Source of the DNA: an uncultured Myxococcales bacterium
Lineage (GTDB): Bacteria; Myxococcota_A; UBA9042
NCBI GenBank assembly: GCA_903842345.1
Contig: CAIMLR010000047.1
Coordinates: forward strand, 186,001-250,000
DNA length: 64,000 nucleotides
Direction of reading: 5' to 3'
In this document: positions 1 to 64,000 of the stretch, one piece after another
Layout of the letters: every line of letters begins with the position of its first letter
How positions within the stretch are numbered: position 1 is the first letter of the stretch
Made by a program: the position numbers and the translations under genes
The notes under the pieces: generated by a model
What the model saw: the letters and a program-made list of their open reading frames with translations, nothing else
Database searches by the model: none
What the model was told of the DNA's origin: nothing

Positions 1-3000
1 TTGTCCTTGTCCTTGCCGTACTTCATCTTCTCGACGCGGTAGTCGGCGTCGTTCAGCGGCACCGGGCCCGTGTCGACGTGCGCCTCGTACATCGGCACGG
101 TCTCGTAGTTCAGGTGCAGCTCCGCAAGCGCGCGCCCTGCCTTGCTGAACGCCTGGAAGTTCTCCGCGCCCGGCACGCACGGGATGCGCGGCAGCTCCTT
201 GCTGAGGTTGTCGGCGTAGCGCTCGCGGTACTCGGGCGAGTGCAGCAGGCCGTAGACGTAGTAGAAGATGTCTTCCTTGCTGATTTTCGCGCCCGGGTAG
301 GCGGCGTGGAAGTGTGCGAGGCCGGCGTCGGTGATGGCGTCGCGGCGCTTGGGGCCTTGGGGTGCGGGCGCAGGCGCGTCGAAGGAGAAGCCGACCTGGG
401 GCTTTGCGGGCGTGTCGGCTGCGGGTTCGACGGTGTCGTAGAGGTAGAGCGGATAGCACTGAACCTTGCCGGGGCCCTGAAGGTCGGGCACGAGATTTCC
501 CATGAAGCACGCGAAGTCCATGCTTGCCCCAACTCCAGTCACCCAGATTAGCCGGTTCGGGCCACCGCCGACTGGAAACATGCGCGGCATCTGATAGACG
601 CAGTTGTTGAAATGCTGGTTGAAGTACATCCAACTGTTCGTGAATGGCCGATACGCCGACGGAACGATGCCGCGGGGGACAAATGCGCGCTTCGTTTGGC
701 GCCCGAGATCCTCCTTCACTTCGCGGGTCCAGCTGAGTTTGGTCGTGCTGAAGTCGATGAAGTCATCGGGATCTGGCCATTTTGCCTTGGGCAAGCCCGT
801 ACAGGCGGCAATGTATTTGTCCACCTCCGCATTGTAGTGTTCGATCATGTGCTGAATCGTTGCGGTCAATGCTTGGCGTGAGAAGTTGTAGACCCATGCA
901 TCACGATTCGTCTTCACGCCGTTCGAGTAGTTCTCGAAAAGAACAAATGACTTGGCGTCCTTCTTGTCGCCGAGCGAGATGAAGTCACCAAAGCTGTCGT
1001 CACGCTGCCCGAGCCAATCGCCATGCGCATCGGGGGCGATGGCCTGCCATCCTTGCGCAACCGCGACGCCCTCGATGCTCTTGAACTCCGCCAGCGTCGT
1101 CAGCTTCTCTGCCCGAGACAGATAGTCGCCAATGTCGTGCCAGTGGATACGGCCTCGTTGCTGCGCAGCTGGGTTCTTCACCAGCAGTGTGATGGCAATG
1201 GGCGCACGGCTGCCGCTGCCAAAGATCTTCCCACCCTCCTTGCGCGACTGTTCGCCTTGAGTGCGCTGGTTGCCGCGCAGGTGGAACACATAGATGTCGC
1301 TGAACTCTTCGGCGAGAGCTTTGCGCAGGCCGTCCCCGGTGTTTGCCTCCAGAAACCCACCGTTGGTGACGAAGCCAATGACCCCGCTCGCGCCGATACG
1401 GTCCGACGCCCAGCGAATGGCACGGATATACGAGTCATATAAGGAGTTCTTGAGCGTCGCCGTCGACGTTTCGGCATAGGTCTTGCGAATCCGCTCGTCC
1501 AGATGCGGGTAGGCCACGTTCTGGTTGTTATCGTTGGCGCTCTCTTGTCCGCTCGAGTACGGCGGATTCCCCACAATCACCCGAATATCCAACCCCTTCT
1601 GCTTCGCCCGCCGCGTGCTGTTATCCACCAGCAAGTGGCTCACCAGGTCCGGCTTCTCATACAGCTGAAACGTGTCCGTCAGGCAAATCCCCTCGAACGG
1701 CACGTACTCCCCGCCCACGATGCTGTGGTACACCGCCTCGATGTTCACCGCCGCGATGTAGTACGCCAGCAGCACGATCTCGTTGGCGTGGATCTCGCCC
1801 TTGTACTTCTTGGCCAGCTGCTCTTTCGAGATCAGCCCGCTCTGCATCAGCCGCGTGATGAACGTGCCGGTGCCGGTGAACGGGTCGATGATGTGCACGC
1901 CATCGCTGCCGAGGCCATCCTTCTCGCCAAACTCCGTGCGCAGGATGTGGTCGACGCTGTGGATGATGAAGTCCACGACCTCCACCGGCGTGTAGACGAT
2001 GCCCAGGCGCTCGGTCATGCGCGGGAACGCGTTGCGGAAGAACTTGTCGTAGAGCTCGACGATGATCTTCTGCTTGCCCTCGGCGTTGTCGATGCCCTCG
2101 GCGCGTAGTTTCACGGAGTCGTAGAACTTCTGCAGCGTGTCGGCTTCCGTGCTCAGGTGGTGCTCTTGCAGCACGGTCAGCACGCCCTGCATCGCCTGGG
2201 AGATCGGATTGTGCGTGGCAAACGAGTAGTCGGCAAACAGCGCATCGAACACCGGCTTGGTGATGAGGTGCTGCGCCAGCATCTCGATGACTTCGGCGTC
2301 CGTGATGCTGTCGTTCAGGTCGTCGCGGAGTTCATCGGCAAAGGACTGGAAGGCTTGGCGCTCGACCTTGTTCTCCGGGTTCTCGATGATGGTGCCGATG
2401 CGCAGGATATGGGTCTTGGCGATCTTGGCGATGTCATTGGCCCAATCCGCCCAGTGGTGGCGGTTGCCGCACTTCTGCACGACCTTGGCGTAGATGGCGC
2501 GCTCCAGCTCGCCGATCTCAAAGTGCAGCGGGATGGTCAGCTGCTCAGTCGCCGCCTTCTGCGCGTGCGGCCCATGGTTGGTGCCCAGATTTGCCGTGCC
2601 GTGGCCCGTGTTCGCCGTCTTGCCCCAGGACTCCGCCTTGCGGCTGAGCTTGTCCGTAACGGCGATGACCTCCATGCGCGAGGTGTCCTTGCCAATGAGG
2701 TCGAGCTTGTTGACCAGCGCGTCAAAGCGATCGTCGTGGGAACGCAGCGCCTGCAGCACCTGCCACACGACCTTGTAGGTCTTATTGTCGTTCAATGCGT
2801 CTTCCGGCTTCATGCCCGCGGGAATGACCACCGGCAGCACGACGTAGCCGCGCTTCTTGGCGTGTTTGTTTGTTGGCGACGCCGGCGCCAGCCGCATCAC
2901 CCGGCCCACGGACTGCACCACATCGATCTGCGAATTCCGCGGCGTCAGGAACAACACCGCGTCCAGCGCGGGCACGTCCACGCCCTCGGACAGGCAGCGC

Positions 3001-4676
3001 ACGTTGCTCAGGATGCGGCAGGCGTCCTCGGCCATGTCCGCCTTCAGCCAGTCCAGCTTTTCCTCTTTCTGCGAGGCGCTCATCCCGCCGTCCACGTGCG
3101 CCGCTTCACAGCGCAGCGTCGTCACCGCGCTGGTATCGTCCGGATTGTTGGCCTTGTACGCCTCAACCACCGCCGCAAACATGTCGGCAATCTTCTTGGA
3201 GCTGACCTTGTGGGTCTTGCCGTTGGCCTGGTATTCAATGACCTGACAGAAAGCCACCGCGCGTCGCATCGGCTCCCGGTCATCGGCCAGGTCCTCCGCC
3301 GTCCCTTGTTTGCTCAGCGCCTTCCAACAGCCGACAATCTTCGCGGCATCCTCGACCTTGAGCTGGCTATCCTCGTCCTTGAACAGGTTCTGCAGCTTCT
3401 GGCTGATGTGGCGCTCATCCACTGCCAGCACCAGCACCTTGTAGTCGACGAGCAGCTCTGCCTTGACCGCCTCGCTGAACGTGATGACAAACAGCTCCTT
3501 GCCATACATCGCCTCGTCATCCATGGAGCAGAGCGCGACGCTGCCCTTCTCCGCGATGGCCTTGGCCCCCTCGCCGAAGATGCGCGGCGTCGCCGTCATG
3601 TAGACGCGCTTGGCGGCGCGCAGGAAGGCATTGTCATGCACGCGCACAAACGCGCTCTCCGTCTCATCCTCAAAGGTCGCGCCCGTCGTGCGATGCGCCT
3701 CGTCGCAGACAATCAGATCAAAATCCGCCAACCCGTACTTGTGCTGCGCCTCGCTGATGACCGCGATGGAGTGGTACGTGCTGAAGACCACGCTCATGTG
3801 CGCGCTATCTGTGCGCTTGGCCATCTCATCGGCCAAGCGGAAGGCATCGGTCGTCGCCGGATACCGCAACTCATGGGTGAACGTCTGCACGACATCATCG
3901 TCCTGCTTGCGCTGCTTACCCACGTCGCTGTCTGAGCACACCGCAAAACTATGCAGCGGCGTCGCACTCTCCTGGGTCCATTCGGTCAACGTCTGGGACA
4001 GTAACGACAAGCTCGGCACCAGGAACAGCACGCGCTTGCCCGCGCCCGCCATCTTCTCGGCGATCTTCAAGCTGGCGAACGTCTTGCCCGTGCCACACGC
4101 CATGATCAGCTTGCCCCGGTCAGCTGTGGCCAAACCGGCGAGCGTGCCGTCCAGCGCCGCCTGCTGGTGCGGCCGCAGCGTCTTCTTGGGCTTGAAGACC
4201 ACAGGCTGCTTGGGCTGGTACTTGGCCCAGTCGATCTGGCTGTTCTCCAGATCGTGGAGGTCAATCTTGCTGACTGGCGGCTGCTGATTCTGCAGGGCGT
4301 CCAGGGCATTCATCGTCCACAGCGGGGACGTCGTGACCACAACCCGATGGGTAAACGGTTTCTTGCCCGATGCGGCAAAGAAGGTGCCCAGATCACCCAA
4401 CTTGACCGCGTAGTCTGCCGCGTAGAACTTGCATTGAATGGCATGGTACTCGTTGGTGCCCGCCGTCCGGGCGACAAGATCGATGCCGGTATCGTTCTCT
4501 GCCAGCCCCTGGAGCTTGGCCCACTCGCCAAACGTCCAGACATCGCTGTACAGATCCTTGTAGCTCGCCTCGTTGCGCAGGTAACAGGCGGTCAGATCCT
4601 CAAAATACTTGCCCTTCTCCTTCTCCGTGACTGCGGCTTTCCGATAGGCGGCGAGAATCTGGGCGAGTGCGGTCAT
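1..4676 (-). CDS. Type ISP restriction-modification enzyme, single chain (C-terminus beyond left edge)
   Basis: Single-polypeptide restriction-modification enzyme of the LlaGI/LlaBIII class: it methylates adenine in one strand of an asymmetric site and, when the site is unmodified, translocates along DNA with its helicase and cuts. The frame is open for about 1558 codons from the ATG at 4676 and leaves the window uninterrupted. Family members are about 1600 residues, so only a short C-terminal tail should be missing. Seen in order: an Mrr-like PD-(D/E)XK nuclease (GIDLVA with D66, then QCK at 81-83); SF2 helicase Walker A MACGTGKT near 192-199, DEAH at 325-328 and a TATPR motif III; SAM-binding DPFTGTGTF near 931-939; catalytic NPPY at 1037-1040; then about 500 residues that should hold the target-recognition domain. 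No separate S or M gene lies alongside. Anti-phage defence is the usual role. Recognition site unknown. Confidence 0.93.
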   Translation of the reverse strand, partial: MTALAQILAAYRKAAVTEKEKGKYFEDLTACYLRNEASYKDLYSDVWTFGEWAKLQGLAENDTGIDLVARTAGTNEYHAIQCKFYAADYAVKLGDLGTFFAASGKKPFTHRVVVTTSPLWTMNALDALQNQQPPVSKIDLHDLENSQIDWAKYQPKQPVVFKPKKTLRPHQQAALDGTLAGLATADRGKLIMACGTGKTFASLKIAEKMAGAGKRVLFLVPSLSLLSQTLTEWTQESATPLHSFAVCSDSDVGKQRKQDDDVVQTFTHELRYPATTDAFRLADEMAKRTDSAHMSVVFSTYHSIAVISEAQHKYGLADFDLIVCDEAHRTTGATFEDETESAFVRVHDNAFLRAAKRVYMTATPRIFGEGAKAIAEKGSVALCSMDDEAMYGKELFVITFSEAVKAELLVDYKVLVLAVDERHISQKLQNLFKDEDSQLKVEDAAKIVGCWKALSKQGTAEDLADDREPMRRAVAFCQVIEYQANGKTHKVSSKKIADMFAAVVEAYKANNPDDTSAVTTLRCEAAHVDGGMSASQKEEKLDWLKADMAEDACRILSNVRCLSEGVDVPALDAVLFLTPRNSQIDVVQSVGRVMRLAPASPTNKHAKKRGYVVLPVVIPAGMKPEDALNDNKTYKVVWQVLQALRSHDDRFDALVNKLDLIGKDTSRMEVIAVTDKLSRKAESWGKTANTGHGTANLGTNHGPHAQKAATEQLTIPLHFEIGELERAIYAKVVQKCGNRHHWADWANDIAKIAKTHILRIGTIIENPENKVERQAFQSFADELRDDLNDSITDAEVIEMLAQHLITKPVFDALFADYSFATHNPISQAMQGVLTVLQEHHLSTEADTLQKFYDSVKLRAEGIDNAEGKQKIIVELYDKFFRNAFPRMTERLGIVYTPVEVVDFIIHSVDHILRTEFGEKDGLGSDGVHIIDPFTGTGTFITRLMQSGLISKEQLAKKYKGEIHANEIVLLAYYIAAVNIEAVYHSIVGGEYVPFEGICLTDTFQLYEKPDLVSHLLVDNSTRRAKQKGLDIRVIVGNPPYSSGQESANDNNQNVAYPHLDERIRKTYAETSTATLKNSLYDSYIRAIRWASDRIGASGVIGFVTNGGFLEANTGDGLRKALAEEFSDIYVFHLRGNQRTQGEQSRKEGGKIFGSGSRAPIAITLLVKNPAAQQRGRIHWHDIGDYLSRAEKLTTLAEFKSIEGVAVAQGWQAIAPDAHGDWLGQRDDSFGDFISLGDKKDAKSFVLFENYSNGVKTNRDAWVYNFSRQALTATIQHMIEHYNAEVDKYIAACTGLPKAKWPDPDDFIDFSTTKLSWTREVKEDLGRQTKRAFVPRGIVPSAYRPFTNSWMYFNQHFNNCVYQMPRMFPVGGGPNRLIWVTGVGASMDFACFMGNLVPDLQGPGKVQCYPLYLYDTVEPAADTPAKPQVGFSFDAPAPAPQGPKRRDAITDAGLAHFHAAYPGAKISKEDIFYYVYGLLHSPEYRERYADNLSKELPRIPCVPGAENFQAFSKAGRALAELHLNYETVPMYEAHVDTGPVPLNDADYRVEKMKYGKDKD

Positions 4677-4683
4677 GGGGCAA

Positions 4684-4695
4684 ACCTGTACAGGT
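4684..4695. promoter_or_regulatory. Perfect 12-bp palindrome just upstream of the R-M start codon
   Basis: ACCTGTACAGGT is a perfect dyad whose near edge lies 7 bases from the ATG (4676, minus strand) of the type ISP enzyme. Its AGGT half may also act as the Shine-Dalgarno sequence. The position suits an operator at which a repressor, or the enzyme itself, limits expression. No controller-protein gene is visible next to it. A 12-bp palindrome can occur by chance, so regulation is an inference. Confidence 0.4.
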
Positions 4696-5043
4696 GGATG
4701 TTGCGGTACGCATTCCAGCACCCGCATCCGATGATGGCAAGGTCGCGCCGCGCATCACCGTCGTTGCCGCGCCATGGCTCCGTACAAACGGCCAATGTGG
4801 CGCAGTCCGGCGCGGCTGCCCCGCTGGCAAAATGACACCTACTTGTCACAGCAAGCCAACCCGGCCTTATCGATGAATTCGCCTTACCGCGCGCGTTCTA
4901 TGCCAACCCCCAACCAATTTGACGCGCCCCCAACCCAGCATAAAAATCCACAAAGTGCCGCGCCATCCGGCGCATTTCTCCACTCCGCCGCATCCAAACA
5001 TCCGGCCTTTCCCCGCGCTCGCACGCACCCAAGGAGCTACCTC
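4696..5043. other. Intergenic region between divergent R-M gene and 5044 gene
   Basis: No gene is supported in this stretch. An upstream extension of the 5044 frame would add about 90 residues of low-complexity, Pro/Arg/Gln-rich sequence without a ribosome site, so I do not accept it. The region must carry the promoters of both divergent genes. The only promoter-like sequence seen is at 4919-4946. Confidence 0.6.
4919..4946 (+). promoter_or_regulatory. Candidate sigma-70-type promoter for the 5044 gene
   Basis: TTGACG (4919-4924), a 16-base spacer and TAAAAA (4941-4946) lie about 100 bases upstream of the start codon at 5044. The A-rich -10 stands out against the GC-rich surroundings. Assigned by pattern only. 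Confidence 0.4.
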
Positions 5044-5700
5044 ATGTCCCTTCCTTCCCTGCAAGCAACTTCCGGCAACCTGATTCGCGATGGCCTGTAC
5101 ACGCAGGCGCAGATCCATGCTGATCCTGAGACCCAAGCGCTCGTCCCGACGTTAGAGGGCGCGCAGGCGACGCTGGAGAAGGCGGTCGAGGCGCGGCGCG
5201 CGGCTGACAAGGCGGCCATCATGGCGGCCGCGGCGGCCGACTACCGTTTGGGATCGCTGCAACGCGCGATTGTGGTCTTTGGCGCCAAGGTCTACGGCCA
5301 CTTTGCCAACCGCACGGATGAGCAGTATCTGCGGATCCTGCCGCACGCCGCGTCCGAGATTGCGATGGCCAACCCGAGTGACCGCGCGACGACGTTCGCC
5401 ATGCTGCGCAAAGAGTCTCTCGATCCGGCGACACCCAAGGAGCTGGCGCCCGCGGTCAAGGTGCTTGTCGCGGCCATCGATGAATGGACCAGCGCGACCG
5501 CGGCATCTGACAAGGCCGACACGGCGCTGAAAGCCGCGGGTAAGACGGAGGCGAGCGTCGCCGATGCGTGGCAGACGGCAGTCCGCAAGCTGCGCGGCCA
5601 GCTCATCGCGCTCTTCCCGCGGGATCTGCGGCGGCAGCGGAGCTACTTCCCCGCCGCCAAGGCGCCGCGGAAGCCCAAGAAGGCGTCAGGGACGGTGTGA
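5044..5700 (+). CDS. Unknown helical protein, 218 aa
   Basis: I do not recognise this protein. The start at 5044 is chosen because an AAGGAG ribosome site lies 7 bases upstream. The sequence is Ala-rich and almost wholly helix-forming, with a heptad-like central stretch (about residues 40-75), no signal peptide, no membrane segment and no cysteine. The tail is strongly basic (RRQRSYFPAAKAPRKPKKAS), which could bind nucleic acid. It looks cytoplasmic. It is divergent from the type ISP enzyme and has no co-directional neighbour within 700 bases downstream, so it is probably transcribed alone. A role linked to the restriction system is possible from position only. Confidence 0.75.
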   Translation: MSLPSLQATSGNLIRDGLYTQAQIHADPETQALVPTLEGAQATLEKAVEARRAADKAAIMAAAAADYRLGSLQRAIVVFGAKVYGHFANRTDEQYLRILPHAASEIAMANPSDRATTFAMLRKESLDPATPKELAPAVKVLVAAIDEWTSATAASDKADTALKAAGKTEASVADAWQTAVRKLRGQLIALFPRDLRRQRSYFPAAKAPRKPKKASGTV

Positions 5701-5807
5701 CCGCGCCGATACCGAAGTGATCAGCGGGCCATGCGTCGCGCTGGCGGCGCATCAACGCCTACTGTCGCTGCCATGCGATGCATGGATCTCACACATACAG
5801 GGTGCCC

Positions 5808-6022
5808 ACGCCGCCATCGCACGTCATGACGTGGACAACAGGACCTGATCTGCACGCCACTGCACGTCGTGGCGTGCAACATAGGCTGTGTTTTGCACGC
5901 CACTGCATGTCGTGAAGTGCAACATAGGCCATGTTGTGCACGACAACGCATGTCGTGACGTGCAACATAGGCCCTGTTGTGTGCGGCAACACACGTCATG
6001 GCGTGCAACATGGACAATGTTG
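5808..6022. repeat. 43-bp tandem repeat array, five copies, each with two palindromes
   Basis: Five head-to-tail units of exactly 43 bp: 5808-5850 (most diverged), 5851-5893, 5894-5936, 5937-5979 and 5980-6022. Each unit carries a 16-bp dyad close to GCACGTCATGACGTGC, and copies 2-5 carry a second dyad close to CAACATAGGCCATGTTG. Because 43 is not a multiple of 3, the unit cannot encode a protein repeat. The dyad halves are conserved while loop bases vary, which points to selection on symmetry. There are no spacers, so it is not a CRISPR array. It may be a multi-site protein-binding array, for example a regulator cluster or partition/iteron-like site. It lies about 400 bases upstream of the cysteine synthase gene. 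Confidence 0.85.
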
Positions 6023-6062
6023 TTGGCGTTCCGTCGTGCCAGGAGGTGCCTGGGAGAAGCCT

Positions 6063-6190
6063 GAGCCACCCGGGAGTGAACACCCGGGCTACGGTTCAAG
6101 ATGTCCGCCTGAAGGCGGACGCGCGCGAGCGCCTCAACCCCGTCAGGGGTTTCTTGAACAATAGCCGCGGGCTTTCAGCCCGGGGCGTCC
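6063..6190. repeat. Nested palindromic (REP/BIME-like) intergenic element
   Basis: A run of hairpins within about 125 bp: CCCGGG-N8-CCCGGG (6068-6089); GTCCGCC-TGAA-GGCGGAC (6103-6120); CCCC-GTCA-GGGG (6138-6149); and GGGCT-TTC-AGCCC ending near 6182. The second and third are enclosed by an outer stem GTTCAAGA (6094-6101) / TCTTGAAC (6152-6159), so the core would fold as a three-way junction. Dense short palindromes of this kind are typical of REP-type dispersed elements, but one copy cannot prove dispersal. A structured RNA or a terminator cluster is the alternative. Confidence 0.6.
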
Positions 6191-6426
6191 ACAATGACCC
6201 CATGTTTGCGGACTTCGCCATCACCCCGCCTCCGGCGCCACCGCACGCGTACCGCATTCCCGCTCGCCCCACCTCCCGCACCACCACGCACTCGCGCTGT
6301 TCGCCACCGCCCGCCCCAAGCCGCAACCCCCTACGCCGCATTCGCACGCAATTTCCCCTTGCCCCAACCCCGCGACCATGGCAAACCCATCCCCGGCAAT
6401 TCCGCCCTCTCGCTTCCAAGGCCGCC
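6191..6426. other. Upstream region of the cysteine synthase gene, no gene seen
   Basis: The cysteine synthase frame stays open through this stretch but reads as Pro/Thr/Arg low-complexity sequence that has no counterpart in the enzyme family, so I treat it as non-coding. No clear promoter hexamers or ribosome site were recognised. Confidence 0.55.
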
Positions 6427-7437
6427 ATGTCGACCGCGCACCGCATTCCTCCTCCGCCCGGCTCCGTCTGGGACAACGTCGGCAACACGCCGCTCATCCG
6501 CATCAAGTCCTTGAGCGATGCCAGCGGCTGTGAAATCTACGGCAAAGCCGAGTTCCTGAACCCCGGCGGCAGCGTCAAGGACCGCGCGGCCAAGGGCATC
6601 ATCGCGGACGCGGAGGCGCGCGGCCTGCTCAAGCCCGGGTTCACCATCGTGGAAGGCACCGCGGGCAACACCGGCATCGGGCTGGCGACGCTGGCGGGCG
6701 AGCGCGGCTACAAGGTCATCCTGACCTTGCCCGATGACCAGGCGCCGGAGAAATACGACCTGCTGGATGCGCTGGGCGCGGAAGTGCGCAAGGTGCCGGC
6801 GGTGCCGTTTGCCAACCCCAATCATTTCTACCACACGGCCAAGCGGCTGGCGGAATCGCTGCCCAACGCGTTCTGGGCCAACCAGTTTGAGAATCCCGCC
6901 AACGGCGATTTCCATGCGCAGACGACGGGACCGGAGATCTGGACGCAGACGGGCGGCAAGATCGACATCTTCACCTGCGCGGTCGGCTCCAGCGGCACCA
7001 TGAGCGGCATCAGCCGGGCGTTGAAGGCGCACAACCCGGGCGTGCAGATCGTCATCGCGGACCCCGACGGCTCGGGCATCTTCAGCTACATGAAGACCGG
7101 CGAGCTCAAGTCAGAAGGCAAGTCCGTGACCGAAGGCATCGGCATCATGCGGATTACTGAGAACTTTCGGCAGATCGTCGCGGACGACGCGATGCGTGTG
7201 GACGACCAGGCGATGATCGACATGGTCTTTCACCTGGCCAAGCACGATGGCCTGTTCGTGGGAACGTCGTCGGGGCTGAACGTGGCGGCGGCGTGGCAGC
7301 TCGCGCTGGCGCACAAGGGGACCGGCAAGACGATTGTGACGGTGCTGTGCGACTCGGGATCGCGGTATGCGTCGCGCCTGCTGAATCCGGCGTGGCGCGC
7401 GGAGAAGAGGTTGTTGCCGCGGGCGTTGGTCTGGTGA
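6427..7437 (+). CDS. Cysteine synthase (O-acetylserine sulfhydrylase family)
   Basis: PLP-dependent beta-replacement enzyme that makes L-cysteine from O-acetylserine and sulfide in the cytoplasm. 336 residues, close to the usual length. The PLP lysine is K51 in NPGGSVKDR, and the substrate loop GTAGNTG lies at 77-83. The phosphate-binding loop reads GSSGTMSG where GTGGT-type sequences are common. The long-form C-terminus (about residues 290-336, CDSGSRYASRLLNPAW) matches the CysK-like subgroup with VPAVPF/NPNH motifs; there is no CBS domain. The ATG at 6427 is chosen because it places WDNVGNTPLI at the usual distance from the N-terminus; its ribosome site is weak. No sulfate-assimilation genes lie alongside. 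The palindrome array at 5808-6022 is a possible regulatory region. Confidence 0.9.
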   Translation: MSTAHRIPPPPGSVWDNVGNTPLIRIKSLSDASGCEIYGKAEFLNPGGSVKDRAAKGIIADAEARGLLKPGFTIVEGTAGNTGIGLATLAGERGYKVILTLPDDQAPEKYDLLDALGAEVRKVPAVPFANPNHFYHTAKRLAESLPNAFWANQFENPANGDFHAQTTGPEIWTQTGGKIDIFTCAVGSSGTMSGISRALKAHNPGVQIVIADPDGSGIFSYMKTGELKSEGKSVTEGIGIMRITENFRQIVADDAMRVDDQAMIDMVFHLAKHDGLFVGTSSGLNVAAAWQLALAHKGTGKTIVTVLCDSGSRYASRLLNPAWRAEKRLLPRALVW

Positions 7438-7471
7438 GCGGAGGCGCGAAAGCGATCGTCACCCGCAGGGC

Positions 7472-7537
7472 GGAGGCGCGCGATGGCGCGTCTCCGGGAG
7501 CGCAGCGACTAGAGCGCGGTCGGGGCGCCAGCCCCGA
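7472..7537. terminator. Two hairpins between convergent genes
   Basis: GGAGGCGCG (7472-7480) pairs with CGCGTCTCC (7487-7495) over a CGATGG loop with one wobble, and TCGGGGC (7520-7526) pairs perfectly with GCCCCGA (7531-7537) over GCCA. They lie between the ends of the cysteine synthase gene and the SemiSWEET gene, where a bidirectional terminator is expected. Neither has a T-run, so a palindromic repeat element is an alternative. Confidence 0.45.
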
Positions 7538-7585
7538 TTCGCCCAAACGAAACCGCGACTTCCCCTGTCGCGCCAGCCCGCCTCG

Positions 7586-7849
7586 TCACCCCGGCCACCG
7601 CCACTTCGCACCCAGCACCGCCAGCGCCAGCACCAGCGTCACCGCGTTGGCCCAAATCACCGGCGGGGACTCGATCCACACGCCGTACACAAGCCACAGC
7701 ACCACGCCGGTTGAAAACAGCACGAACATCCCCAGCGACACATCGCGCGCCGATCGACTGCGGTACACCTGCAGCACCTGCGGCACAAACGCCACCGTCG
7801 TGAGAAAGCCGGCAGCATAGCCGAGCATTTGCGGGGTCATTTCAGCCAT
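7586..7849 (-). CDS. SemiSWEET-type sugar transporter
   Basis: Small inner-membrane sugar facilitator of the MtN3/SWEET family. Bacterial members are half-size, one three-helix bundle of 85-100 residues, and work as dimers; this protein has 87 residues and three hydrophobic segments (about 8-26, 38-58 and 64-82). The PQ-loop signature is present in the first helix (AFVPQV, P23-Q24). The ribosome site AAGGAG lies inside the last codons of the upstream helicase gene and the two genes are 3 bases apart, so translation is probably coupled to hrpB. The second methionine (M4) is an alternative start. The substrate cannot be told from sequence. Confidence 0.85.
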   Translation of the reverse strand: MAEMTPQMLGYAAGFLTTVAFVPQVLQVYRSRSARDVSLGMFVLFSTGVVLWLVYGVWIESPPVIWANAVTLVLALAVLGAKWRWPG

Positions 7850-7852
7850 CGG

Positions 7853-10426
7853 TTATCGACGCTCCTTGGGCACTGGCGGTTGCGCATGGCGCGGGTCGTC
7901 CGGCCACGGATGGCGCGGATAACGCCGCTGCAATTCTTTCTTCACCGCGGGATAATGGCGCGTCCAGAAGCCCGCGAGGTCACTTGTCACCTGCACCGGC
8001 CGCATGTTGGGCGCCAGCAGGTGTAGCACCACCGGAATCTTGCCGCCCGCGACCTTGGGCCCATCAGCCTGGCCAAAGAAATCCTGCAGGCGGGACTCCA
8101 GCCACGGCGCCTGGTTGGGCGCGTAGTGAATCTTCACCTTGCGCCCGCCCGGCAAATGCGTCTGCTCCGGCGCCATCGCGTCCAGCCGCGCCTGCCCCTG
8201 CCCGGCGAGGCTCATGCTCACCTGATGCCGCAGGATGCTGAACAGGTCCGCCTCGCGCACCTCAGCCAGGGACGTCCGCGTCGCGCACAGCTCCGTCAGG
8301 CTCGCGGCCATCAGCGTCGGCAGGTCCGGCAGCGGCAGCTCCGCCTGCGTGCGGGCAAAATCCAGGCGGTTGCTCAGGCGTTCCAGCGCGTCCGCGTCGG
8401 CAATCGCGCCCAGCCCCGCGGCCTGCACCTGCTCCAGCAGCAGCGCGGCGGCCTCCGGACCCGGTTTCGCCGGCGCCACGCTCGCGTCCAGCACCAGTCC
8501 GCGGTACAGCATCCGCTCCTCGGCCATCACGCGACCGCGCTGGGCGTTCCACGTCAGCCGCGCGTGCGTCTCAATCGCGTCGCCAAACAGGTCCAGCAGC
8601 CAGGACGGCTCAATCGCCTGCGCCAGCCGCACCACCGTCGCCGCGCCCTTGCCATCGCGCCGCTCCTCCGCGTCGACCGCCACCAGCCACTCCGCTTCCG
8701 TCACGTGCGACCGCGCGTCCAGCTTGGCCGGTCGCCCGCCCGCCAGCTCCACGTCCAGCGCGCCCGCCTGCCGCCGCCGCGCGACACGGTCGCCAAACGC
8801 CGCGAGCACCGCCAGCGCCAGCGCATCATCGCGCGCCATCGTCTGCGGCGCGCGGTCCTTCTGCCCCAGCAGCCCGCGGATCTGCCGCGCCGCCTGCTCC
8901 ACCTGCCGCCCCACCGGGTCGCGCCGCCGCCGCTGCTGCTCCAGCAGCACGATGAGGTCCGAGTGGCCATGCGTCGCCAGCACGCCCACTTCACCTTCCA
9001 GCCGCGGCGCACCTTCTGCCAGCAGCGCCGCCAGCACGCAGCCATCGTCCGCGATGCCGAGCTCCGCCGCCGCCAGCACCAGCCGCGCCAGCCGCGGGGA
9101 CAGCGGCAGCCGCAGCATGTCGCGGCCCCGCGGCGTCACGACGTCGCCATCCAGCGCGTGAAGCAACTGCAGCAGCTCCACGGCCTGCGTCACCTGCTGC
9201 GGCTCCGGCGGCGTCAGCCACAGGTCGTTGCTCAGCGGCACATCCAGCGCGCGCAACGCCAGGAGCGCCTCCGCCAGATCCGCGCGCTTGATCTCCGGCA
9301 CGTCAAAAGCCGGCCGCGTATCGTGGTCATGCTGCGTGTACAGGCGCAGGCAACGTCCCGCGCGCACACGCCCTGCCCGCCCCGCGCGCTGCGTGGCCGA
9401 CGCCTGGCTGATGCGCGCCAGTTGCAGCGACGGCAGCCCCGACCACACCGCATGCTTGGCCACCCGCGCCAGCCCGCCATCGACAACCGCCACCACGCGC
9501 GGCAGCGTCACCGACGTCTCCGCGATGTTCGTCGCCAGCACGATCTTGCGCTGCCGCTCGGGCGCAATCGCCCGTTCCTGCTCCTCAATCGGCAGCGAGC
9601 CATGCAGCGGCCGCAGCGCCAGGTCGTGTTGATTGGCCAGGCCCGCCAGAGTCCGCTCACAGCGCCGAATCTCCGCCGCGCCCGGCAGGAACACCAGCAC
9701 GTCGCCGTCCAGCTGCTCCGCCAGCAGCCGCCGCACCGCGCCCGCCACCTGGTCCTCCAGCGGCCGTTGGTCCAGCGTCGCCGCGTGCTCCACCGTCACC
9801 GGAAACTGCCGACCCGTGGCCAGCAGCACCGGCGCGCCGTGCAGCCACTGCGAAACGGCGGCCGTATCCAGCGTCGCGGACATCACGAGCAGCCGCAGCT
9901 CCGGCCGCGACGTCTGGCGCAACCGCCGCAGCAGCAGCGCCAGCAAGTCGCCAACGAGCCGCCGCTCGTGGAACTCGTCCAGGATCACCGCGTCAATCCC
10001 GCGCAGCTGCGGGTCCGCCAGCAGCCGGCGCAACAGGAGCCCGTCGGTCGCGTAGACAATCCGCGTCCTCGGGCCGATCCGCTCGTCCAGCCGCACGCGA
10101 TAACCGACCGTCTCGCCCGGCTTCTCGCCCAGTTCGTCCGCCACGTGGCGCGCCGCCAGCATCGCGGCCATGCGCCGCGGCTCCACGACCCAAATCTCAC
10201 CCGTCTGCTGCGGCGTGTCACGCAGCAGCGCCACCGGCACGCGCGTCGTCTTGCCCGCGCCCGGTTCCGCCTGCAGCACCGCGTGCCCATGCGCGCGCAG
10301 GGCCGCCAGGAGCGCGGGCAGCGTCGGGTCGATCGGCAGCGGTGTGAGGGGGCGCGTCAGCACGGGCGGTAGTGTCGGCGCGCGGCGGGGCGGAGGCAAG
10401 CGCGGCGACCGACAAAGCTGTGACAC
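7853..10426 (-). CDS. hrpB: ATP-dependent RNA helicase HrpB
   Basis: DEAH-family SF2 helicase, cytoplasmic, linked to RNA metabolism in other bacteria. 857 residues, near the usual 810-850. Walker A GAGKT is at 56-60, the motif II variant DEFH at 150-153, SAT motif III follows (VMSATLDT), and motif VI is QRAGRAGR. The C-terminal half carries the HA2 region and the HrpB-specific C-terminal domain. The first about 30 residues are Pro/Arg-rich and extend beyond most family members, so a start near residue 22 or later is possible. The 5' end faces the uspA gene head to head, with only 42 bases between start codons, so the promoters must overlap. Confidence 0.95.
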   Translation of the reverse strand: MSQLCRSPRLPPPRRAPTLPPVLTRPLTPLPIDPTLPALLAALRAHGHAVLQAEPGAGKTTRVPVALLRDTPQQTGEIWVVEPRRMAAMLAARHVADELGEKPGETVGYRVRLDERIGPRTRIVYATDGLLLRRLLADPQLRGIDAVILDEFHERRLVGDLLALLLRRLRQTSRPELRLLVMSATLDTAAVSQWLHGAPVLLATGRQFPVTVEHAATLDQRPLEDQVAGAVRRLLAEQLDGDVLVFLPGAAEIRRCERTLAGLANQHDLALRPLHGSLPIEEQERAIAPERQRKIVLATNIAETSVTLPRVVAVVDGGLARVAKHAVWSGLPSLQLARISQASATQRAGRAGRVRAGRCLRLYTQHDHDTRPAFDVPEIKRADLAEALLALRALDVPLSNDLWLTPPEPQQVTQAVELLQLLHALDGDVVTPRGRDMLRLPLSPRLARLVLAAAELGIADDGCVLAALLAEGAPRLEGEVGVLATHGHSDLIVLLEQQRRRRDPVGRQVEQAARQIRGLLGQKDRAPQTMARDDALALAVLAAFGDRVARRRQAGALDVELAGGRPAKLDARSHVTEAEWLVAVDAEERRDGKGAATVVRLAQAIEPSWLLDLFGDAIETHARLTWNAQRGRVMAEERMLYRGLVLDASVAPAKPGPEAAALLLEQVQAAGLGAIADADALERLSNRLDFARTQAELPLPDLPTLMAASLTELCATRTSLAEVREADLFSILRHQVSMSLAGQGQARLDAMAPEQTHLPGGRKVKIHYAPNQAPWLESRLQDFFGQADGPKVAGGKIPVVLHLLAPNMRPVQVTSDLAGFWTRHYPAVKKELQRRYPRHPWPDDPRHAQPPVPKERR

Positions 10427-10468
10427 GCGGTGCCTGAGGCCACTTAGGTTGTTCTGCAGGAGGTCAAT

Positions 10469-10924
10469 ATGGCAAACACACCTGCGTTTTCCCAGATCCT
10501 GGTCGCGACGGACTTTTCAGAACCGTCGCGCAAGGCGCTGGAGGTCGCCGCGGACTTGGCGCGGCATTACGGCTCAAAGATGACGATTCTGCACGTGTAT
10601 CCGGTGCCCGGGTACGTGTTGCCAGAAGGCTTCATCGCCGCGGGTCCTGACGTGCTCGTTGAAGTCGAGGACCGCACGCGCAAGACGCTCGAGGAGTGGA
10701 AGGCCGATACGGTCAAGCTCGGCGTGGCGGATGTGAACATCACGACGGCGATCGGCAACGCCGCGCCAGAAATCGTGCGCATCGCCAAGGCGGGCGGCTA
10801 CGGCTTGATCGTCGTCGGCACGCACGGTCGCACGGGCTTCACCGGCTTTGTGCTCGGTTCCGTCGCGAGCAAGGTCGTCACGACGTCAGATTGCCCCGTT
10901 GTGACAGTGCCTTATCGCGGGTAG
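10469..10924 (+). CDS. Universal stress protein, UspA family
   Basis: Cytoplasmic stress/energy-sensing protein of the ATP-binding Usp type. 151 residues, one domain. It starts ILVATDFSEPS and ends with the nucleotide-binding pattern GTHGRTG...GSVASKVV...CPVVTV, which fits the G-2x-G-9x-G(S/T) ATP motif. A strong GGAGG site (around 10458-10462) precedes the ATG. It is transcribed alone, divergent from hrpB. The next gene is convergent. Confidence 0.93.
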   Translation: MANTPAFSQILVATDFSEPSRKALEVAADLARHYGSKMTILHVYPVPGYVLPEGFIAAGPDVLVEVEDRTRKTLEEWKADTVKLGVADVNITTAIGNAAPEIVRIAKAGGYGLIVVGTHGRTGFTGFVLGSVASKVVTTSDCPVVTVPYRG

Positions 10925-10948
10925 GCAAGCGTATGGCGGCACGGCGCC

Positions 10949-11425
10949 TTATCCCGGCACGCAGACAAACACCACCGCCGTTGTGTCCGCGCTGCCGGGC
11001 TGCTTCAGCGTGAGCGTCAGGCGCCAGACGCCGGCCATCGTCAGGTAAATCTCCTGCAGCTTCCACGTTCCGTCCGGCTGCTGCGTGATGAGCGGCGTCT
11101 TTGTACTGGAATGGCCATGGTCGGGCATGAACGCGGCGCCGGCAATCGCGGTGATGTCGGCCTTGGCGCCTGTCGCGGTCTGCACGGACATCGTCCAGGT
11201 ATTCTCGCCGGCCAACGGCACGCTCGGGTCCGCCGACAGGAAGCGCAGCGTCAGCGCGCCGTCGTTGCTCGCGACGTCCATCGGAAACGCCGTGAGGTTG
11301 ACGCGCTTGTCGCCGTTGCAGCCCACGTAAGCGTCCGTCGTCGCATCGCCGCCACTCGCCGCCGATGTCCCGCACGCCGTCATTCCCGCCAGAACTGCCA
11401 ACGCCATCAATCCCGGGATCTGCAT
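10949..11425 (-). CDS. YtkA-like domain lipoprotein
   Basis: Predicted lipoprotein of 158 residues. The start at 11425 is chosen for its GGAGGTG ribosome site and because it begins a signal peptide ending GMTAC (lipid cysteine C18); a longer frame upstream lacks these. The mature part matches the YtkA/FixH-like pattern: the acidic-His segment FMPDHGH, then a strand-rich stretch with DGTWKLQEIYLTMAGVWRL. Such domains are beta-sandwiches at the cell envelope, sometimes with copper or cytochrome-oxidase assembly, but no oxidase or copper genes are adjacent, so the role is open. It is divergent from the M3 peptidase gene and convergent with uspA. Confidence 0.75.
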   Translation of the reverse strand: MQIPGLMALAVLAGMTACGTSAASGGDATTDAYVGCNGDKRVNLTAFPMDVASNDGALTLRFLSADPSVPLAGENTWTMSVQTATGAKADITAIAGAAFMPDHGHSSTKTPLITQQPDGTWKLQEIYLTMAGVWRLTLTLKQPGSADTTAVVFVCVPG

Positions 11426-11550
11426 CGCCACACCTCCAGCGCCACAATACCCAAACGCGCCGGGTTCGGCCACCGCCGCCGCCACCCTGTTCGCGGCAGC
11501 CGCATCATGGCAAACTGCGGCGCATGGATGCGCGGCATCCGGAGGTCTTG

Positions 11551-13581
11551 ATGCGTCGTTTCCTGCTGGTTTCTTTGACCCTTTGCGCGTGCGGGTCCGG
11601 TCACGCGATCGCGATTGCCGATCAGCCGCTGGCGACTCCCGTGGGCGAAGGCGCGCCCAAGCCGCCGGCGCAGCCGGAAGATCCGCTGCTCCAGCGCTGT
11701 CGGGAACGGCTGGATACGGCGCGTGCCCAGCGCGAACTGGTTGTGCAGCCGGGGATTGACGTGCAAGCGGTGCTCGCGGCGTACAACAAGCTGGCGATCG
11801 CGCTGGACAATGCCGACGCCGAGTCCGGGCTGATGCGCGCGGTGCATCCGGACGCCAAGGTGCGCGACGCGGCGAGCGAATGTGAACGGCTTGTGGCGGC
11901 GCGGCGCACCGAGCTCTCCCTGGATCGGCCGCTGTACGAGGCGTTTGCCAAGCTCGATGCGAGCAAGCGGCCAGCCGACGAGAAGCGGCTGATTGAAAAG
12001 ACGGTTGAGGAGTTCAAGCGCGCTGGCGTCGACAAGGACGAATCGACGCGTGCGCGGCTGAAGGTGCTGAATGACGAGCTGGTGGAAGTGGGCCAGAAGT
12101 TTGACAAGGCCATCGCCGCTGACACGCGGAGCGTGGACGTGCCGGTGACGGCGCTCAAGGGCCTGCCGCAGGATTGGATCGACGCGCACAAGCCTGGCGC
12201 GGACGGCAAGGTCCGCGTGACGACCAATTATCCGGACTACATCCCGGTCATGAGCTACGCGGAGGACGACGGCCTGCGCAAGCAGCTGTACATCGCCTAT
12301 CGCCAGCGCGGGTGGCCGGAAAACCAGCAGAATTTGGCCAAGATGCTGACCCTGCGCGCGGAGCAGGCCAAGCTCCTGGGCTTTGCCAATTGGGCGGAAT
12401 ACATCACGGCCAACAAGATGATCCGCTCGGAGAAAAACGTCGCGGAGTTTATTGCCCGGATTACCGCCGCTTCTGACAAGCGGATGCGCGCCGAATACGC
12501 CATTTTGCTGGCGGAATTGCAGCGGCTCGACCCCAAAATTGACGCGGTCGAGGATTGGCAGCAGGCCTACGCGCTGGGCTTGGCGAAGAAGCGCAAGTTT
12601 GAATTTGACGCGCAGGCGATGCGCCCGTACCTGCACTACGACAAGGTCAAGAACGGCCTGTTGGCGCTGACTTCCAAGCTTTTCAACGTGACGTACAAGC
12701 CCAATACCACGGCGCCAAAATGGCATCCGGACGTCGAAGCGTATGACGTGTACGAGGGTGACAAGCTGTTTGGAACGATTTATCTGGACATGCATCCCCG
12801 CGACGACAAATACAAGCACGCGGCGCAGTTCAGCCTGCAGAGCGGCATCGCTGGCGTGCAATTGCCCATCGGCGTGCTCGTGTGCAATTTTCCCGATCCC
12901 AAGACGAGCAACGGCTTGATGGAGCACAAGGACGTCGAGACGTTCTTCCATGAATTTGGCCACCTAATTCACCACGTCTTTGGTGGGCAGCAAAAGTGGG
13001 CGCGCTTTTCAGGCGTGGCGACGGAATGGGATTTTGTCGAGGCGCCGTCGCAGATCTTTGAGGAGTGGAGCAAGGACTACGAGACGCTCAAGAGCTTTGC
13101 CACCAATGACAAGGGGGAAGTTATCCCGAAGGCGCTTGTCGACAAACTCCGCGCGTCGGACGATTTTGGCAAAGCGCTGTGGGTGCGCCACCAGATGTTC
13201 TACGCCGCGCTGTCGCTGAACATGCACAACCGCGACCCGGCGCGGATCGATCAGGACAAGCTTGTCGAGGAAGTCCAGAACAAATACAGCGCATGGCGGT
13301 TCGTCGCGGGCACGCACATGCAGGCGTCGTTTGGCCACTTGAACGGGTATTCCGCGATGTACTACACGTACATGTGGTCGATGGTCATCGCAAAGGACAT
13401 GTTCAGCGCGTTCCAGAAGGCGGGCGTGCTGGATCCGGCAACCGCGCTCCGGTATCGCAAGACGATCCTGGAGCCGGGCGGATCCAAGGATGCCGCCGAC
13501 CTGGTGAAGGACTTCCTGGGGCGTCCGTATGGCTTTCAGAGCTACGAGGATTGGCTGAACCAGAAGAAGAAAGCCAAGTGA
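11551..13581 (+). CDS. M3-family zinc oligopeptidase, exported
   Basis: Zinc metallopeptidase of the thimet oligopeptidase/oligopeptidase A family, which cleaves short peptides inside a closed channel. 676 residues, the usual size. The zinc motif HEFGH is at 467-471 within FFHEFGHLIHH, with the expected downstream Glu region. The N-terminus (MRRFLLVSLTLCACGSG) looks like a signal peptide, possibly a lipoprotein (weak lipobox LCAC, C14), so the enzyme would act in the envelope, unlike the cytoplasmic E. coli forms. GGAGGTC precedes the ATG. No operon partner: the next gene has its own promoter 50 bases on. Confidence 0.92.
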   Translation: MRRFLLVSLTLCACGSGHAIAIADQPLATPVGEGAPKPPAQPEDPLLQRCRERLDTARAQRELVVQPGIDVQAVLAAYNKLAIALDNADAESGLMRAVHPDAKVRDAASECERLVAARRTELSLDRPLYEAFAKLDASKRPADEKRLIEKTVEEFKRAGVDKDESTRARLKVLNDELVEVGQKFDKAIAADTRSVDVPVTALKGLPQDWIDAHKPGADGKVRVTTNYPDYIPVMSYAEDDGLRKQLYIAYRQRGWPENQQNLAKMLTLRAEQAKLLGFANWAEYITANKMIRSEKNVAEFIARITAASDKRMRAEYAILLAELQRLDPKIDAVEDWQQAYALGLAKKRKFEFDAQAMRPYLHYDKVKNGLLALTSKLFNVTYKPNTTAPKWHPDVEAYDVYEGDKLFGTIYLDMHPRDDKYKHAAQFSLQSGIAGVQLPIGVLVCNFPDPKTSNGLMEHKDVETFFHEFGHLIHHVFGGQQKWARFSGVATEWDFVEAPSQIFEEWSKDYETLKSFATNDKGEVIPKALVDKLRASDDFGKALWVRHQMFYAALSLNMHNRDPARIDQDKLVEEVQNKYSAWRFVAGTHMQASFGHLNGYSAMYYTYMWSMVIAKDMFSAFQKAGVLDPATALRYRKTILEPGGSKDAADLVKDFLGRPYGFQSYEDWLNQKKKAK

Positions 13582-13634
13582 AATGCGCCTGGAATCGGAG
13601 CAGATGGGTCCGATAAATTGCCCGCTCGGGGCGA

Positions 13635-13664
13635 TTGACAGCCGCTTTCACGGCAAAGTAGAGT
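13635..13664 (+). promoter_or_regulatory. Strong-looking sigma-70-type promoter for the 13707/14538 cassette
   Basis: Perfect TTGACA (13635-13640), an 18-base spacer and TAGAGT (13659-13664), ending 42 bases before the ATG at 13707. An exact -35 hexamer is rare in this GC-rich sequence. The two-gene unit downstream probably starts here and is independent of the M3 peptidase gene. Confidence 0.55.
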
Positions 13665-13706
13665 TCTGCGCACCGGCACGATGCCGCAATCACTGGAGCG
13701 CAGATC

Positions 13707-14510
13707 ATGGCAAGCCTCTACTTGGGTTTTGACGTCTACATCACCAACATTGTGAGCGCGACGGTCGTGGAGTTCCTCAACTCCGCTGACAGCACGCGTT
13801 ACCGCGTCGATTGGAGCAGCGCGCAATTGACGGGCGACCGCAACCTGCCGGTCCACCTGGACCAACCGACGACGCTGCTGCGGCGGCTGTACGCGACCGG
13901 TCGGCTGTACCTGCTGAACGGCAAGGCAAAGACGCTGGCTGGCGTCGAGGTCGTGCTGCCGGGCGGCAAGGCGCCATTCTCGCAGCAGGAGCACCGCGTG
14001 TATGCGGTCGTGGCGGGCTCGCCAGGCGGTCGCTACACGAACATCACCGTGCGCTACAACGGTCAGCGCCTCGGCATCGACTTTGGCGATCCGACGCAGG
14101 CTTGGCTGGGTTCCCCGTCGACCTTGGCGCTGGATGGGAACGGCTATCCGGTCGCCAACTCGGTCGGCAACGTCGCGCTGCCGCAGACGTTTTGGGGACC
14201 GGCGGGTCTCGCGCAGAATGCCGGCGGCAAGTGGCCGGACAGCCTCGCTCGGGCGGTTGCGCCAGGGTCGATCCCGTGGGGTGGCAAGACGTACCTGCTG
14301 ACGCAGGTTCAGCGTGCGCCTGGCCCCGGCAATCTCGTGGACTTCTGGCTCGATCTCAACAACTTCGCCGCGGAGCCGCAGGATCTGTTCCCCGGCAAGA
14401 TGGAGAAAGGAATCCTCATCGTGCTGCCGGACGGGTACAAGTTTGACCCGCCGGATCCGGGAACGATGTACATCGAGAAGACGTGGCTGAAGAAGCATCT
14501 GGCTGCCTGA
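13707..14510 (+). CDS. Unknown protein, 267 aa, first gene of the His/Cys-dyad cassette
   Basis: I do not recognise this protein. It has no signal peptide, no lipobox, no cysteine and no clear membrane helix. The sequence alternates short beta-prone segments (LYLGFDVYI, NITVRYNG, GILIVLPDGYKF) with Gly/Pro turns, suggesting a beta-rich globular or assembly-forming protein. It starts behind GGAG (13695-13699 area) and ends 27 bases before the next gene, which has its own ribosome site, so the two are almost certainly co-transcribed from the promoter at 13635. Given the predicted caspase-like fold of its partner, it could be that protein's substrate, inhibitor or effector. That is inference only. 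Confidence 0.8.
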   Translation: MASLYLGFDVYITNIVSATVVEFLNSADSTRYRVDWSSAQLTGDRNLPVHLDQPTTLLRRLYATGRLYLLNGKAKTLAGVEVVLPGGKAPFSQQEHRVYAVVAGSPGGRYTNITVRYNGQRLGIDFGDPTQAWLGSPSTLALDGNGYPVANSVGNVALPQTFWGPAGLAQNAGGKWPDSLARAVAPGSIPWGGKTYLLTQVQRAPGPGNLVDFWLDLNNFAAEPQDLFPGKMEKGILIVLPDGYKFDPPDPGTMYIEKTWLKKHLAA

Positions 14511-14537
14511 GAGCTGACCCTGGGGTGGGAGGACATC

Positions 14538-15587
14538 ATGTGGTATCGCACGGAGCAGAAGGACGGGGTGACCCGCTACCGCTGCATGGTCTTCTCCAAC
14601 CTGCCCGACGACACCGTGTTGGGACCGCTCATGCGCCGGTGCCCCTGGGCGGCGGTCACCGATTCGGTGGACATGTTGCCCGGCGTGCTTGAAGGAATTG
14701 TCGACAGCTTGCCGCCAGAAGCGGGCGGCAAGCTGGACCGGATCGACCTCGTTGGGCATGCCGGCAGCGCCGCCCTGCAACTGGGTGATGGAAGCGGCAA
14801 TCCGAACGATGTGTCCGAGCACTTCATTCACATGAATGCAGACGCGCTGGCAACCGTGTCGACGGCGGTGCGGCAGCACCTCCGGCCCGGTGGCGAGATC
14901 CGGCTCCTCGGTTGCCAAACGGCCACGACGCCGGCGCGTGGCAGTGTTTCCATCGACAACGACGGCGCTGGGCTCTGCGGCACGCTCGCCCGGCATTCCG
15001 GACACATCGTCCAGGGTTCATGCCGGGACATCGTCACCGGCGATTTCGACGCTGACGGATTCGTCGACAAGGAGCAGATGCTCGTCGCGTTCAACCCGCT
15101 TGCGCTCGGTGCCAGCGATCCACTGGGGGGACCGGCGCCACCGGTCGAAGCCGCCGAAACATCGACGCCGCTCGTGCGCAGTGTGCCGATTGCAGCCACG
15201 GCGGCATGCGGCGGTCGCAAGGGTTTCAGCGTCGAGGATGGCGTGGTCCTCCTGCCGCCGGAGACGCCGCTTGGACCTCCGGACTCCCGGTGGCCGTGGT
15301 CGCGCACTCAACAAGAGCTGGTCGCCGCACTCGACGCCTTGACCGTGCCGACGCTGCTGGCGTTCCTTCAGGCGCCGCTCGCGCGTCGGGATCCCGCGCT
15401 TGGGCTGCGGCGCCGCGTCCGGCGGATCGTCGGGCTGAACGGGAAGCCGCTCGGCGAAATCGCGCTCATTGGCAACGGCGAATTGCTGCACATGGCCGAC
15501 GGTCAGGAGGCCTGGAGCGTGGCCGGCAGCGCGTTGCTCGAGACGCTGCGGGCGCAATCCGCCGCGCCGGACGGGACTCTGGTGTAG
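14538..15587 (+). CDS. Putative caspase-like (DUF4347-type) His/Cys-dyad protein with EF-hand-like loop
   Basis: 349 residues, no signal peptide. Residues 68-76 (RIDLVGHAG, H74) and 119-129 (GEIRLLGCQTA, C126) have the hydrophobic-strand-HG and strand-Cys arrangement of clan CD caspase-like peptidases, closest in pattern to DUF4347 domains, where HG...LG is followed by LLxGC. Between them is LQLGDG, also typical. Directly after the domain is DFDADGFVDKEQ (169-180), which fits an EF-hand/dockerin calcium loop except for Gln at position 12. The C-terminal about 150 residues are unassigned and contain a short strand-rich unit (LNGKPLGEIALIGNGELLHM). GGAGG lies 6 bases before the ATG. Protease activity is not proven: the dyad is seen, the rest is inferred from fold pattern. 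Confidence 0.7.
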   Translation: MWYRTEQKDGVTRYRCMVFSNLPDDTVLGPLMRRCPWAAVTDSVDMLPGVLEGIVDSLPPEAGGKLDRIDLVGHAGSAALQLGDGSGNPNDVSEHFIHMNADALATVSTAVRQHLRPGGEIRLLGCQTATTPARGSVSIDNDGAGLCGTLARHSGHIVQGSCRDIVTGDFDADGFVDKEQMLVAFNPLALGASDPLGGPAPPVEAAETSTPLVRSVPIAATAACGGRKGFSVEDGVVLLPPETPLGPPDSRWPWSRTQQELVAALDALTVPTLLAFLQAPLARRDPALGLRRRVRRIVGLNGKPLGEIALIGNGELLHMADGQEAWSVAGSALLETLRAQSAAPDGTLV

Positions 15588-15594
15588 CGCCCTG

Positions 15595-15648
15595 CTCGAC
15601 AGTAACGCCCTACTCGACAGCAACGCCTTAGTCGACAGTAACGCCTTA
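15595..15648. repeat. 18-bp tandem repeat, three copies, ending in the purT stop codon
   Basis: Three 18-bp units (15595-15612, 15613-15630, 15631-15648) close to CTCGACAGTAACGCCTTA, preceded by a partial unit. They fill the gap between the convergent cassette and purT, and the last three bases are the purT stop codon. The short unit and few copies suit a replication-slippage minisatellite. No hairpin or T-run was seen, so a terminator role is not supported. Confidence 0.8.
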
Positions 15649-16836
15649 TTCGAGAATCGCGACGCAGTCCGCCGCGCGCTTGGCCTTTGCGCGCGCCTCG
15701 TCCGTCGTCGCGCCCAGCGCGAGCGCCACGCCCATGCGGCGGTACTTGTGCGCGCGCGGCTTGCCAAAGATGCGCAGGTCCGTCCCCGGCTCCGCCAGCG
15801 CCGCCGCCAGCCCGGTGTAGCGCGGCGCCTCCAGGGTCCGGTCAGCCAGGATCACCGCTGAGGCCGCCGGTCCGTACGTCCGCAGGTCCGGAATGGGCAG
15901 GTCCAGCACGGCGCGCAGGTGCAGCTCAAATTCGCTCATGGACTGGCTGATCAGCGTCACCAACCCGGTATCGTGCGGCCGCGGCGACAGCTCGGAGAAC
16001 ACGACGCCGTCGGCGGCAAGGAAGAACTCGACGCCGAAGAGCCCCGCGCCCGGGCCATGCTCGCCCTTGCACAGCGCGCCTGTCACACGTTCCGCCATGT
16101 CCTGCGCGGTCTTGAGCACGTCCGCCGGCATCGCCGCGGGCATCCACGATTCCTGGTAGTCACCGCGCTCCTGACGATGGCCAATCGGGTCGCAAAAATG
16201 CACCTTGCCGTCGCGCGTCCGCACCGTCAGCAGGGTAATTTCCAGGTCAAACTGGATGAAACCCTCGACGATGACGCGCAGATTCTTGGCGCGCGCGCCG
16301 GCCATCGCGTAGTCCCAGGCGACCTGCACGTCTTCGGGCTTCCTGCACACGCTCTGACCTTTGCCCGACGACGACATGATCGGCTTGACGACGCACGGAT
16401 AGCCAAGCGCGTCCGCCGCCGCGCGCAGCTCCTCCGCCGTCGTCGCGTACGCATACGGTGCCGTGCGGAGGCCCAGATCCTGGGCGGCAAGCTCGCGAAT
16501 CATCTCGCGGTTCATCGTGATCTGCGCGGCTTTGGCGGTCGGACTCACGCGAATGCCCTGCGCCTCGAACTCGGCGAGAACGTGGGTCGCGATCGCCTCG
16601 ACTTCCGGAATGAGCACGTCCGGCTTCGCCGCCAGAATGGCCGCCCGCAGCGCGTCGGCATCGAGCATGGAGACGACGACGCGCTCGTTGGCGACCTGCA
16701 TCGCCGGGGCGCCGTCATAGCTGTCCGCGGCGATGACATACTGGCCCAAGCGCTGCGCCGCCAGCGCAACTTCCTTGCCGAGCTCGCCCGAACCCAACAA
16801 CATCAAACGCTTGGGAAACACAGTCTGGTTCGCCAT
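15646..16836 (-). CDS. purT: Formate-dependent GAR transformylase PurT
   Basis: ATP-grasp enzyme that makes formyl-glycinamide ribonucleotide from GAR, formate and ATP in purine synthesis, in the cytoplasm. 396 residues, the family length. Seen: the N-terminal [19 protein letters not shown], the ATP-grasp segment [32 protein letters not shown], and the metal/active region [24 protein letters not shown]. The ATG at 16836 is chosen over a TTG two codons upstream because GGAGG sits 6 bases before it. No other purine gene is nearby. Its 3' end abuts the 18-bp repeat. Confidence 0.96.
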
Positions 16837-16932
16837 GGTCAACCTCCGCGGCGCCCTTGTAGCCGGTGCGCGGCTCAGCGGACAGGGGGCGCGTGTGACG
16901 TGTGGGTGAAACTGGCACGCCGCCGGCGGCTG

Positions 16933-17517
16933 TCAGGACTTCTTGCCGCGCGCATCCGCATGGAACACCCGCCGCTCGCGCAGCATGGCGACGACGACCG
17001 CCAGCCGCTTGACGCGAAGTTCCGGCTTGGTCGCTGTCTGCAGGCGAAAGAGGATTGCGTAGCGGTTGGCGCCGCTGAGTGTGGCGAAGAACGCCGCGAC
17101 TTCCGGTTCAGCGTCCAGGACCGCTTGCAGGTCGGCCGGAACAGTGGAACGCGCGCCGCCGTCGTAGGCTGCAGCCCAGCGGCCGTCGCACTTGGCCGCG
17201 TCAATCTGCGCTTGGCCCGCTGGCGCCATGCGCCCGTCCCGGGTCAGCCGTTCCGCGTGGTCGACGTTGATGCGCGACCACAGGCTGCGCGCCCGCCGCG
17301 GCGTGAAGCGCTGTTGAAAGTGCGTGGCGTCGTGCGTCTTTTTGAGGCCGTCGATCCAGCCAAAACACAGCGCCTCATCGACCGCTTCGGCATAGGTGAC
17401 GCTGGGAACGCCCGAGCCTTTCTTGGCAAAACCGACCCACACCTCCTGGGCCATCGCGTGATTTTCGCTGAGCCAGGTGCGAAACGCGGCGGCCGTGGCA
17501 AAGAAAGTAGGTTGCAT
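16933..17517 (-). CDS. YdeI/OmpD-associated family protein
   Basis: 194-residue cytoplasmic protein of the YdeI family, of which some members protect against bacteriocins or cationic peptides; the biochemical function is unknown. The hallmark segment is present: SVTYAEAVDEALCFGWIDG (about 39-57), followed by FTPRRARSLWSRIN and the C-terminal helix pair with LFRLQTATKPELRVKRL. A GGAGG site precedes the start. It follows the 17545 membrane-protein gene by 27 bases in the same direction, so the two are probably one transcript. Confidence 0.85.
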   Translation of the reverse strand: MQPTFFATAAAFRTWLSENHAMAQEVWVGFAKKGSGVPSVTYAEAVDEALCFGWIDGLKKTHDATHFQQRFTPRRARSLWSRINVDHAERLTRDGRMAPAGQAQIDAAKCDGRWAAAYDGGARSTVPADLQAVLDAEPEVAAFFATLSGANRYAILFRLQTATKPELRVKRLAVVVAMLRERRVFHADARGKKS

Positions 17518-17544
17518 GCGGAACCTCCGTTGGCGGGGCGCGCC

Positions 17545-19740
17545 TCACCGCGACGCAGCAATGGGCGGGCGTCGGCCCGCGACAACAGCGACAAGTGCAT
17601 AGCAGGCTGCGGCCGCCAACACGACCGCCGCCGATCCGACAAATGCTGCAAGCAGGGCTGCCAATCCGCCGCCAGCCACAGCGCCCAGGCCATCGACGGC
17701 GTAGAGGGCCGCGCGATCTGCGCCATCCGCGCCGACTTCGCGCTGCAGCAGCGCCGGGAAACAAGGTCCCATCGCGAAACCCAGTGGCAGCACCAGAACC
17801 GCCACGGCGAGGTGGACGAGCGGTGGCGGAATCGGCAGCGGATGGTTCGCGGTCGGGCCGACAAGCGCCAGCAGGAGCAGCCCAACGACCGTGGCCAGCG
17901 CTGCGCCGACGAGACGCTGCTGGGCCGTCACGGGCAGCGATTGCCCCAGGATCGCGCCCAATGCCGACGCGGCAAGCAACCCGCCGACGGTCCAGGCGAC
18001 CGCCAGTGGCGGAAATCCCAGCAGGAACTGCGCGTCGGCGAGAAGCGCGCCCTGGACCAGCATCAGCCCGGCGCCCAGCAGCAGGGCCTGGACAAAACCG
18101 CGACGCGCGAGCGGTTGGGCGCGGCGACGCGGCCGGGCAAACAGCAACCACGCCATGAGCAGCGCGGAGGCCGAGAGCGCGGCGTAGAGGATGGCCAACA
18201 GCGGGTGGAGCGGGAAGAAGAACGGGCGGGCGTCACGCGGCGCGGTAGACGCGTGCGTCAGGGGCGGGATCGCCCGCGGCTGCGCCCCCACGAGCGCGGC
18301 GCGGGCGAGCAGCGTCGCACGTTCCTGTGCGCCAAATGGCTGTTGTCGCGCCAGCAGGAGCTGGGAAAACGGGTTGCGTTCGACATCGGGCAGCGCGACG
18401 ACGAGCAAATGCGCCGCCACCGCCTCGGGCGCCACCCCGCGGGCAACGAGCGCGGCGGCGAGCGTGTCGATCGTTCGGTCGGCGATCTCCCGCGTGTTCT
18501 GGACGACCGCCAGCGTGCCACCTCGCGCCAAATGCTGCAGGTAGATCTCGGCCGCTTCGCGGGTCATCACCCAGTTCTGCACGCCCGCCAGGCTCCGCAG
18601 CGACGCAGAATCCGTCTGCATGAGGGAAAGTTGCACCACATCCCACGGCGCGTGCCCTGCCCGCAGGAACCGCCGCGCTTCGTCGGCGTGAACGTGGACC
18701 GCCGGCCGATCATAGACGTGGCCGCAAAATGCCCCGAGCTCGTGCACCATCGCGATCATCGCGGCGTTCACTTCCACCGCGTCGACCGCCGCCGCGCCTG
18801 ACTGGAGCGCCAGCGCGACATCGGAACCACCACCCGCGCCGAGCACCAACACGCGCTCCGGGTGCAACACCGCGAACGGCAGGCGCTTGAGGCGCATGAG
18901 CGCGTTCGCCACCGCGTCGGGAAATTCTGGCGACTGGCCATCCCAGCGGACGACGCGCGCCGCATACATGCGGTCGGTGTAGAGATAGCGGACCCATCGC
19001 TCGTCGGTCTGCACGAGGTCCGTGCGCGCGTAGCTGTCCGTGCGCGTCTGCAACACACGGCCGTGCAGGGCGCGCGTCTGTTCGACGAGGTGCGGCCGAA
19101 AGCCCGGCGTGGCGAACGGATCCAGCCGCAGCAGGCCACCCGGCGCCGCCAGTTGTGCCGGCAGCAGGACCAGCAGCGGCAGGAGCAGCCAGAGCGCGTG
19201 GCGTTTGCCGCCGCGGGGAAGCAGCACGAGCACGGCGGGAACCAGCAAAGTGAGCGCGAGGAGCGCGGCGCCGAGGTCGCCAAACGCCGCGACGAGCCAG
19301 GGCCCAAGCACCGCGCCTGCCGCGCCGCCGAGGGCCTCCAGTGCGAAAATGGCCGTCGGGGACGGCGACAAGCGGTACGCAGCGGCGGCAAACGCGCCTG
19401 AGAGGAAAAACGGCCACGCGAACGCGCCAGCCAGGAACAGGAATGGCGCATGGACGGCGCAAAGGAGCGCCAGCACGCCCGTGAGCGCGCCGAGCGCGGT
19501 GAGCCAGACCAGCAGCTCCGCGGACACCGGCCGCCGCGCGGCATAGCGGTGCAGGAAAGCCGCACCCAACCCGAGCGCGGCCAAGCACGCGGCGAGGAGG
19601 AGCGTGGTCAGATGCGTGAAGAAGAGCGCGGAGGCGATGCGGGTCAACGCGACCTCAAACGCCAGCGTCGCCACGGCGCTGCAGAACACGGCCAGACCGA
19701 GAGAGCGCGCGGGCACGGGAGGCGATTGGGGCGGCGTCAT
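17545..19740 (-). CDS. Membrane protein with spermidine-synthase-like domain
   Basis: 731 residues with about twelve hydrophobic helices in two blocks (residues about 10-200 and 500-720) on either side of a Rossmann-type domain. The domain holds a SAM-type loop VLVLGAGGGSDV followed by VDAVEVN, as in spermidine synthases. At the place of the catalytic DSSD the sequence reads DVVQLSLMQTDSAS, as in the large uncharacterised membrane subgroup, so polyamine synthesis is unlikely. The ATG at 19740 is preferred to an earlier in-frame start because the extra residues are non-conserved and the helix block begins just after it. It probably lies upstream of the YdeI-family gene in one operon. Substrate and role are unknown. 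Confidence 0.82.
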   Translation of the reverse strand: MTPPQSPPVPARSLGLAVFCSAVATLAFEVALTRIASALFFTHLTTLLLAACLAALGLGAAFLHRYAARRPVSAELLVWLTALGALTGVLALLCAVHAPFLFLAGAFAWPFFLSGAFAAAAYRLSPSPTAIFALEALGGAAGAVLGPWLVAAFGDLGAALLALTLLVPAVLVLLPRGGKRHALWLLLPLLVLLPAQLAAPGGLLRLDPFATPGFRPHLVEQTRALHGRVLQTRTDSYARTDLVQTDERWVRYLYTDRMYAARVVRWDGQSPEFPDAVANALMRLKRLPFAVLHPERVLVLGAGGGSDVALALQSGAAAVDAVEVNAAMIAMVHELGAFCGHVYDRPAVHVHADEARRFLRAGHAPWDVVQLSLMQTDSASLRSLAGVQNWVMTREAAEIYLQHLARGGTLAVVQNTREIADRTIDTLAAALVARGVAPEAVAAHLLVVALPDVERNPFSQLLLARQQPFGAQERATLLARAALVGAQPRAIPPLTHASTAPRDARPFFFPLHPLLAILYAALSASALLMAWLLFARPRRRAQPLARRGFVQALLLGAGLMLVQGALLADAQFLLGFPPLAVAWTVGGLLAASALGAILGQSLPVTAQQRLVGAALATVVGLLLLALVGPTANHPLPIPPPLVHLAVAVLVLPLGFAMGPCFPALLQREVGADGADRAALYAVDGLGAVAGGGLAALLAAFVGSAAVVLAAAACYALVAVVAGRRPPIAASR

Positions 19741-19978
19741 GGTGGCTTTCAGAGGCAGGCGGCCACAGCGGCGAATCGAGTCTGACGGCGGCAAGCAGGA
19801 GCGTCAAGCGCGGTGCTGTCGGTCGCCAACGGGAATCAAACGCCGTGACATTCCTGAGACATACCGCGATTGACCGCCCTGACCTGCCAGTTCAGGCTCG
19901 TGCCTACGGATCGGTCGGGCGCGCAATGCGCCGGTCGGCGGCGTGCGACGGCAAATTCATCGGTCGCGGGGGCAGGCA

Positions 19979-21226
19979 ATGCAGCAATTCGGGTCGATGT
20001 GGTTTCTCGCGTGCGTTCTCGCCCTCGGCGCGATGGCCTGTACCAGCGAGGCTGCGTCTGGAACCGATGCGGGATCCGGCGCGGACTCCCAAACGTCGCC
20101 GCTCGTCGGCTCACCTTGCACATCGGCACCCGCCACGTGCGTCGGCAACAACGTTGTCGCCTGCGTCGATGGCTACGAAGCGAGCACGCCGTGCGGGGCC
20201 GCCGCCTACTGCAACTACGGCGCCTGCGTCGAGACCAGCATCGTCCTGCCGCGCGACGCCGGACCGCACAAGGAACGCTCGGAATGGTGGTACTACACGG
20301 GGCACATCGACTCCGGCGCGCACCATTGGGGCTTTGAAATCACGGTTTTTCAATATGACATGGCGTCACTCCTCGGCCAGCCCGGCTTGGGCTACATGTG
20401 CCACGTGGCGGTCGTCGACAAGGACATCCGCCAGCACTACCACACTGACACGATTTCCATGGAACCGCAGCAGTGGCAGGCGTCGCCCATCGCGCTGGAG
20501 GTCGACAATTGCCGGTTTGAGCTCGGTGGCGATGGCCACGACCATATCCGCGGGCAGATTCCCAAGGGCGCCGAAAAGGACCACATGGGCGATCCGTGGC
20601 TGATCGACCTGACGGTGACCCCGCAGAAGCGGCCGGCGTTCCACGGCGGCGACGGCATCATTCCGATGTCCGCGGGCGCCGGCTCCAGCTGGTACTACTC
20701 CTACACGCGCCTCGCCGCGCAGGGCACGCTGACCACGCCCAACGGCGACTTTCCCGTCACCGGCCAGGCGTGGATGGATCACCAATGGGGCGCGTTTGAC
20801 ATCCAGGACTTCAAGGGCTGGGACTGGTGGAGCATGCAGTTTGACGACGGCCATGAAATCATGCTCTTCCAATTCACCGACTGGAACGGCCATCTGGCCA
20901 GCCAAGCCGGCACGATTGTCGATCCGGCAGGCAACCTGACGCCGCTGGAAGGCCTGGACGCGTTCACCGTCAAGAGCTTGCGCAAGTGGCCGAGCCCGCA
21001 CACGGACGGCATCTATCCGCTCGACTGGGACATTTCGATTCCCAAAATGGCGTGGCAAATCGGCGTCAAGACGTCCGTGGACGATCAGGAAATGTACAAC
21101 GTCGCGCAGAACTACTGGGAAGGCGAGACGACGCTGGGCGGCTCGCGCGGCACGACGCCGCTCACCGGCGTGGGCTACACGGAATTGACCGGCTACGCGA
21201 CGGATCTCATGGACCCCAAGAAGTAG
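19979..21226 (+). CDS. AttH/CrtC-family (lipocalin-like) lipoprotein
   Basis: 415 residues. Signal peptide with lipobox ending at C21 (GAMAC), then a short Asp/Ala/Ser stalk and a small four-cysteine segment (C about 47-85). The main part is the AttH/CrtC fold: SEWWYYTGHIDSG followed by WGFEITVFQYDM, then VTGQAWMDHQWGAFD and WDWWSMQFDDGHEIMLFQ, the standard family landmarks. The family includes carotenoid 1,2-hydratase and AttH-type proteins, and many members have no known substrate. No carotenoid genes lie nearby, so I do not assign hydratase activity. It is divergent from the 17545 operon. Confidence 0.85.
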   Translation: MQQFGSMWFLACVLALGAMACTSEAASGTDAGSGADSQTSPLVGSPCTSAPATCVGNNVVACVDGYEASTPCGAAAYCNYGACVETSIVLPRDAGPHKERSEWWYYTGHIDSGAHHWGFEITVFQYDMASLLGQPGLGYMCHVAVVDKDIRQHYHTDTISMEPQQWQASPIALEVDNCRFELGGDGHDHIRGQIPKGAEKDHMGDPWLIDLTVTPQKRPAFHGGDGIIPMSAGAGSSWYYSYTRLAAQGTLTTPNGDFPVTGQAWMDHQWGAFDIQDFKGWDWWSMQFDDGHEIMLFQFTDWNGHLASQAGTIVDPAGNLTPLEGLDAFTVKSLRKWPSPHTDGIYPLDWDISIPKMAWQIGVKTSVDDQEMYNVAQNYWEGETTLGGSRGTTPLTGVGYTELTGYATDLMDPKK

Positions 21227-21276
21227 CGCGTCCGGTCCGGCCGCTTGCCGCGATCCCCGCCTGTGTGCCAGCATCG

Positions 21277-21301
21277 CCGCGGTTCTCGCGAGCCGCGGAG
21301 G
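21277..21301 (+). promoter_or_regulatory. Hairpin overlapping the ribosome site of the 21306 gene
   Basis: CCGCGG (21277-21282) and CCGCGG (21293-21298) pair over a 10-base loop that itself contains TCGCGA. The 3' arm shares two bases with the GGAGG ribosome site at 21297-21301, so folding could limit access. Alternatively it terminates transcription of the lipoprotein gene ending at 21226. Confidence 0.35.
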
Positions 21302-21305
21302 TTGT

Positions 21306-21596
21306 GTGGAGCTCCTGTTCGTCGCCATCTTGCCCGGCTGGACGTTCGCCAAGAACGGCGGCGTCACGTTGCCGGAAGGCCTTCCGCAGCGCCTCATCTG
21401 GCGGCTGATGCTGACCGTCGCCGTGTGCGATGCGTACGCCCTGCTCCGCCATGGCCGCCTGCTGCGCCTGCTGACCGCAAGACGCCGCCAGCTGCTTGTG
21501 CAATCGCTCGCGACGCATCCGTGGCCATGGCTGCGGCACAGTCTCGCGTTGGCGCGCAACACCGCGCTGCTGGCGGGCCAGCGGAGGATCGCGTGA
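21306..21596 (+). CDS. Small unknown protein coupled to a GMC oxidoreductase
   Basis: 96 residues from a GTG start with GGAGG 4 bases upstream. Its TGA overlaps the GTG of the oxidoreductase gene by 4 bases, so translation is coupled. The first half is hydrophobic (LLFVAILPGW at 3-12; LMLTVAVCDAYALL at 34-47). The second half is rich in Arg and Leu (RHGRLLRLLTARRRQ). It is not a gluconate-dehydrogenase subunit-3 sequence as far as I can see. A membrane-anchor or maturation partner for the oxidoreductase is the simplest reading from coupling. The function is unknown. Confidence 0.7.
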   Translation: MELLFVAILPGWTFAKNGGVTLPEGLPQRLIWRLMLTVAVCDAYALLRHGRLLRLLTARRRQLLVQSLATHPWPWLRHSLALARNTALLAGQRRIA

Positions 21597-23053
21597 ATCC
21601 GACCGCAGGGGCGTTGCACAACGGCGCGCAGTATCACGTCAAGGAAGAAGCGGACTTTGTCATCGTCGGCGCTGGCGCTGCGGGTGCGACGATGGCGCGC
21701 TGGCTGACGGCGGCGGGGCGTTCAGTCGTTGTTGTGGAGGAAGGTCCGCCTGCCAAGCCGGCGACGGGCGATGGCCTCAACGCGCTGCGCGACTTGTACC
21801 GCGATGCCGGCACGACGACCGCGCGTGGCCCCGATCCGCTGGTGCTGCTGCAAGGTCGCACGGTTGGCGGTTCCAGTTTCGTCTCGGGCAGCGTGCATGC
21901 CAGCCTACCGGAGGCGACGTGGCAGGCTTGGGCGGCGCGCGACCCGGTGTGGAAGGAGCGGCTGCCGTGGCACAAGCTGGAGGCGGCGCGAGAGCGGATC
22001 GAGCAGGAACTCGCTGTGCAAAAGACGCCGCGTTCGCTGCTGAGCGACGACGCGGACGCGCTCGCGCGGGCCATGCCGGGGTCGGCGATGGCGACGTGGC
22101 GGGGCACGCCGGGCTGCGTCGGCAATGGCCGCTGCTTCCAGGGCTGCCCAAAATCCGGCAAAGCCAGCGTCAACGTGACACTCCTGCCGTTCGCCATGCA
22201 AAAAGGCGCGCGCATCTACAGCCGCTGCGCCATCCTGGGCATCGACTTCAAGGGCAAACGCGCGGTCGGCGTCCATGGCCGTTTCGACAACGGCTTTCGC
22301 TTCAAGGCGCACGCCAACGTGGCGGTCATCCTCGCGGCCGGCGCGGTGGAGACGCCCGGGCTGCTCCTGAAGAGCGGCGTCGCGAACGTGGGACACAACT
22401 GGACGTGCCATCCGACCGTGGTGGTCAGCGGCCTGTGGAACAAGCCGCTCGGCGAAGTGGGCGCGACCCAAGGCGTTGACGTGCAGACGGGCCAAGGCGC
22501 GGACGTGGACATCGAGACGTTGCGGCTGCCCCTGGCGTGGCGGCGCTTGACGGTGCCGGGTTACGGCCCGCTGCTGGCCGAGCGCCTGGAGCAACTCTCG
22601 CAGGTCGTGACCTGGCAGGTCCGGCTGCGGCCGGAGGCGACGGGCCGCGTGCGGCTTTCCAAGGTGACGGGCAAGGTCTTCGTGGAGTTTGCGCTGACGC
22701 CAGCGGATCGCCGCGCGATGGGCACGGGCATCGCGCTTGCGGCTGAGGGGATGCTGCGCGCTGGCGCGCTGGCGGTGTGGCCGCAGGTGGCGGGTTGGCC
22801 CGAGGAGATTGGCGCCCTCAAGCAGGTCCATGAATTGGCCAACCGGCAAATCCAGCCCGGCGCGCTGCCGATGATCGCGAGTCAGCTCTTTGGCGGCGTC
22901 GCGACGGACGCGCGCGGTCAGGTCGTCGGCTACGAGCGGCTGGTCGTCGCCGACGCGTCGATGCTCCCCGGTGCGCCGGGTGTGCCGCCGCTCTCGCTGA
23001 TCCACGCCGCCGCGACGGTGCTCGCTGAGTACTGGACGGACGCGAAAGCCTGA
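21593..23053 (+). CDS. GMC-family FAD oxidoreductase
   Basis: 486 residues. FAD-binding motif VIVGAGAAGATMARW with G26, G28 and G31, and the second GMC landmark GRTVGGSSFVSGSV. The Cys-rich segment CVGNGRC/GCPKSGKAS corresponds to the CxxC...GCPxGAK element of bacterial members. The C-terminal landmark VVADASMLPGAPGVPP is present, but the usual GVNP is GVPP, and the His expected before the G-G/T motif reads Gln (SQLFGG). Substrate cannot be stated; family members oxidise alcohols, sterols or sugars. Start GTG 21593 is set by the 4-base overlap with the small gene. It ends 2 bases before the stop of the convergent CTDC lipoprotein. Confidence 0.85.
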   Translation: MNPTAGALHNGAQYHVKEEADFVIVGAGAAGATMARWLTAAGRSVVVVEEGPPAKPATGDGLNALRDLYRDAGTTTARGPDPLVLLQGRTVGGSSFVSGSVHASLPEATWQAWAARDPVWKERLPWHKLEAARERIEQELAVQKTPRSLLSDDADALARAMPGSAMATWRGTPGCVGNGRCFQGCPKSGKASVNVTLLPFAMQKGARIYSRCAILGIDFKGKRAVGVHGRFDNGFRFKAHANVAVILAAGAVETPGLLLKSGVANVGHNWTCHPTVVVSGLWNKPLGEVGATQGVDVQTGQGADVDIETLRLPLAWRRLTVPGYGPLLAERLEQLSQVVTWQVRLRPEATGRVRLSKVTGKVFVEFALTPADRRAMGTGIALAAEGMLRAGALAVWPQVAGWPEEIGALKQVHELANRQIQPGALPMIASQLFGGVATDARGQVVGYERLVVADASMLPGAPGVPPLSLIHAAATVLAEYWTDAKA

Positions 23054-23055
23054 CG

Positions 23056-24210
23056 CTACTGGCAGACGCCCGCGGTGCACGTCTGGCCATTGCCGCACGA
23101 CGCGCCGTCAAATGCGACCTGCGCTGCGCAGCCCTTCTTGGGGTTGCAGCTGTCAATCGTGCACGGGTTGCCGTCGTCACACGCTTTCTTGACGCCGACG
23201 CAGCCCTTGGGCGTGCAGGTCGCGTCCAACACGCACACGCTTCCGGGATCGCACGCGGAGCCGTCGGCCACATCGACGTGCTTGCAGACCGCCGACGCGC
23301 CGTCGCACGCGTCCGTCGTGCACGGGTCGCCGTCGCTGCAATCCTTGATCTCGCCCACGCACGAGCCGCTGAGGCAGACGTCATTCTTTGTGCAGTTGTT
23401 GCCGTCGCTGCACGGTCCGTCGACCGCGGCATGCAGGCAGCCAAGCTTGGCGTTGCACGTGTCGGCGGTGCAACTGTCGTCGTCGTCGCACACAATTGGC
23501 TTGCTCTCGCAGTTGCCGAACTTGCAGACGCCGCCCACGGTGCAGGCGTCGCCGTCCTCGCACGGCGCGAGCTGAAGCGATGTGTATTCACAGCCTTTCG
23601 CGCCGCATACGTCGTTGGTGCACGGATTGGCGTCGTCGCATTCCGTCGTGCTGGCGACTTTGCAGAGCCCCGATTGGCATTTCCACGTGGCGCACGCGTC
23701 GCCGCCTTTGCAGATGTTGGCGTTGTAGCCATGGACGCAGCCCGTCTGCTGATCGCAGGAGTCGTCCGTGCAGGCGTTGGCGTCTGAGCATTGCACGAGC
23801 GCGCCTTTGCACTGGCCGAGCGCGGTGCACGCGTCCCCGGTCGTGCATGCGTCTTTGTCGCTGCAGGCGCTGCCAATGGCGTGCGGCGTGCCGACGCACT
23901 GGCCAAGGACGCAGGCGAGGTCGAGGCACGGTCCGCCGTACGCGCAGTCTGCAGGGACGTCGCATTGAATGACGGGTTGAATATCCGGCCCGGAATCAGG
24001 CGTTGCGTCATCGCCGTCGGTCGCGGCGTCGTCGCCGGCAACGTCGGACTTGAGGCCCACGTCGCGGTAGTCCGTCGCCAGGACTTCGTCGTCGCACGCG
24101 GTCATCGCCAGAACGATCCCAGCCAACGCCGCGAGTCGCAGGCAACACAAAAGTGCCGACACATCCTGTGGTTGATTGCGAATCCGTGATGCGTTTGAAC
24201 AACTTCGCAT
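23056..24210 (-). CDS. Cysteine-rich lipoprotein with CTDC (slime-mould-type) repeats
   Basis: 384 residues: signal peptide ending LAMTAC (C39), an acidic stalk (DDEVLATDYRDVGLKSDV...), then about ten cysteine repeats of the form C-x-D-x-x-x-C-T-x-D-x-C-x(4-8)-C. This is the pattern of the Dictyostelium CTDC repeat (PF00526-like), found in stalk and spore-coat matrix proteins there and in secreted proteins of some bacteria. Surface display is expected, with disulfides holding each unit. The n-region is long (22 residues); an internal GTG just before SALLCC could be the true start. It may share a transcript with the hydrolase gene upstream (65-base gap). The binding partner is unknown. Confidence 0.85.
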   Translation of the reverse strand: MRSCSNASRIRNQPQDVSALLCCLRLAALAGIVLAMTACDDEVLATDYRDVGLKSDVAGDDAATDGDDATPDSGPDIQPVIQCDVPADCAYGGPCLDLACVLGQCVGTPHAIGSACSDKDACTTGDACTALGQCKGALVQCSDANACTDDSCDQQTGCVHGYNANICKGGDACATWKCQSGLCKVASTTECDDANPCTNDVCGAKGCEYTSLQLAPCEDGDACTVGGVCKFGNCESKPIVCDDDDSCTADTCNAKLGCLHAAVDGPCSDGNNCTKNDVCLSGSCVGEIKDCSDGDPCTTDACDGASAVCKHVDVADGSACDPGSVCVLDATCTPKGCVGVKKACDDGNPCTIDSCNPKKGCAAQVAFDGASCGNGQTCTAGVCQ

Positions 24211-24275
24211 GGCGCCATCCTACCCGACCACGACCGCACCTGTCGACGATTACTTGGCCAAACCGCGCGCTGGGT

Positions 24276-25163
24276 TCACGGAATCTGCAGCAACAGCCAC
24301 GCGGCGACGTGTCGCCACAGCGGCTCGGACGCGGCGTCGGTTGCCAGGGCCATGTGCCCCGGCACACATCCGGACAGCGTCTTGATCTCACAGGATTTTC
24401 CCAGCATCAGCACCTGACGATTGGGCAGCGCGGCGGTATACGCAAGCCCGTCGGACGGGCGGGTAAAGAGCTTGTCGCCCTCGCTGAAAACGCAAAGTAT
24501 CGGCACTGTTACCTTGGCCATCCCGATGTAGTAGTCCGCGCCAGCGCGCGATTCCCAGCGCGTCGTCGCCATGCGCGTCAGGTCGCGCCAATAGTCGATC
24601 GCTTCGTCGTGGTTGCCCATCCGCATTTGCCGCGCCGGCAGCCGTCCGTTGCGCTCCGCCGCCACAAGCGCCGTCTTCAACATCAGCGACTTGAACAGCC
24701 ACAGCGCCGGATTTGGCTCAAAGCGGCGATTCCACACGTTGACGGCAAGCGCGACAAACGCGTGTGGCTGCCGCTCCGGGTGCTGGCCGAACCACGCGAG
24801 CGAGGTATGGCCAAACAGGCTATGACTCAGCCAGAGCACCGGCAGGCCATCCGCCAGATCGTCTGCCAGGGTCCGCCAGACCGCCGTGTCTGCCACGAGT
24901 TGGTCATAGCTCCAGTTACCGCCATCCGCCGCGCGCGGCCCACTCGCGCCATGCCCGCGCAGGTCCGGCACAAGCACACGCAGCCCCGCCTGCACGAGCG
25001 TGCCCACGAGGCTCGGCCGGTCCGGGCGCCACAGCGTGCGATTGTCGACCATCATCGCGTGGCCTGCGACGACGAGCGCGCGCGGCGCACCATCGGGCTG
25101 GATGTCCAGCGCGCGCAGCTTCCAGCCGTCCGGCGCCGTCACTTCTCGTTGCGTCACTTGCAT
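24276..25163 (-). CDS. Alpha/beta hydrolase
   Basis: 295-residue cytoplasmic alpha/beta-hydrolase-fold enzyme. The nucleophile elbow reads SHSLFG (S115; GHSxG is usual). The acid is probably in FSEGDKLF and the His in CVPGHM. An oxyanion-type segment VVAGHAMMVD lies at 31-40, and VPDLRGHGASG (65-75) is the standard strand-4 landmark. The ATG at 25163 is chosen for its GGAGG site; the frame extends 15 codons upstream without one. The first gene in a possible two-gene unit with the CTDC lipoprotein, and divergent from tdh. Substrate unknown. Confidence 0.85.
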   Translation of the reverse strand: MQVTQREVTAPDGWKLRALDIQPDGAPRALVVAGHAMMVDNRTLWRPDRPSLVGTLVQAGLRVLVPDLRGHGASGPRAADGGNWSYDQLVADTAVWRTLADDLADGLPVLWLSHSLFGHTSLAWFGQHPERQPHAFVALAVNVWNRRFEPNPALWLFKSLMLKTALVAAERNGRLPARQMRMGNHDEAIDYWRDLTRMATTRWESRAGADYYIGMAKVTVPILCVFSEGDKLFTRPSDGLAYTAALPNRQVLMLGKSCEIKTLSGCVPGHMALATDAASEPLWRHVAAWLLLQIP

Positions 25164-25281
25164 GGGGCCTCCGGGCGTCTTGCTACAGGGCGGCGCGGCG
25201 CGCGTCAACCGGCCCGCCCCTTCCGCAAGGCTGCCGTTCGTGGTTCACTGCGCGCCGCGAACCGCTGCAAGGAGCCCCGCC

Positions 25282-26406
25282 ATGTCCACCGCCCCCTCGC
25301 CCATCATCCCCGGCCAGACGCCACCCGCCGTGATGAACGCCATTGTCGTTCCGGAATTCGGCCGCTGGGAGTACCGCACGGACGTGCCCGTGCCCGAGCC
25401 CAAAGCCAATGAAGTGCGCATCGCCGTCGCCGCGTGCGGTATTTGCGGCACGGACGTCCACATCGCCAAAGGCGACGCGTCGCTCAAGTCCATGCTCAAG
25501 GCGCCGTTCATCCAAGGCCATGAATTCTGTGGCCATGTCGACAAACTCGGCAGCGACGTCACGGGATTCACGCCCGGCGAGTTTGTTTCCGCGGAAATGC
25601 ACGAAATCTGCGGCCATTGCCCGGCGTGCCTGGACGGCAAGAAACACGCGTGCGCCAACACCCGATCGCGCGGCCTGAGCGCTGACGGTTCGTTTGCCGA
25701 CTACGTTTGCGTCAGCGCGAGCAACGTCATCAAGCTACCGGCCAAGGTGCCGGTCAAGCTCGCGGCCTTCCTCGACCCGCTTGGCAACGCCGTCCACACC
25801 GCGTGCAAGGTGCCGGTCAAGGGCAAGAAAGTGCTTGTCGCCGGCTATGGCGCCATCGGTGCGATGGTCGTGGAAGTCGTGGCTTTTCTGGGCGCGGCCG
25901 AAATTCACGTGACGGACGTGCGCGGCAAAGCGCTGCGCAAAGCGGAAGAACGCGCGGCAGCGGGCGGATTTGGCAATCGACTCATCACGCATCGCGTGAT
26001 GAACGAGCACAGAAACAGCCTTGCTGAATACATTTTGTCGATTACCGGCGGCGGCGTTGACGTGTCGATGGAGATCAGCGGTCACCCGGACGCGATCAAC
26101 GACGCGATCCGCTACACCCGCGCGGGCGGCGACGTCGTTCTGTTGGGCCTGCCCACGGATTCTGCTGTCACGCTGCAGGATTTTGGCAAGAACATCATCT
26201 TCCGCGGGCTGACGCTGCACGCCGTCATCGGTCGTGAAATGTTTGCGACATGGGACAAGATGCTGGAGCTGATTGAAGCCGGCCTGGACACGTCGTGGCT
26301 GGTGACGAGCGAGCTGCCGCTCTCCCAAATCGGTGAAGGCTACCAGCGGATCGCCGCGGGCACGGAGCAAAAAGTCGTGCTCTACCCGTCGTGGGATCGC
26401 CGCTGA
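25282..26406 (+). CDS. tdh: L-threonine 3-dehydrogenase, zinc-dependent MDR type
   Basis: Zinc/NAD enzyme that oxidises L-threonine to 2-amino-3-ketobutyrate, the first step of threonine breakdown to glycine; cytoplasmic. 374 residues, with a longer N-terminus than the E. coli enzyme. Catalytic zinc ligands are C55 (CGICGTDVHI), H80 and E81 (GHEFCG); the structural zinc cysteines are C110, C113, C116 and C124. The threonine-dehydrogenase landmarks DPLGNAVHTA and IGREMFATWDKM are both present, which separates it from sorbitol or alcohol dehydrogenases. The Rossmann loop is GYGAIG. An AGGAG site precedes the start. No 2-amino-3-ketobutyrate ligase gene is adjacent. Confidence 0.82.
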   Translation: MSTAPSPIIPGQTPPAVMNAIVVPEFGRWEYRTDVPVPEPKANEVRIAVAACGICGTDVHIAKGDASLKSMLKAPFIQGHEFCGHVDKLGSDVTGFTPGEFVSAEMHEICGHCPACLDGKKHACANTRSRGLSADGSFADYVCVSASNVIKLPAKVPVKLAAFLDPLGNAVHTACKVPVKGKKVLVAGYGAIGAMVVEVVAFLGAAEIHVTDVRGKALRKAEERAAAGGFGNRLITHRVMNEHRNSLAEYILSITGGGVDVSMEISGHPDAINDAIRYTRAGGDVVLLGLPTDSAVTLQDFGKNIIFRGLTLHAVIGREMFATWDKMLELIEAGLDTSWLVTSELPLSQIGEGYQRIAAGTEQKVVLYPSWDRR

Positions 26407-26409
26407 CCG

Positions 26410-27336
26410 TCACAGCGTCCGGGCGCAGCGAAAACCAATGAATTCGACCTGATTGGCCGGTCCGTAGGCGTTGCGAAACGCCGCGCGGGCCTCCGCTTCA
26501 GGCAAACGATACGCACCGCCGCGGAAGACGCGATTTTCGCCGTTCGCCGGGCCCTGCGGATCCGCGACCGCGACCGTTGGATAGTCGCCCTGCCAATCGT
26601 GCACCCACTCGTGGGCGTTGCCGAGCATGTCAAAAAGCCCCCACGCGTTGGCTTTTTTGCCTTTGACCGGCTGCGGCTGCAGCTGCGTGTTCGCGTCCAC
26701 CCACGCGATGTCCAACGTCTCACCATACCGCGGCGTCGTCGTGCCGGCGCGGGCGGCGTATTCCCACTCCGCCTCGGTCGGCAGCCGGTAGCCGCGGCAC
26801 GCCAGGCCGACAAAGCGCAGCTCCTTGTCCTGGCCCTCGTAGCAGACCGGCAGGTTTTTCAGCCGGGACAGCGCGTTGCAGTAGCCCGTTGCCTGGAACC
26901 AGGACACGTTCAGCACGGGACACTCCGGGCACACCTTGGGCTGCACCGGCACGTTCCCCGCCATGACGCTCTTGAAAGATTGCTGCGTTGTCTCCGCGAC
27001 CTGCAGCTCAAACGGCCGGGAAATCGTTACCTCGTGCTGCGGCGCGTCGTTCCAAGCGCCCTGCTCCAGTTCCGCGGCAGTCGCGCCCATCACAAACTTG
27101 CCCGCCGGGATCACGACGAACCCTTCGGACTTTGCGCCTGTGCTCGTCGCCACGGCTTGCTGCTGCGCCACCTGCGCGGGCGTCGGCCCTTGCGGCTTCT
27201 CCGCCACCGGCGCGGCGATCACTGCTGGCGGCGGGGCTCGCGGCGGCGGGGGCAGCGGCGGCGCCTTCTGGCAGGCAACCACGAGCAGAATCAGCGGCCA
27301 CGGCAGTTTCTGAAGCGTATGCACATCAATCTCCAT
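26410..27336 (-). CDS. FGE-sulfatase-fold (SUMF1-like) lipoprotein without catalytic cysteines
   Basis: 308 residues. Start 27336 begins a lipoprotein signal (LVVAC, C22) followed by a Pro-rich stalk instead of the Asp/Ala type used by its neighbours. The remainder is a formylglycine-generating-enzyme fold: IPAGKFVMGA, then PVLNVSWFQATGYCNALS, YRLPTEAEWEYAARAGT, WGLFDMLGNAHEWVHD and VFRGGAYR. The Cys pair that true formylglycine enzymes carry after RGG is absent (RLPEAEARAAFRNAYG), so it is probably a binding or scaffold version, as in many signalling and C-type-lectin-related proteins. It is divergent from the PI-PLC gene with 54 bases between starts and convergent with tdh by 3 bases. Confidence 0.88.
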   Translation of the reverse strand: MEIDVHTLQKLPWPLILLVVACQKAPPLPPPPRAPPPAVIAAPVAEKPQGPTPAQVAQQQAVATSTGAKSEGFVVIPAGKFVMGATAAELEQGAWNDAPQHEVTISRPFELQVAETTQQSFKSVMAGNVPVQPKVCPECPVLNVSWFQATGYCNALSRLKNLPVCYEGQDKELRFVGLACRGYRLPTEAEWEYAARAGTTTPRYGETLDIAWVDANTQLQPQPVKGKKANAWGLFDMLGNAHEWVHDWQGDYPTVAVADPQGPANGENRVFRGGAYRLPEAEARAAFRNAYGPANQVEFIGFRCARTL

Positions 27337-27390
27337 GACAGCCAGATGACGGTTCTGTAGCATCCTCGCGTCGGTCTGGGGAGGCGCGCG

Positions 27391-28458
27391 ATGAAAGCCT
27401 GGTTGTGGATACTTACGGGACTCTTGGGATGCGGCCACGCCGCAACTTCCGCACAAGATAGCACTGATGCGGCGAGCGCGGACAGCGGCGCGGACGTGAC
27501 GCCGGCTGCGTGTGGCGGCCTGGAAGACACGCTGCGACTGCATCAGATTCAGGCCAAGGCGACGCACAACAGCTATCACGTGGCCCAGGAGCTGGTGCCA
27601 GAGCTGAACTACTTCCACACGCCGCTGGACGTGCAGCTGCAGAGTGAAGGCGTGCGGTCGTTTGAGCTGGACATCCATCCGCCCGATGAGCCGCCGGGGC
27701 CGCTGCAGGTCTACCACCTGCCGGCGATTGACCAGAATTCCAACTGCGGCAATTTCCGCGAGTGCCTGACGGTGCTGCGGACGTGGTCGGACGCACATCC
27801 ATGCCACCACGCGCTGATGGTGATCATCGAGCCCAAGGATCAGCTCCTCGACACTGGCGTCGTGCATGACAAGCTGCCGCTGGACGACTATTGGGACCAG
27901 TTTGACGCGGACATCCTGGCGGCCTGGCCGCGCACGCGCGTGATTGCGCCGGACGACCTGCGTGGGACGCACGCCAGCCTGCGCGAGGCGGTGACGACGA
28001 CGGGCTGGCCGACGATGGCGGAGAGTCGCGGCAAAATCGTGATTGTGATCATGGATGAGAACGGCCACGGCGCTTGGTACAAGAAGGGCCATCCGCAGTA
28101 CGCGGGCCGCATGGCGTTCGTTTTTGGCCCGGCGGACGCGACGGATACGGCGGCGGTGCAGTACGACGACGTGAGGACGCCCGATGACGTGACGACCGTG
28201 CAGGCGCTGGTCAAGCAAGGTTTCCTGGTGCGCAGCTTTGCCGATGGCGACGTGCTCAAGAACCCGACGGATTTGACGGTCCAGCAGCGGGCGCTCGATT
28301 CCGGCGCGCAGATGCTGTCGACGGATTATCCGGCATCGCGGCCGCGGGCGCCGGGCTTTGTGTTCCAGATCCCCGGCGGCACGCCGTCGCGCTGCAATCC
28401 GGTGAACGCGCCGGCGGGCTGCAAGGCGAGCGACGTGGAAAACCTCGGGCTCAAGTAG
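27391..28458 (+). CDS. Ca-type phosphoinositide-specific phospholipase C lipoprotein
   Basis: 355 residues: lipoprotein signal with C14 (LTGLLGC), a short Asp/Ala/Ser stalk, then the calcium-dependent bacterial PI-PLC fold (PF16670-like). Catalytic and metal residues in view: H59 in THNSYH, GVRSFELDIH (about 87-96), H109 in QVYH and the LMVIIEPKD strand. Typical members are about 350 residues and hydrolyse phosphatidylinositol-like lipids. At the cell surface it could attack eukaryotic or host membranes, or recycle lipids. A GGAGG-like site (GGGGAGG) precedes the ATG. Confidence 0.85.
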   Translation: MKAWLWILTGLLGCGHAATSAQDSTDAASADSGADVTPAACGGLEDTLRLHQIQAKATHNSYHVAQELVPELNYFHTPLDVQLQSEGVRSFELDIHPPDEPPGPLQVYHLPAIDQNSNCGNFRECLTVLRTWSDAHPCHHALMVIIEPKDQLLDTGVVHDKLPLDDYWDQFDADILAAWPRTRVIAPDDLRGTHASLREAVTTTGWPTMAESRGKIVIVIMDENGHGAWYKKGHPQYAGRMAFVFGPADATDTAAVQYDDVRTPDDVTTVQALVKQGFLVRSFADGDVLKNPTDLTVQQRALDSGAQMLSTDYPASRPRAPGFVFQIPGGTPSRCNPVNAPAGCKASDVENLGLK

Positions 28459-28470
28459 CCCCGGCCATTC

Positions 28471-28785
28471 TCAGTTCCGCATGTCAAATGGACACGGCCG
28501 CTGGCCGCACTCGTTGCTGAACGGCGAGTGCAGCGGCTGCGGATTCGGACCGCCAAACAGGTGCTGCAGGAAGTGCAGCACGCGCGCCTCAATCGACGTC
28601 TGCTGCGGCTCGTCGTGAATCCCCGGCGGCGGCGGCAGCGGGTTCCACGTCGGCAGTTGGCTCCCCGCGGGCGGCAGCGCCGTCTCCACGCGGCGCGGCG
28701 CCGGACGCACCTGGGCATCCACGCGCGGCGCGAGCGTCAGCCCCAAACCCGCCAGCACCGTCAAAGTCACGACCCACTGCTTCAT
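28471..28785 (-). CDS. Small secreted protein, 104 aa
   Basis: Not recognised. The ATG at 28785 has an AGGAGG site and starts a Sec signal peptide (residues 1-23, cleavage after VDA). The mature part is Pro-rich (PTWNPLPPPPG) with a helix IEARVLHFLQHLFGG and two C-terminal cysteines in NECGQRPCPFD that may form a disulfide. Periplasmic or secreted. It follows htpG by 69 bases on the same strand and may be read from the same transcript. Its end is close to the convergent PI-PLC end (12 bases). Confidence 0.65.
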   Translation of the reverse strand: MKQWVVTLTVLAGLGLTLAPRVDAQVRPAPRRVETALPPAGSQLPTWNPLPPPPGIHDEPQQTSIEARVLHFLQHLFGGPNPQPLHSPFSNECGQRPCPFDMRN

Positions 28786-28854
28786 GGCGCCCTCCTGGGC
28801 TTTCCCGTCCGCGTTCAGCCTCTGCCGATGCACCGCAAGCGTCAAGCCGTGTGG

Positions 28855-30816
28855 CTACGCGCCGGTCGCCGCGCGCGCCATCGTGTCGGTCACGCGCTTG
28901 GCGAACCGCGCCGGATGCTTGAGCGGCGAACCTTCGGCAATCAACGCCTGATCGACAAGCATCTCGCCAAAATCCTTGAGCCGGTCGTCCGTTCCGGGCT
29001 TTTCCGCCAACTGGCACATCGCATCGACCACCGCATGATCCGGATTCAACTCCAGAATCCGCTTCTGATCGGGCATTGCCTGGCCCATCGCCGCGAGCAT
29101 CCGCTCCATCTGCGCGCTCATCCCGCCTTCATCCGCGACAAGGCACGCCGCCGAATCCGTCAGCCGCGTCGTCAGCCGCACGTCCGCCAGATCGTCCGCC
29201 AGCAGCGCCTTCAACTTGCCAAGCAATTTCTCATACTTGCCAGCATGTTCTTCCTGCTTCACTTTGTCTTCCACGCTCTCCGGCAGGCCTTCCAGCTCGC
29301 CGCGCGCCGCCGACTTCAGCTCCGTCTCGCGGTATTTCTCCAGCGTGCCCACGAAGATCTCATCGACCGCCTCGCCCAGCAGGATCACTTCCACGTCCTT
29401 CTTGGCGAAGACTTCCAACTGCGGCGCCTCGCGCAGCACGTCAAACTTCTCACCCGTCAGGTAGTACAGCGCCGTCTGACCTTCCTTCATCCGCTCAACC
29501 ACTTCCGCGAGCGTCGACCACCCTTCGCCTTTGGTCGTCTTGACCAGCAGCAGGTCGGCAATCTTGTCCTTGACCGCGGGGTCGTAGTGGAATGCTTCCT
29601 TGATGGCCTGGCCGTACTCGTCCCAGAACATCTCGTACGCCGGGCGATCCTTGGCGAGCAAGTCCTTGAAGAAGTTGATGAGCTTGGTCGTCACCGTCTT
29701 TCTGATGCGCGCCACAACCGCGTCCTGCTGCACCACTTCGCGCGACACGTTCAGCGGCAAGTCGCTCGAATCCACGAGCCCGCGCATGAAGCGGAAGTAC
29801 TCGGGAATCAGCTCCTTGACGTCCGCGCCGATGAACACGCGCTTGATGTAGAGCTGCAGTCCGCGCTTCTGCTCGCGGGCGTACAGGTCCATCGGCGCCT
29901 TCTCAGGCACGTACAGCAGCGCGGTGAACTCCTGCGTGCCTTCCACGTGGAAGTGCAGCGTCTGCATCGGCGCGTGCCAGTCGTGCGTCAGGTGCTTGTA
30001 GAACTCGTTGTGCTCTTCCGTCGTCACTTCCGCCGGCGTCCGCGTCCACAGCGCTTTTTGTGAATTGATTGTCTCTTCAATGGTCTTCGTTTCCGTCTTG
30101 CCGCCCTCGACCACCTTGCCGTCGGCGTCGCGCTCGACTTCGTGCTTCTCGACGTCCAGGACGATCGGATACGCGATGAAATCGCTGTATTTCTTGACGG
30201 TCTTGCGCAGCGTCCACGGGTCCGAGAAGTCCTCATCGGTGTCCGGCAGCGCCTCGTCCTCGGGCGCCGCCAGCGCGCGCAGGTGCAGGGTCACGCTCGT
30301 GCCGTGCGGACGCGCCGGGATGCGCGTGATCGTGTATTCGCCATCGCCGCGGGAGTGCCAGCGCACGCCGTCGGCCTCGCCAGCCTTGCAGGTCTCCAGC
30401 GTCACTTCGTCCGCCACGATGAAAGCACTGTAGAAACCGACGCCAAACTGGCCGATCAGGTCGGGCGCGGACGCGTTCTTGCCCAGCTCCTTCAGTTTCT
30501 CGGCGTAGGCCTCCGATCCGGACTTGGCAATCGTCCCGATGTGCTCGATGACCTCTTCGTAGGTCATGCCGATGCCATTGTCGGTAATCGTCAGCTTTCG
30601 CGCGGTGTTGTCGGGAATCAGCTTGATCTTGCCGTCGGTCGCGAGCTCGGGATTGGTCAACGCTTCAAATCGGACTTTGTCGATTGCATCTGAGGCATTG
30701 GAGATCAATTCGCGAAGAAACACATCCTTCTGCGAGTAGATGCTGTGAATCATCAGATCCAGAAGCTTTTTGGTCTGCGCCTGAAAACTGCGCGTCTCGA
30801 TCGTCGGCTGAGTCAT
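28855..30816 (-). CDS. htpG: Molecular chaperone HtpG (Hsp90)
   Basis: ATP-dependent Hsp90 chaperone, cytoplasmic, active as a dimer. 653 residues. The GHKL ATPase landmarks are present in order: LRELISNASDAIDK, ITDNGIGM and IGQFGVGFYSAF; the middle-domain Arg region and C-terminal dimerisation segment follow. The ribosome site GAGGAG is strong. A TTGACA lies on the minus strand at 30895-30890, about 75 bases upstream, but no convincing -10 or heat-shock element follows it. No CIRCE repeat was seen. It is divergent from the 30992 lipoprotein gene. Confidence 0.98.
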   Translation of the reverse strand: MTQPTIETRSFQAQTKKLLDLMIHSIYSQKDVFLRELISNASDAIDKVRFEALTNPELATDGKIKLIPDNTARKLTITDNGIGMTYEEVIEHIGTIAKSGSEAYAEKLKELGKNASAPDLIGQFGVGFYSAFIVADEVTLETCKAGEADGVRWHSRGDGEYTITRIPARPHGTSVTLHLRALAAPEDEALPDTDEDFSDPWTLRKTVKKYSDFIAYPIVLDVEKHEVERDADGKVVEGGKTETKTIEETINSQKALWTRTPAEVTTEEHNEFYKHLTHDWHAPMQTLHFHVEGTQEFTALLYVPEKAPMDLYAREQKRGLQLYIKRVFIGADVKELIPEYFRFMRGLVDSSDLPLNVSREVVQQDAVVARIRKTVTTKLINFFKDLLAKDRPAYEMFWDEYGQAIKEAFHYDPAVKDKIADLLLVKTTKGEGWSTLAEVVERMKEGQTALYYLTGEKFDVLREAPQLEVFAKKDVEVILLGEAVDEIFVGTLEKYRETELKSAARGELEGLPESVEDKVKQEEHAGKYEKLLGKLKALLADDLADVRLTTRLTDSAACLVADEGGMSAQMERMLAAMGQAMPDQKRILELNPDHAVVDAMCQLAEKPGTDDRLKDFGEMLVDQALIAEGSPLKHPARFAKRVTDTMARAATGA

Positions 30817-30991
30817 CTGTTCTCCTCAAAAAAGGTCGTGAGCCAGATTCAATGAACCGGCGACGCAACGAAAGGTCGCACCAACAGGATGTCAAGGAGG
30901 CAACCTTTTGCCGAACCCCGCCGAATGCAGTTGACCTTCGCCCCGGGGTTGCGGACGCTAGTTGCGCCGATGCGGGCAAAAAGAGGGATCG

Positions 30992-32350
30992 ATGCGCTGT
31001 TTGTGGACCGTAAGAGTGATCGCCATGGGGGGCTTGACCCTCGGTCTTGCCGCCTGCAGCTCGCCATCCGGCACCGGCAGCACCGGCGCGTTGGAGAGCG
31101 ACGTCAAGGGCGACGGGATGGTCTATCAGGACGTCGCCAAGACCGACGCCAAGGACGGCGCCTCCACGGCGGCGCTGGACGCAGACGACGACGCGTTGAC
31201 CGACGGCACGGACGCGATGGACGACGCGGGCGCCGACGCGACGGATCAGCCTGACATCGCGGGATTTTTTGATGACGTCTCCGACGACGCCCAGATCGTG
31301 TGCGGCGACTCGGGCCTCGTCAAAGGCGTCGCTTGCGCGCCCAAGGCCGGCGTCAGCGTCGCGTTCGCCAACATCAGCATCGACATCACGTCGCCCTGCC
31401 TCAGCAGCGGCACCAGCTTCCACGCGGACACCGTCGCGGACGCCAAGGGCGGCTACACGTTCAACGCGGTCCCGCCAGGCATCGGCAACGTCAAGATCGT
31501 CAAAGGCTCGTTCCAGACGTCCATCCCCATCACCATCGTTGGCGGCAAGACGGTCGACTTGACCCAGCCCACGAGCGACCGTTGCTTCAAGTCCGGCGGC
31601 GTCAAGATCGCCGTCGTCCAGGGCGATGCGGACCAGATTGAATCGCTGCTCGACGATTTGGGCTTCAGCCACGACAACTTCGCGACGGCCACCGGCACCA
31701 CCTCCGCGGGCGCCAAATTCCTCGCCGACGCCAAAGCCATGAGCGCGTACGACGTGATCTTCATCGACTGTGGCAGCAAGCTCGACAGCATCTTTGTCAC
31801 CACAGCCAAGGCCAGCATCATCGCCAACGTGAAGGCGTTCGTCGCCGCGGGCCACTCGCTCTATGCCAGCGACTGGGCCTGGCAGATTGTGGAGAACGCG
31901 TTCCCGGACGCCATCGACTTCTACGGTGACGACTTGAGCATCAAGAAGTCGACGACCGGACCGAGCACGACGACCGGACCGCGCCAGGGCCCCGGACCCA
32001 CGCTCGCCGCGAAAAAGGCAGGCGCCGCGAGCTACACGATGACCGGCAACATCGTCGACAGCGGCCTGAGCGCGGTGGTCGGCAAGGCGACGACGACGAT
32101 CTACGAGGACTTGGGCACATGGGTCGTGATGCAAGCCGCGGGCACCGGCACGACGGTGGAGATCGAGGCGAGCGTGAAAGACATCGCGCCGGCGAAGGGC
32201 GATTGGGGCACTGTGCCGCTCGTGGTCCGCTTTCCGTCCGGGACCGGGCACGTTGTGTACACCAGCTTCCACAACATCGCGGTCAAGGATGCCGGCGGGT
32301 CGGTGGATGATATCAAGGCGATTTTGACGTATCTGGTGTTCACGCTGTAG
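30992..32350 (+). CDS. Stalked lipoprotein with carboxypeptidase-regulatory-like and amidotransferase-like regions
   Basis: 452 residues. Signal peptide with LGLAAC, then an Asp/Ala stalk (about 25-85) containing SDVKGD and PDIAGFFDD. Residues about 100-180 look like a beta-sandwich of the carboxypeptidase-regulatory type (VSVAFANISIDI... GGYTFNAVPPGIGNVKI). From about 205, KIAVVQGDADQIESLL then YDVIFIDCGSKLD and ANVKAFVAAGHSLYASDWAW resemble the strand-helix order of ThuA/class-I amidotransferase-like domains, here without a clear Cys-His-Glu triad. So this is probably a sensory or binding domain. GAGGG precedes the ATG. The first of a run of four plus-strand lipoprotein genes. Confidence 0.7.
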   Translation: MRCLWTVRVIAMGGLTLGLAACSSPSGTGSTGALESDVKGDGMVYQDVAKTDAKDGASTAALDADDDALTDGTDAMDDAGADATDQPDIAGFFDDVSDDAQIVCGDSGLVKGVACAPKAGVSVAFANISIDITSPCLSSGTSFHADTVADAKGGYTFNAVPPGIGNVKIVKGSFQTSIPITIVGGKTVDLTQPTSDRCFKSGGVKIAVVQGDADQIESLLDDLGFSHDNFATATGTTSAGAKFLADAKAMSAYDVIFIDCGSKLDSIFVTTAKASIIANVKAFVAAGHSLYASDWAWQIVENAFPDAIDFYGDDLSIKKSTTGPSTTTGPRQGPGPTLAAKKAGAASYTMTGNIVDSGLSAVVGKATTTIYEDLGTWVVMQAAGTGTTVEIEASVKDIAPAKGDWGTVPLVVRFPSGTGHVVYTSFHNIAVKDAGGSVDDIKAILTYLVFTL

Positions 32351-32409
32351 CGGGCGATGCTTGAAAATTCCCGGCAGTTGCTCGCGCCCGGATAGTTTGC
32401 CAAGCTGTT

Positions 32410-32427
32410 CCCCGGACATTTCCGGGG
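32410..32427 (+). promoter_or_regulatory. GC hairpin covering the ribosome-site region of the 32434 gene
   Basis: CCCCGG (32410-32415) pairs with CCGGGG (32422-32427) over ACATTT. The 3' arm supplies the only GGGG ribosome-site-like sequence before the ATG at 32434, so the hairpin could mask it. It could instead terminate the upstream gene, though no T-run follows. Confidence 0.4.
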
Positions 32428-32433
32428 TGCCTC

Positions 32434-34524
32434 ATGTTCTTTCGCCATGCCCTACTCGCCTCCTTGACCCTTGCCGCTGCGGCTTGCTCGTCCACCTCGG
32501 GCGGTGGCGGCGGCGGCTACTACGCGAAAGACGCGGGCAGCGACGTCAAAGGCCTGGTTTTTGACGTCAAGGGCGGCGAGGTCGATGGCCTCGGCGACAC
32601 GCAACCTCCGCTTGCGGATGGCTCCGATGGCGATGCGACCGATGCGCCGCCCGACGTTGTCGATTCCGACGCACCGGACTTTGGCGGTTTTTTTGACGAC
32701 GACACCGTTTCCGGCCCGGATGCCGCGGTCAATCCATTGCTGAATTGCACGGCTGGCACGCTGGTTTGCCAAGGCAAGACCGCCGTCGTGTGCGATGGTC
32801 AGGGCGGCGCTTCCGACAGCAACATGTGCCCGGACGCGTGCGCGCCGGGTTTGGGCTGCGTCCTCTGCGTCCCTGGCGCCACGACGTGCGACGCCAGCGG
32901 CGCCAAGAAATGCAGCGACGACGGCGCCGCGTGGCTCAACTCCACGTGTGACGCGGAATTGGGCCTGACGTGCGACATGACCTTGGGCAAGTGCGTTGGC
33001 CCGTGTTCGGCGTCCACGCTGGAGCGGTCGTACATCGGCTGCGAGTATTTTCCCACCGTGACGAGCAATGGCCAGCTCTACAACGGCTTCCATTTTGCCG
33101 TCGCGATCGCCAGCGCGTCCAAGGATGTCGCGGACGTGGTCGTGTACAAGGGCACCCAGCTCGTCAAGACCGTGAAGGTGCCCGCGGGCGGCGTCGTTGC
33201 GGTCAACCTGGACTGGGTGATGGACCTCAAGCACGACGCGTCCGGCGTCGCGAGCAAGGCGGCGTTTGATGCGGTGTTCGCGAGCGCGCTGGTCAAGCAA
33301 GGCGCGTATCACTTGAAGAGCACGCGGCCGGTGACGGTCTCCCAGTTCAACCCGCTGGAATTTGAGATTCCGTCCGACGGCGTGTGCCCGGACGTGATGG
33401 GCACCGGCCAGTGCAATTCCTACACGAACGACGCGTCCATGCTCCTGCCGGTCAACGCGCTCGGCAAGACGTACTTCGCCGTGTCGCTGCCGTCCGGCGG
33501 GTTCTGGAATCCGACGTTCAAGCTGCTCTCCGCGCCCGGCTTCGTCTCGATTGCGGCGACGCAGGATGGCACGCAGGTGCACGTGACGGCCGCGGCCAAG
33601 GTGCGTCCGGGGACGGGCGTGACGGCGATGACGCCGGGGACGTCTCAGGATTTCCTGATGAATGCCGGCGATGTGCTGCAGTTGATGACGCAATCGCCGC
33701 CCAATCCTGCGAACACGACGACGTGTGCGGCGCAGCCCAATGGGTCAAAGCTGTGCCCGGCGCCGGCGGGCTACGACCTGTCCGGGACGCAGATTACGGC
33801 GACCGCGCCGGTGCAGGTCATTGGCGGCCACGATTGCGTGAACGTGCCGTCGACCGTCGCCGCGTGCGATCACATCGAGGAGTCGCTGTTCCCGATTGCG
33901 ACCTGGGGCAACTCCGTGCTCGTCGCGCCGCCGCAGTCGGTTGCGGGTGCGGCGACGGGCAATGGCAAGGCTGACGTGCAGATGATCCGCGTGCTGTCAG
34001 CGACCGATGCCAACCAGCTGACGTTTGATCCGCCGATTCCGTCGCTGGGCGCGCCGACGCTCAAGGCCGGCGCGTACATCGATTTGCCGATGGACAACAA
34101 GGGCTACCAAATCAGCGGCAGCGGGCCAATCCTCGTCGCGCAGTTCATGGCCAGCGGCGACAAGGTTGACCCGGCCAACTCCGGCACGCCGCAGTCCAAG
34201 GGCGATCCGAGCCTCTCGTTTGCCGTCCCGTCCACGCAATTTCGCAAGGAATACGTGTTCCTTGTCCCGGACAGCTACACCTACGACTTCGTCAACGTCA
34301 TCGCCCAAACCGGCGCGGCCATCACCCTGGACGGCGCCACGCCCAAGCAGGCGTTCACGCCCATCGGCACCAGCGGCTACGGCGTCGCGCGCATCAAGCT
34401 GACCGGCGGCAACCACGCCATCAGCGGCGACAGCGCTTTTGGCATCGCGGTCTACGGCTACGGCGCCTACACGAGCTACATGTATCCGGGCGGCTTGAAT
34501 TTGGCGGTCGGCAAGGGTCCGTAA
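32434..34524 (+). CDS. IgGFc-binding-type surface lipoprotein
   Basis: 696 residues. Lipobox AAAAC (C18), Gly/Ser then an Asp-rich stalk with SDVKG and PDFGGFFDDD, two small cysteine units (about 108-190: CTAGTLVCQGKTAVVCDGQG and CVPGATTCDASGAKKC), then a long domain of the IgGFc-binding N-terminal type (PF17517-like). Landmarks: SYIGCEYFPTV, GFHFAVAIAS, VTVSQFNPLE, MLLPVNALGKTYF and VIGGHDCVNVP. These domains are named for a mammalian mucin-like protein; in bacteria they are large surface proteins of unknown ligand. Its 3' end overlaps the convergent phosphoribosyltransferase gene by 49 bp. Confidence 0.85.
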   Translation: MFFRHALLASLTLAAAACSSTSGGGGGGYYAKDAGSDVKGLVFDVKGGEVDGLGDTQPPLADGSDGDATDAPPDVVDSDAPDFGGFFDDDTVSGPDAAVNPLLNCTAGTLVCQGKTAVVCDGQGGASDSNMCPDACAPGLGCVLCVPGATTCDASGAKKCSDDGAAWLNSTCDAELGLTCDMTLGKCVGPCSASTLERSYIGCEYFPTVTSNGQLYNGFHFAVAIASASKDVADVVVYKGTQLVKTVKVPAGGVVAVNLDWVMDLKHDASGVASKAAFDAVFASALVKQGAYHLKSTRPVTVSQFNPLEFEIPSDGVCPDVMGTGQCNSYTNDASMLLPVNALGKTYFAVSLPSGGFWNPTFKLLSAPGFVSIAATQDGTQVHVTAAAKVRPGTGVTAMTPGTSQDFLMNAGDVLQLMTQSPPNPANTTTCAAQPNGSKLCPAPAGYDLSGTQITATAPVQVIGGHDCVNVPSTVAACDHIEESLFPIATWGNSVLVAPPQSVAGAATGNGKADVQMIRVLSATDANQLTFDPPIPSLGAPTLKAGAYIDLPMDNKGYQISGSGPILVAQFMASGDKVDPANSGTPQSKGDPSLSFAVPSTQFRKEYVFLVPDSYTYDFVNVIAQTGAAITLDGATPKQAFTPIGTSGYGVARIKLTGGNHAISGDSAFGIAVYGYGAYTSYMYPGGLNLAVGKGP

Positions 34525-35141
34525 TTGGCCAGAATCGCCTCGACCTCGCTGTCCTCAACCTGCGCGAAGTTCTCGTAGAATTGCCCCACGGCGTAGAATT
34601 CCTCCGGCATCGACAGGCACACGAGCGTGTCGCACAGCTGCCGCACACGCGACGCTGCCCCGCGCGCTGCCACCGGCACGGCGCACGTCAAGCGCGCGGG
34701 GTGACGGGCGCGCACGGCGTGCAGAGCGGCAATCATCGTTGCACCGGTCGCCAAGCCATCGTCCACGACAATGACATCGCGCCCCGCCGGGTCAATGGGC
34801 GGCCGCAACGGCGTGTACCGCGCGCGCCGTTCGTGGATCAGCGCCAACTGCTCCTGCCGCGCCTGTTCGATGTAAGCGTCGCTTGCGCCCGCCGTCTGCG
34901 CATGGCGGTTGAGCCACGTCCAGCCCGTCTCATCGATCGCGCCGATGGCAAACTCCGGGTTGTCCGGCGCCGCCAGCTTGCGCACCAGCACGACGTCCAA
35001 ATCGCCGGCCAGCGCCTGGGCGATCTGCTGCGCCATGGGCACGGCGCCGCGCGGAATCGCGAGCACCAGCGGGTGCTTGCCGCGATGCGCCGCCAAGGCG
35101 CGAATCAGTTGTTGTGCAGCATCTGCGCGGTCGCGGAACAT
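34476..35141 (-). CDS. Phosphoribosyltransferase-family protein
   Basis: 221 residues, cytoplasmic type-I phosphoribosyltransferase fold. The PRPP loop is VIVVDDGLATGATM, with the strand and flexible hood before it (LVLAIPRGAVPMAQ, VVLVRKLAAPDNPEFAIGA). This is the stand-alone subgroup often found near stress or dienelactone-hydrolase genes; the base substrate is unknown. The ATG at 35141 has GGAGG 7 bases upstream; an earlier in-frame start lacks one. Its last 16 codons lie antisense to the end of the IgGFc-type gene. Confidence 0.87.
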   Translation of the reverse strand: MFRDRADAAQQLIRALAAHRGKHPLVLAIPRGAVPMAQQIAQALAGDLDVVLVRKLAAPDNPEFAIGAIDETGWTWLNRHAQTAGASDAYIEQARQEQLALIHERRARYTPLRPPIDPAGRDVIVVDDGLATGATMIAALHAVRARHPARLTCAVPVAARGAASRVRQLCDTLVCLSMPEEFYAVGQFYENFAQVEDSEVEAILANYGPLPTAKFKPPGYM

Positions 35142-35321
35142 CGCTGACCTCCAGGGCCCGAGGGACAGGACACGAGCCGCCAATCAGCATAGGACGCTTC
35201 GCGTGATGCGCACGGGCTCAGGGTTGCGGCGTCAAACCTGCGGATTTCTTGCGCTGTCTGCAGGCACTGGGGGGCCTGCTCGCCAAAGTCACGCACGCGC
35301 ATTGAGTTCCCGGCGCCCCTG

Positions 35322-35351
35322 AATGCAAAATCTCCGCGCTGGTGTTGCATT
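35322..35351. promoter_or_regulatory. Inverted repeat upstream of the MopE-repeat gene
   Basis: AATGCAA (35322-35328) and TTGCATT (35345-35351) form a perfect 7-bp dyad with a 16-base spacer, in an AT-richer stretch about 65 bases before the start codon at 35416. Spacing suits a dimeric regulator. Unproven. Confidence 0.3.
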
Positions 35352-35415
35352 TTTGCGCCTTTCCAGACAATCGTCAGGCCTGCGCTTCGCCATCCGGACG
35401 CTGATGAGGACCCGT

Positions 35416-38292
35416 ATGTTTCGCTGTGCCACCGCCGCGCTCGACCGCCACCGCCTGCCCGCATTGGCGCTTGCCATGGCGCTTGGCGCGTGCGGCACCC
35501 CCAAGGCCAGCGAGTTGGCTGGCGCCCTGGCCGACGTCACGGAAGCCTTGACTGACGTCCCGAGCGCGGCCGACGTCACCACGGGCGATCACGGCGGCGA
35601 TTTGAGCGTCGTGGACAACAGCGGCAGCGACGCCACCGCGCTCGGCACGGACGCGAGCGGAGGAGATAGCGCCAGTGACGTCACGGCGGGCACCGACATC
35701 GCCGACACCGGCGCGGCTGGCTGCGAATTTCCCGCCAATCCCCTGCCTGGCGAGTCCGGCTCAACCTGCAAGACCGCCAACGACTGCGACAGCGGCGCGT
35801 GCATCGACGGCCCGACCGGCAAGATCTGCACAAGCGCGTGCAGCGCGTGTTGCCCGACCGGCTTCAAGTGCGCGCCGTTCACGGGTTCTGGCGGCGACGC
35901 CATCCAGGTCTGCCTGCCCAAATGGAACGCGCTCTGCCGCCCCTGCCTGACCGACGCCGGGTGCGGCGCGCTGGGCAAGGACTCGTTGTGCGTCGCCTAC
36001 GCCGGCGGGACGGGCAGCTTCTGCGGCGGTCCCTGCGGCGACGACAGCGACTGCCCTGGCGACTTCAGCTGCCAGGGCGCGCAAGGCGAAAAAGGCGCGG
36101 GCCAACAGTGCGTGCGGACAACGGGCGCGTGCAGCTGCTCGCCGCAAGCCATCGCCGCTGGCGCACAGACCGTCTGCAAACACAGCAACAGCGCTGGGAC
36201 GTGCAGCGCGGCGCGCAAGTGCACGCTCGCTGGCCTCGAGGCGTGCAGCGCGCCCACGCCAGCGACCGAGACATGCGGCAACGCAACCGACGACAACTGC
36301 AATGGCCAAACCGACGAGAACGGCGCCAGTGGCTGCACGACCTTGTGGAGCGACGGTGACGGCGATGGCGACGGCAAGCTCGGCAGCGCCGCGCAGTGCC
36401 AGTGCGCGCCCAGCGGTCTCTACACAGCCATCACCGCGACGGACTGTGATGACAGCAACAAGGCCGCCAACGGCTCCGCGATCGAGGTCTGCGACGACGT
36501 CGACAACAACTGCGACGGCATGACGGACGAGGGGTGCGACGACGACGGCGACGGCTGGTGCGACGCGGACATGGCGGTCGTCGGCGATCCGGTCGTGTGC
36601 AAGAAGGGCAAAAAGGATTGCGATGATGCGAGCGCGACGGTCAACCCCGGCGTGCCCGAGGTCTGTGGCAATGGCGTGGACGACGACTGCGACGGGCTGA
36701 CCGACAGCGGCCCCAACGTCCTGGGCTGCGTGCCGTTCTACGGCGACGGGGACGGCGATGGCTACGGCGCGGGCGACCCGGTATGCCAATGCGCCGCCAA
36801 AGGCAGCTACTCGGCAACCACGACCGGCGACTGCGCGGACAGCAACCCGGACATCAGTCCTGCGGCGACGGAGACGTGCAACGGCTTGGACGACAACTGC
36901 AACGGGACGGTCGACGAAGCGGGCGCACTGGGCTGCGCGACGTATTTCATTGACGGCGACGGCGACGGCTTTGGCAACTCGTTGACGGGCTTGTGCTTGT
37001 GCCAGACGACGGCGCTCAACACGACTTCAATCGGCGGCGACTGCAACGACGGTGCGACGAGCGCCCATCCGGGCGCGGCGGAAATGTGCGACGGGCTCGA
37101 CAACAACTGCGACGGCTTCACCGACGAGGCCAACGCCACCGGCTGCATGGTCTACTACGCCGACGCCGACAACGACAGCTGGGGGGACGGCACCAAGAGC
37201 GCGTGCCTGTGCGGCGGCAACGCGGCGTTCAACGCCTCCAAGCTCGGCGACTGTGACGATGGCAACGCCGCCATCTATCCCGCCGCCAAGGAAGTGTGCG
37301 ACGGCGTGGACAACAACTGCGCGGACGGGACGGACGAAGCGGGCGCGCAGGGTTGCAGCGCGTATTTCCGCGACCAGGACGGCGACAAATTTGGCGCCAG
37401 CGCGGATTTCCAGTGCCTGTGCGCGTCCAGCGGCGAATACAACGTCAGCCAGAGCGGCGACTGCAACGACGGCGATCCGGCCATCAACCCCGGCGCCAAA
37501 GAAATCTGCAACGGCAAGGACGACGACTGCGACGGCGTGAAGGACCCGAAGGACGCCGGCGGCTGCGTACCCTACTTCGTCGATGCCGACATCGACGGCT
37601 ACGGCGTCAGCGGCGTCTCGCAATGCCAGTGCGGCGCCGACGGCGCGTTCAACGCCACCTTGAGCGGCGACTGCAACGACGGCAACGCACAGGTCAACCC
37701 GGGCAAGGTCGAACTCTGTGGCAACAGCGTGGACGACAACTGCAACGGCGGCACCGACGAGGGCTGCGGACCCGTGTGCGCGAATGGCATTGCGTACGAC
37801 TTCAACGCCAGCTCGCAGGGCTGGACGTTGGCCTCCGGCTGGGGCTTGGCCAACTGGCTGACGCTGTATGGCGGCTCCGCGTTGACGTGGTTCACCCCGG
37901 GATTTGGCTACGCATCGGCGCCCACGGGGGCGTCCGCGTCGATCCAGTTGCTCGTCCCCAACGGCCTGAAGACCATCACCATCTACGCCACGGTGCAAAA
38001 CGTCCTGAGCGACTACTGCGCCAGCTACGCCTCAGGCGTCTGCGTCCAAACGGGCTACGTCGTCGACGCGGACGCCACGTTCTCCGCCAGCCTGGGCGTC
38101 AACAAGGTCAGCATCGGGCCGTACACAACACACTTGATCCTCGACGCGCGCAAACAGCAGCTCGTGATCAACGTCGATCCAGCGATGTGGAATACCACGC
38201 AGACGCTGGCGATCACGGTAACGACGCCGAACACGAGCGTCAGCAGCTACGGCGGCTATGCCTTTGACAACGTCACCTGGACTTGCCAGTAA
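35416..38292 (+). CDS. MopE-repeat surface lipoprotein
   Basis: 958 residues from the ATG at 35416, which has AGGA 6 bases upstream; the ATG four codons earlier is possible. Lipobox ALGAC, then an Asp-rich stalk (about 30-95), a six-or-more-Cys region (100-280), eight MopE-type units (about 285-785; PF11617-like) of the form C-D-G-x-D-N-N-C-D-G-x-x-D-E followed by Y-x-D-G-D-G-D-G, and a C-terminal beta-rich domain (about 790-958) that begins YDFNASSQGWTLASGWG. The DGDGDG loops should bind calcium. The repeat is named after the secreted copper protein MopE; copper binding is not implied by the repeat alone. Probably an adhesin or matrix component. Confidence 0.88.
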   Translation: MFRCATAALDRHRLPALALAMALGACGTPKASELAGALADVTEALTDVPSAADVTTGDHGGDLSVVDNSGSDATALGTDASGGDSASDVTAGTDIADTGAAGCEFPANPLPGESGSTCKTANDCDSGACIDGPTGKICTSACSACCPTGFKCAPFTGSGGDAIQVCLPKWNALCRPCLTDAGCGALGKDSLCVAYAGGTGSFCGGPCGDDSDCPGDFSCQGAQGEKGAGQQCVRTTGACSCSPQAIAAGAQTVCKHSNSAGTCSAARKCTLAGLEACSAPTPATETCGNATDDNCNGQTDENGASGCTTLWSDGDGDGDGKLGSAAQCQCAPSGLYTAITATDCDDSNKAANGSAIEVCDDVDNNCDGMTDEGCDDDGDGWCDADMAVVGDPVVCKKGKKDCDDASATVNPGVPEVCGNGVDDDCDGLTDSGPNVLGCVPFYGDGDGDGYGAGDPVCQCAAKGSYSATTTGDCADSNPDISPAATETCNGLDDNCNGTVDEAGALGCATYFIDGDGDGFGNSLTGLCLCQTTALNTTSIGGDCNDGATSAHPGAAEMCDGLDNNCDGFTDEANATGCMVYYADADNDSWGDGTKSACLCGGNAAFNASKLGDCDDGNAAIYPAAKEVCDGVDNNCADGTDEAGAQGCSAYFRDQDGDKFGASADFQCLCASSGEYNVSQSGDCNDGDPAINPGAKEICNGKDDDCDGVKDPKDAGGCVPYFVDADIDGYGVSGVSQCQCGADGAFNATLSGDCNDGNAQVNPGKVELCGNSVDDNCNGGTDEGCGPVCANGIAYDFNASSQGWTLASGWGLANWLTLYGGSALTWFTPGFGYASAPTGASASIQLLVPNGLKTITIYATVQNVLSDYCASYASGVCVQTGYVVDADATFSASLGVNKVSIGPYTTHLILDARKQQLVINVDPAMWNTTQTLAITVTTPNTSVSSYGGYAFDNVTWTCQ

Positions 38293-38344
38293 GACGCAAT
38301 CCGACCCTGTACGCGCATCCAGAAGATGTGCTGGACGAGTGACC

Positions 38345-39547
38345 ATGAAGCGAATCCGTGCCTGCGCCATCGTACTCCCCTCCCTCCTCCTCTTCGCCTG
38401 CGGTGCAACCCCGGCAGCAACCGCCGACGGCGCGGACGCCACAGCAGCCGGCACGGACGCCACTGCCGATACGGCGGCCGACGTCGCGCCGGTTGACGTG
38501 GCGACGGACGCGGCCAACGCCACGGACGACGCAGCAGCCGGCGATACCGCGATGCCATCGGGCGATCCGCTCGCCGGGCTCGGCGCGTGTGTGGGCTCCG
38601 CGCAGGCGCTGACGGTCTCAGCCCTCATGCCCTACGCGACCGTGGGTATCGGCGCAAATAGCGAGGCGTCAGGCGCCTTCGTCCTCGATTTTTCGTCGAC
38701 TTTTTCGAGCATCGACCTCGCCGCCTTTGTCACCCCGCCGACTACAAGCGGTTGCGACGCGACGGTCCTTGGCAGCACCTGCACCGTCGCGGACTTTCAC
38801 GTCTTTGGCGCGGTCTACAAGGCTTCGCTTGTCCTTGAGAATTTTTCCGGCCTCGCCGGTCCGCTGCGTCAGGCCGGCATCGTCGGCACCGACTTTCTGA
38901 GCATGCACGTCGTCAGCCTCAGCTACGCCGAGAACAAGATCTTTGCCGCACCCGCCGCGACGGCTTGCACTGGCGATGCGCTCCACCAGGCTGGCCTTGT
39001 CGCGCTGTCGACGGCGGGCTACTACCAGCACGACCTAACGCTGCTGAACCCGTACACGATTGTCGACACGACGGCGACGCCCGGCGGTCACGTGCCCAAT
39101 GTGCCGACCGTGCCCGTTCGCATCGCCGGCGTGTCGGCCCTGGCGCAGCTCGACACGGGCTTCAGCGACGCGCTTGTCAATCATTCGGTCAACATCAACA
39201 CCGCGTTCCTGGCGGCGCTGCAGAAGGCCAACCCGACGGCGCTGGTCCGGGACGCCAAGCTCGATACCAAGCTGACGACGTGCATGGCGAACGTGCAGGA
39301 GCCGGCCGAGGCGTACCATCTCGCGAGCGGCCAGCAGTTCGAGCTGATTGCCGACGACGGCAGCGTCGCGCGCGTCTGGGCGGACGCGACCATTTTCGTC
39401 AAGAAGACGCCCGTCGCGGCGCACAGCTGTGGCGGTATTGGCACTTGGACCGTGCCGGCAGCGCAAGTTGGCGCTTCGTTCTATGTTGGCTTGGGAACAG
39501 TGGTTTTCGATCCGTTCGCCGCCAAGGTTTGGCTCCCCAAGAACTGA
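38345..39547 (+). CDS. Two-lobed aspartic-protease-like lipoprotein
   Basis: 400 residues: lipobox LLFAC (C19), Asp/Ala/Thr stalk (20-75), then two related halves. Half 1 has VLDFSSTFSSIDL (D115), followed by AGIVGTDFLSMHVVSLSY. This is the GxxGxDFLxxxxVxxDY landmark that closes retropepsin-type domains. Half 2 has VPVRIAGVSALAQLDTGFSD (DTG at 270-272) and ends VVFDPFAAKVWL. Two Asp motifs about 155 residues apart suggest a pepsin-like pair, but the first is DFS instead of DTG, so activity is uncertain. It follows the MopE-repeat gene by 52 bases and may be co-transcribed. Confidence 0.7.
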   Translation: MKRIRACAIVLPSLLLFACGATPAATADGADATAAGTDATADTAADVAPVDVATDAANATDDAAAGDTAMPSGDPLAGLGACVGSAQALTVSALMPYATVGIGANSEASGAFVLDFSSTFSSIDLAAFVTPPTTSGCDATVLGSTCTVADFHVFGAVYKASLVLENFSGLAGPLRQAGIVGTDFLSMHVVSLSYAENKIFAAPAATACTGDALHQAGLVALSTAGYYQHDLTLLNPYTIVDTTATPGGHVPNVPTVPVRIAGVSALAQLDTGFSDALVNHSVNINTAFLAALQKANPTALVRDAKLDTKLTTCMANVQEPAEAYHLASGQQFELIADDGSVARVWADATIFVKKTPVAAHSCGGIGTWTVPAAQVGASFYVGLGTVVFDPFAAKVWLPKN

Positions 39548-39551
39548 GCGC

Positions 39552-41087
39552 TTACCGCAGCCCGACCAGCCGCGTCATCACCATCACCGTCGGCGGGATG
39601 ACGATAAGCCCGGTCAAATCCAGCCAAATCCCGTTCTTCATCATCGTCCGCAGCGGCACTTTGCCCGAGCCGTAGACAATCGCGTTGGGCGCGGTGGAAA
39701 TCGGCAGCAAGAAGCCCATCGACGACGCCAGCGACGCGGCAATGCACGGCGCGACCGGCGATACGCCGAGCTGTTGCGCGGTCATCACCGCCAGCGGACA
39801 CGTCATCGCTGCCGTCGCGGTATTGCTTGTAAATTCAGAAAGAACGAGGGAAACGGTCGAGAACAGGATCACCAAGCCCCACTCGGATTTCACCTGCGTC
39901 GCGTGGAGCACAAGTTCGCCGATCCAGTTGGACAGCCCGGTCGAGAACACCTGTTCGCCCAGCGCCACGCCGCCGCCGAACAGCAGCAGCGTGCCCCAGT
40001 CGATTTGCGTCGCCTCCGCCCAAACGAGCACCGGCCGCGGACGGGGCACGCCGGCCACCACGCGCGTCGCGGCGGGCAGCAGGAACAGGAGGGTCGCGCA
40101 CACAATCGCCACAACGCCTTCAGGCAACGCCGCCTTGCACCACAAATACGCCGGGCTCTGGCTGCCCAGCACAAGGTCCAGCACGCCCGGCGTCATCCAG
40201 CCGATACCCGCCAGCACAATCACCGCGAGCGTCCCCGCCTGCCCGCGGTCCAGCCCCCACAGTACCGCGTCACCCGTGCGCAGCCGCAGGAGGTCCGTCG
40301 GCATCGGCTCATCGCTCACCGTGCGCCCGGCGGTGTGCAGGCGCTTGCGCTCGGTCTTGACGGTAGCCAGCAGGATGACGATCCACACGCCCAGCACCGC
40401 GGCGGCCATCGGCAGGGCGATCAGCGTCCATTTGAAGAACGGCACGTGCTTGTGGGCGTACTGCGTCAGCGCGGCGATGGCCAGGAGGTTGGGCGGCGTG
40501 CCGATCGGCGTCAGCACCCCGCCAATGGACGACGCAAAGGCTGCCGACAGGATGCCGACGGACTGCGCGCGCGGGCCAAATCGGTCCACGGCGGCGCGAA
40601 TGACGGGGACCATCATCGCCGTCGTCGCGGCGTTGGAAAACAGGCTGGAGATGCCCGCAGTGACGAGGGTCGTGCTGATGAGCGTGCGCTCGGGCGACGT
40701 CTCCGCGGTCGGGAACAGGCGCGCGGCGAGCACGCGATCCAGGCGCGTCCGCTCGGCTGCCTGCGCGAGAAAGAACGCGCCCATGAAAAGAAAAAGCAGC
40801 GGATTGCCGAACGCCGCGAACATGCGCTCCGCGCTGCCGATGCCCATCAACACCGCGATGGACGGCGCGAGCACCGCCGTCATCGCGACCGGAATCGCCT
40901 CGGTGACCCACAGGACGAGTGTGGCGAAGAGCAGCGCCAACATCCGCGCGGCTTCAGGCTTCAGGTTGGACGGGGCAAACGCGAGGACCAGAATGAGCGT
41001 CAGCGGCGCGCCGAAAATTCCGACGAGCCGCCGACGTCGCTCAAACCTGACTTCAGCGTCGGAGACCAGGAGCTGCTCTGCACCCAT
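39552..41087 (-). CDS. Divalent anion:sodium symporter (DASS/SLC13) family transporter
   Basis: 511 residues with about 11-12 membrane helices. It carries the two substrate-site motifs of the family: SNAATTAMMVP in the first repeat and SNTATAAM in the second, with PIGTPPN and PISTAPNA re-entrant loops. It imports a dicarboxylate, citrate or sulfate-like anion with sodium across the inner membrane; which one cannot be read from sequence. The second ATG (41087) is chosen because GGAG lies 6 bases before it but directly abuts the first. It ends 4 bases from the convergent protease-like gene. Confidence 0.92.
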   Translation of the reverse strand: MGAEQLLVSDAEVRFERRRRLVGIFGAPLTLILVLAFAPSNLKPEAARMLALLFATLVLWVTEAIPVAMTAVLAPSIAVLMGIGSAERMFAAFGNPLLFLFMGAFFLAQAAERTRLDRVLAARLFPTAETSPERTLISTTLVTAGISSLFSNAATTAMMVPVIRAAVDRFGPRAQSVGILSAAFASSIGGVLTPIGTPPNLLAIAALTQYAHKHVPFFKWTLIALPMAAAVLGVWIVILLATVKTERKRLHTAGRTVSDEPMPTDLLRLRTGDAVLWGLDRGQAGTLAVIVLAGIGWMTPGVLDLVLGSQSPAYLWCKAALPEGVVAIVCATLLFLLPAATRVVAGVPRPRPVLVWAEATQIDWGTLLLFGGGVALGEQVFSTGLSNWIGELVLHATQVKSEWGLVILFSTVSLVLSEFTSNTATAAMTCPLAVMTAQQLGVSPVAPCIAASLASSMGFLLPISTAPNAIVYGSGKVPLRTMMKNGIWLDLTGLIVIPPTVMVMTRLVGLR

Positions 41088-41183
41088 GCGCATCTCCGGT
41101 TTCAGCGCACAGCTGCGTCGCCGCGCGTCGACCAGCGCTCGACGACCGCCAGGTCGCCTTCCCGCCGGCCGTCACTTGCGCCT

Positions 41184-41224
41184 TGGCTTGCATCCGTTAC
41201 CGGATCGCGCAATAAACCAAGCCA
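41184..41224 (-). terminator. Nested hairpin after the acyl-CoA dehydrogenase gene
   Basis: Outer stem TGGCTTG (41184-41190) / CAAGCCA (41218-41224) encloses inner stem ATCCG (41192-41196) / CGGAT (41201-41205). It starts 3 bases beyond the stop codon at 41228 (minus strand). Position and symmetry suit a terminator. There is no T-run, so it may be Rho-assisted. Confidence 0.5.
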
Positions 41225-41227
41225 GAA

Positions 41228-43042
41228 TCAATAGTTCGACAGCTTGTAGCCCAAGTCGTCGATCGTCTTCTTCGCGATGATGCGACGCAGTGGCAGGATC
41301 GCCGCCGGCACATGCGCGCCCAACTGGCTGGCCTTGCTCGCCCACGGCGCCAATTCGTCGCCACTGAAGCAGTTCTCCAGGACGCGCCGCGCCGTCGCCG
41401 ACGCCCGATCCAGCGCTTCCACCGCCGCCACCGTGCAAATCGCCGACGTCACGGTCTCATCGCCGCCCGCGGCCTTGCGCTGCTGGGTGCGCGCGATGCC
41501 CGAGTCAATCGAGAAGCAATCGATGACCAGATCCGACAGCTGCGCCAGCGTTTCCTGCTCGCCGTCCAGCGCCATCCCGAACTTCGTCGAGGCCGCTTGC
41601 GCAACCAGCAACGTCAGCCACTTGAGGCGCTGCAGCGCGAATTCCGCCAGCGCGGTGCCTTCCGAGGACTGCGGCGCGGTGCCCAAATCGCCTGTCGCCA
41701 GCAGCTTCTGCATGACCTTGATGGCGCCGAACAGGTCCAGACGCGACTGCATCTGGCGCTTGAACAGCGTGCCGGGGATCAACATGCGGTTGATCTCGTT
41801 GGTGCCTTCAAAGATGCGGTTGACGCGCGCGTCGCGGACGAACTTCTCGACGTTGTAGTCTTCCACGAAGCCGTAGCCGCCGTGCCACTGCAGCGAACGG
41901 TCGAGCACGCGGTCGAGCACTTCCGAGCAGTACACCTTGGCGACGGACGCCTCGATCGCGTACTCCTCAATCGCCGCCATCTGCTTCTCGACGTAGTCCG
42001 GCGCGTCGGATTGGAGCGCGTGCAGGCGAGCGTCGATGTCACCGGCGATGCGGTACGTGATCGACTCGCCGAGGTAGATGCCGATGACGGAATCGACGGC
42101 CATCTGGCGAATGACGCCAAAATCGGCGATGCGCGTGCCGAACTGCTTGCGGTCGTTGGCGTACTGGAGGCCCTCGCCGATGGCGCGCTTGGCCGACGAG
42201 ATGACGCCCGCGCCGAGCTTGTAGCGACCGAGATTCAGCGTGTTGAACGCGATCTTGTGGCCCTTGCCGATCTCACCCAGCACGTTCTCAACCGGCACGT
42301 ACGCGTCGTTGAAGATGAGCTGGCAGGTCGACGAACCGCGCAGTCCGAGCTTGTGTTCCTCGTTGCCGACCGTGAAGCCCGGCGTGTTGCGCTCGACGAT
42401 GAAGCCGGTGAACTTATCCCCGTCCACCTTGGCGAACACGACGCCGACGTCCATCCAGGTGGCGTTGGTGATCCATTGCTTGGTGCCGTTGAGGATGTAG
42501 TGCTTGCCATCAGGCGAGAGCACCGCGGTCGTGCGGGCGGCCAACGCGTCTGAGCCAGAGCCCGGCTCCGAGAGCGCGTAGCACGAGACCATTTCGCCCG
42601 AAGCGATCTTCATCGCGTACTTGCGCTTCTGGGCGTCGTTGCCGAAATAGAGGATCGGCGCGAGGCCGATGCCGGAATGCGCGCCCCAGGTGACGCAGAA
42701 GTCGCCCGACGTGCCGAGCTTGTCCGCCAGCAGCAACGACGTGACTTTGTCCGCGCCGATGCCGTCGTACTTCTCTGGCACTTCCACCTGGGCAAAGCCC
42801 AGATCGCAGGCCTTCTTCAGCACTTTGACCATCTCAGCGGCGGCCTTGCCTTCCTTGGATTCGAGGCGGCGCTCTTTGGGCCACACTTCTTTTTCCATGA
42901 AACGCTGGGCCTCAGAGGCCATGGCACGCTGGTCTTCGTCCAAGTCTTCGACCGTGAAAATGCGCGACGTGCCGACGGCCTCGGTGAGGAAACTGCCACC
43001 GGCGGGCGCCGTCCTCTGGTCTGCAATGCTGGAATCTGCCAT
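41228..43042 (-). CDS. Acyl-CoA dehydrogenase, long (VLCAD-like) form
   Basis: FAD enzyme that makes the trans-2-enoyl-CoA in fatty-acid beta-oxidation. 604 residues, the long form with an added C-terminal helical domain like VLCAD/ACAD9 and some bacterial FadE-type enzymes, versus about 380 in short-chain types. Landmarks: CYALSEPGSGSDA (FAD/substrate), KQWITNATWMDV, GFTVGNEEHKLGLRGSSTCQL, and LQWHGGYGFVEDYNVEKFVRDARVNRIFEGTNEI, which includes the region of the catalytic Glu. GGAGAG precedes the ATG at 43042. No thiolase or enoyl-CoA hydratase gene is adjacent. Divergent from the gamma-glutamyltransferase gene. Confidence 0.93.
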   Translation of the reverse strand: MADSSIADQRTAPAGGSFLTEAVGTSRIFTVEDLDEDQRAMASEAQRFMEKEVWPKERRLESKEGKAAAEMVKVLKKACDLGFAQVEVPEKYDGIGADKVTSLLLADKLGTSGDFCVTWGAHSGIGLAPILYFGNDAQKRKYAMKIASGEMVSCYALSEPGSGSDALAARTTAVLSPDGKHYILNGTKQWITNATWMDVGVVFAKVDGDKFTGFIVERNTPGFTVGNEEHKLGLRGSSTCQLIFNDAYVPVENVLGEIGKGHKIAFNTLNLGRYKLGAGVISSAKRAIGEGLQYANDRKQFGTRIADFGVIRQMAVDSVIGIYLGESITYRIAGDIDARLHALQSDAPDYVEKQMAAIEEYAIEASVAKVYCSEVLDRVLDRSLQWHGGYGFVEDYNVEKFVRDARVNRIFEGTNEINRMLIPGTLFKRQMQSRLDLFGAIKVMQKLLATGDLGTAPQSSEGTALAEFALQRLKWLTLLVAQAASTKFGMALDGEQETLAQLSDLVIDCFSIDSGIARTQQRKAAGGDETVTSAICTVAAVEALDRASATARRVLENCFSGDELAPWASKASQLGAHVPAAILPLRRIIAKKTIDDLGYKLSNY

Positions 43043-43197
43043 GGTCGCTCTCCGTGATGCGCGCCAAGCGGGGTCGCGCTGCTGTAGCTCAATCGGTTTG
43101 GCTTGTGCCCAAAACGTCGGGCATCCCGTCCGACGGGGCGAATCGTAGACCCGCGTGACGTTCGCTGCAATGGGACGCAGGTGGCTGGAGGTCAAGC

Positions 43198-45027
43198 GTG
43201 GCGCAAATGCACAAGATGTCTCTACGTGTCGCGTTCATCGCCCTGTCCGGCTGCGCTGCCGTGCAGCCGCAAGTCGTGGAAGCGGGGCCAGTTGACCTGC
43301 CCGTGACCGCGACGCCCGTCGTCGTCCTGACCGCGCCGTTCACCGCCGCGGAGATCGCGTTGCCGCAGGTCGCGCAAGTACAAGTGCCGCAGGTCGCTGA
43401 CGCCAGGCATTTCGCCGTTGCGACCGCGCATCCGCTTGCCACGCGCGCCGCCGCGGACGTGCTGCGCCAGGGAGGAACGGCGATCGACGCGCTCGTAGCC
43501 GCCAGTTTCTTGCTGACCGTCGTCGCCCCGCAGTCAACTGGCATCGGCGGCGGCGGTTTTGCCGTCGTTTTGCCCGGCGATTCGCGGCCCGCACGCGCCT
43601 TTGATTTTCGTGAGACTGCGCCGGAAGGGATGGTCCTGAAGGAGTACCTGACCGCTGACGGCAAGGCGATCGCCGAGCGGACCCAGCACCACGGCTTGGC
43701 GGTGGCGACGCCGGGCTACGTCGCGGGACTGTGGCGCCTGCACCGCCGGTATGGCAGCCTGCCATGGGCGCAGTTGGTGCAGCCCTCGGTGGAGGTGGCG
43801 CGCCGCGGCTATCCGATCGGCAAGGACCTCGCACGTTCGATAGCGCTGATTGCCCCGTTCCTGAATCCGATGGCGCGTCAGGTGTTTTTCAAGCACGGTC
43901 AGCCGCTCCAGGCGGGCGAAGTGCTGGTGCAGCCGCAGTTGGCGGTGACGCTGCAGCGCATTGCCAATGAAGGGCCCGTCGCGTTCTACGCCGGCCCCGT
44001 CGCGGCTGACATCGTCGCGACGGCGCAAGCGGCGGGCGGCAAGTTGGCGGCGAGCGACATGATGAAATACGAAGTGCGGGACTTCCCGCCGCTGGCTGGC
44101 CACATCGCGGGACTGGAAGTGTTGACGATGCCCCAGCCGTCGGCCGGTGGTGCGCAAGTCCTGACCATGGCAGAAGGTTTCGCTGCCCTGCCCGCGCACC
44201 TGCGGGCGCATACGGACCCGGCACAGTTGGCGCACACGCTGGCTGAGGTGATGCGGCGGTCGTTCGTGCTGCGGCTGGCCTACAGCGGGGACGTGACGCA
44301 CCCGGCGCAGACGCTCGACCAGGCGTTTCCCGCCGCGGCGCGGCAACTGCTGAACAAGTCGTTCGATGGCCAGCACGCCACGCCGACGGCAACGCTGCCC
44401 GCGCTACCCGCGTCGCCCAGCGGGCGCGTCGGCGAGAACCACCAGAACACCAGTCACGTCGCGATTGTCGACGGCAGCGGCATGGCGGTTTCCTCGACCC
44501 ACACGGTCAACCTGTACCTGGGAAGCGGCTTGATGACCGACGGCGGCATCGTCTTGAATAATGAGATGGATGACTTCACGTTTTCCATCGAATCTGCCAA
44601 TTTCTTTGGTCTCGCGGGCAGCGCGCAGAACCTCGCACGGCCAGGCGCGCGGCCGGTCTCGTCCATGAGTCCGACCCTCGTGCTGAAGGACGGTCAGCCG
44701 CTGTTGGTCGTTGGCTCGCCGGGCGGGACGCGCATTCCGACGACCGTGTTTCAAGTCCTCGCGCGGCACCTGCTGCTGGCTGAACCGTTGGACGCGGCCA
44801 TCGCCGCCGTGCGCGTGCATCATCAGGCCAAGCCCGACGCGGCGTTCCTGGAGGAAGGCCCCGTCGGCGATGCGCTGGCGAAGGCCCTGCAGGCGCGCGG
44901 CCACGAGGTTCAGCGCGCGCCGCCGTGGTGCAATGTCCAGGCCGTGCGGCGGGCGTGCGACAAAGGCACGTGCACGTATCAGGCTGTCAGCGATCCGCGC
45001 CAGGAAGGCGGCGCGATCGCCGAGTAG
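43198..45027 (+). CDS. ggt: Gamma-glutamyltransferase, exported
   Basis: Self-cleaving N-terminal-nucleophile enzyme that takes the gamma-glutamyl group from glutathione and related compounds. 609 residues. The GTG at 43198 is supported by GGAGG 6 bases upstream. The N-terminus is a signal peptide, possibly a lipoprotein (ALSGC), so the enzyme is periplasmic or surface-held. The predicted processing site and nucleophile is T418 in NTSHVAIVD, where TTH is more usual. Other landmarks: ATAHPLATRAAADVLRQGG near the start, DFRETAP (glutamate-binding Arg), NNEMDDF, and MSPTLVL...VGSPGGTRI. It ends 3 bases from the convergent kinase gene. Confidence 0.93.
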   Translation: MAQMHKMSLRVAFIALSGCAAVQPQVVEAGPVDLPVTATPVVVLTAPFTAAEIALPQVAQVQVPQVADARHFAVATAHPLATRAAADVLRQGGTAIDALVAASFLLTVVAPQSTGIGGGGFAVVLPGDSRPARAFDFRETAPEGMVLKEYLTADGKAIAERTQHHGLAVATPGYVAGLWRLHRRYGSLPWAQLVQPSVEVARRGYPIGKDLARSIALIAPFLNPMARQVFFKHGQPLQAGEVLVQPQLAVTLQRIANEGPVAFYAGPVAADIVATAQAAGGKLAASDMMKYEVRDFPPLAGHIAGLEVLTMPQPSAGGAQVLTMAEGFAALPAHLRAHTDPAQLAHTLAEVMRRSFVLRLAYSGDVTHPAQTLDQAFPAAARQLLNKSFDGQHATPTATLPALPASPSGRVGENHQNTSHVAIVDGSGMAVSSTHTVNLYLGSGLMTDGGIVLNNEMDDFTFSIESANFFGLAGSAQNLARPGARPVSSMSPTLVLKDGQPLLVVGSPGGTRIPTTVFQVLARHLLLAEPLDAAIAAVRVHHQAKPDAAFLEEGPVGDALAKALQARGHEVQRAPPWCNVQAVRRACDKGTCTYQAVSDPRQEGGAIAE

Positions 45028-45030
45028 CGG

Positions 45031-46572
45031 CTACTCGCTCGCGTCCCGATGGGCGAGGAAAAAGGCAATGCCCGCGGTACCTTCCAGCTGGCGCGACGCT
45101 TCCGCCAGTACCCGCTCGACCAGCTCGCGCTTGGACGTGTGGTACGTCACCGTCAGCGCCGACATCGCGAATTTGTTCAGGACCGGCACCTCTGCGGCCG
45201 CCTTCAGGAACGCCTGTGCATCCTTGCACGTCTGGAAACGATCCTCTGGCCGCTTGGCGCACGCACGCGCGATGAACTCCGCGAGGTCCGCGGGAATATT
45301 CGGCACCAGCGCGTGGATATCCGGCAGCGGCTCCTGGACATGCTTGGCCAGGAGATCCTGCAGGCGGTCCGCGTCGAACGGCAGCTCGCGCGCCAGCAGC
45401 TCGAATGCCAAAATACCCAGCGAATAGATGTCGCTGCGACCGTCCACCGGCAAGTTGCAGATCTGCTCCGGCGACATGTAGTACGGCGTGCCGATGATCT
45501 TGCCGCCCGACGTCCCGCCCGGGCGCGTCGCGATCCCAAAGTCCAGCAGCTTGACCTTGCCGTCCGCCAGCAGGAACACGTTGGCCGGCTTGATGTCCCG
45601 GTGAATGAGCCCGTGGGCGTGCGAGTACGCCAGCGCGCCGCAGATCTCGCGCAAGATGCGCCGCGCGTTCTGCCACTCCAGCTGCGGTCCATTGTCGATG
45701 AGCGACTCCAGCAGGTCGCCCGACAGCTTCTCCATGACGATGAACTTGGTCCCGTACGCGTGCTCCACGTCCAGCACGCGCACGATGTTGTCGTGGTCCA
45801 GGCTCGCAACGAGCCGCGCTTCCTCGTCAAAGTGGTCGCTGAACGTCGGGTCAAACACCAGCGCGTGGGACAGCATCTTGAGCGCGACGGGCGTCCCGAG
45901 CGTCGGGTGCCGCGCCTCAAAGACCGTCGCCACGCCGCCGGATCCCAGACGCCCGACGACCTCGTATTTGCCCACCTTGCGGATGCCGGACGTCTCCATC
46001 AGCCGTTCGCCGACGAGCCGCGTCAGGAAAACGCCGGTCTCCGGGTGACGGATGAACAAGTCGCTGAGCGTCGGCTTGGCGATCCGCAGGCACTGGACGT
46101 CGTCTTCCGCGACGATCGTCGCTGTGCGCGGCTCCTGCGTAATCAGCGCCATTTCACCAAGAATCGCCGGCGCTTCCGCAATCTTCTCAAAGATGACGAC
46201 CTGTTGGGCATCGCGCACCACGATCCGCACCCTGCCTGATTCCAGAACGAACATGTGCTCGCCCGGCTCGCCTTGCTTCAGGATCTGCTGGCCTCGGGCA
46301 AACGCGACGGGCTCCATTGCCGCCTGGAACCGCGCCAGCGCCTCCTCCTCCATCCCGGCAAACAACGGCAGCGCCTGCCACTGCGCGGCGGGCGAGGGCT
46401 GAGTGCGCTGCGGCTGGGCGTCGTCGAGGCCTTCAAAATGCTGGGTGACCGAGTAGCCCGCCGACCTGGGCGCGGACTGCCGCGGCGGCGGCGAGCTGGG
46501 CGGGGGCGGAATCGTCAAAGGCGCCCCGGGCAGGCGCTGGGTGGCATGGTGTGGATCGCGCAGCTCGGGCAT
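45031..46572 (-). CDS. Cyclic-nucleotide-binding domain fused to a Ser/Thr kinase (copy 1)
   Basis: 513 residues, cytoplasmic. Order: Pro-rich disordered N-terminus (1-65); cNMP-binding domain (about 68-195) with an intact phosphate cassette ([16 protein letters not shown]140, R149); Hanks-type kinase (about 203-455) with ATP lysine K232, HRD with D326, DFG with D344 and the activation-segment ending [10 protein letters not shown]; and a C-terminal unit of about 60 residues ([19 protein letters not shown]). All catalytic residues are present, so it should be an active kinase gated by a cyclic nucleotide. Copy 2 at 47879-49525 has the same architecture. A 62-aa membrane protein gene precedes it by 66 bases on the same strand. 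Confidence 0.93.
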
Positions 46573-46638
46573 CGTGGACTCCAGCTTCAGGAACGGCGGC
46601 TGGAAGTGGAGCGCAAGTGCGCCGCGGACGCAAGCGCG

Positions 46639-46827
46639 CTACCGCGCAACGCCCCGAATCACGATGAAAGTCCAGAAGAGGAAGGCCACGGCGATGACCG
46701 CGACCGTAGCGCCGCAGCCGAGCAACATCCACCGCGCGACAAGAACCGGCACCGGCGCTTCGATCTTCCCGGGCGGAATCGCCAACGGCGGCTGGCGGGA
46801 CGGCTGGCTGCGCTGCGGATCGGACAT
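46639..46827 (-). CDS. Small single-span membrane protein, 62 aa
   Basis: Not recognised. It reads [10 protein letters not shown], a Pro-rich cytoplasmic part, then one strong membrane helix (about 30-56, [24 protein letters not shown]) and a short basic tail. No clear ribosome site precedes the ATG at 46827, and an upstream in-frame ATG would add 17 residues. It lies just upstream of, and co-directional with, the kinase of copy 1, so it could be a membrane partner for it. Low-complexity composition keeps confidence moderate. Confidence 0.5.
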
Positions 46828-46968
46828 GCGGTTCGGCCATCGGGCAAGTGGCGCAGCAACGGTGCAACGCAGCGGCATGCTCGCGCGCAGGCGGGCGCGG
46901 CGTCAAGCCATCTTGCACCGCAGCAGCCGCCCTGCCACCATCCGCTCCGCCATACCACGGAGCTGCTG

Positions 46969-47820
46969 ATGTCCACGCCGATTCTTGACCAGAACCTTGT
47001 GACCGATTTGAGTGAACGGCTGTCCTATCCCGGCTACCTGCAACTCGACACGCTGTTGGCGGCGCAGCAGCCGCTTTCCGCGCCGGAGCACCACGATGAG
47101 CTCCTGTTCATCATCCAACACCAGACGACGGAGCTGTGGTTCAAGCTTGTGCTGCACGAACTGGCCGCGGCGCTGGATTTCATCCGCCGCGACGAACTGG
47201 AGCCGACGTTCAAGATCCTGGCGCGCATCAAGCACATCCAGGCGCAACTCGTGTCGCAGTGGTCCGTGCTGGCCACGCTGACGCCGACCGAATACTGCCA
47301 ATTCCGCTACGTGCTGGGGCCGGCGAGCGGCTTCCAGTCGCCGCAGTACCGGCTCGTCGAGTTCATGCTGGGCAACAAGGACGAGCGGATGCTCGCGGTC
47401 CATCGCCACCGGCCCGAGGATTTTCAGCGGCTGTCAGACGCGCTGCTGGCGCCCAGCCTGTACGACGAATTCCTGCGCCACCTCGCGCGCCGCGGGCTGC
47501 CGGTGCCGCCTGAAGTGCTGGAACGCGACCTGTCACAGCCGCACGTGCGCAGCGTAGCGTTGGTTGAGGTTTTCAAGGCCATCTACGCGGATCCACAAGC
47601 GCATTGGGATGCGTACGAGATGTGTGAGAAGCTCATCGACATTGACGAACACTTCCAGATTTGGCGTTTCCGGCACATGAAGGTCGTGGAGCGCATCATT
47701 GGCATGAAGCGCGGTACGGGCGGCACGAGCGGCGTGGGCTACCTGCGGCACATGCTGGACGCGCAACTGTTCCCGGAGATCTGGGACGTGCGTACGGAGC
47801 TGGGCGAAGTCGGACGGTAG
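46969..47820 (+). CDS. kynA: Tryptophan 2,3-dioxygenase
   Basis: Haem enzyme that opens the indole ring of L-tryptophan to N-formylkynurenine, the first step of the kynurenine route. 283 residues, the usual bacterial length. Landmarks: [16 protein letters not shown] with the active-site His, [31 protein letters not shown] and the C-terminal haem-ligand region [28 protein letters not shown] precedes the ATG. No kynureninase or formamidase gene is adjacent. Instead it stands alone between the two kinase-fusion genes on the opposite strand. Confidence 0.97.
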
Positions 47821-47878
47821 GAGCCGAACATGCCACCGGTCTGACCGAAAAGATTGGGTATCCGATCAGGTCAGCCCG

Positions 47879-49525
47879 TCAGGCTTCCTTGGCCTCTTTG
47901 GACGTCTGGTGCGCGTGCAGCAGCGTCACGCCCGCCTGGTGCGAAAGGCGCTTTTCCAGGTCCGCGAGCGCGTCCGCCACCATCTGCCGGCGGCTCGGGT
48001 GGTAGGAAATCGCCACGGTTGACAGCTCAATCCGGTGCACGACCGGCAAATCCGCGGCGAGCTGCAGGAAAGCGACCGCTTCGTCGCACGTTGCGAACCG
48101 ATCTTCTGGCTTCTTCGCCGTCGACCGCAGGATGAACTCGCGCAAGTCGTCCGGCAGATCCGCCACCTTGAGTCGCGGATCCGGCGTCGCCGCCAGCAAG
48201 TGCAGATCCAGCAGCTCTTCAATCGTTTCTGCATCAAACGGCACGTCATGCGTGACCAATTCGTACGCAAGAATGCCCAGCGAATAGAGATCGGAGCGAC
48301 CGTCCAGCTTGCTGCCGATGATCTGCTCCGGCGACATGTAGTACGGCGTGCCCATCAGGCTGTTGCCGCCGTGCGCGGACGCTTCCGCCGACACCGCAAT
48401 GCCGAAATCCAGCAGTTTCACACGGCGGTCGTCCGCGGTCAGAAAGACGTTGGACGGCTTGATGTCCCGGTGCAGCAACCCGCGCGCGTGCGAATACGCC
48501 AGCGCGGACGCGATTTCCCGCAGGATGCGCCGGACCGTGCCCCAGTTGAACTGCGTCTTGTTGCGGATGACGTCGTCCAGCGTGAGTCCGGACAGCTTCT
48601 CCATCACGATGAAGTGCGTCCCGTAGGCCTTCTCCGTGTCGTACACCCGCACGATATTTTCATGGTCGAGCTTGGCGACGAGCTTGGCCTCTTCCTGAAA
48701 TTGCCGCGCAAATTTAGGGTGATAGACAAGCGCGTGCGACAGCATCTTGAGCGCGACGTTGCGGCCAAGCCCCGGATGCAGCGCTTCAAAAACCGTGGCG
48801 ACCGCGCCGGCGCCCAGACGACCGACGACCTGGTACTTGCCCACGTGCTGGATCGACTTGGACTCCAACAGCCGATCGCCGACCGCACGCGTCAGGAACG
48901 CAGCGATATGCGGATTCTTCTGCACGAGTTCGTCAAACGCCGCGCGGGACACCCGCAGGCAGCGGACATCGTCGACGGCCGTCACCGTGGCGTTGCGCGG
49001 CGTCGCCGTAATCAGCGCCATCTCACCAAACAGCGCGGGCGCTTGCAGGACGCGCTCAAAATGCGTGTCGGCATTGGCGACGTCGATCACCACGCGCACT
49101 TCACCCTGATCGAGCAGGTACATCGCGTCGGCCGCATCGCCCTGGCGGACAATCGACTCGCCTGGCGCGAACTTGCACGGCTCCATCACCGCGCGCAATT
49201 CGGCAATCGCGATCGCGTTCATGGCGCGAAAGACCTCAAGATCCGCCCATTGCGGCCGACCACCGTCGTCAATTCGGGTTTCCCGCATTCCCTGCTGCGC
49301 CTGGGCGAGCGCCTTGTTCGGGTCCACGGCGGCCATCGACGGCATCGCCCCTTGGCCGCTGCTGATGTGCGACAGCGGAACGGCGATCTGCGGAATCGGC
49401 GACGCGCGGTAGGTCTGCTGCGTGCCGGGCGACGGCGGCATCGGCGGAATGAACGCGATCGTCTTGGCGAGCGACGTTTCTTCCTGCGCAGGCGTTTCGG
49501 CGGGGGAATGGGGATCAGTCGACAT
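47879..49525 (-). CDS. Cyclic-nucleotide-binding domain fused to a Ser/Thr kinase (copy 2)
   Basis: 548 residues, same order as copy 1: disordered N-terminus (1-90), cNMP-binding domain with cassette FGEMALITATPRNAT, Hanks kinase with ALK, HRDIKPSN, DFGIA and [10 protein letters not shown], and a related C-terminal unit (STVAISYHPSRRQMVADAL). Catalytic residues are intact. The two kinases are clearly paralogous over the whole length except the N-terminus, where only Pro/Ser bias is shared. GGAG precedes the start at 49525. It is divergent from the PEGA-domain gene (154 bases apart), which may share its promoter region. Confidence 0.93.
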   Translation of the reverse strand: MSTDPHSPAETPAQEETSLAKTIAFIPPMPPSPGTQQTYRASPIPQIAVPLSHISSGQGAMPSMAAVDPNKALAQAQQGMRETRIDDGGRPQWADLEVFRAMNAIAIAELRAVMEPCKFAPGESIVRQGDAADAMYLLDQGEVRVVIDVANADTHFERVLQAPALFGEMALITATPRNATVTAVDDVRCLRVSRAAFDELVQKNPHIAAFLTRAVGDRLLESKSIQHVGKYQVVGRLGAGAVATVFEALHPGLGRNVALKMLSHALVYHPKFARQFQEEAKLVAKLDHENIVRVYDTEKAYGTHFIVMEKLSGLTLDDVIRNKTQFNWGTVRRILREIASALAYSHARGLLHRDIKPSNVFLTADDRRVKLLDFGIAVSAEASAHGGNSLMGTPYYMSPEQIIGSKLDGRSDLYSLGILAYELVTHDVPFDAETIEELLDLHLLAATPDPRLKVADLPDDLREFILRSTAKKPEDRFATCDEAVAFLQLAADLPVVHRIELSTVAISYHPSRRQMVADALADLEKRLSHQAGVTLLHAHQTSKEAKEA

Positions 49526-49679
49526 GGTGCTCCGGCCCTGAGGAAGTCGAGCGTAACCCGCGCCGCGTTGTCCCGCAAACCTTCATTGGCAAAAGGCGAA
49601 TCACACAACGCTTGCCAGCGCGCGCGGACCTGCGCATTCTGTGGGGCAGTGCGGCAAACGAGCCGCAGCGGATTGGCCG

Positions 49680-51443
49680 ATGGCACGACGACTGAAAACG
49701 ATGCAGCAGACCGGAGTGACGCCGCGGCGTTGGCTGCGTCGCGTGCTTGTCGGGCTGCTCCTCGCCAGCGTGCAGATGCTCGTTGCCGCGCCCGCTTGGG
49801 CCGATGATGAGAGCGATTTTCGGGCAAAACCGACGGCAGCACAGGCAGAAAAGATCACGCGAACCGCGCTCAGCCGCGATCAGCCGGCCAAGGCGATGAA
49901 CTGGTTGGAGCGCATCGGGCAAACGCCGGGCGCGACGCAGGCGCAGCTGGTCTGGGCGGCGAAGACACGCACGGAGCTGCGGTGGCGCCTGAATGACGCG
50001 CACGTGGCGCCCGTGCAGATCCGCGTGACCCCGGCGGCGGCGGATGTGGTCATCGACGGCATGTTGGTGCCGTTCCATACGGGGATGCACACGCTGTGGC
50101 TGCCGGAGGGCGTGCACAGCCTGGAGGTCATCGCGCCGGACTTCGCGACGCATACGCAGTCGATTGGCGCGCGGCTGGGCGAGCGCGAGGTGTATGAAAT
50201 CGAACTGGAGTCGTCAAAGCCGCCGGTGCTGCAGGTGCACATGATTCCGGATGGCGAGGTGCTGCTGAACGGCGGGCTGCTTGGGCCGTCGACCAAGGTG
50301 CGGTTCGTCGTGCGATCCGGCCGCCATATGCTGGAATTGCGCGCGCCGGGCCACGTCAGTTGGCAGCAGGAAATGACGCTGCGGGCGGGCGACGTCAAGT
50401 ACGTCGACGTGCAACTGAAGCCGAACGTGCCGCCGGTTGACCCAGCGGTCGCGCGGCGGGCGCATCAAATCGACCGTCCCCTGCTGCCTTCCGAGATCGC
50501 GCAGTCCAAGGAGCGGAGCTTCCAGCGGATCGACATCGGCGGGACGACGTTGGACCGGAACATGGGAACGCGGGTGAGCGGCGACGCAGCTTCCCCGGAA
50601 TTCCAGCGGAAAGCGCGGGCGGAAGGCGCGGCGCAGGCCGCGGGGACGCCCAAGCCCGATGAACTGACCGACGTGGCGGCCAAGCCGATGAACGTGGAGC
50701 AAGTGCGCGCGGACCGGCAGGTTGAGGCGCCGCGTCAGGTGGCTGAACGCGCGGAACCGTCGCGCGTGGCGCAACCCGAGGAGCGCGAGCGCGAGACGAC
50801 TGTGACGGAGCCGGCTGCGCCGTCGGGCCCGGGCCTCTCGCGCACGACCAAGGGGTGGATTTACGGCGGCGTCGGCATTGCAGCGGTGGGCGCCGGCCTG
50901 GCCCTTTCGTATCTGGGCGCGCAGGACGCCGAAACGGCCAATCAATTGCCGCGCGGCGCCAAGACCTACGCGGACGACTACGCGGCGGCATCGGGCAAGA
51001 CGTACATCGGCTATGGCGCGGCGGGTCTCGGCGCGGTTGGCGTTGGCGTCGGCGCTTACTACCTGTTTGGCGACGGCGGGCTTGGCCGCAAGGGCAAAGG
51101 CTGGGTCGTCACGACGCTTGGCACGTTGACCGCGGCGGCGGGCGGCTGGCTGCTCCTGGACGCGATCTCACTCGCCAACGACACGGACGCCAATGTTTCG
51201 CCCAAGAGTGCCGAGTACACGCGGCGGTTTGATTTGGCCGAGCGCAACCGCTGGATCGGCATTGGCATCGCCGGCGCGGGCGCGGCCATCATCGGCACGG
51301 GCATCGCGCTCATCGCCACCGCGCCTTCCTCGTCCGCGCACTTGGGCGCGCCGGATCCCGCGACAAAGCCTGGCCTGGCGTGGAACATCCACCCGTGGAT
51401 CGGCGGCGGCCTTTCTGGCGCGAGCCTCGCCGTGGGCTGGTAG
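49680..51443 (+). CDS. PEGA-domain exported membrane protein
   Basis: 587 residues. Signal peptide (about 15-40, WLRRVLVGLLLASVQMLVAAPAWA), a helical tetratricopeptide-like stretch (42-95), then two PEGA-type beta domains: about 103-165 (VQIRVTPAAADVVIDGMLVP) and 172-240 (LQVHMIPDGEVLLNGGLLG). A charged, Pro/Glu-rich linker (about 245-390) follows, then three Gly/Ala-rich hydrophobic segments (about 395-415, 445-475, 480-500) and another near 530-550. PEGA domains bind surfaces or peptidoglycan-like ligands and in Myxococcota often occur on Ser/Thr kinases. Here the kinase is the divergent neighbour gene. The start is uncertain: ATG 49701 is an alternative and neither has a clear ribosome site. 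Confidence 0.75.
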   Translation: MARRLKTMQQTGVTPRRWLRRVLVGLLLASVQMLVAAPAWADDESDFRAKPTAAQAEKITRTALSRDQPAKAMNWLERIGQTPGATQAQLVWAAKTRTELRWRLNDAHVAPVQIRVTPAAADVVIDGMLVPFHTGMHTLWLPEGVHSLEVIAPDFATHTQSIGARLGEREVYEIELESSKPPVLQVHMIPDGEVLLNGGLLGPSTKVRFVVRSGRHMLELRAPGHVSWQQEMTLRAGDVKYVDVQLKPNVPPVDPAVARRAHQIDRPLLPSEIAQSKERSFQRIDIGGTTLDRNMGTRVSGDAASPEFQRKARAEGAAQAAGTPKPDELTDVAAKPMNVEQVRADRQVEAPRQVAERAEPSRVAQPEERERETTVTEPAAPSGPGLSRTTKGWIYGGVGIAAVGAGLALSYLGAQDAETANQLPRGAKTYADDYAAASGKTYIGYGAAGLGAVGVGVGAYYLFGDGGLGRKGKGWVVTTLGTLTAAAGGWLLLDAISLANDTDANVSPKSAEYTRRFDLAERNRWIGIGIAGAGAAIIGTGIALIATAPSSSAHLGAPDPATKPGLAWNIHPWIGGGLSGASLAVGW

Positions 51444-51571
51444 CAGCCCGCGCCAGTGCCGGATCGCGCAAGCTCGCCCCTACGCAACGCATTTGTCCTT
51501 GACCGGGTCGTTGCCCAACCCGCATGCTTCGGCGCTCAATCCTCAGGGGCCGCAAGCCTTCTGGAGCTTCC

Positions 51572-54500
51572 ATGTTTGCGACCCGCCGTGTTGTGTCCGC
51601 CGCTGCCGTTCTAGCGCTTTGTTCCCTCGTCGTCGCGTGTGGGGATGACACGGGGACCGTCGGTGGCGTCGTCGTCGTTGACGTGGGCGCCGACGTGGTC
51701 GCCCTGCCCGATGCGGAGACCGCTGACGCCGCGGCGGACAGCGTCGTCGCGGCTGACATCGCGGCTGACGCCACTGCGGATGCTGGAGGGGATGCAGCCG
51801 CCGATGCCGGGACGGACGCAATCGCACTGGAAACGACCGACGCAGCGGACGATGCGGCCACGGACGCGACGATGGATGCGGCGACGGATGCCGGCGTTGC
51901 CGAGACACAGGACGACGCTGAAGTTGCCGGAACGGACGTCGCCGACGATGCGGATGCCGTGACCGACGCAGCGACGCCCGATGATGCGGACGCAGCGACC
52001 GATGCGGTGGACGATGCCGTTGACGCAGAAACCGACGCGTCCGATTCGGCGGATGCCGTTGACGCCCCCGATGCCGCCGATGTTCCCGTCGTCGCCAAAT
52101 GCGCGTCATCGGCCGATTGCGGCGGCGACACGCCGTATTGCGCGGCGGCAGGCGTTTGCGTCGCGTGCATCTACAACGCGGAATGCCCCGGCGTTGGCGC
52201 GCTCTGCGTGAACAACGCGTGCAACACGCCGATCAACTGCGTATCGGACAAGGACTGCACGCCCATCGGCGCGGTCTGCGACACCGGCGCGGGTGTGTGC
52301 CGCGAATGCCTGAGCGTGAAGGACTGCAGCGCGGGCCAAATGTGCAAGGCCAACCAGTGCATGCCGCTGACCGCGTGCCAGAGCTCCAAGGAGTGCCCCG
52401 GCTCGCTCGTGTGCGCGGCCGGCCAGTGCGTGGAATGCGGCGCGGACACCGATTGCCTGGGCTCGCAGTTCTGCAGCCAGAACCTGTGTCTTCAGGACGC
52501 CTGCAAGCCCGGCGCGCACTGCGAGTTCAACGCAATCGCGACCTGCAAGCCCAACGGCGGCGGCTGGGACTACACCGATTGCGGCCTGACTTCGCTCTGC
52601 CTGGGCGCGAAGTGTGAGCCGGTCGTCTGCATGCCGCTTGAAATCGGCTGCAAGGACGGCAACCTCGCAACCTGCAATGACACCGGCACGCAGCAGACGC
52701 TCACCGCCTGCCCCGGAACGCAGACGTGCGTGGGCAAGGCCTGCGCGGACGTGATTTGCACCGCCAAGGCCACCAAGTGCGACGGCAACGGCGGCCTCCT
52801 GACCTGCAGCGACGATGGCACGCAGTGGCTCGGATCCGCGTGCGCGGACGGCTACGCGTGCGCGGGCGGCGCCTGCGACCCGCAGATTTGCGCGGTGGGC
52901 ACGACGATGTGCAGCGGCCAGAAGCTGCTTGCGTGCACCGCTTTTGGCCTCGCGTGGAGCGTCACCGCCACGTGCACGGACACCGGCTTCGTCTGCGTCA
53001 AGGACAAGTGCGTCGCGCCGGTTTGCACGCCGGCCAGCTTGAAATGCGAGAGCGGCGTGCTTTCCGTGTGCAACGGCGACAGCATGGGTTGGTCGGCGAT
53101 GTCCTGCGATGACAACGACGCCTGCACCACCGACAGCTGCGACGGCGGCACCGCGACCTGCACGCACACGGCGGTCAACTGCGACGACGGCAACAGTTGC
53201 ACGCTCGATTCCTGCAGCGGCGCTTGCCAGCACGCGGGCGTGACGGGACCGAGCTGCGAGGACGGCAATCCGTGCACCACCGGCGAGACGTGCAGCGCCG
53301 GCAAGTGCGGCGCGCCCATCGCGAGCGCCAACGTCACGACGGTCGCCGGCAGCGGCGCGGTCGGCGGCACCAACGGCGCGGGCTCCAGCGCGAGCTTCAA
53401 TCGCCCCTACGGCATGGCGCGGATGTTGGACGGCAGCATGGTCGTGACGGAATACGACAGCCACCGCCTGCGGCAGGTCCAGGTCGACGGCACCGTGAGC
53501 ACGCTCGCAGGCACGGGCAGCAGCGGCAGCCAGGACGGCGCAGTGGCGATCGCGACGTTCGCCAACCCGACGAGCGTCGCCGTGGACGCGAGCGGCACGC
53601 TGTTCATCGCCGACTACAGCAACAACCGGATTCGCAGCTTGAGCGGCGGCAACGTCGCGACGTTCGCCGGCAGCACGGCCGGCTTCAAGGACGGCGTCGG
53701 CACCGCGGCGCAGTTCACGTCCGTGCAGGACATCAAGTTCGACGTCAACGGCGTCTTGTGGGCCGCCGACCGCGGCAACCACCGCATCCGCCGCATCACG
53801 CCCGACGGCGCCGTCACGACCGCCGCGGGCACCGGCGTCGCCGGCTACCTCGACGGCGCGGCCAGCAAAGCGCAGTTCAACGAACCGTGCCGCATCGCGC
53901 CCGCCGCGGACGGCAGCATCTACATCGCGGACTGCAGCAACTACCGCATCCGCAAGCTCAGCGCCGACGGCTTGACGGTCACGACGGTCAGCGGCTCCGG
54001 CAACGGCTACATCGACGGCGCGGGCGCCAGCGCCAAATTCGCGTGGATCGGCGGCCTCGCGTGGCTTGGCACCACGCTCATCGTCAGCGACAACGGCAAC
54101 AACCGCATCCGCGCAGTCGCCAGCGACGGGTCGGTCAGCACGCTCGCCGGCAGCGGCTCCGCGGCGTACATCGACGGCGCGCCGACCTCGGCTGGCTTCA
54201 GCGCGCAGTGGAACGTGGTTCCGGACTGGACCGGCGCGGTCTGGATCGCCGACGGCACCAACCAGCGCATTCGCAAGCTCGCCTTCAGCAACCTCCTCTG
54301 CAACGACGGCAACCCTTGCACGACGGACAGTTGCAGCAACAAGGCGTGCAGCTTCACGCCGCTCGTCCAGGGCGCCGCGTGCAGCGACGGCAGCGCGTGC
54401 ACGACGGGCGACGCCTGCAGCGCGGGCGGCAAATGCGTGGGCGCGGGAACGACGTGCAGCGACGGCAACGTGTGCACCGTCGACTCATGCAATCCGGTGA

Positions 54501-56344
54501 CCGGCAATTGCCAGTACTTGCCCGCAGACGGCCCGTGCGTTGACAACAACGTCTGCACCAACGGCGAGCACTGCGTCAGCGGCGCGTGCCTCGCAGACGT
54601 GAACACGCTCTCGACGGTCGCGGGATCGGCCACAGCCAGTTACGTCGACGGCGCGGGCAAGGACGCGCGCTTCAACGCGGCGTTCGGCCTGGCGCCAACC
54701 AAGAACGGCGGAACGTACGTGAGCGACGCCACGGGCAACCGCATCCGCTTCGTCGCCGCGGACGGCACAACGACGACCGTCGCCGGCAGCGGCACCGCGG
54801 GCTACCTCGACGGCGCGGCATCGACCGCGCAGTTCAACAACCCCACGCGCCTCGCGCTCGATGGCCAGGGCGCGCTGCTCATCGCCGACGCCGTCAACAA
54901 CCGCATCCGCAAACTCAGCGGCACGACCGTCAGCACCGTCGCGGGCAGCGGCACGACCGGCTTCCTCGACGGTGCGCCGACGAGCGCGCAGTTCAGCAGC
55001 CCATTTGGCCTCGTCTACACCGCCAGCGGCCTGGTCTACGTCGCGGACTCCGGCAATCACCGCATCCGCACGATCGCGTCAGACGGCACCGTCGGCACGC
55101 TGACCGGCAACGGCACGACCGGCAACACGGACGGGACGCTCGCCAACGCGACGTTCAGCTCACCGCGCGGACTCTGCCAGGCCAGCGACGGCACGCTGTA
55201 CGTCGTCGACACCTTGAACCACAACGTGCGCCGGATCGCCAGCGGCCAGGTCAGCACGCTCGCGGGCAGCGGCACGTCGGGCGCGCAGGACGGCATCGGC
55301 AAGGCCGCCGCGTTCTACCAGCCGCGGGACTGCACCGTGGACGGCGCGGGCAACGTCTACGTCACCGACACGTTCAACAACCGCCTGCGCAAGATTACGC
55401 CGAGCGGCGTCGTCACCACCGTCGCCGGGATGACCATCGGCGGCGGCACCACGCTCACGGGCACAGACGGCAGCGCGCTCGCGTCCGTACTCGCCTACCC
55501 GGCCGTACCCGCGTGGACGCCCGGCGGCACGATTTGGCTCGCCGACAACAACGCCATTCGCAAATTCATCCCCGCCAACGTCGATTGCAGCGACGGCCAG
55601 CCGTGCACCCTGGACGTCTGCAACGGCACCAACGGCACGTGCAGCAGCGCGGCGATGCCCAATGGCAGCGCGTGTGACGACGGCCAGGTGTGCACGGTCA
55701 GCGAATACTGCACCGGGAGCAGCTGCGGCGGCGGGACGGCCAACACGTGCAACGACGGCGACGTGTGCACGCTGGACACCTGCGATCCAATCGGCGGCTG
55801 CGGCCACGCGTGGCAATACGCGCAGTCCGGCTGCTGCAAGCCGACGCTCTGGCAGACCGCCTTTGAGGGCGACGGCGGCAATGGCATCACGACGAGCGTG
55901 AGCGGCGCGAGCCCGTGGTCCATCGGCCAGACGTCCAAGACGCACGCGGGCGTGGGCGGCATGGCTGTGACGTCGCTCTCCGGCGCAGCGACCGCGATCG
56001 CCAAGCTGCCGTCCTTCACGTTGCCCACGGGCACGACCTCGCTGGCGTTTTGGCTCTACTTTGACGCCGTCTCAGCCAACTGCACCTACGCCACGTTCTA
56101 CACCTATCCATGCGGCTCGGCGTCGTTCCAGGTGAATGTCAACGGCGTCGTCGCGTTCACGCAGACCGGGGCGACCAACGGCTGGACGCAGGTCACGCTC
56201 AACACCGGCCTCCTCGCCGGCACCACGCCCGTGGTGACGCTCATGTACAGCGCGCAAAATAACGCGAATTATGGTTTGACTTACAGCAGTACCGGGACCG
56301 GCGTCTTCGTCGATGACATCCAGGTGACGTCTACCTGCCAATAA
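51572..56344 (+). CDS. Giant NHL-propeller and CTDC-repeat surface lipoprotein
   Basis: 1590 residues; GGAG precedes the ATG. Lipobox LVVAC (about C23), then a very long Asp/Ala/Thr stalk (about 25-175), about fifteen short Cys modules (176-585), NHL block 1 (about 586-906), CTDC Cys modules (906-1009), NHL block 2 (1009-1333), CTDC modules (1333-1425) and a C-terminal beta domain with its own cysteines. NHL units repeat the pattern TVAGSG...G-x-x-D-G...A-x-F-x-x-P...L-x-I-A-D-x-x-N-x-R-I-R, each block giving a beta-propeller. These propellers bind proteins, glycans or RNA. Probably a cell-surface adhesin or matrix protein. No enzymatic residues are evident. Confidence 0.9.
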   Translation: MFATRRVVSAAAVLALCSLVVACGDDTGTVGGVVVVDVGADVVALPDAETADAAADSVVAADIAADATADAGGDAAADAGTDAIALETTDAADDAATDATMDAATDAGVAETQDDAEVAGTDVADDADAVTDAATPDDADAATDAVDDAVDAETDASDSADAVDAPDAADVPVVAKCASSADCGGDTPYCAAAGVCVACIYNAECPGVGALCVNNACNTPINCVSDKDCTPIGAVCDTGAGVCRECLSVKDCSAGQMCKANQCMPLTACQSSKECPGSLVCAAGQCVECGADTDCLGSQFCSQNLCLQDACKPGAHCEFNAIATCKPNGGGWDYTDCGLTSLCLGAKCEPVVCMPLEIGCKDGNLATCNDTGTQQTLTACPGTQTCVGKACADVICTAKATKCDGNGGLLTCSDDGTQWLGSACADGYACAGGACDPQICAVGTTMCSGQKLLACTAFGLAWSVTATCTDTGFVCVKDKCVAPVCTPASLKCESGVLSVCNGDSMGWSAMSCDDNDACTTDSCDGGTATCTHTAVNCDDGNSCTLDSCSGACQHAGVTGPSCEDGNPCTTGETCSAGKCGAPIASANVTTVAGSGAVGGTNGAGSSASFNRPYGMARMLDGSMVVTEYDSHRLRQVQVDGTVSTLAGTGSSGSQDGAVAIATFANPTSVAVDASGTLFIADYSNNRIRSLSGGNVATFAGSTAGFKDGVGTAAQFTSVQDIKFDVNGVLWAADRGNHRIRRITPDGAVTTAAGTGVAGYLDGAASKAQFNEPCRIAPAADGSIYIADCSNYRIRKLSADGLTVTTVSGSGNGYIDGAGASAKFAWIGGLAWLGTTLIVSDNGNNRIRAVASDGSVSTLAGSGSAAYIDGAPTSAGFSAQWNVVPDWTGAVWIADGTNQRIRKLAFSNLLCNDGNPCTTDSCSNKACSFTPLVQGAACSDGSACTTGDACSAGGKCVGAGTTCSDGNVCTVDSCNPVTGNCQYLPADGPCVDNNVCTNGEHCVSGACLADVNTLSTVAGSATASYVDGAGKDARFNAAFGLAPTKNGGTYVSDATGNRIRFVAADGTTTTVAGSGTAGYLDGAASTAQFNNPTRLALDGQGALLIADAVNNRIRKLSGTTVSTVAGSGTTGFLDGAPTSAQFSSPFGLVYTASGLVYVADSGNHRIRTIASDGTVGTLTGNGTTGNTDGTLANATFSSPRGLCQASDGTLYVVDTLNHNVRRIASGQVSTLAGSGTSGAQDGIGKAAAFYQPRDCTVDGAGNVYVTDTFNNRLRKITPSGVVTTVAGMTIGGGTTLTGTDGSALASVLAYPAVPAWTPGGTIWLADNNAIRKFIPANVDCSDGQPCTLDVCNGTNGTCSSAAMPNGSACDDGQVCTVSEYCTGSSCGGGTANTCNDGDVCTLDTCDPIGGCGHAWQYAQSGCCKPTLWQTAFEGDGGNGITTSVSGASPWSIGQTSKTHAGVGGMAVTSLSGAATAIAKLPSFTLPTGTTSLAFWLYFDAVSANCTYATFYTYPCGSASFQVNVNGVVAFTQTGATNGWTQVTLNTGLLAGTTPVVTLMYSAQNNANYGLTYSSTGTGVFVDDIQVTSTCQ

Positions 56345-56409
56345 GCCTGACGCCGCAGCAAACCGTGCTACGCTAAACGCGGGAGAAGGGGAGGCGCGCG
56401 GAGGTTCAG

Positions 56410-57798
56410 ATGGCTCGGACATTGGTCATGATTCTCGCGGGCGGCAAAGGCAGTCGTTTGGCGCCGTTGACGTCGCATCGCGCCAAGCCGGCCGCGCCGT
56501 TTGGTGGGCGTTATCGCATCATCGATTTTGCCCTCTCCAATTTTCTCAATTCCGGCTACACGCGGATCAAGATCCTGACGCAGTACATGTCCTCGTCGCT
56601 GATCGAGCACCTCTCGCGCGCGTGGAATCTGTCGAACGCGCCGGGACATTTTGTCGATCCGGTCCCCGCGCAGATGCGCCGCGGCGAGCATTGGTACGTC
56701 GGTACCGCGGACAGTGTGTTCCAGAACCTGAACCTGATTTCTGATCAGGCTTCTGAGAACGTCGCGATCTTTGGCGGCGACCACATCTACAAGATTGCCG
56801 TCGATCAGATGGAAGCCCACCACACGCAGATGAACGCGGACCTGACGGTCGCCGCGTATCCGGTGCCGCGCAAGGAAGCGTCGCAATTCGGCGTCATTCA
56901 GATCGACGACACGGGGCGGATTATCGGTTTTCAGGAGAAGCCCAAGGAAGCGGACGCTATTGCGATTCCGGGCAAGCCGGACATGTGCCTCGTGTCGATG
57001 GGCAACTACTTCTTCAAGCGGCGGATTTTGGAGGATTTGCTGCACGACGACGCGGAGGATCCGAACTCCAGCCACGATTTTGGCAAAGACGTGATCCCCA
57101 ACATGGTGCGCGACGGCTATCGCGTGTTCACCTACGACTTTTCGACAAACACGGTGCCGGGCGAGGCGCCGGACGCGGTCCCGTACTGGCGCGACGTGGG
57201 GACGCTGGATTCCTATTTCGACGCCAACATGGACCTGCGCGCGGTGCTGCCGGCGTTCAACCTGTACAACCGCCAGTGGCCGATTCGCACGACGCAATAC
57301 GACCTGCCGCCGGCGAAATTCGTGCTCGCGGGCAAGCAGCGGGAGTTTGGCCAGGTCGTCGATTCGCTGGTGTGCGAGGGGACCATCGTGTCCGGCGCGC
57401 AATTGGTCAACGTGATCGCGGGCGTGGACTGCTACTTCCACCGATTCGCCACGATTGAGAACAGCGTGATCGCCGGTCGCTGCCGGATCGGCCGCCAGAC
57501 GCGGGTGCGCAACGTGCTGCTGGATCACAATGTGGTGATCGGCGACGGCTGCGTGATCGGCTTTGATGAAGTGAGCGACGCCAAACGCTTCCCCTTTCGC
57601 TCGCCAAAGGGCACGATCGTTCTGCCCAAAGGCACGTATGTGCCACCGTCCGGGCCCATTGAGATTCCGCACGACATGGCGACCATGCTCTTGCAGGATC
57701 CAGCGGTAGCGGACGACTTCAAAGCGCGCGCGGGAACTTGGGTTTCAGTCCGCCGCCACAGCAACGATCCGGTCCGCAATGGCTCACAACGTTCGTAA
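56410..57798 (+). CDS. glgC: Glucose-1-phosphate adenylyltransferase
   Basis: Makes ADP-glucose from glucose-1-phosphate and ATP, the committed step of glycogen synthesis, in the cytoplasm. 462 residues. Nucleotidyltransferase start LAGGKGSRLAPLT with AKPAAPFGGRYRIIDFALSN; catalytic FGGDHIYK; substrate site GFQEKPKEA; and DVGTLDSYF; the C-terminal left-handed helix with N-x-V-I hexapeptides follows. The ribosome site GGAGG lies 5 bases before the ATG. It ends 13 bases before the chosen glgA start, forming a glgC-glgA operon. Allosteric control is expected from family but cannot be specified. Confidence 0.97.
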   Translation: MARTLVMILAGGKGSRLAPLTSHRAKPAAPFGGRYRIIDFALSNFLNSGYTRIKILTQYMSSSLIEHLSRAWNLSNAPGHFVDPVPAQMRRGEHWYVGTADSVFQNLNLISDQASENVAIFGGDHIYKIAVDQMEAHHTQMNADLTVAAYPVPRKEASQFGVIQIDDTGRIIGFQEKPKEADAIAIPGKPDMCLVSMGNYFFKRRILEDLLHDDAEDPNSSHDFGKDVIPNMVRDGYRVFTYDFSTNTVPGEAPDAVPYWRDVGTLDSYFDANMDLRAVLPAFNLYNRQWPIRTTQYDLPPAKFVLAGKQREFGQVVDSLVCEGTIVSGAQLVNVIAGVDCYFHRFATIENSVIAGRCRIGRQTRVRNVLLDHNVVIGDGCVIGFDEVSDAKRFPFRSPKGTIVLPKGTYVPPSGPIEIPHDMATMLLQDPAVADDFKARAGTWVSVRRHSNDPVRNGSQRS

Positions 57799-57811
57799 TT
57801 CAGGCCACAAG

Positions 57812-59281
57812 ATGCGGGTATTGTACGTCGCAGCGGAGTGTACGCCCTGGTGCTCAACGGGCGGCCTCGGCGAAGTAACGCACGCGTTGCCCCAGGCGCT
57901 CATGGACATCGGCGTGGAAATCGCTGTGTGCATCCCGCTGTACCGCGACGCGCACCGCAAGATCCTTGAACGCGGCGGCCGCCTGGAAGATACCGGCGCG
58001 ACGGCGAGCGTCTGGATGGGCGGCCATCGCTTCGACAGCCGCTGGTTCCGCATCATTCCGGCAGACGGCGACAAAGTCGCCTCGCGCGCGCCCACGTTCG
58101 CGTGCGACTGCCCGCCGCTGTTTGACCGCGACGGCTTGTACGGCCACGGCGACGACGAAGCGCGCTTCTCCACGTTCTGCCGCGCGGCGCTCAGTTGCAG
58201 CGTGCAGTTGCTCGGCGGCAGGCCGGACATTGTCCACGCCCATGACTGGCACACCGCGCTCCTGCCGATTTACCTGGCCAGCGGCTACCGGCAGTTCCTG
58301 CCCAAGACGCGGTCGGTGCTCAGCATCCACAACATCGCGTATCAGGGGCTGTACCCGCCGTCATCGCTCGCGACAGTCGGCGTGGGCCCGGAGTGGTTCA
58401 ACCCGGACGTGCTGGAGTTCTTTGGCGCGGTGAACCTGATGAAAGGCGGCATCGCCATGGCAGACGCCGTGACGACGGTGAGCCCGCGCTACGCCCAGGA
58501 AATCCAGACGTCGGAGTTTGGCGAACGGCTGGAGGGCGTGCTCCGGCGGCATTCTGGCAAGCTGACGGGGATCCTGAACGGCATCGACATGGACCTGTGG
58601 AATCCGCAGACGGACCCGCACCTGCCGTTCCATTTCAGTGCGGACGACCTGGCGGGCAAGGCGGCCAATCGCCGGCATCTGCTGGAAGTGGCGCGCATGG
58701 ACCCGGATGACCCGCATCCGGTGTTCGTCGGCGTGTCGCGCCTGGTGGCGCAGAAGGGGTTTGACCTCGTCGCGCAGCTCATTCCCTACCTCGCGAGCCG
58801 CAGCGTGCGGTTCATCCTGTTGGGGCGCGGCAGCGAGGCGATGGAGCACCAGTTTCACGAACTGGAGCGTTGGCACTGGCCCCATTTCCGGTTCCACCCG
58901 CACCACGACATGGCGATGTCCCACGTGCTGTACGCGGCGGGCGACGCGGTGCTGGTGCCGAGTCGCTGGGAGCCATGTGGGCTGACGCAGCTGTATGGGA
59001 TGCGCTACGGCACGGTGCCGATTGTGCGCGCCGTCGGCGGGCTGCGCGACACGGTTGTCCCGACGACGCAGCACACGCTCGGCAACGGCACGGCGAACGG
59101 GTTCGCGTTTGAGCACGATTCGCTGACGGGCCTCCAGTGGGCGGTGGACCGCGCGCTCGACGTGTTCTACGGCGCGCCGGATACGTGGCGGCAGATCCAG
59201 CTCAACGGGATGCGACGGGACTCGGCGTGGCGCGGCGCCGCGGAAGAATACGTGCGGGTGTTTGAACGGGTGCTGCGATAG
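57812..59281 (+). CDS. glgA: Glycogen synthase
   Basis: GT5 enzyme that extends glycogen from ADP-glucose. 489 residues. The ATG at 57812 is chosen because the protein then begins MRVLYVAAE like the family; an earlier in-frame ATG at 57779 overlaps glgC by 20 bases. Landmarks: HAHDWHTAL, SIHNIAYQGLYP, NPDVLEFFGAVNLMKGG, GILNGIDMDLWNP, and the second nucleotide-site segment SRWEPCGLTQLYGMRYGTVPIV. The N-terminal ADP-binding loop reads STGGLGEV: the conserved lysine (E. coli K15) is Ser15. That is unusual; everything else is intact. Confidence 0.95.
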   Translation: MRVLYVAAECTPWCSTGGLGEVTHALPQALMDIGVEIAVCIPLYRDAHRKILERGGRLEDTGATASVWMGGHRFDSRWFRIIPADGDKVASRAPTFACDCPPLFDRDGLYGHGDDEARFSTFCRAALSCSVQLLGGRPDIVHAHDWHTALLPIYLASGYRQFLPKTRSVLSIHNIAYQGLYPPSSLATVGVGPEWFNPDVLEFFGAVNLMKGGIAMADAVTTVSPRYAQEIQTSEFGERLEGVLRRHSGKLTGILNGIDMDLWNPQTDPHLPFHFSADDLAGKAANRRHLLEVARMDPDDPHPVFVGVSRLVAQKGFDLVAQLIPYLASRSVRFILLGRGSEAMEHQFHELERWHWPHFRFHPHHDMAMSHVLYAAGDAVLVPSRWEPCGLTQLYGMRYGTVPIVRAVGGLRDTVVPTTQHTLGNGTANGFAFEHDSLTGLQWAVDRALDVFYGAPDTWRQIQLNGMRRDSAWRGAAEEYVRVFERVLR

Positions 59282-59293
59282 TTGGGATTGTGC

Positions 59294-59330
59294 TTTGAAT
59301 TCATCAATCTGACAAAGCCTTCGGTCGTGT
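59294..59330. repeat. 37-bp direct repeat, copy A
   Basis: Identical at 35 of 37 positions to 59429-59465; both contain ATTCATC then TCTGACAAAGCCTTCGGTC. It begins 13 bases after the glgA stop codon. The 98 bases between the copies hold no recognisable gene. It may be a remnant of a mobile or duplicated segment, or a paired binding site. Confidence 0.8.
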
Positions 59331-59428
59331 CTGATCCGATGACGAGCCGGCCCTGACAGCGACGCTCGACGAATGACTAGCCCCGCCGCTCGGTCGGCTC
59401 AGCTGCGGCAGGACGTGGCCACTTCTTC

Positions 59429-59465
59429 TTTAAATTCATCGATCTGACAAAGCCTTCGGTCGTGT
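59429..59465. repeat. 37-bp direct repeat, copy B
   Basis: Second copy of the 59294-59330 repeat, same orientation, spaced 135 bases start to start. It ends 8 bases before the stop codon of the convergent ASPIC-type gene, so each copy sits next to the 3' end of one of the two convergent genes, with copy A after glgA. That arrangement suits termination or 3'-end signals as well as a duplication. Confidence 0.8.
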
Positions 59466-59473
59466 ACAACACC

Positions 59474-61483
59474 CTACGGCTCTGCAACCACGACAACCTG
59501 CCCGCCCGCCACCGGCCCCAGCTCCGTGACCATGCCCGACGGCCACCAGACCCGCACCTGGTCGACGGTCGCGACGTTGCCAAGCCCAAACGTCAGGACA
59601 CCGTCGTCGTGCGCGCCAAAACCGCCCGCGAGCTGCTGCCGACGCTCCTGGACCGCACCCGCCTTCCACACCTGCACCACCGCGCCTACGACCGACGCCG
59701 CCGTCTTCCCGTTCAGCCGAACCCGCAGCCAATGCTGGCCCTTGCTGTCGTTGCGCCAAATCGTCAGGCGCCCCGGCGGCGACTGCGTCAGCAAATCGAG
59801 GTCACCGTCGCCGTCGAGATCGCCCGTCGCCAGCGCCAGCTCCGTGAACGACGCGTAGGCATCGCCCGGCCACAGGAGCACCTGCTTCTGGAACGCACCG
59901 CCGGAGTTGTGGCCAATCGCGTGGTACCCGATGGAAACGTCCGACGGAATCGCCTGCCCCACGCCGATCAGCTTGCCCTTGGCCGCGACGTAGGATTGGG
60001 TGTTGACGACGTCGAGCCAACCATCCGCGTCGAAGTCCGCGAATGCGTAGGCCCACGGCACGGCGTTCTCCGTCAGCCACGCCAGGCCGCTGCCGTCGCT
60101 GATGTCTGCGAACCCGTCGACCTGCCCGGCGTACAGGATCGACGGCCCCCACGAACTGAGCAACAGGTCGGCGCGGTGGTCGCCATCCACGTCGCCAAGT
60201 GCCGATCCCATGGCGTGCGCGTAGGGCCGCATGCCGAGATCCGCGGTGTGCGCGGCGAAATGGCTGTTGCCCAGGTTGCGATACCAGCCGTGCGGCCCCA
60301 AATCGTCGCCCCAGAACACGTCCAGCCAGCCGTCGCGGTCGATGTCAAAAGCCGTGAGCGTCTGCGTGTTGCCCGTCGCGGTGATGCCGCTGGCGGCGGT
60401 GACGTCGGTGAAGCTGATGCCGGTGTTGTGCAACAGGTACTTGGCCGACGGTGCGAGCTGGTTGTCGCAACACGTGTAGACCTGCTCAGTGCCCGCGAAT
60501 TGCGTCGCACAATTGGGCAGAATGGCGACGCAGCACATGAGGTAGCCCTGGTCCGCGAGCAAGCACGCGCCGCCGTCAGCACTCTGCGGCAGCGGCTGTT
60601 TGGCGGCGAGGAGCACGTCCAGTCGGCCGTCGCGATCGGCGTCAAAAAGCGCGAGCGCGCCAAATGACGTCGCAGTCACACTCGACGGCAGCCACGTCGC
60701 GGTCACGTCGACGAAGGTTCCGCCCTGATTCACGAGGATCCGCACGCCGTTTTGCGTCACCAGGACCAAATCCGCGGCGTTGTCGCCGGAAAAGTCACCG
60801 GCCGCACAGTCAACCACCCGGCCCAACGCCGCCAGCGGCTGTGCCTTCGTCGCGTATTGACCCGGCGCGGTCGCAACCGCCAAGCGCAGCTCAGGCGGCG
60901 CGATGGGGCTCGTCGGCTCAGCGACCGTCAGGATATCCGCGACGCCGTCGCCCGTCAGATCCTGCAGCAGCACACACGAGTCAATCACGCCGGCGTTGGC
61001 AAGACCCAGGCTCGCCGTCACGTCCGTCCACGCCAGCGCCGTTGGCGATGGGTCAGACGGCCAGCCCGCAGCGGCACAGGCAACGCCGGGTGGGCGCGCA
61101 GATGGATTGGCTGGCGAATTCACCGCCGCACCCGCCCACGGAGGCGGCGCGTCGGGCGGGCATCCCGTCAGCGTGACATCCAACGCGGCGTCCGAGGCGT
61201 CCGGACTCGCGGCATCGGCGGCTGGCCCCACATCGCCCGCGTCGACGGCCGCGGCAGCATCCTGGAGGGAGTCGGCATCAGGCGGGGCAACGTCAGCGAC
61301 CGGCGTGCCAACCGCGACGTCGGGCGCATCACCGCCAGCATCGGCGGCATCCATCAGCAGGGGCAGCGCGGCAGTCTTGCCGGAACAGGCTGCAAGCGCT
61401 GCCGCAGCCGCCCAGATCGCGATAGCGGCGAACGGCGCCACGGCCCGGCGCGAAGGCGAGGCTGCCAAATCAGGCGAATGCAA
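59474..61483 (-). CDS. FG-GAP/VCBS-repeat lipoprotein with ASPIC/UnbV domain (CRTAC1-like)
   Basis: 669 residues. Lipobox ALAAC, Asp/Ala stalk (about 40-105), then an integrin-like FG-GAP/VCBS propeller with repeats of the form DFSGDNAADLVLV, DADRDGRLDVLLA, DIDRDGWLDVFW, DVDGDHRADLLLS and DLDGDGDLDLL, each a calcium-type DxDxDG loop. A C-terminal ASPIC/UnbV domain follows (about 580-660: WLRVRLNGKTAASVVGAVV ... VRVWWPSGM). A cysteine pair (CC) near residues 315-340 interrupts the propeller. Surface-exposed carbohydrate or protein binding is expected. Starts 7 bases after the stop of the DUF1566-type gene, so it is the second gene of that operon. Confidence 0.9.
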   Translation of the reverse strand: MHSPDLAASPSRRAVAPFAAIAIWAAAAALAACSGKTAALPLLMDAADAGGDAPDVAVGTPVADVAPPDADSLQDAAAAVDAGDVGPAADAASPDASDAALDVTLTGCPPDAPPPWAGAAVNSPANPSARPPGVACAAAGWPSDPSPTALAWTDVTASLGLANAGVIDSCVLLQDLTGDGVADILTVAEPTSPIAPPELRLAVATAPGQYATKAQPLAALGRVVDCAAGDFSGDNAADLVLVTQNGVRILVNQGGTFVDVTATWLPSSVTATSFGALALFDADRDGRLDVLLAAKQPLPQSADGGACLLADQGYLMCCVAILPNCATQFAGTEQVYTCCDNQLAPSAKYLLHNTGISFTDVTAASGITATGNTQTLTAFDIDRDGWLDVFWGDDLGPHGWYRNLGNSHFAAHTADLGMRPYAHAMGSALGDVDGDHRADLLLSSWGPSILYAGQVDGFADISDGSGLAWLTENAVPWAYAFADFDADGWLDVVNTQSYVAAKGKLIGVGQAIPSDVSIGYHAIGHNSGGAFQKQVLLWPGDAYASFTELALATGDLDGDGDLDLLTQSPPGRLTIWRNDSKGQHWLRVRLNGKTAASVVGAVVQVWKAGAVQERRQQLAGGFGAHDDGVLTFGLGNVATVDQVRVWWPSGMVTELGPVAGGQVVVVAEP

Positions 61484-61490
61484 CCGCTGG

Positions 61491-62957
61491 TTACCGCACG
61501 CAACGGATGCTGATGTTGCCCGTCACGCCGGTGTAGCCGCTGCCGCCGGAGGCGAAGTTGATGCCCCAGGCAATCGTCGGGCCGTTGCCCGGTCCGCCCG
61601 TCAAAGCGTCGGCGCGTGGCGTGGCCGACCAGAACCAGTTGGACGGCTCATTGGCGAAAACCGCGTCCATCGCCGGCTGCGCGCGCTGGTGGTCGACGAG
61701 CGATTCCAACTGCGTCAGCGTCGGCAGTTTCCAGCCACCGCCTTCCAGCGTCAGGCCGGCGCAATACGCGGCAGCGTCGGCGAGCGTCGCGATTGTCGTC
61801 GGCGCGACACGCTGCCACGTCAGCTTGGTCAACGCGTCAGCAACCGTTCCCGTCGTCGCGGAAAAGCGCTGCGCCGGTTGCGCGGCGGGCTGCTCAGCTT
61901 GCGGCAGGGCGCCGCGAATGCAGCGCGCGCGGTAACCGAACAGCATCTTGTTGTCCTGACAGAATCCGCCGTAGTCCAGGGCAAGCGCCCAGCTGTGGTC
62001 CGGCTGGCCGATTTGCGGCACCGCGGTCCAGTACTCGCTCGGATTCGTCGCGGCAAATGCGGCGGGCACCGACGGCTTGGCCGCGGTCAAGTCGCGGATC
62101 GAGTTCAACTCCGCAACGGTCGGCAGGCGCCAATCGCTCTGGCCGCCAAGGTCGAGGTCCTGGCAATAGCCGTTGGCCGCACTCCAGCTCTTGGCCATGT
62201 AGGAGTCGCCCTGCTGCCAGGTGAGGCCGATCTGTACGTCCGTGACGGTGCCGTCGCCGTTGTCCTTGTACAGACTGCCGGGCGCGTCCGGGCGGATGCC
62301 CCACACGGGCGTGTCCGCGGCGCAGACGGTCGCCGCGTCGACGGCAATCGCCAGGTAGCCGCGCGGGCACATGCAGCCGGTCGCGGCGGGGCAAGCCGGG
62401 TTCATTTCGCACGCGCTGAGCGCATCGCCGACGAAGCCGCTGGAGCACGCGCAGCCGCTGCCCTCGACGCACTCGGCGTTCTTGGCGCACGTCACGGCGG
62501 TAAGCACGCACGCGCCATTGCTGCAGGTATCCGTCGTGCAAAGCTTGCCGTCGTTGCAGTCCGCATCCGTCGTGCACGCGGGCGCCGTCGGAACATCGGC
62601 AGTTGCCGGCACGTCGGGCGTTGCCGGCACGTCGGGTGTTTCGGCGACATCCAGCACATCGGGCGCAGCAGGGACATCGGTGGCACTCGGGAGATCGGGG
62701 GCACTGGCGACGTCGGGCACGTCGGCCGCTGCGACGTCCAGACCAGCCGTCGCGTCGACCGCGGCGGCATCCGTGCCCGCGATGTCAGGCGTAGCCGTTG
62801 CGGAATCCGCTGCGTCGTCCGTTGCCGTGGCGCCTGCCGCGCCGCCCGTGCCGTTGCAGCCCAGCGCGAGCAGCGCAAGACCGAAAGACGCCAGTTGCAC
62901 CGGCTGAAGGCGCTTGACGCGTGAAAGCGTCCGCTGGACATGGGACTCGGTCTGCAT
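61491..62957 (-). CDS. DUF1566-domain lipoprotein with CTDC-type cysteine unit
   Basis: 488 residues. Lipobox LALGC (about C34), long stalk of repeated DVPAxPDV-type units (about 45-125), a CTDC unit (CTTDADCNDGKLCTTDTC), two EGF-like Cys units, then two DUF1566 (Lcl C-terminal) domains: about 245-350 with LTWQQGDSYMAKSWSAANGYC ... DWRLPTVAELNSI ... YRARCIRG, and 370-488 with LTKLTWQRV ... GWKLPTLTQLESL ... ISIRCVR. This domain is C-type-lectin/FGE-like and probably ligand-binding. First gene of the operon with the ASPIC-type gene. The stalk is rich in short Pro/Asp repeats. Confidence 0.87.
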   Translation of the reverse strand: MQTESHVQRTLSRVKRLQPVQLASFGLALLALGCNGTGGAAGATATDDAADSATATPDIAGTDAAAVDATAGLDVAAADVPDVASAPDLPSATDVPAAPDVLDVAETPDVPATPDVPATADVPTAPACTTDADCNDGKLCTTDTCSNGACVLTAVTCAKNAECVEGSGCACSSGFVGDALSACEMNPACPAATGCMCPRGYLAIAVDAATVCAADTPVWGIRPDAPGSLYKDNGDGTVTDVQIGLTWQQGDSYMAKSWSAANGYCQDLDLGGQSDWRLPTVAELNSIRDLTAAKPSVPAAFAATNPSEYWTAVPQIGQPDHSWALALDYGGFCQDNKMLFGYRARCIRGALPQAEQPAAQPAQRFSATTGTVADALTKLTWQRVAPTTIATLADAAAYCAGLTLEGGGWKLPTLTQLESLVDHQRAQPAMDAVFANEPSNWFWSATPRADALTGGPGNGPTIAWGINFASGGSGYTGVTGNISIRCVR

Positions 62958-63202
62958 GCGATTGCCTCAGCGATTCTTGGGACCGATCCCGGCCCGGTGA
63001 TGCGATTGCAATACCGAAGTCCGAGTTCATGATCAAGCCAGAACTATACGGGCCGACCTACCGCGGGTCAAGGCAGAAGTAGTGCAAGATTGCGGAACTG
63101 CGCGCGCCGGCTCGGCCACCGCAAGCAGTCCGCCGTTGACCCGTGCCGCAGCCGCGTGTAGCGTCAAAGCAGCGCCACTTCCCTCGTGGCCATGAGTCGT
63201 CC
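62958..63202. other. Divergent intergenic region
   Basis: 245 bases between the DUF1566 operon and the 63203 gene. It must hold two promoters. I see an AT-richer stretch around 63020-63050 but no convincing -35/-10 pair. No hairpin or repeat was seen. Confidence 0.5.
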
Positions 63203-64000
63203 ATGTCGTTCTTCCGCACCCTGCCCGTCGCCGCGATTGTGATTTCCGCCCTGCCCGCTGCGCCGCTCTACGCCCAGGCCGCCAAGACGCCGATGCAACA
63301 GGCTTCCCCGATTGTCGACACGCTGGCCGCGCGCCTGACCAAGCTCGTGCGCGACGTAGAGGCTGCAGGCGCCGACCTGCCGAAGATCCGCGGGTTGACC
63401 GAGAAACACCGGCAGGACAACGAGCGTCTGGAGGGCCAACTCACGGCGCTCAAGGCGCAAATGACGCCCGCGGAGGCGAGCGAACTGGAAGTGTACACGC
63501 AGCTGAAGACCGGCAAGACGCCGGAGAAGCTCAAAATGGCCGTCGACAAGGCGACAAAAGAAGCCGCCGAGCTCGCGGCGAAAGTGGGTCCGGCGACCAT
63601 CGCCAAGTACCGCGAGACCATCGCCCAGTCGGCGGCGGAAGGTGCGGAGCACGTCAAGCATCTGCGCGACGCGAGCGCCGATGCGGCCAAGCGCGAGCAG
63701 GCCTGGAAGCCGTTCCTGACGTGGGACGGCAAACGCCATCCGCTGATTCACGCGATTCGCAACGATCCCAATGTGATGGATCCCAAGCCGCTGGTTGACG
63801 AAGCTGAGAGTGCGCTGCAGCCGCTGGCGGTGCATGCGTCGCGATTGTACCGCCTGGGTGCGCAGCCGGCGTGCGCGGAGCTGCAGAAGGAACTCGCTGC
63901 CGCGCCGGGTCGGGCCAAGGCGATCGCTGAACTGGAGCCGCTCTTCGCGAAAGCCAACACCCACGGGCAACTGGAAATGGCCAAGGCGCAGCTGCGGGAG
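63203..64000 (+). CDS. Secreted coiled-coil protein, N-terminal part (runs off the right edge)
   Basis: The frame is open for 266 codons and leaves the window. The ATG at 63203 begins a Sec signal peptide (MSFFRTLPVAAIVISALPAAPLYA, cleavage before QAA). The mature part is almost entirely helical and charged, with heptad-like runs (about 45-95 and 130-175: EKHRQDNERLEGQL, AELAAKVGPATIAKY), one Trp-rich point (WKPFLTWDGKRHP, about 174-186) and one cysteine (about 222). Not recognised. A periplasmic or exported coiled-coil protein. A nearby ATG at 63192 is out of frame. Confidence 0.75.
   Translation, partial: MSFFRTLPVAAIVISALPAAPLYAQAAKTPMQQASPIVDTLAARLTKLVRDVEAAGADLPKIRGLTEKHRQDNERLEGQLTALKAQMTPAEASELEVYTQLKTGKTPEKLKMAVDKATKEAAELAAKVGPATIAKYRETIAQSAAEGAEHVKHLRDASADAAKREQAWKPFLTWDGKRHPLIHAIRNDPNVMDPKPLVDEAESALQPLAVHASRLYRLGAQPACAELQKELAAAPGRAKAIAELEPLFAKANTHGQLEMAKAQLRE

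What the first reader, a model, noticed from the sequence alone, without database searches (positions are those of the whole stretch)
13635..15587. Two-gene cassette: unknown protein plus caspase-like His/Cys protein with a calcium loop
Seen: a perfect TTGACA promoter, two genes 27 bases apart, no signal peptides, and in the second protein H74 (LVGHAG) and C126 (LLGCQTA) placed as in caspase-like clan CD proteins, followed at once by an EF-hand-like loop at 169-180. Known: clan CD peptidases such as metacaspases and clostripain-like enzymes are often calcium-dependent, and DUF4347 domains share the HG/GC spacing. Inference: a calcium-switched protease with a dedicated beta-rich partner (substrate, effector or inhibitor), possibly a defence or self-killing module. 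The partner matches no family I know, and stand-alone DUF4347-type proteins of this size are unusual, since the domain is normally part of very large adhesins.
Basis: partly seen in the sequence, partly recalled or inferred. Interest (0 to 1): 0.75.

Follow-up and report, generated by a model that had tools for sequence, protein, structure and literature searches.

The report
Caspase-like protease with dedicated partner
Two neighbouring genes in an uncultured myxobacterium encode a probable caspase-like cutting enzyme and a small partner protein, and in relatives this pair usually sits beside a large membrane sensor kinase, which suggests an undescribed signal-to-protease switch.

Summary
In detail: a TTGACA promoter-like site, two genes 27 bases apart, and His74/Cys126 placed as in clan CD cysteine peptidases. 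Both residues are invariant in 31 of 31 family members, window included. The predicted core best matches Tce1, a putative cysteine protease deposited as DUF4347, then CHAT, C11 and CPD domains. The calcium loop is not conserved: 1 of 31 has the full pattern.

The pair is a real unit. Each of the 31 proteases has a small ORF beside it; 25 of these form one undescribed family (literal KWP motif in 22). In 28 of 31 a kinase–nSTAND1–transmembrane–FGE protein, in four only its contig-cut fragment, lies within 3 kb, 25 within 150 bp; 11 of 13 Myxococcaceae pairs also have a sigma54 activator alongside. The window pair has no such kinase nearby.

Best reading: a membrane STAND kinase sensor controlling a DUF4347-type caspase-like effector together with its partner, akin to predicted STAND–FGS conflict systems (PMC8195603). 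Activity, substrate and role are untested. It is a new variant of a known kind; my literature searches found no description of it.

The parts
13635..13664 (+). sigma-70-like promoter: TTGACA, 18 bases, TAGAGT
   Evidence: 10 of 12 matches; shuffles 0.2; only match in 64 kb, 0.11 expected
13707..14510 (+). partner protein, 267 aa, undescribed 'KWP' family; two related beta repeats plus an unassigned C-terminal third
   Evidence: 11 of 11 partner-profile hits in the family are next to a protease gene; no Pfam match, 12 members scanned; repeats, hhalign d1 vs d2 probability 96
13983..14261 (+). repeat 2 of the partner (residues 93-185), the part shared with Myxococcaceae partners
   Evidence: hhalign against the alignment of 13 Myxococcaceae partners: probability 93, E 2.4e-7
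14229..14237 (+). K175-W176-P177 of the partner, invariant in alignments A4 (12 rows) and A8 (10 rows)
14538..15587 (+). DUF4347-related caspase-like protein, 349 aa, core about residues 11-188
14757..14759 (+). His74 codon, predicted catalytic dyad
   Evidence: invariant in 31 of 31
14913..14915 (+). Cys126 codon, predicted catalytic nucleophile
   Evidence: invariant in 31 of 31
15042..15077 (+). EF-hand-like string DFDADGFVDKEQ (residues 169-180); not conserved
   Evidence: full pattern in 1 of 31
15105..15584 (+). C-terminal extension of the protease (residues 190-349), mostly low-confidence in the model; other long members also extend here
   Evidence: 12 of 31 are over 250 aa (lengths); model

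Best explanation
The second gene encodes a cytosolic DUF4347-related cysteine peptidase of the caspase-like (clan CD) fold, with His74 and Cys126 as catalytic dyad. The first gene encodes its dedicated partner, most likely a regulator (inhibitor or adaptor) rather than a bystander. In most relatives the pair belongs to a module whose sensor is a membrane protein: a Ser/Thr kinase domain and an nSTAND1 NTPase in the cytosol, one transmembrane helix, and an FGE/C-type-lectin-like domain outside. I infer that ligand binding to the FGE domain makes the STAND part assemble and the kinase fire, and that this releases or activates the peptidase by acting on the partner or on the peptidase; in most Myxococcaceae pairs and two other loci a sigma54 activator probably sets expression. 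Shown here: homology, fold class, dyad conservation, gene linkage, domain architecture. Inferred: topology, the order of events, the partner's role, proteolytic activity, and a role in defence or programmed death. The window pair has no kinase next to it; it either works with one of the two kinases at the genome's other locus (contig C36) or has become independent.
For: H and C invariant in 31 of 31. Model core matches clan CD chains: 9qpe_G Tce1 Z 13.0, rmsd 3.5, 153 aligned; SAVED-CHAT 8.8; C11 7.9; TcdB CPD 7.8. All 11 partner-profile hits in the family sit beside a protease gene; a small ORF lies within 151 bp of the protease gene in 30 of 31 loci and 406 bp away in G084:C71. Kinase-nSTAND1-FGE, in four loci only its contig-cut fragment, within 3 kb in 28 of 31, within 150 bp in 25. 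In the eight family genomes that have the protease, 12 of 13 strong nSTAND1 matches lie at pair loci. VALK, DFG and one membrane segment after nSTAND1 in 20 of 20 kinases that I had selected by P-loop and HxDLK motifs. Sigma54 activator within 110 bp in 13 of 31.
Against: No such kinase lies within 8 kb of the window pair. Foldseek alone ranked short-chain dehydrogenases first (TM about 0.25), and the model's mean pLDDT is only 56.5. Of 14 family genomes without the protease, 6 still have an nSTAND1 protein, so the sensor does not need this effector. In 6 of 31 pairs the small neighbour is not demonstrably homologous to the KWP family, and many partners outside the profile hits were picked by reading the neighbourhood. 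No PADLOC match for the pair proteins scanned. No experiment bears on activity.
Confidence: 0.55

Rival explanations
1. The partner is the substrate: the peptidase cleaves the KWP protein and the product is the effector (a pro-toxin or pore former, as in bacterial gasdermin systems recalled from the literature).
For: Strict adjacency; partners are 129-314 aa. In 8 of the 11 convergent family-f1 pairs the partner gene follows the kinase gene on the same strand and the protease gene is convergent; in the other 3 (G010, G180, G113) it is the protease gene that follows the kinase.
Against: The conserved core is a single or doubled beta repeat; no gasdermin-like Pfam match in the 12 partners scanned; no Foldseek match at E 0.001 or better, though the model was poor.
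Confidence: 0.25
2. A secreted or injected effector-immunity or effector-chaperone pair: the DUF4347-type protease is exported like Tce1 of the Pseudomonas type VI system and the partner neutralises or carries it.
For: Tce1 is the best fold match and is deposited as a DUF4347 protein; PMC13323088 passages describe it as a putative cysteine protease bound by Hcp3.
Against: In 28 of 31 loci a sensor kinase is a near neighbour. I noticed no secretion gene beside the 31 pairs, but did not search for one. The same passages report no obvious immunity gene near the Tce genes.
Confidence: 0.1
3. Calcium-switched protease, with the loop at 169-180 as the sensor.
For: The window sequence DFDADGFVDKEQ and the partial string in G010.
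Against: Full pattern in 1 of 31; the loop position keeps only a loose DF...GF or similar.
Confidence: 0.07
4. A non-catalytic clan CD protein that serves as a scaffold or sensor domain.
For: No activity has been shown for this branch; Tce1 did not impair growth of E. coli or yeast according to the passages read in PMC13323088, where little Tce1 was detectable in yeast.
Against: H74 and C126 are invariant in 31 of 31 divergent proteins, while neighbouring glycines vary.
Confidence: 0.15

Closest known systems
DUF4347 (Pfam PF14252), including Tce1/PA0256 (PDB 9qpe)
   Same: Same fold class and His/Cys placement: 52 residues apart here, 54 in Tce1 (His186/Cys240 as given in a passage of PMC13323088). 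15 of 18 members of alignment A3, window included, match PF14252 at E up to 1, best 8.2e-7. The family profile also hits 7 of 7 DUF4347-like proteins outside the module (E-values for a set of 7).
   Different: The window protein scores below the Pfam cut-off and the family profile reaches Tce1 by sequence only at E 0.43. It has a KWP partner and, in relatives, a kinase-STAND sensor; Tce1 is a type VI cargo.
STAND NTPase-FGS conflict systems (PMC8195603, section 7)
   Same: Central nSTAND1 NTPase, C-terminal FGS/FGE domain, S/T/Y kinase among the N-terminal options listed there, and caspase and trypsin among the effectors.
   Different: Here the kinase is the fused domain and the caspase-like protein is a separate DUF4347-type gene with a KWP partner. 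DUF4347 does not occur in that paper's main text. A hydrophobic segment separates NTPase and FGE.
CHAT / Craspase and SAVED-CHAT peptidases
   Same: Clan CD core matched by the model (Z 6.6-8.8); regulated by a partner complex (recalled).
   Different: No CHAT match in Pfam; no CRISPR, TPR or SAVED part was seen here.
Bacterial caspase homologues (Peptidase_C14, metacaspases; PMC3501461)
   Same: His/Cys dyad; FGE-sulfatase is a recurrent fusion partner of metacaspases (33 sequences) according to passages of that paper.
   Different: No PF00656 match; H and C lie in DUF4347-type motifs; calcium dependence is not indicated.
Bacterial gasdermin-protease pairs (recalled)
   Same: Caspase-like protease beside a protein of about 270 aa.
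   Different: No gasdermin match; the partner is a repeated beta domain with a KWP signature.

Membership tests
DUF4347 (PF14252) | score above the curated Pfam cut-off (24.6 bits) | tested here: not met
   17.6 bits, residues 64-131; 15 of 18 members of A3 match at E up to 1, best 8.2e-7. I therefore call the window protein DUF4347-related.
Clan CD (caspase-like) peptidases | conserved His then Cys after successive core strands | tested here: met
   strands E66-72 and E115-124 precede H74 and C126 in the model; both residues in 31 of 31
Clan CD (caspase-like) peptidases | caspase-haemoglobinase fold | tested here: met
   VIA-align: clan CD chains fill ranks 1-8, Z 13.0 to 7.3. Caveats: only ranks 1 and 2 stand above Z 8; Foldseek alone ranked dehydrogenases first, and they appear from rank 9 (Z 7.3).
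Clan CD (caspase-like) peptidases | peptidase activity dependent on Cys | not testable with these tools
   needs an assay
Metacaspase / Peptidase_C14 | PF00656 match | tested here: not met
   no match at E up to 1 in the window protein or in any of the 18 members of A3
Calcium-dependent protease | conserved calcium-binding loop | tested here: not met
   full EF-like pattern in 1 of 31
STAND-FGS conflict systems (PMC8195603) | STAND NTPase fused to C-terminal FGS with an effector or kinase N-terminally | tested here: met
   for relatives only: Pkinase + nSTAND1 + FGE-sulfatase in 5 of 5 neighbours scanned with Pfam; the protein or a fragment at 28 of 31 loci
STAND-FGS conflict systems (PMC8195603) | such a protein beside the window pair | tested here: not met
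   none within 8 kb of the window pair; the genome's two strong nSTAND1 matches (E up to 1e-30) are both on contig C36, not on the window's contig C47
STAND-FGS conflict systems (PMC8195603) | diversity-generating retroelement nearby | not tested
   no reverse-transcriptase search was made
Known anti-phage defence systems (PADLOC) | match of the pair proteins to a PADLOC model | tested here: not met
   no match in the 7 pair proteins scanned (window pair and five proteins of relatives); the 2 kinases scanned match 32 models each, mostly over the kinase domain (mad6, PD-T4-6), one (C3a189) over residues 68-815 or 68-839
Bacterial gasdermin | gasdermin fold of the partner | tested here: inconclusive
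   no Pfam gasdermin match; partner model too poor (pLDDT 49.7)

The most novel reading that the evidence does not exclude
Myxococcota carry a dedicated signal-to-protease switch in which a membrane kinase-STAND-lectin receptor, by phosphorylation and assembly, unleashes a DUF4347-type caspase-like effector from a new KWP-repeat partner to kill or remodel the cell: a bacterial analogue of receptor-kinase-controlled caspase signalling, with DUF4347 as a cytosolic effector class. The window shows a copy that has escaped or lost its receptor.
Probability: 0.35. Interest if true: 0.82.

Novelty: new variant of a known kind. Interest (0 to 1): 0.6.

Why it matters
It gives DUF4347, a domain known from giant surface-type proteins and a type VI cargo, a cytosolic signalling context with a candidate sensor, regulator and partner. 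It also supplies a compact gene set (kinase-STAND-FGE, KWP protein, caspase-like peptidase, sigma54 activator) in culturable myxobacteria such as Corallococcus, where the question whether bacterial receptor kinases control caspase-like proteases can be tested directly.

Tried and rejected
Dropped rows. together gave 38 distinct protease-profile places; 31 form the pair table. Seven were set aside as DUF4347-like proteins without the module: L066 and L068-L071 (1277-2209 aa), L067 (222 aa) and L104 (389 aa). All 7 keep the H and C region. The one search match in G057 (L018) lies in a long unrelated protein and was discarded; the G049 match at E 0.04 was not used.

Calcium switch: rejected on conservation. 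Phage or plasmid origin: no match of the window protease in the phage or plasmid collections, no PHROGs match for 4 proteins, no relative in viral contigs with alignment A6; GC and GC3 of the pair are like the surroundings. The first genome-contig scan, with the window protease alone, found no relative. Conserved position: the M3 peptidase gene upstream of the pair is found in all four same-genus relatives (in two pieces in G152); in none of the four is the next gene one of the pair (G044 and G152 share a similar next gene, G015 and G054 have others). Only about 1.5 kb of flank was seen.

Partner fold: the model is poor; the best Foldseek rows are EF-P/IF5A at E about 0.1, which I do not interpret. 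I could not show homology of the small neighbours of G084 (3 loci), G368, G245 and G113 to the KWP family (hhalign probability 6.5 or less), so they count as neighbours only. Three of the 13 Myxococcaceae partners (G395, G437, G390) lack a literal KWP. A third repeat in the partner was not supported.

Literature. DUF4347 occurs in 4 papers of the held library; DUF4347 with caspase in 0; nSTAND1 with Myxococc- in 0; nSTAND1 with caspase in 2; FGE-sulfatase, STAND, caspase and kinase together in 2. I read section 7 of PMC8195603 and found passages of PMC7159879, PMC10907252, PMC8195603, PMC13323088, PMC8262886 and PMC3501461; other listed papers were seen as search listings only.

Caveats on counts: gene calls in relatives come from a simple codon-usage caller of my own plus reading of ORFs, and partners outside the profile hits were chosen by reading the neighbourhood. 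In G084:C71 a called 64-aa ORF lies between protease and partner. The kinase and activator scan used profiles that I built from 5-6 of these same proteins. Genome searches were samples of each group, and pairs from one genus are not independent.

Full report
What was checked. The two ORFs, the 27-base gap, the promoter-like site, His74, Cys126 and the string DFDADGFVDKEQ are all present at the stated coordinates. The only Pfam signal in the second protein is a sub-threshold DUF4347 match (17.6 bits, cut-off 24.6); the first has none. NCBIfam has none for either.

Where it is. The window lies in a 5.8 Mb genome of 50 contigs. Four same-genus genomes (G152, G044, G054, G015) have contigs of exactly the lengths of records titled 'uncultured Myxococcales bacterium' with isolate names YR2, AlinenLipids, Ja1 and MJ-time. 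That these are freshwater-lake assemblies is my reading of the isolate names, not a tool result.

Relatives. A phylum sample of 282 genomes gave protease matches in 7 genomes, own genome included, one of which (G057) I judged spurious, and partner matches in 4, own included. Profiles gave 13 protease places in 8 of 22 family genomes, 11 partner places in 7 of 22, 24 protease places in 17 of 377 phylum genomes (it contains the 13) and 14 in 13 of 76 genomes of the family of Corallococcus exercitus (the way there was L077, found). That makes 38 distinct places; after setting aside 7 DUF4347-like proteins outside the module, 31 proteases remain.

Dyad. In the alignment of 31 proteins, His74 and Cys126 are in 31 of 31; G83, L124 and G125 in 30; G73 in 28. 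Identity to the window protein is 19-29% for the 17 relatives in alignment A3. The seven DUF4347-like proteins outside the module also align over the H and C region. The full EF-hand-like pattern occurs in the window alone (1 of 31); G010 has a partial one at the same place and G054:C100 a partial one elsewhere.

Fold. The AlphaFold2 model of the protease (10 sequences) has a mean pLDDT of 56.5; block means in residues 11-180 are mostly 60-86, dipping to 45-57 around 81-100 and 131-140. Foldseek ranked dehydrogenases first with TM about 0.25. VIA-align, given Foldseek's top 1000 chains, put 9qpe_G (Hcp3-Tce1) first at Z 13.0, rmsd 3.5, 153 residues; then SAVED-CHAT 8.8, C11 7.9, TcdB CPD 7.8, Craspase CHAT 7.3; dehydrogenases follow from rank 9 at 7.3 and below. 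Tce1 is deposited as a DUF4347 domain-containing protein; the family profile reaches it by sequence only at E 0.43. [quoted passage not shown]

Partner. The 12 partners scanned have no Pfam family beyond seven single weak matches at E 0.038 or more. Invariant columns of A4 and A8 include K175, W176 and P177. The first 92 and next 93 residues are repeats of each other (hhalign probability 96, E 1e-9), and repeat 2 is homologous to the alignment of 13 Myxococcaceae partners of 129-203 aa (probability 93, E 2.4e-7). Thus 25 of 31 pairs (12 + 13) have a KWP-family partner, 22 with a literal KWP; the other 6 have a small ORF in the same place whose homology I could not show. All 11 partner-profile hits in the family sit next to a protease gene.

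Orientation. In family f1 the two genes are convergent in 11 of 13 pairs and often overlap, by exactly 26 nt in five; in the window, G054:C100 and the other 18 pairs they run the same way. In 8 of the 11 convergent pairs the partner follows the kinase on its strand, in 3 (G010, G180, G113) the protease does. Adjacency that survives such rearrangement argues for a functional link.

The module. In 28 of 31 pairs a protein with kinase, nSTAND1 and FGE parts lies within 3 kb, 25 of them within 150 bp; in four (G180, G395, G437, G390) only a fragment cut by the contig end is seen. Exceptions: the window, G054:C100 (the pair starts 321 bases from the contig end) and G084:C71. Pfam confirms Pkinase, nSTAND1 and FGE-sulfatase in 5 of 5 scanned. 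Of the proteins over 1000 aa, 20 passed a filter for a P-loop and an HxDLK motif (those of L017, L062 and L065 did not); all 20 have VALK, DFG and a single hydrophobic region after nSTAND1. A sigma54 activator lies within 110 bp in 13 of 31 pairs: 11 of 13 Myxococcaceae pairs plus G084:C75 and G368; of three checked with Pfam all have the sigma54 domain and two a GAF domain. It was not found at the 13 family-f1 pairs. In the eight family genomes with the protease, 12 of 13 strong nSTAND1 matches are at pair loci; six of the 14 family genomes without a protease hit also have an nSTAND1 protein, so the sensor also occurs without the pair.

The window copy. No such kinase was found within 8 kb of the window pair, and the genome's two strong nSTAND1 matches are both on contig C36, flanking its other pair. 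The M3 peptidase gene upstream of the window pair is conserved in the four same-genus relatives, but in none is the pair behind it. The pair is therefore either a displaced copy or one that lost its receptor.

Mechanism. From general knowledge of STAND NTPases (ligand-driven assembly), receptor kinases and clan CD peptidases (latent enzymes released by a partner), I infer: an outside cue binds the FGE/lectin-like domain; nSTAND1 assembles; the kinase phosphorylates the partner and/or protease; the protease becomes active. Steps after gene linkage and domain content are inference. PMC8195603 section 7 predicts that STAND-FGS proteins, including versions with S/T/Y kinase domains, are counter-invader systems; that is itself a prediction. 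The two kinases scanned match kinase models of PADLOC (mad6, PD-T4-6, C3a189), the pair proteins none; shared kinase domains alone do not show a defence role.

Novelty. The separate elements are known: DUF4347-type putative clan CD proteases (Tce1), STAND-FGS proteins, caspases in conflict systems. The KWP partner family and the linkage of a DUF4347-type peptidase to a kinase-nSTAND1-TM-FGE receptor were not found in the papers that my searches reached. I therefore file it as a new variant of a known kind.

Noticed in passing
window 15588-15653: An 18-nt unit repeated in tandem (start-to-start spacing 18, 18) directly after the protease stop codon, running into the end of the convergent gene called at 15646-16836.
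   Followed up: partly
20 kinase-nSTAND1-FGE proteins (loci L013 to L101): 19 of 20 kinases have HCD or HAD instead of HRD in the catalytic loop (only the L046 one has HRD), i.e. non-RD kinases, a trait recalled from eukaryotic immune kinases.
   Followed up: no
L077 8181-9044 and 11540-12511; L094 8315-9274: Further peptidase genes lie inside or beside the module in Myxococcaceae: a Peptidase_C14 caspase, an astacin-like protein and a trypsin.
   Followed up: partly
L095 4704-5312, L096 4503-5123, L077 10936-11469: Small proteins (177-206 aa) with a shared HERVLE-type stretch near the kinase or protease genes; the L096 one has no Pfam match, the others were not scanned. Possibly a further accessory part.
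   Followed up: partly
L066, L068, L069, L070, L071: Large DUF4347-like proteins (1277-2209 aa), several beside genes that look to me like a secretion apparatus (not searched); their H and C are kept.
   Followed up: partly
G000:C36 (L020 4467-13059): The genome's second pair is flanked by two kinase-nSTAND1-FGE genes, 139 and 58 bases away; two such genes on one contig also occur in G015, G044 and G054.
   Followed up: yes
L067 3953-4621 and L104 6592-7761: Stand-alone DUF4347-like proteins (222 and 389 aa); their neighbours were listed but not analysed.
   Followed up: no
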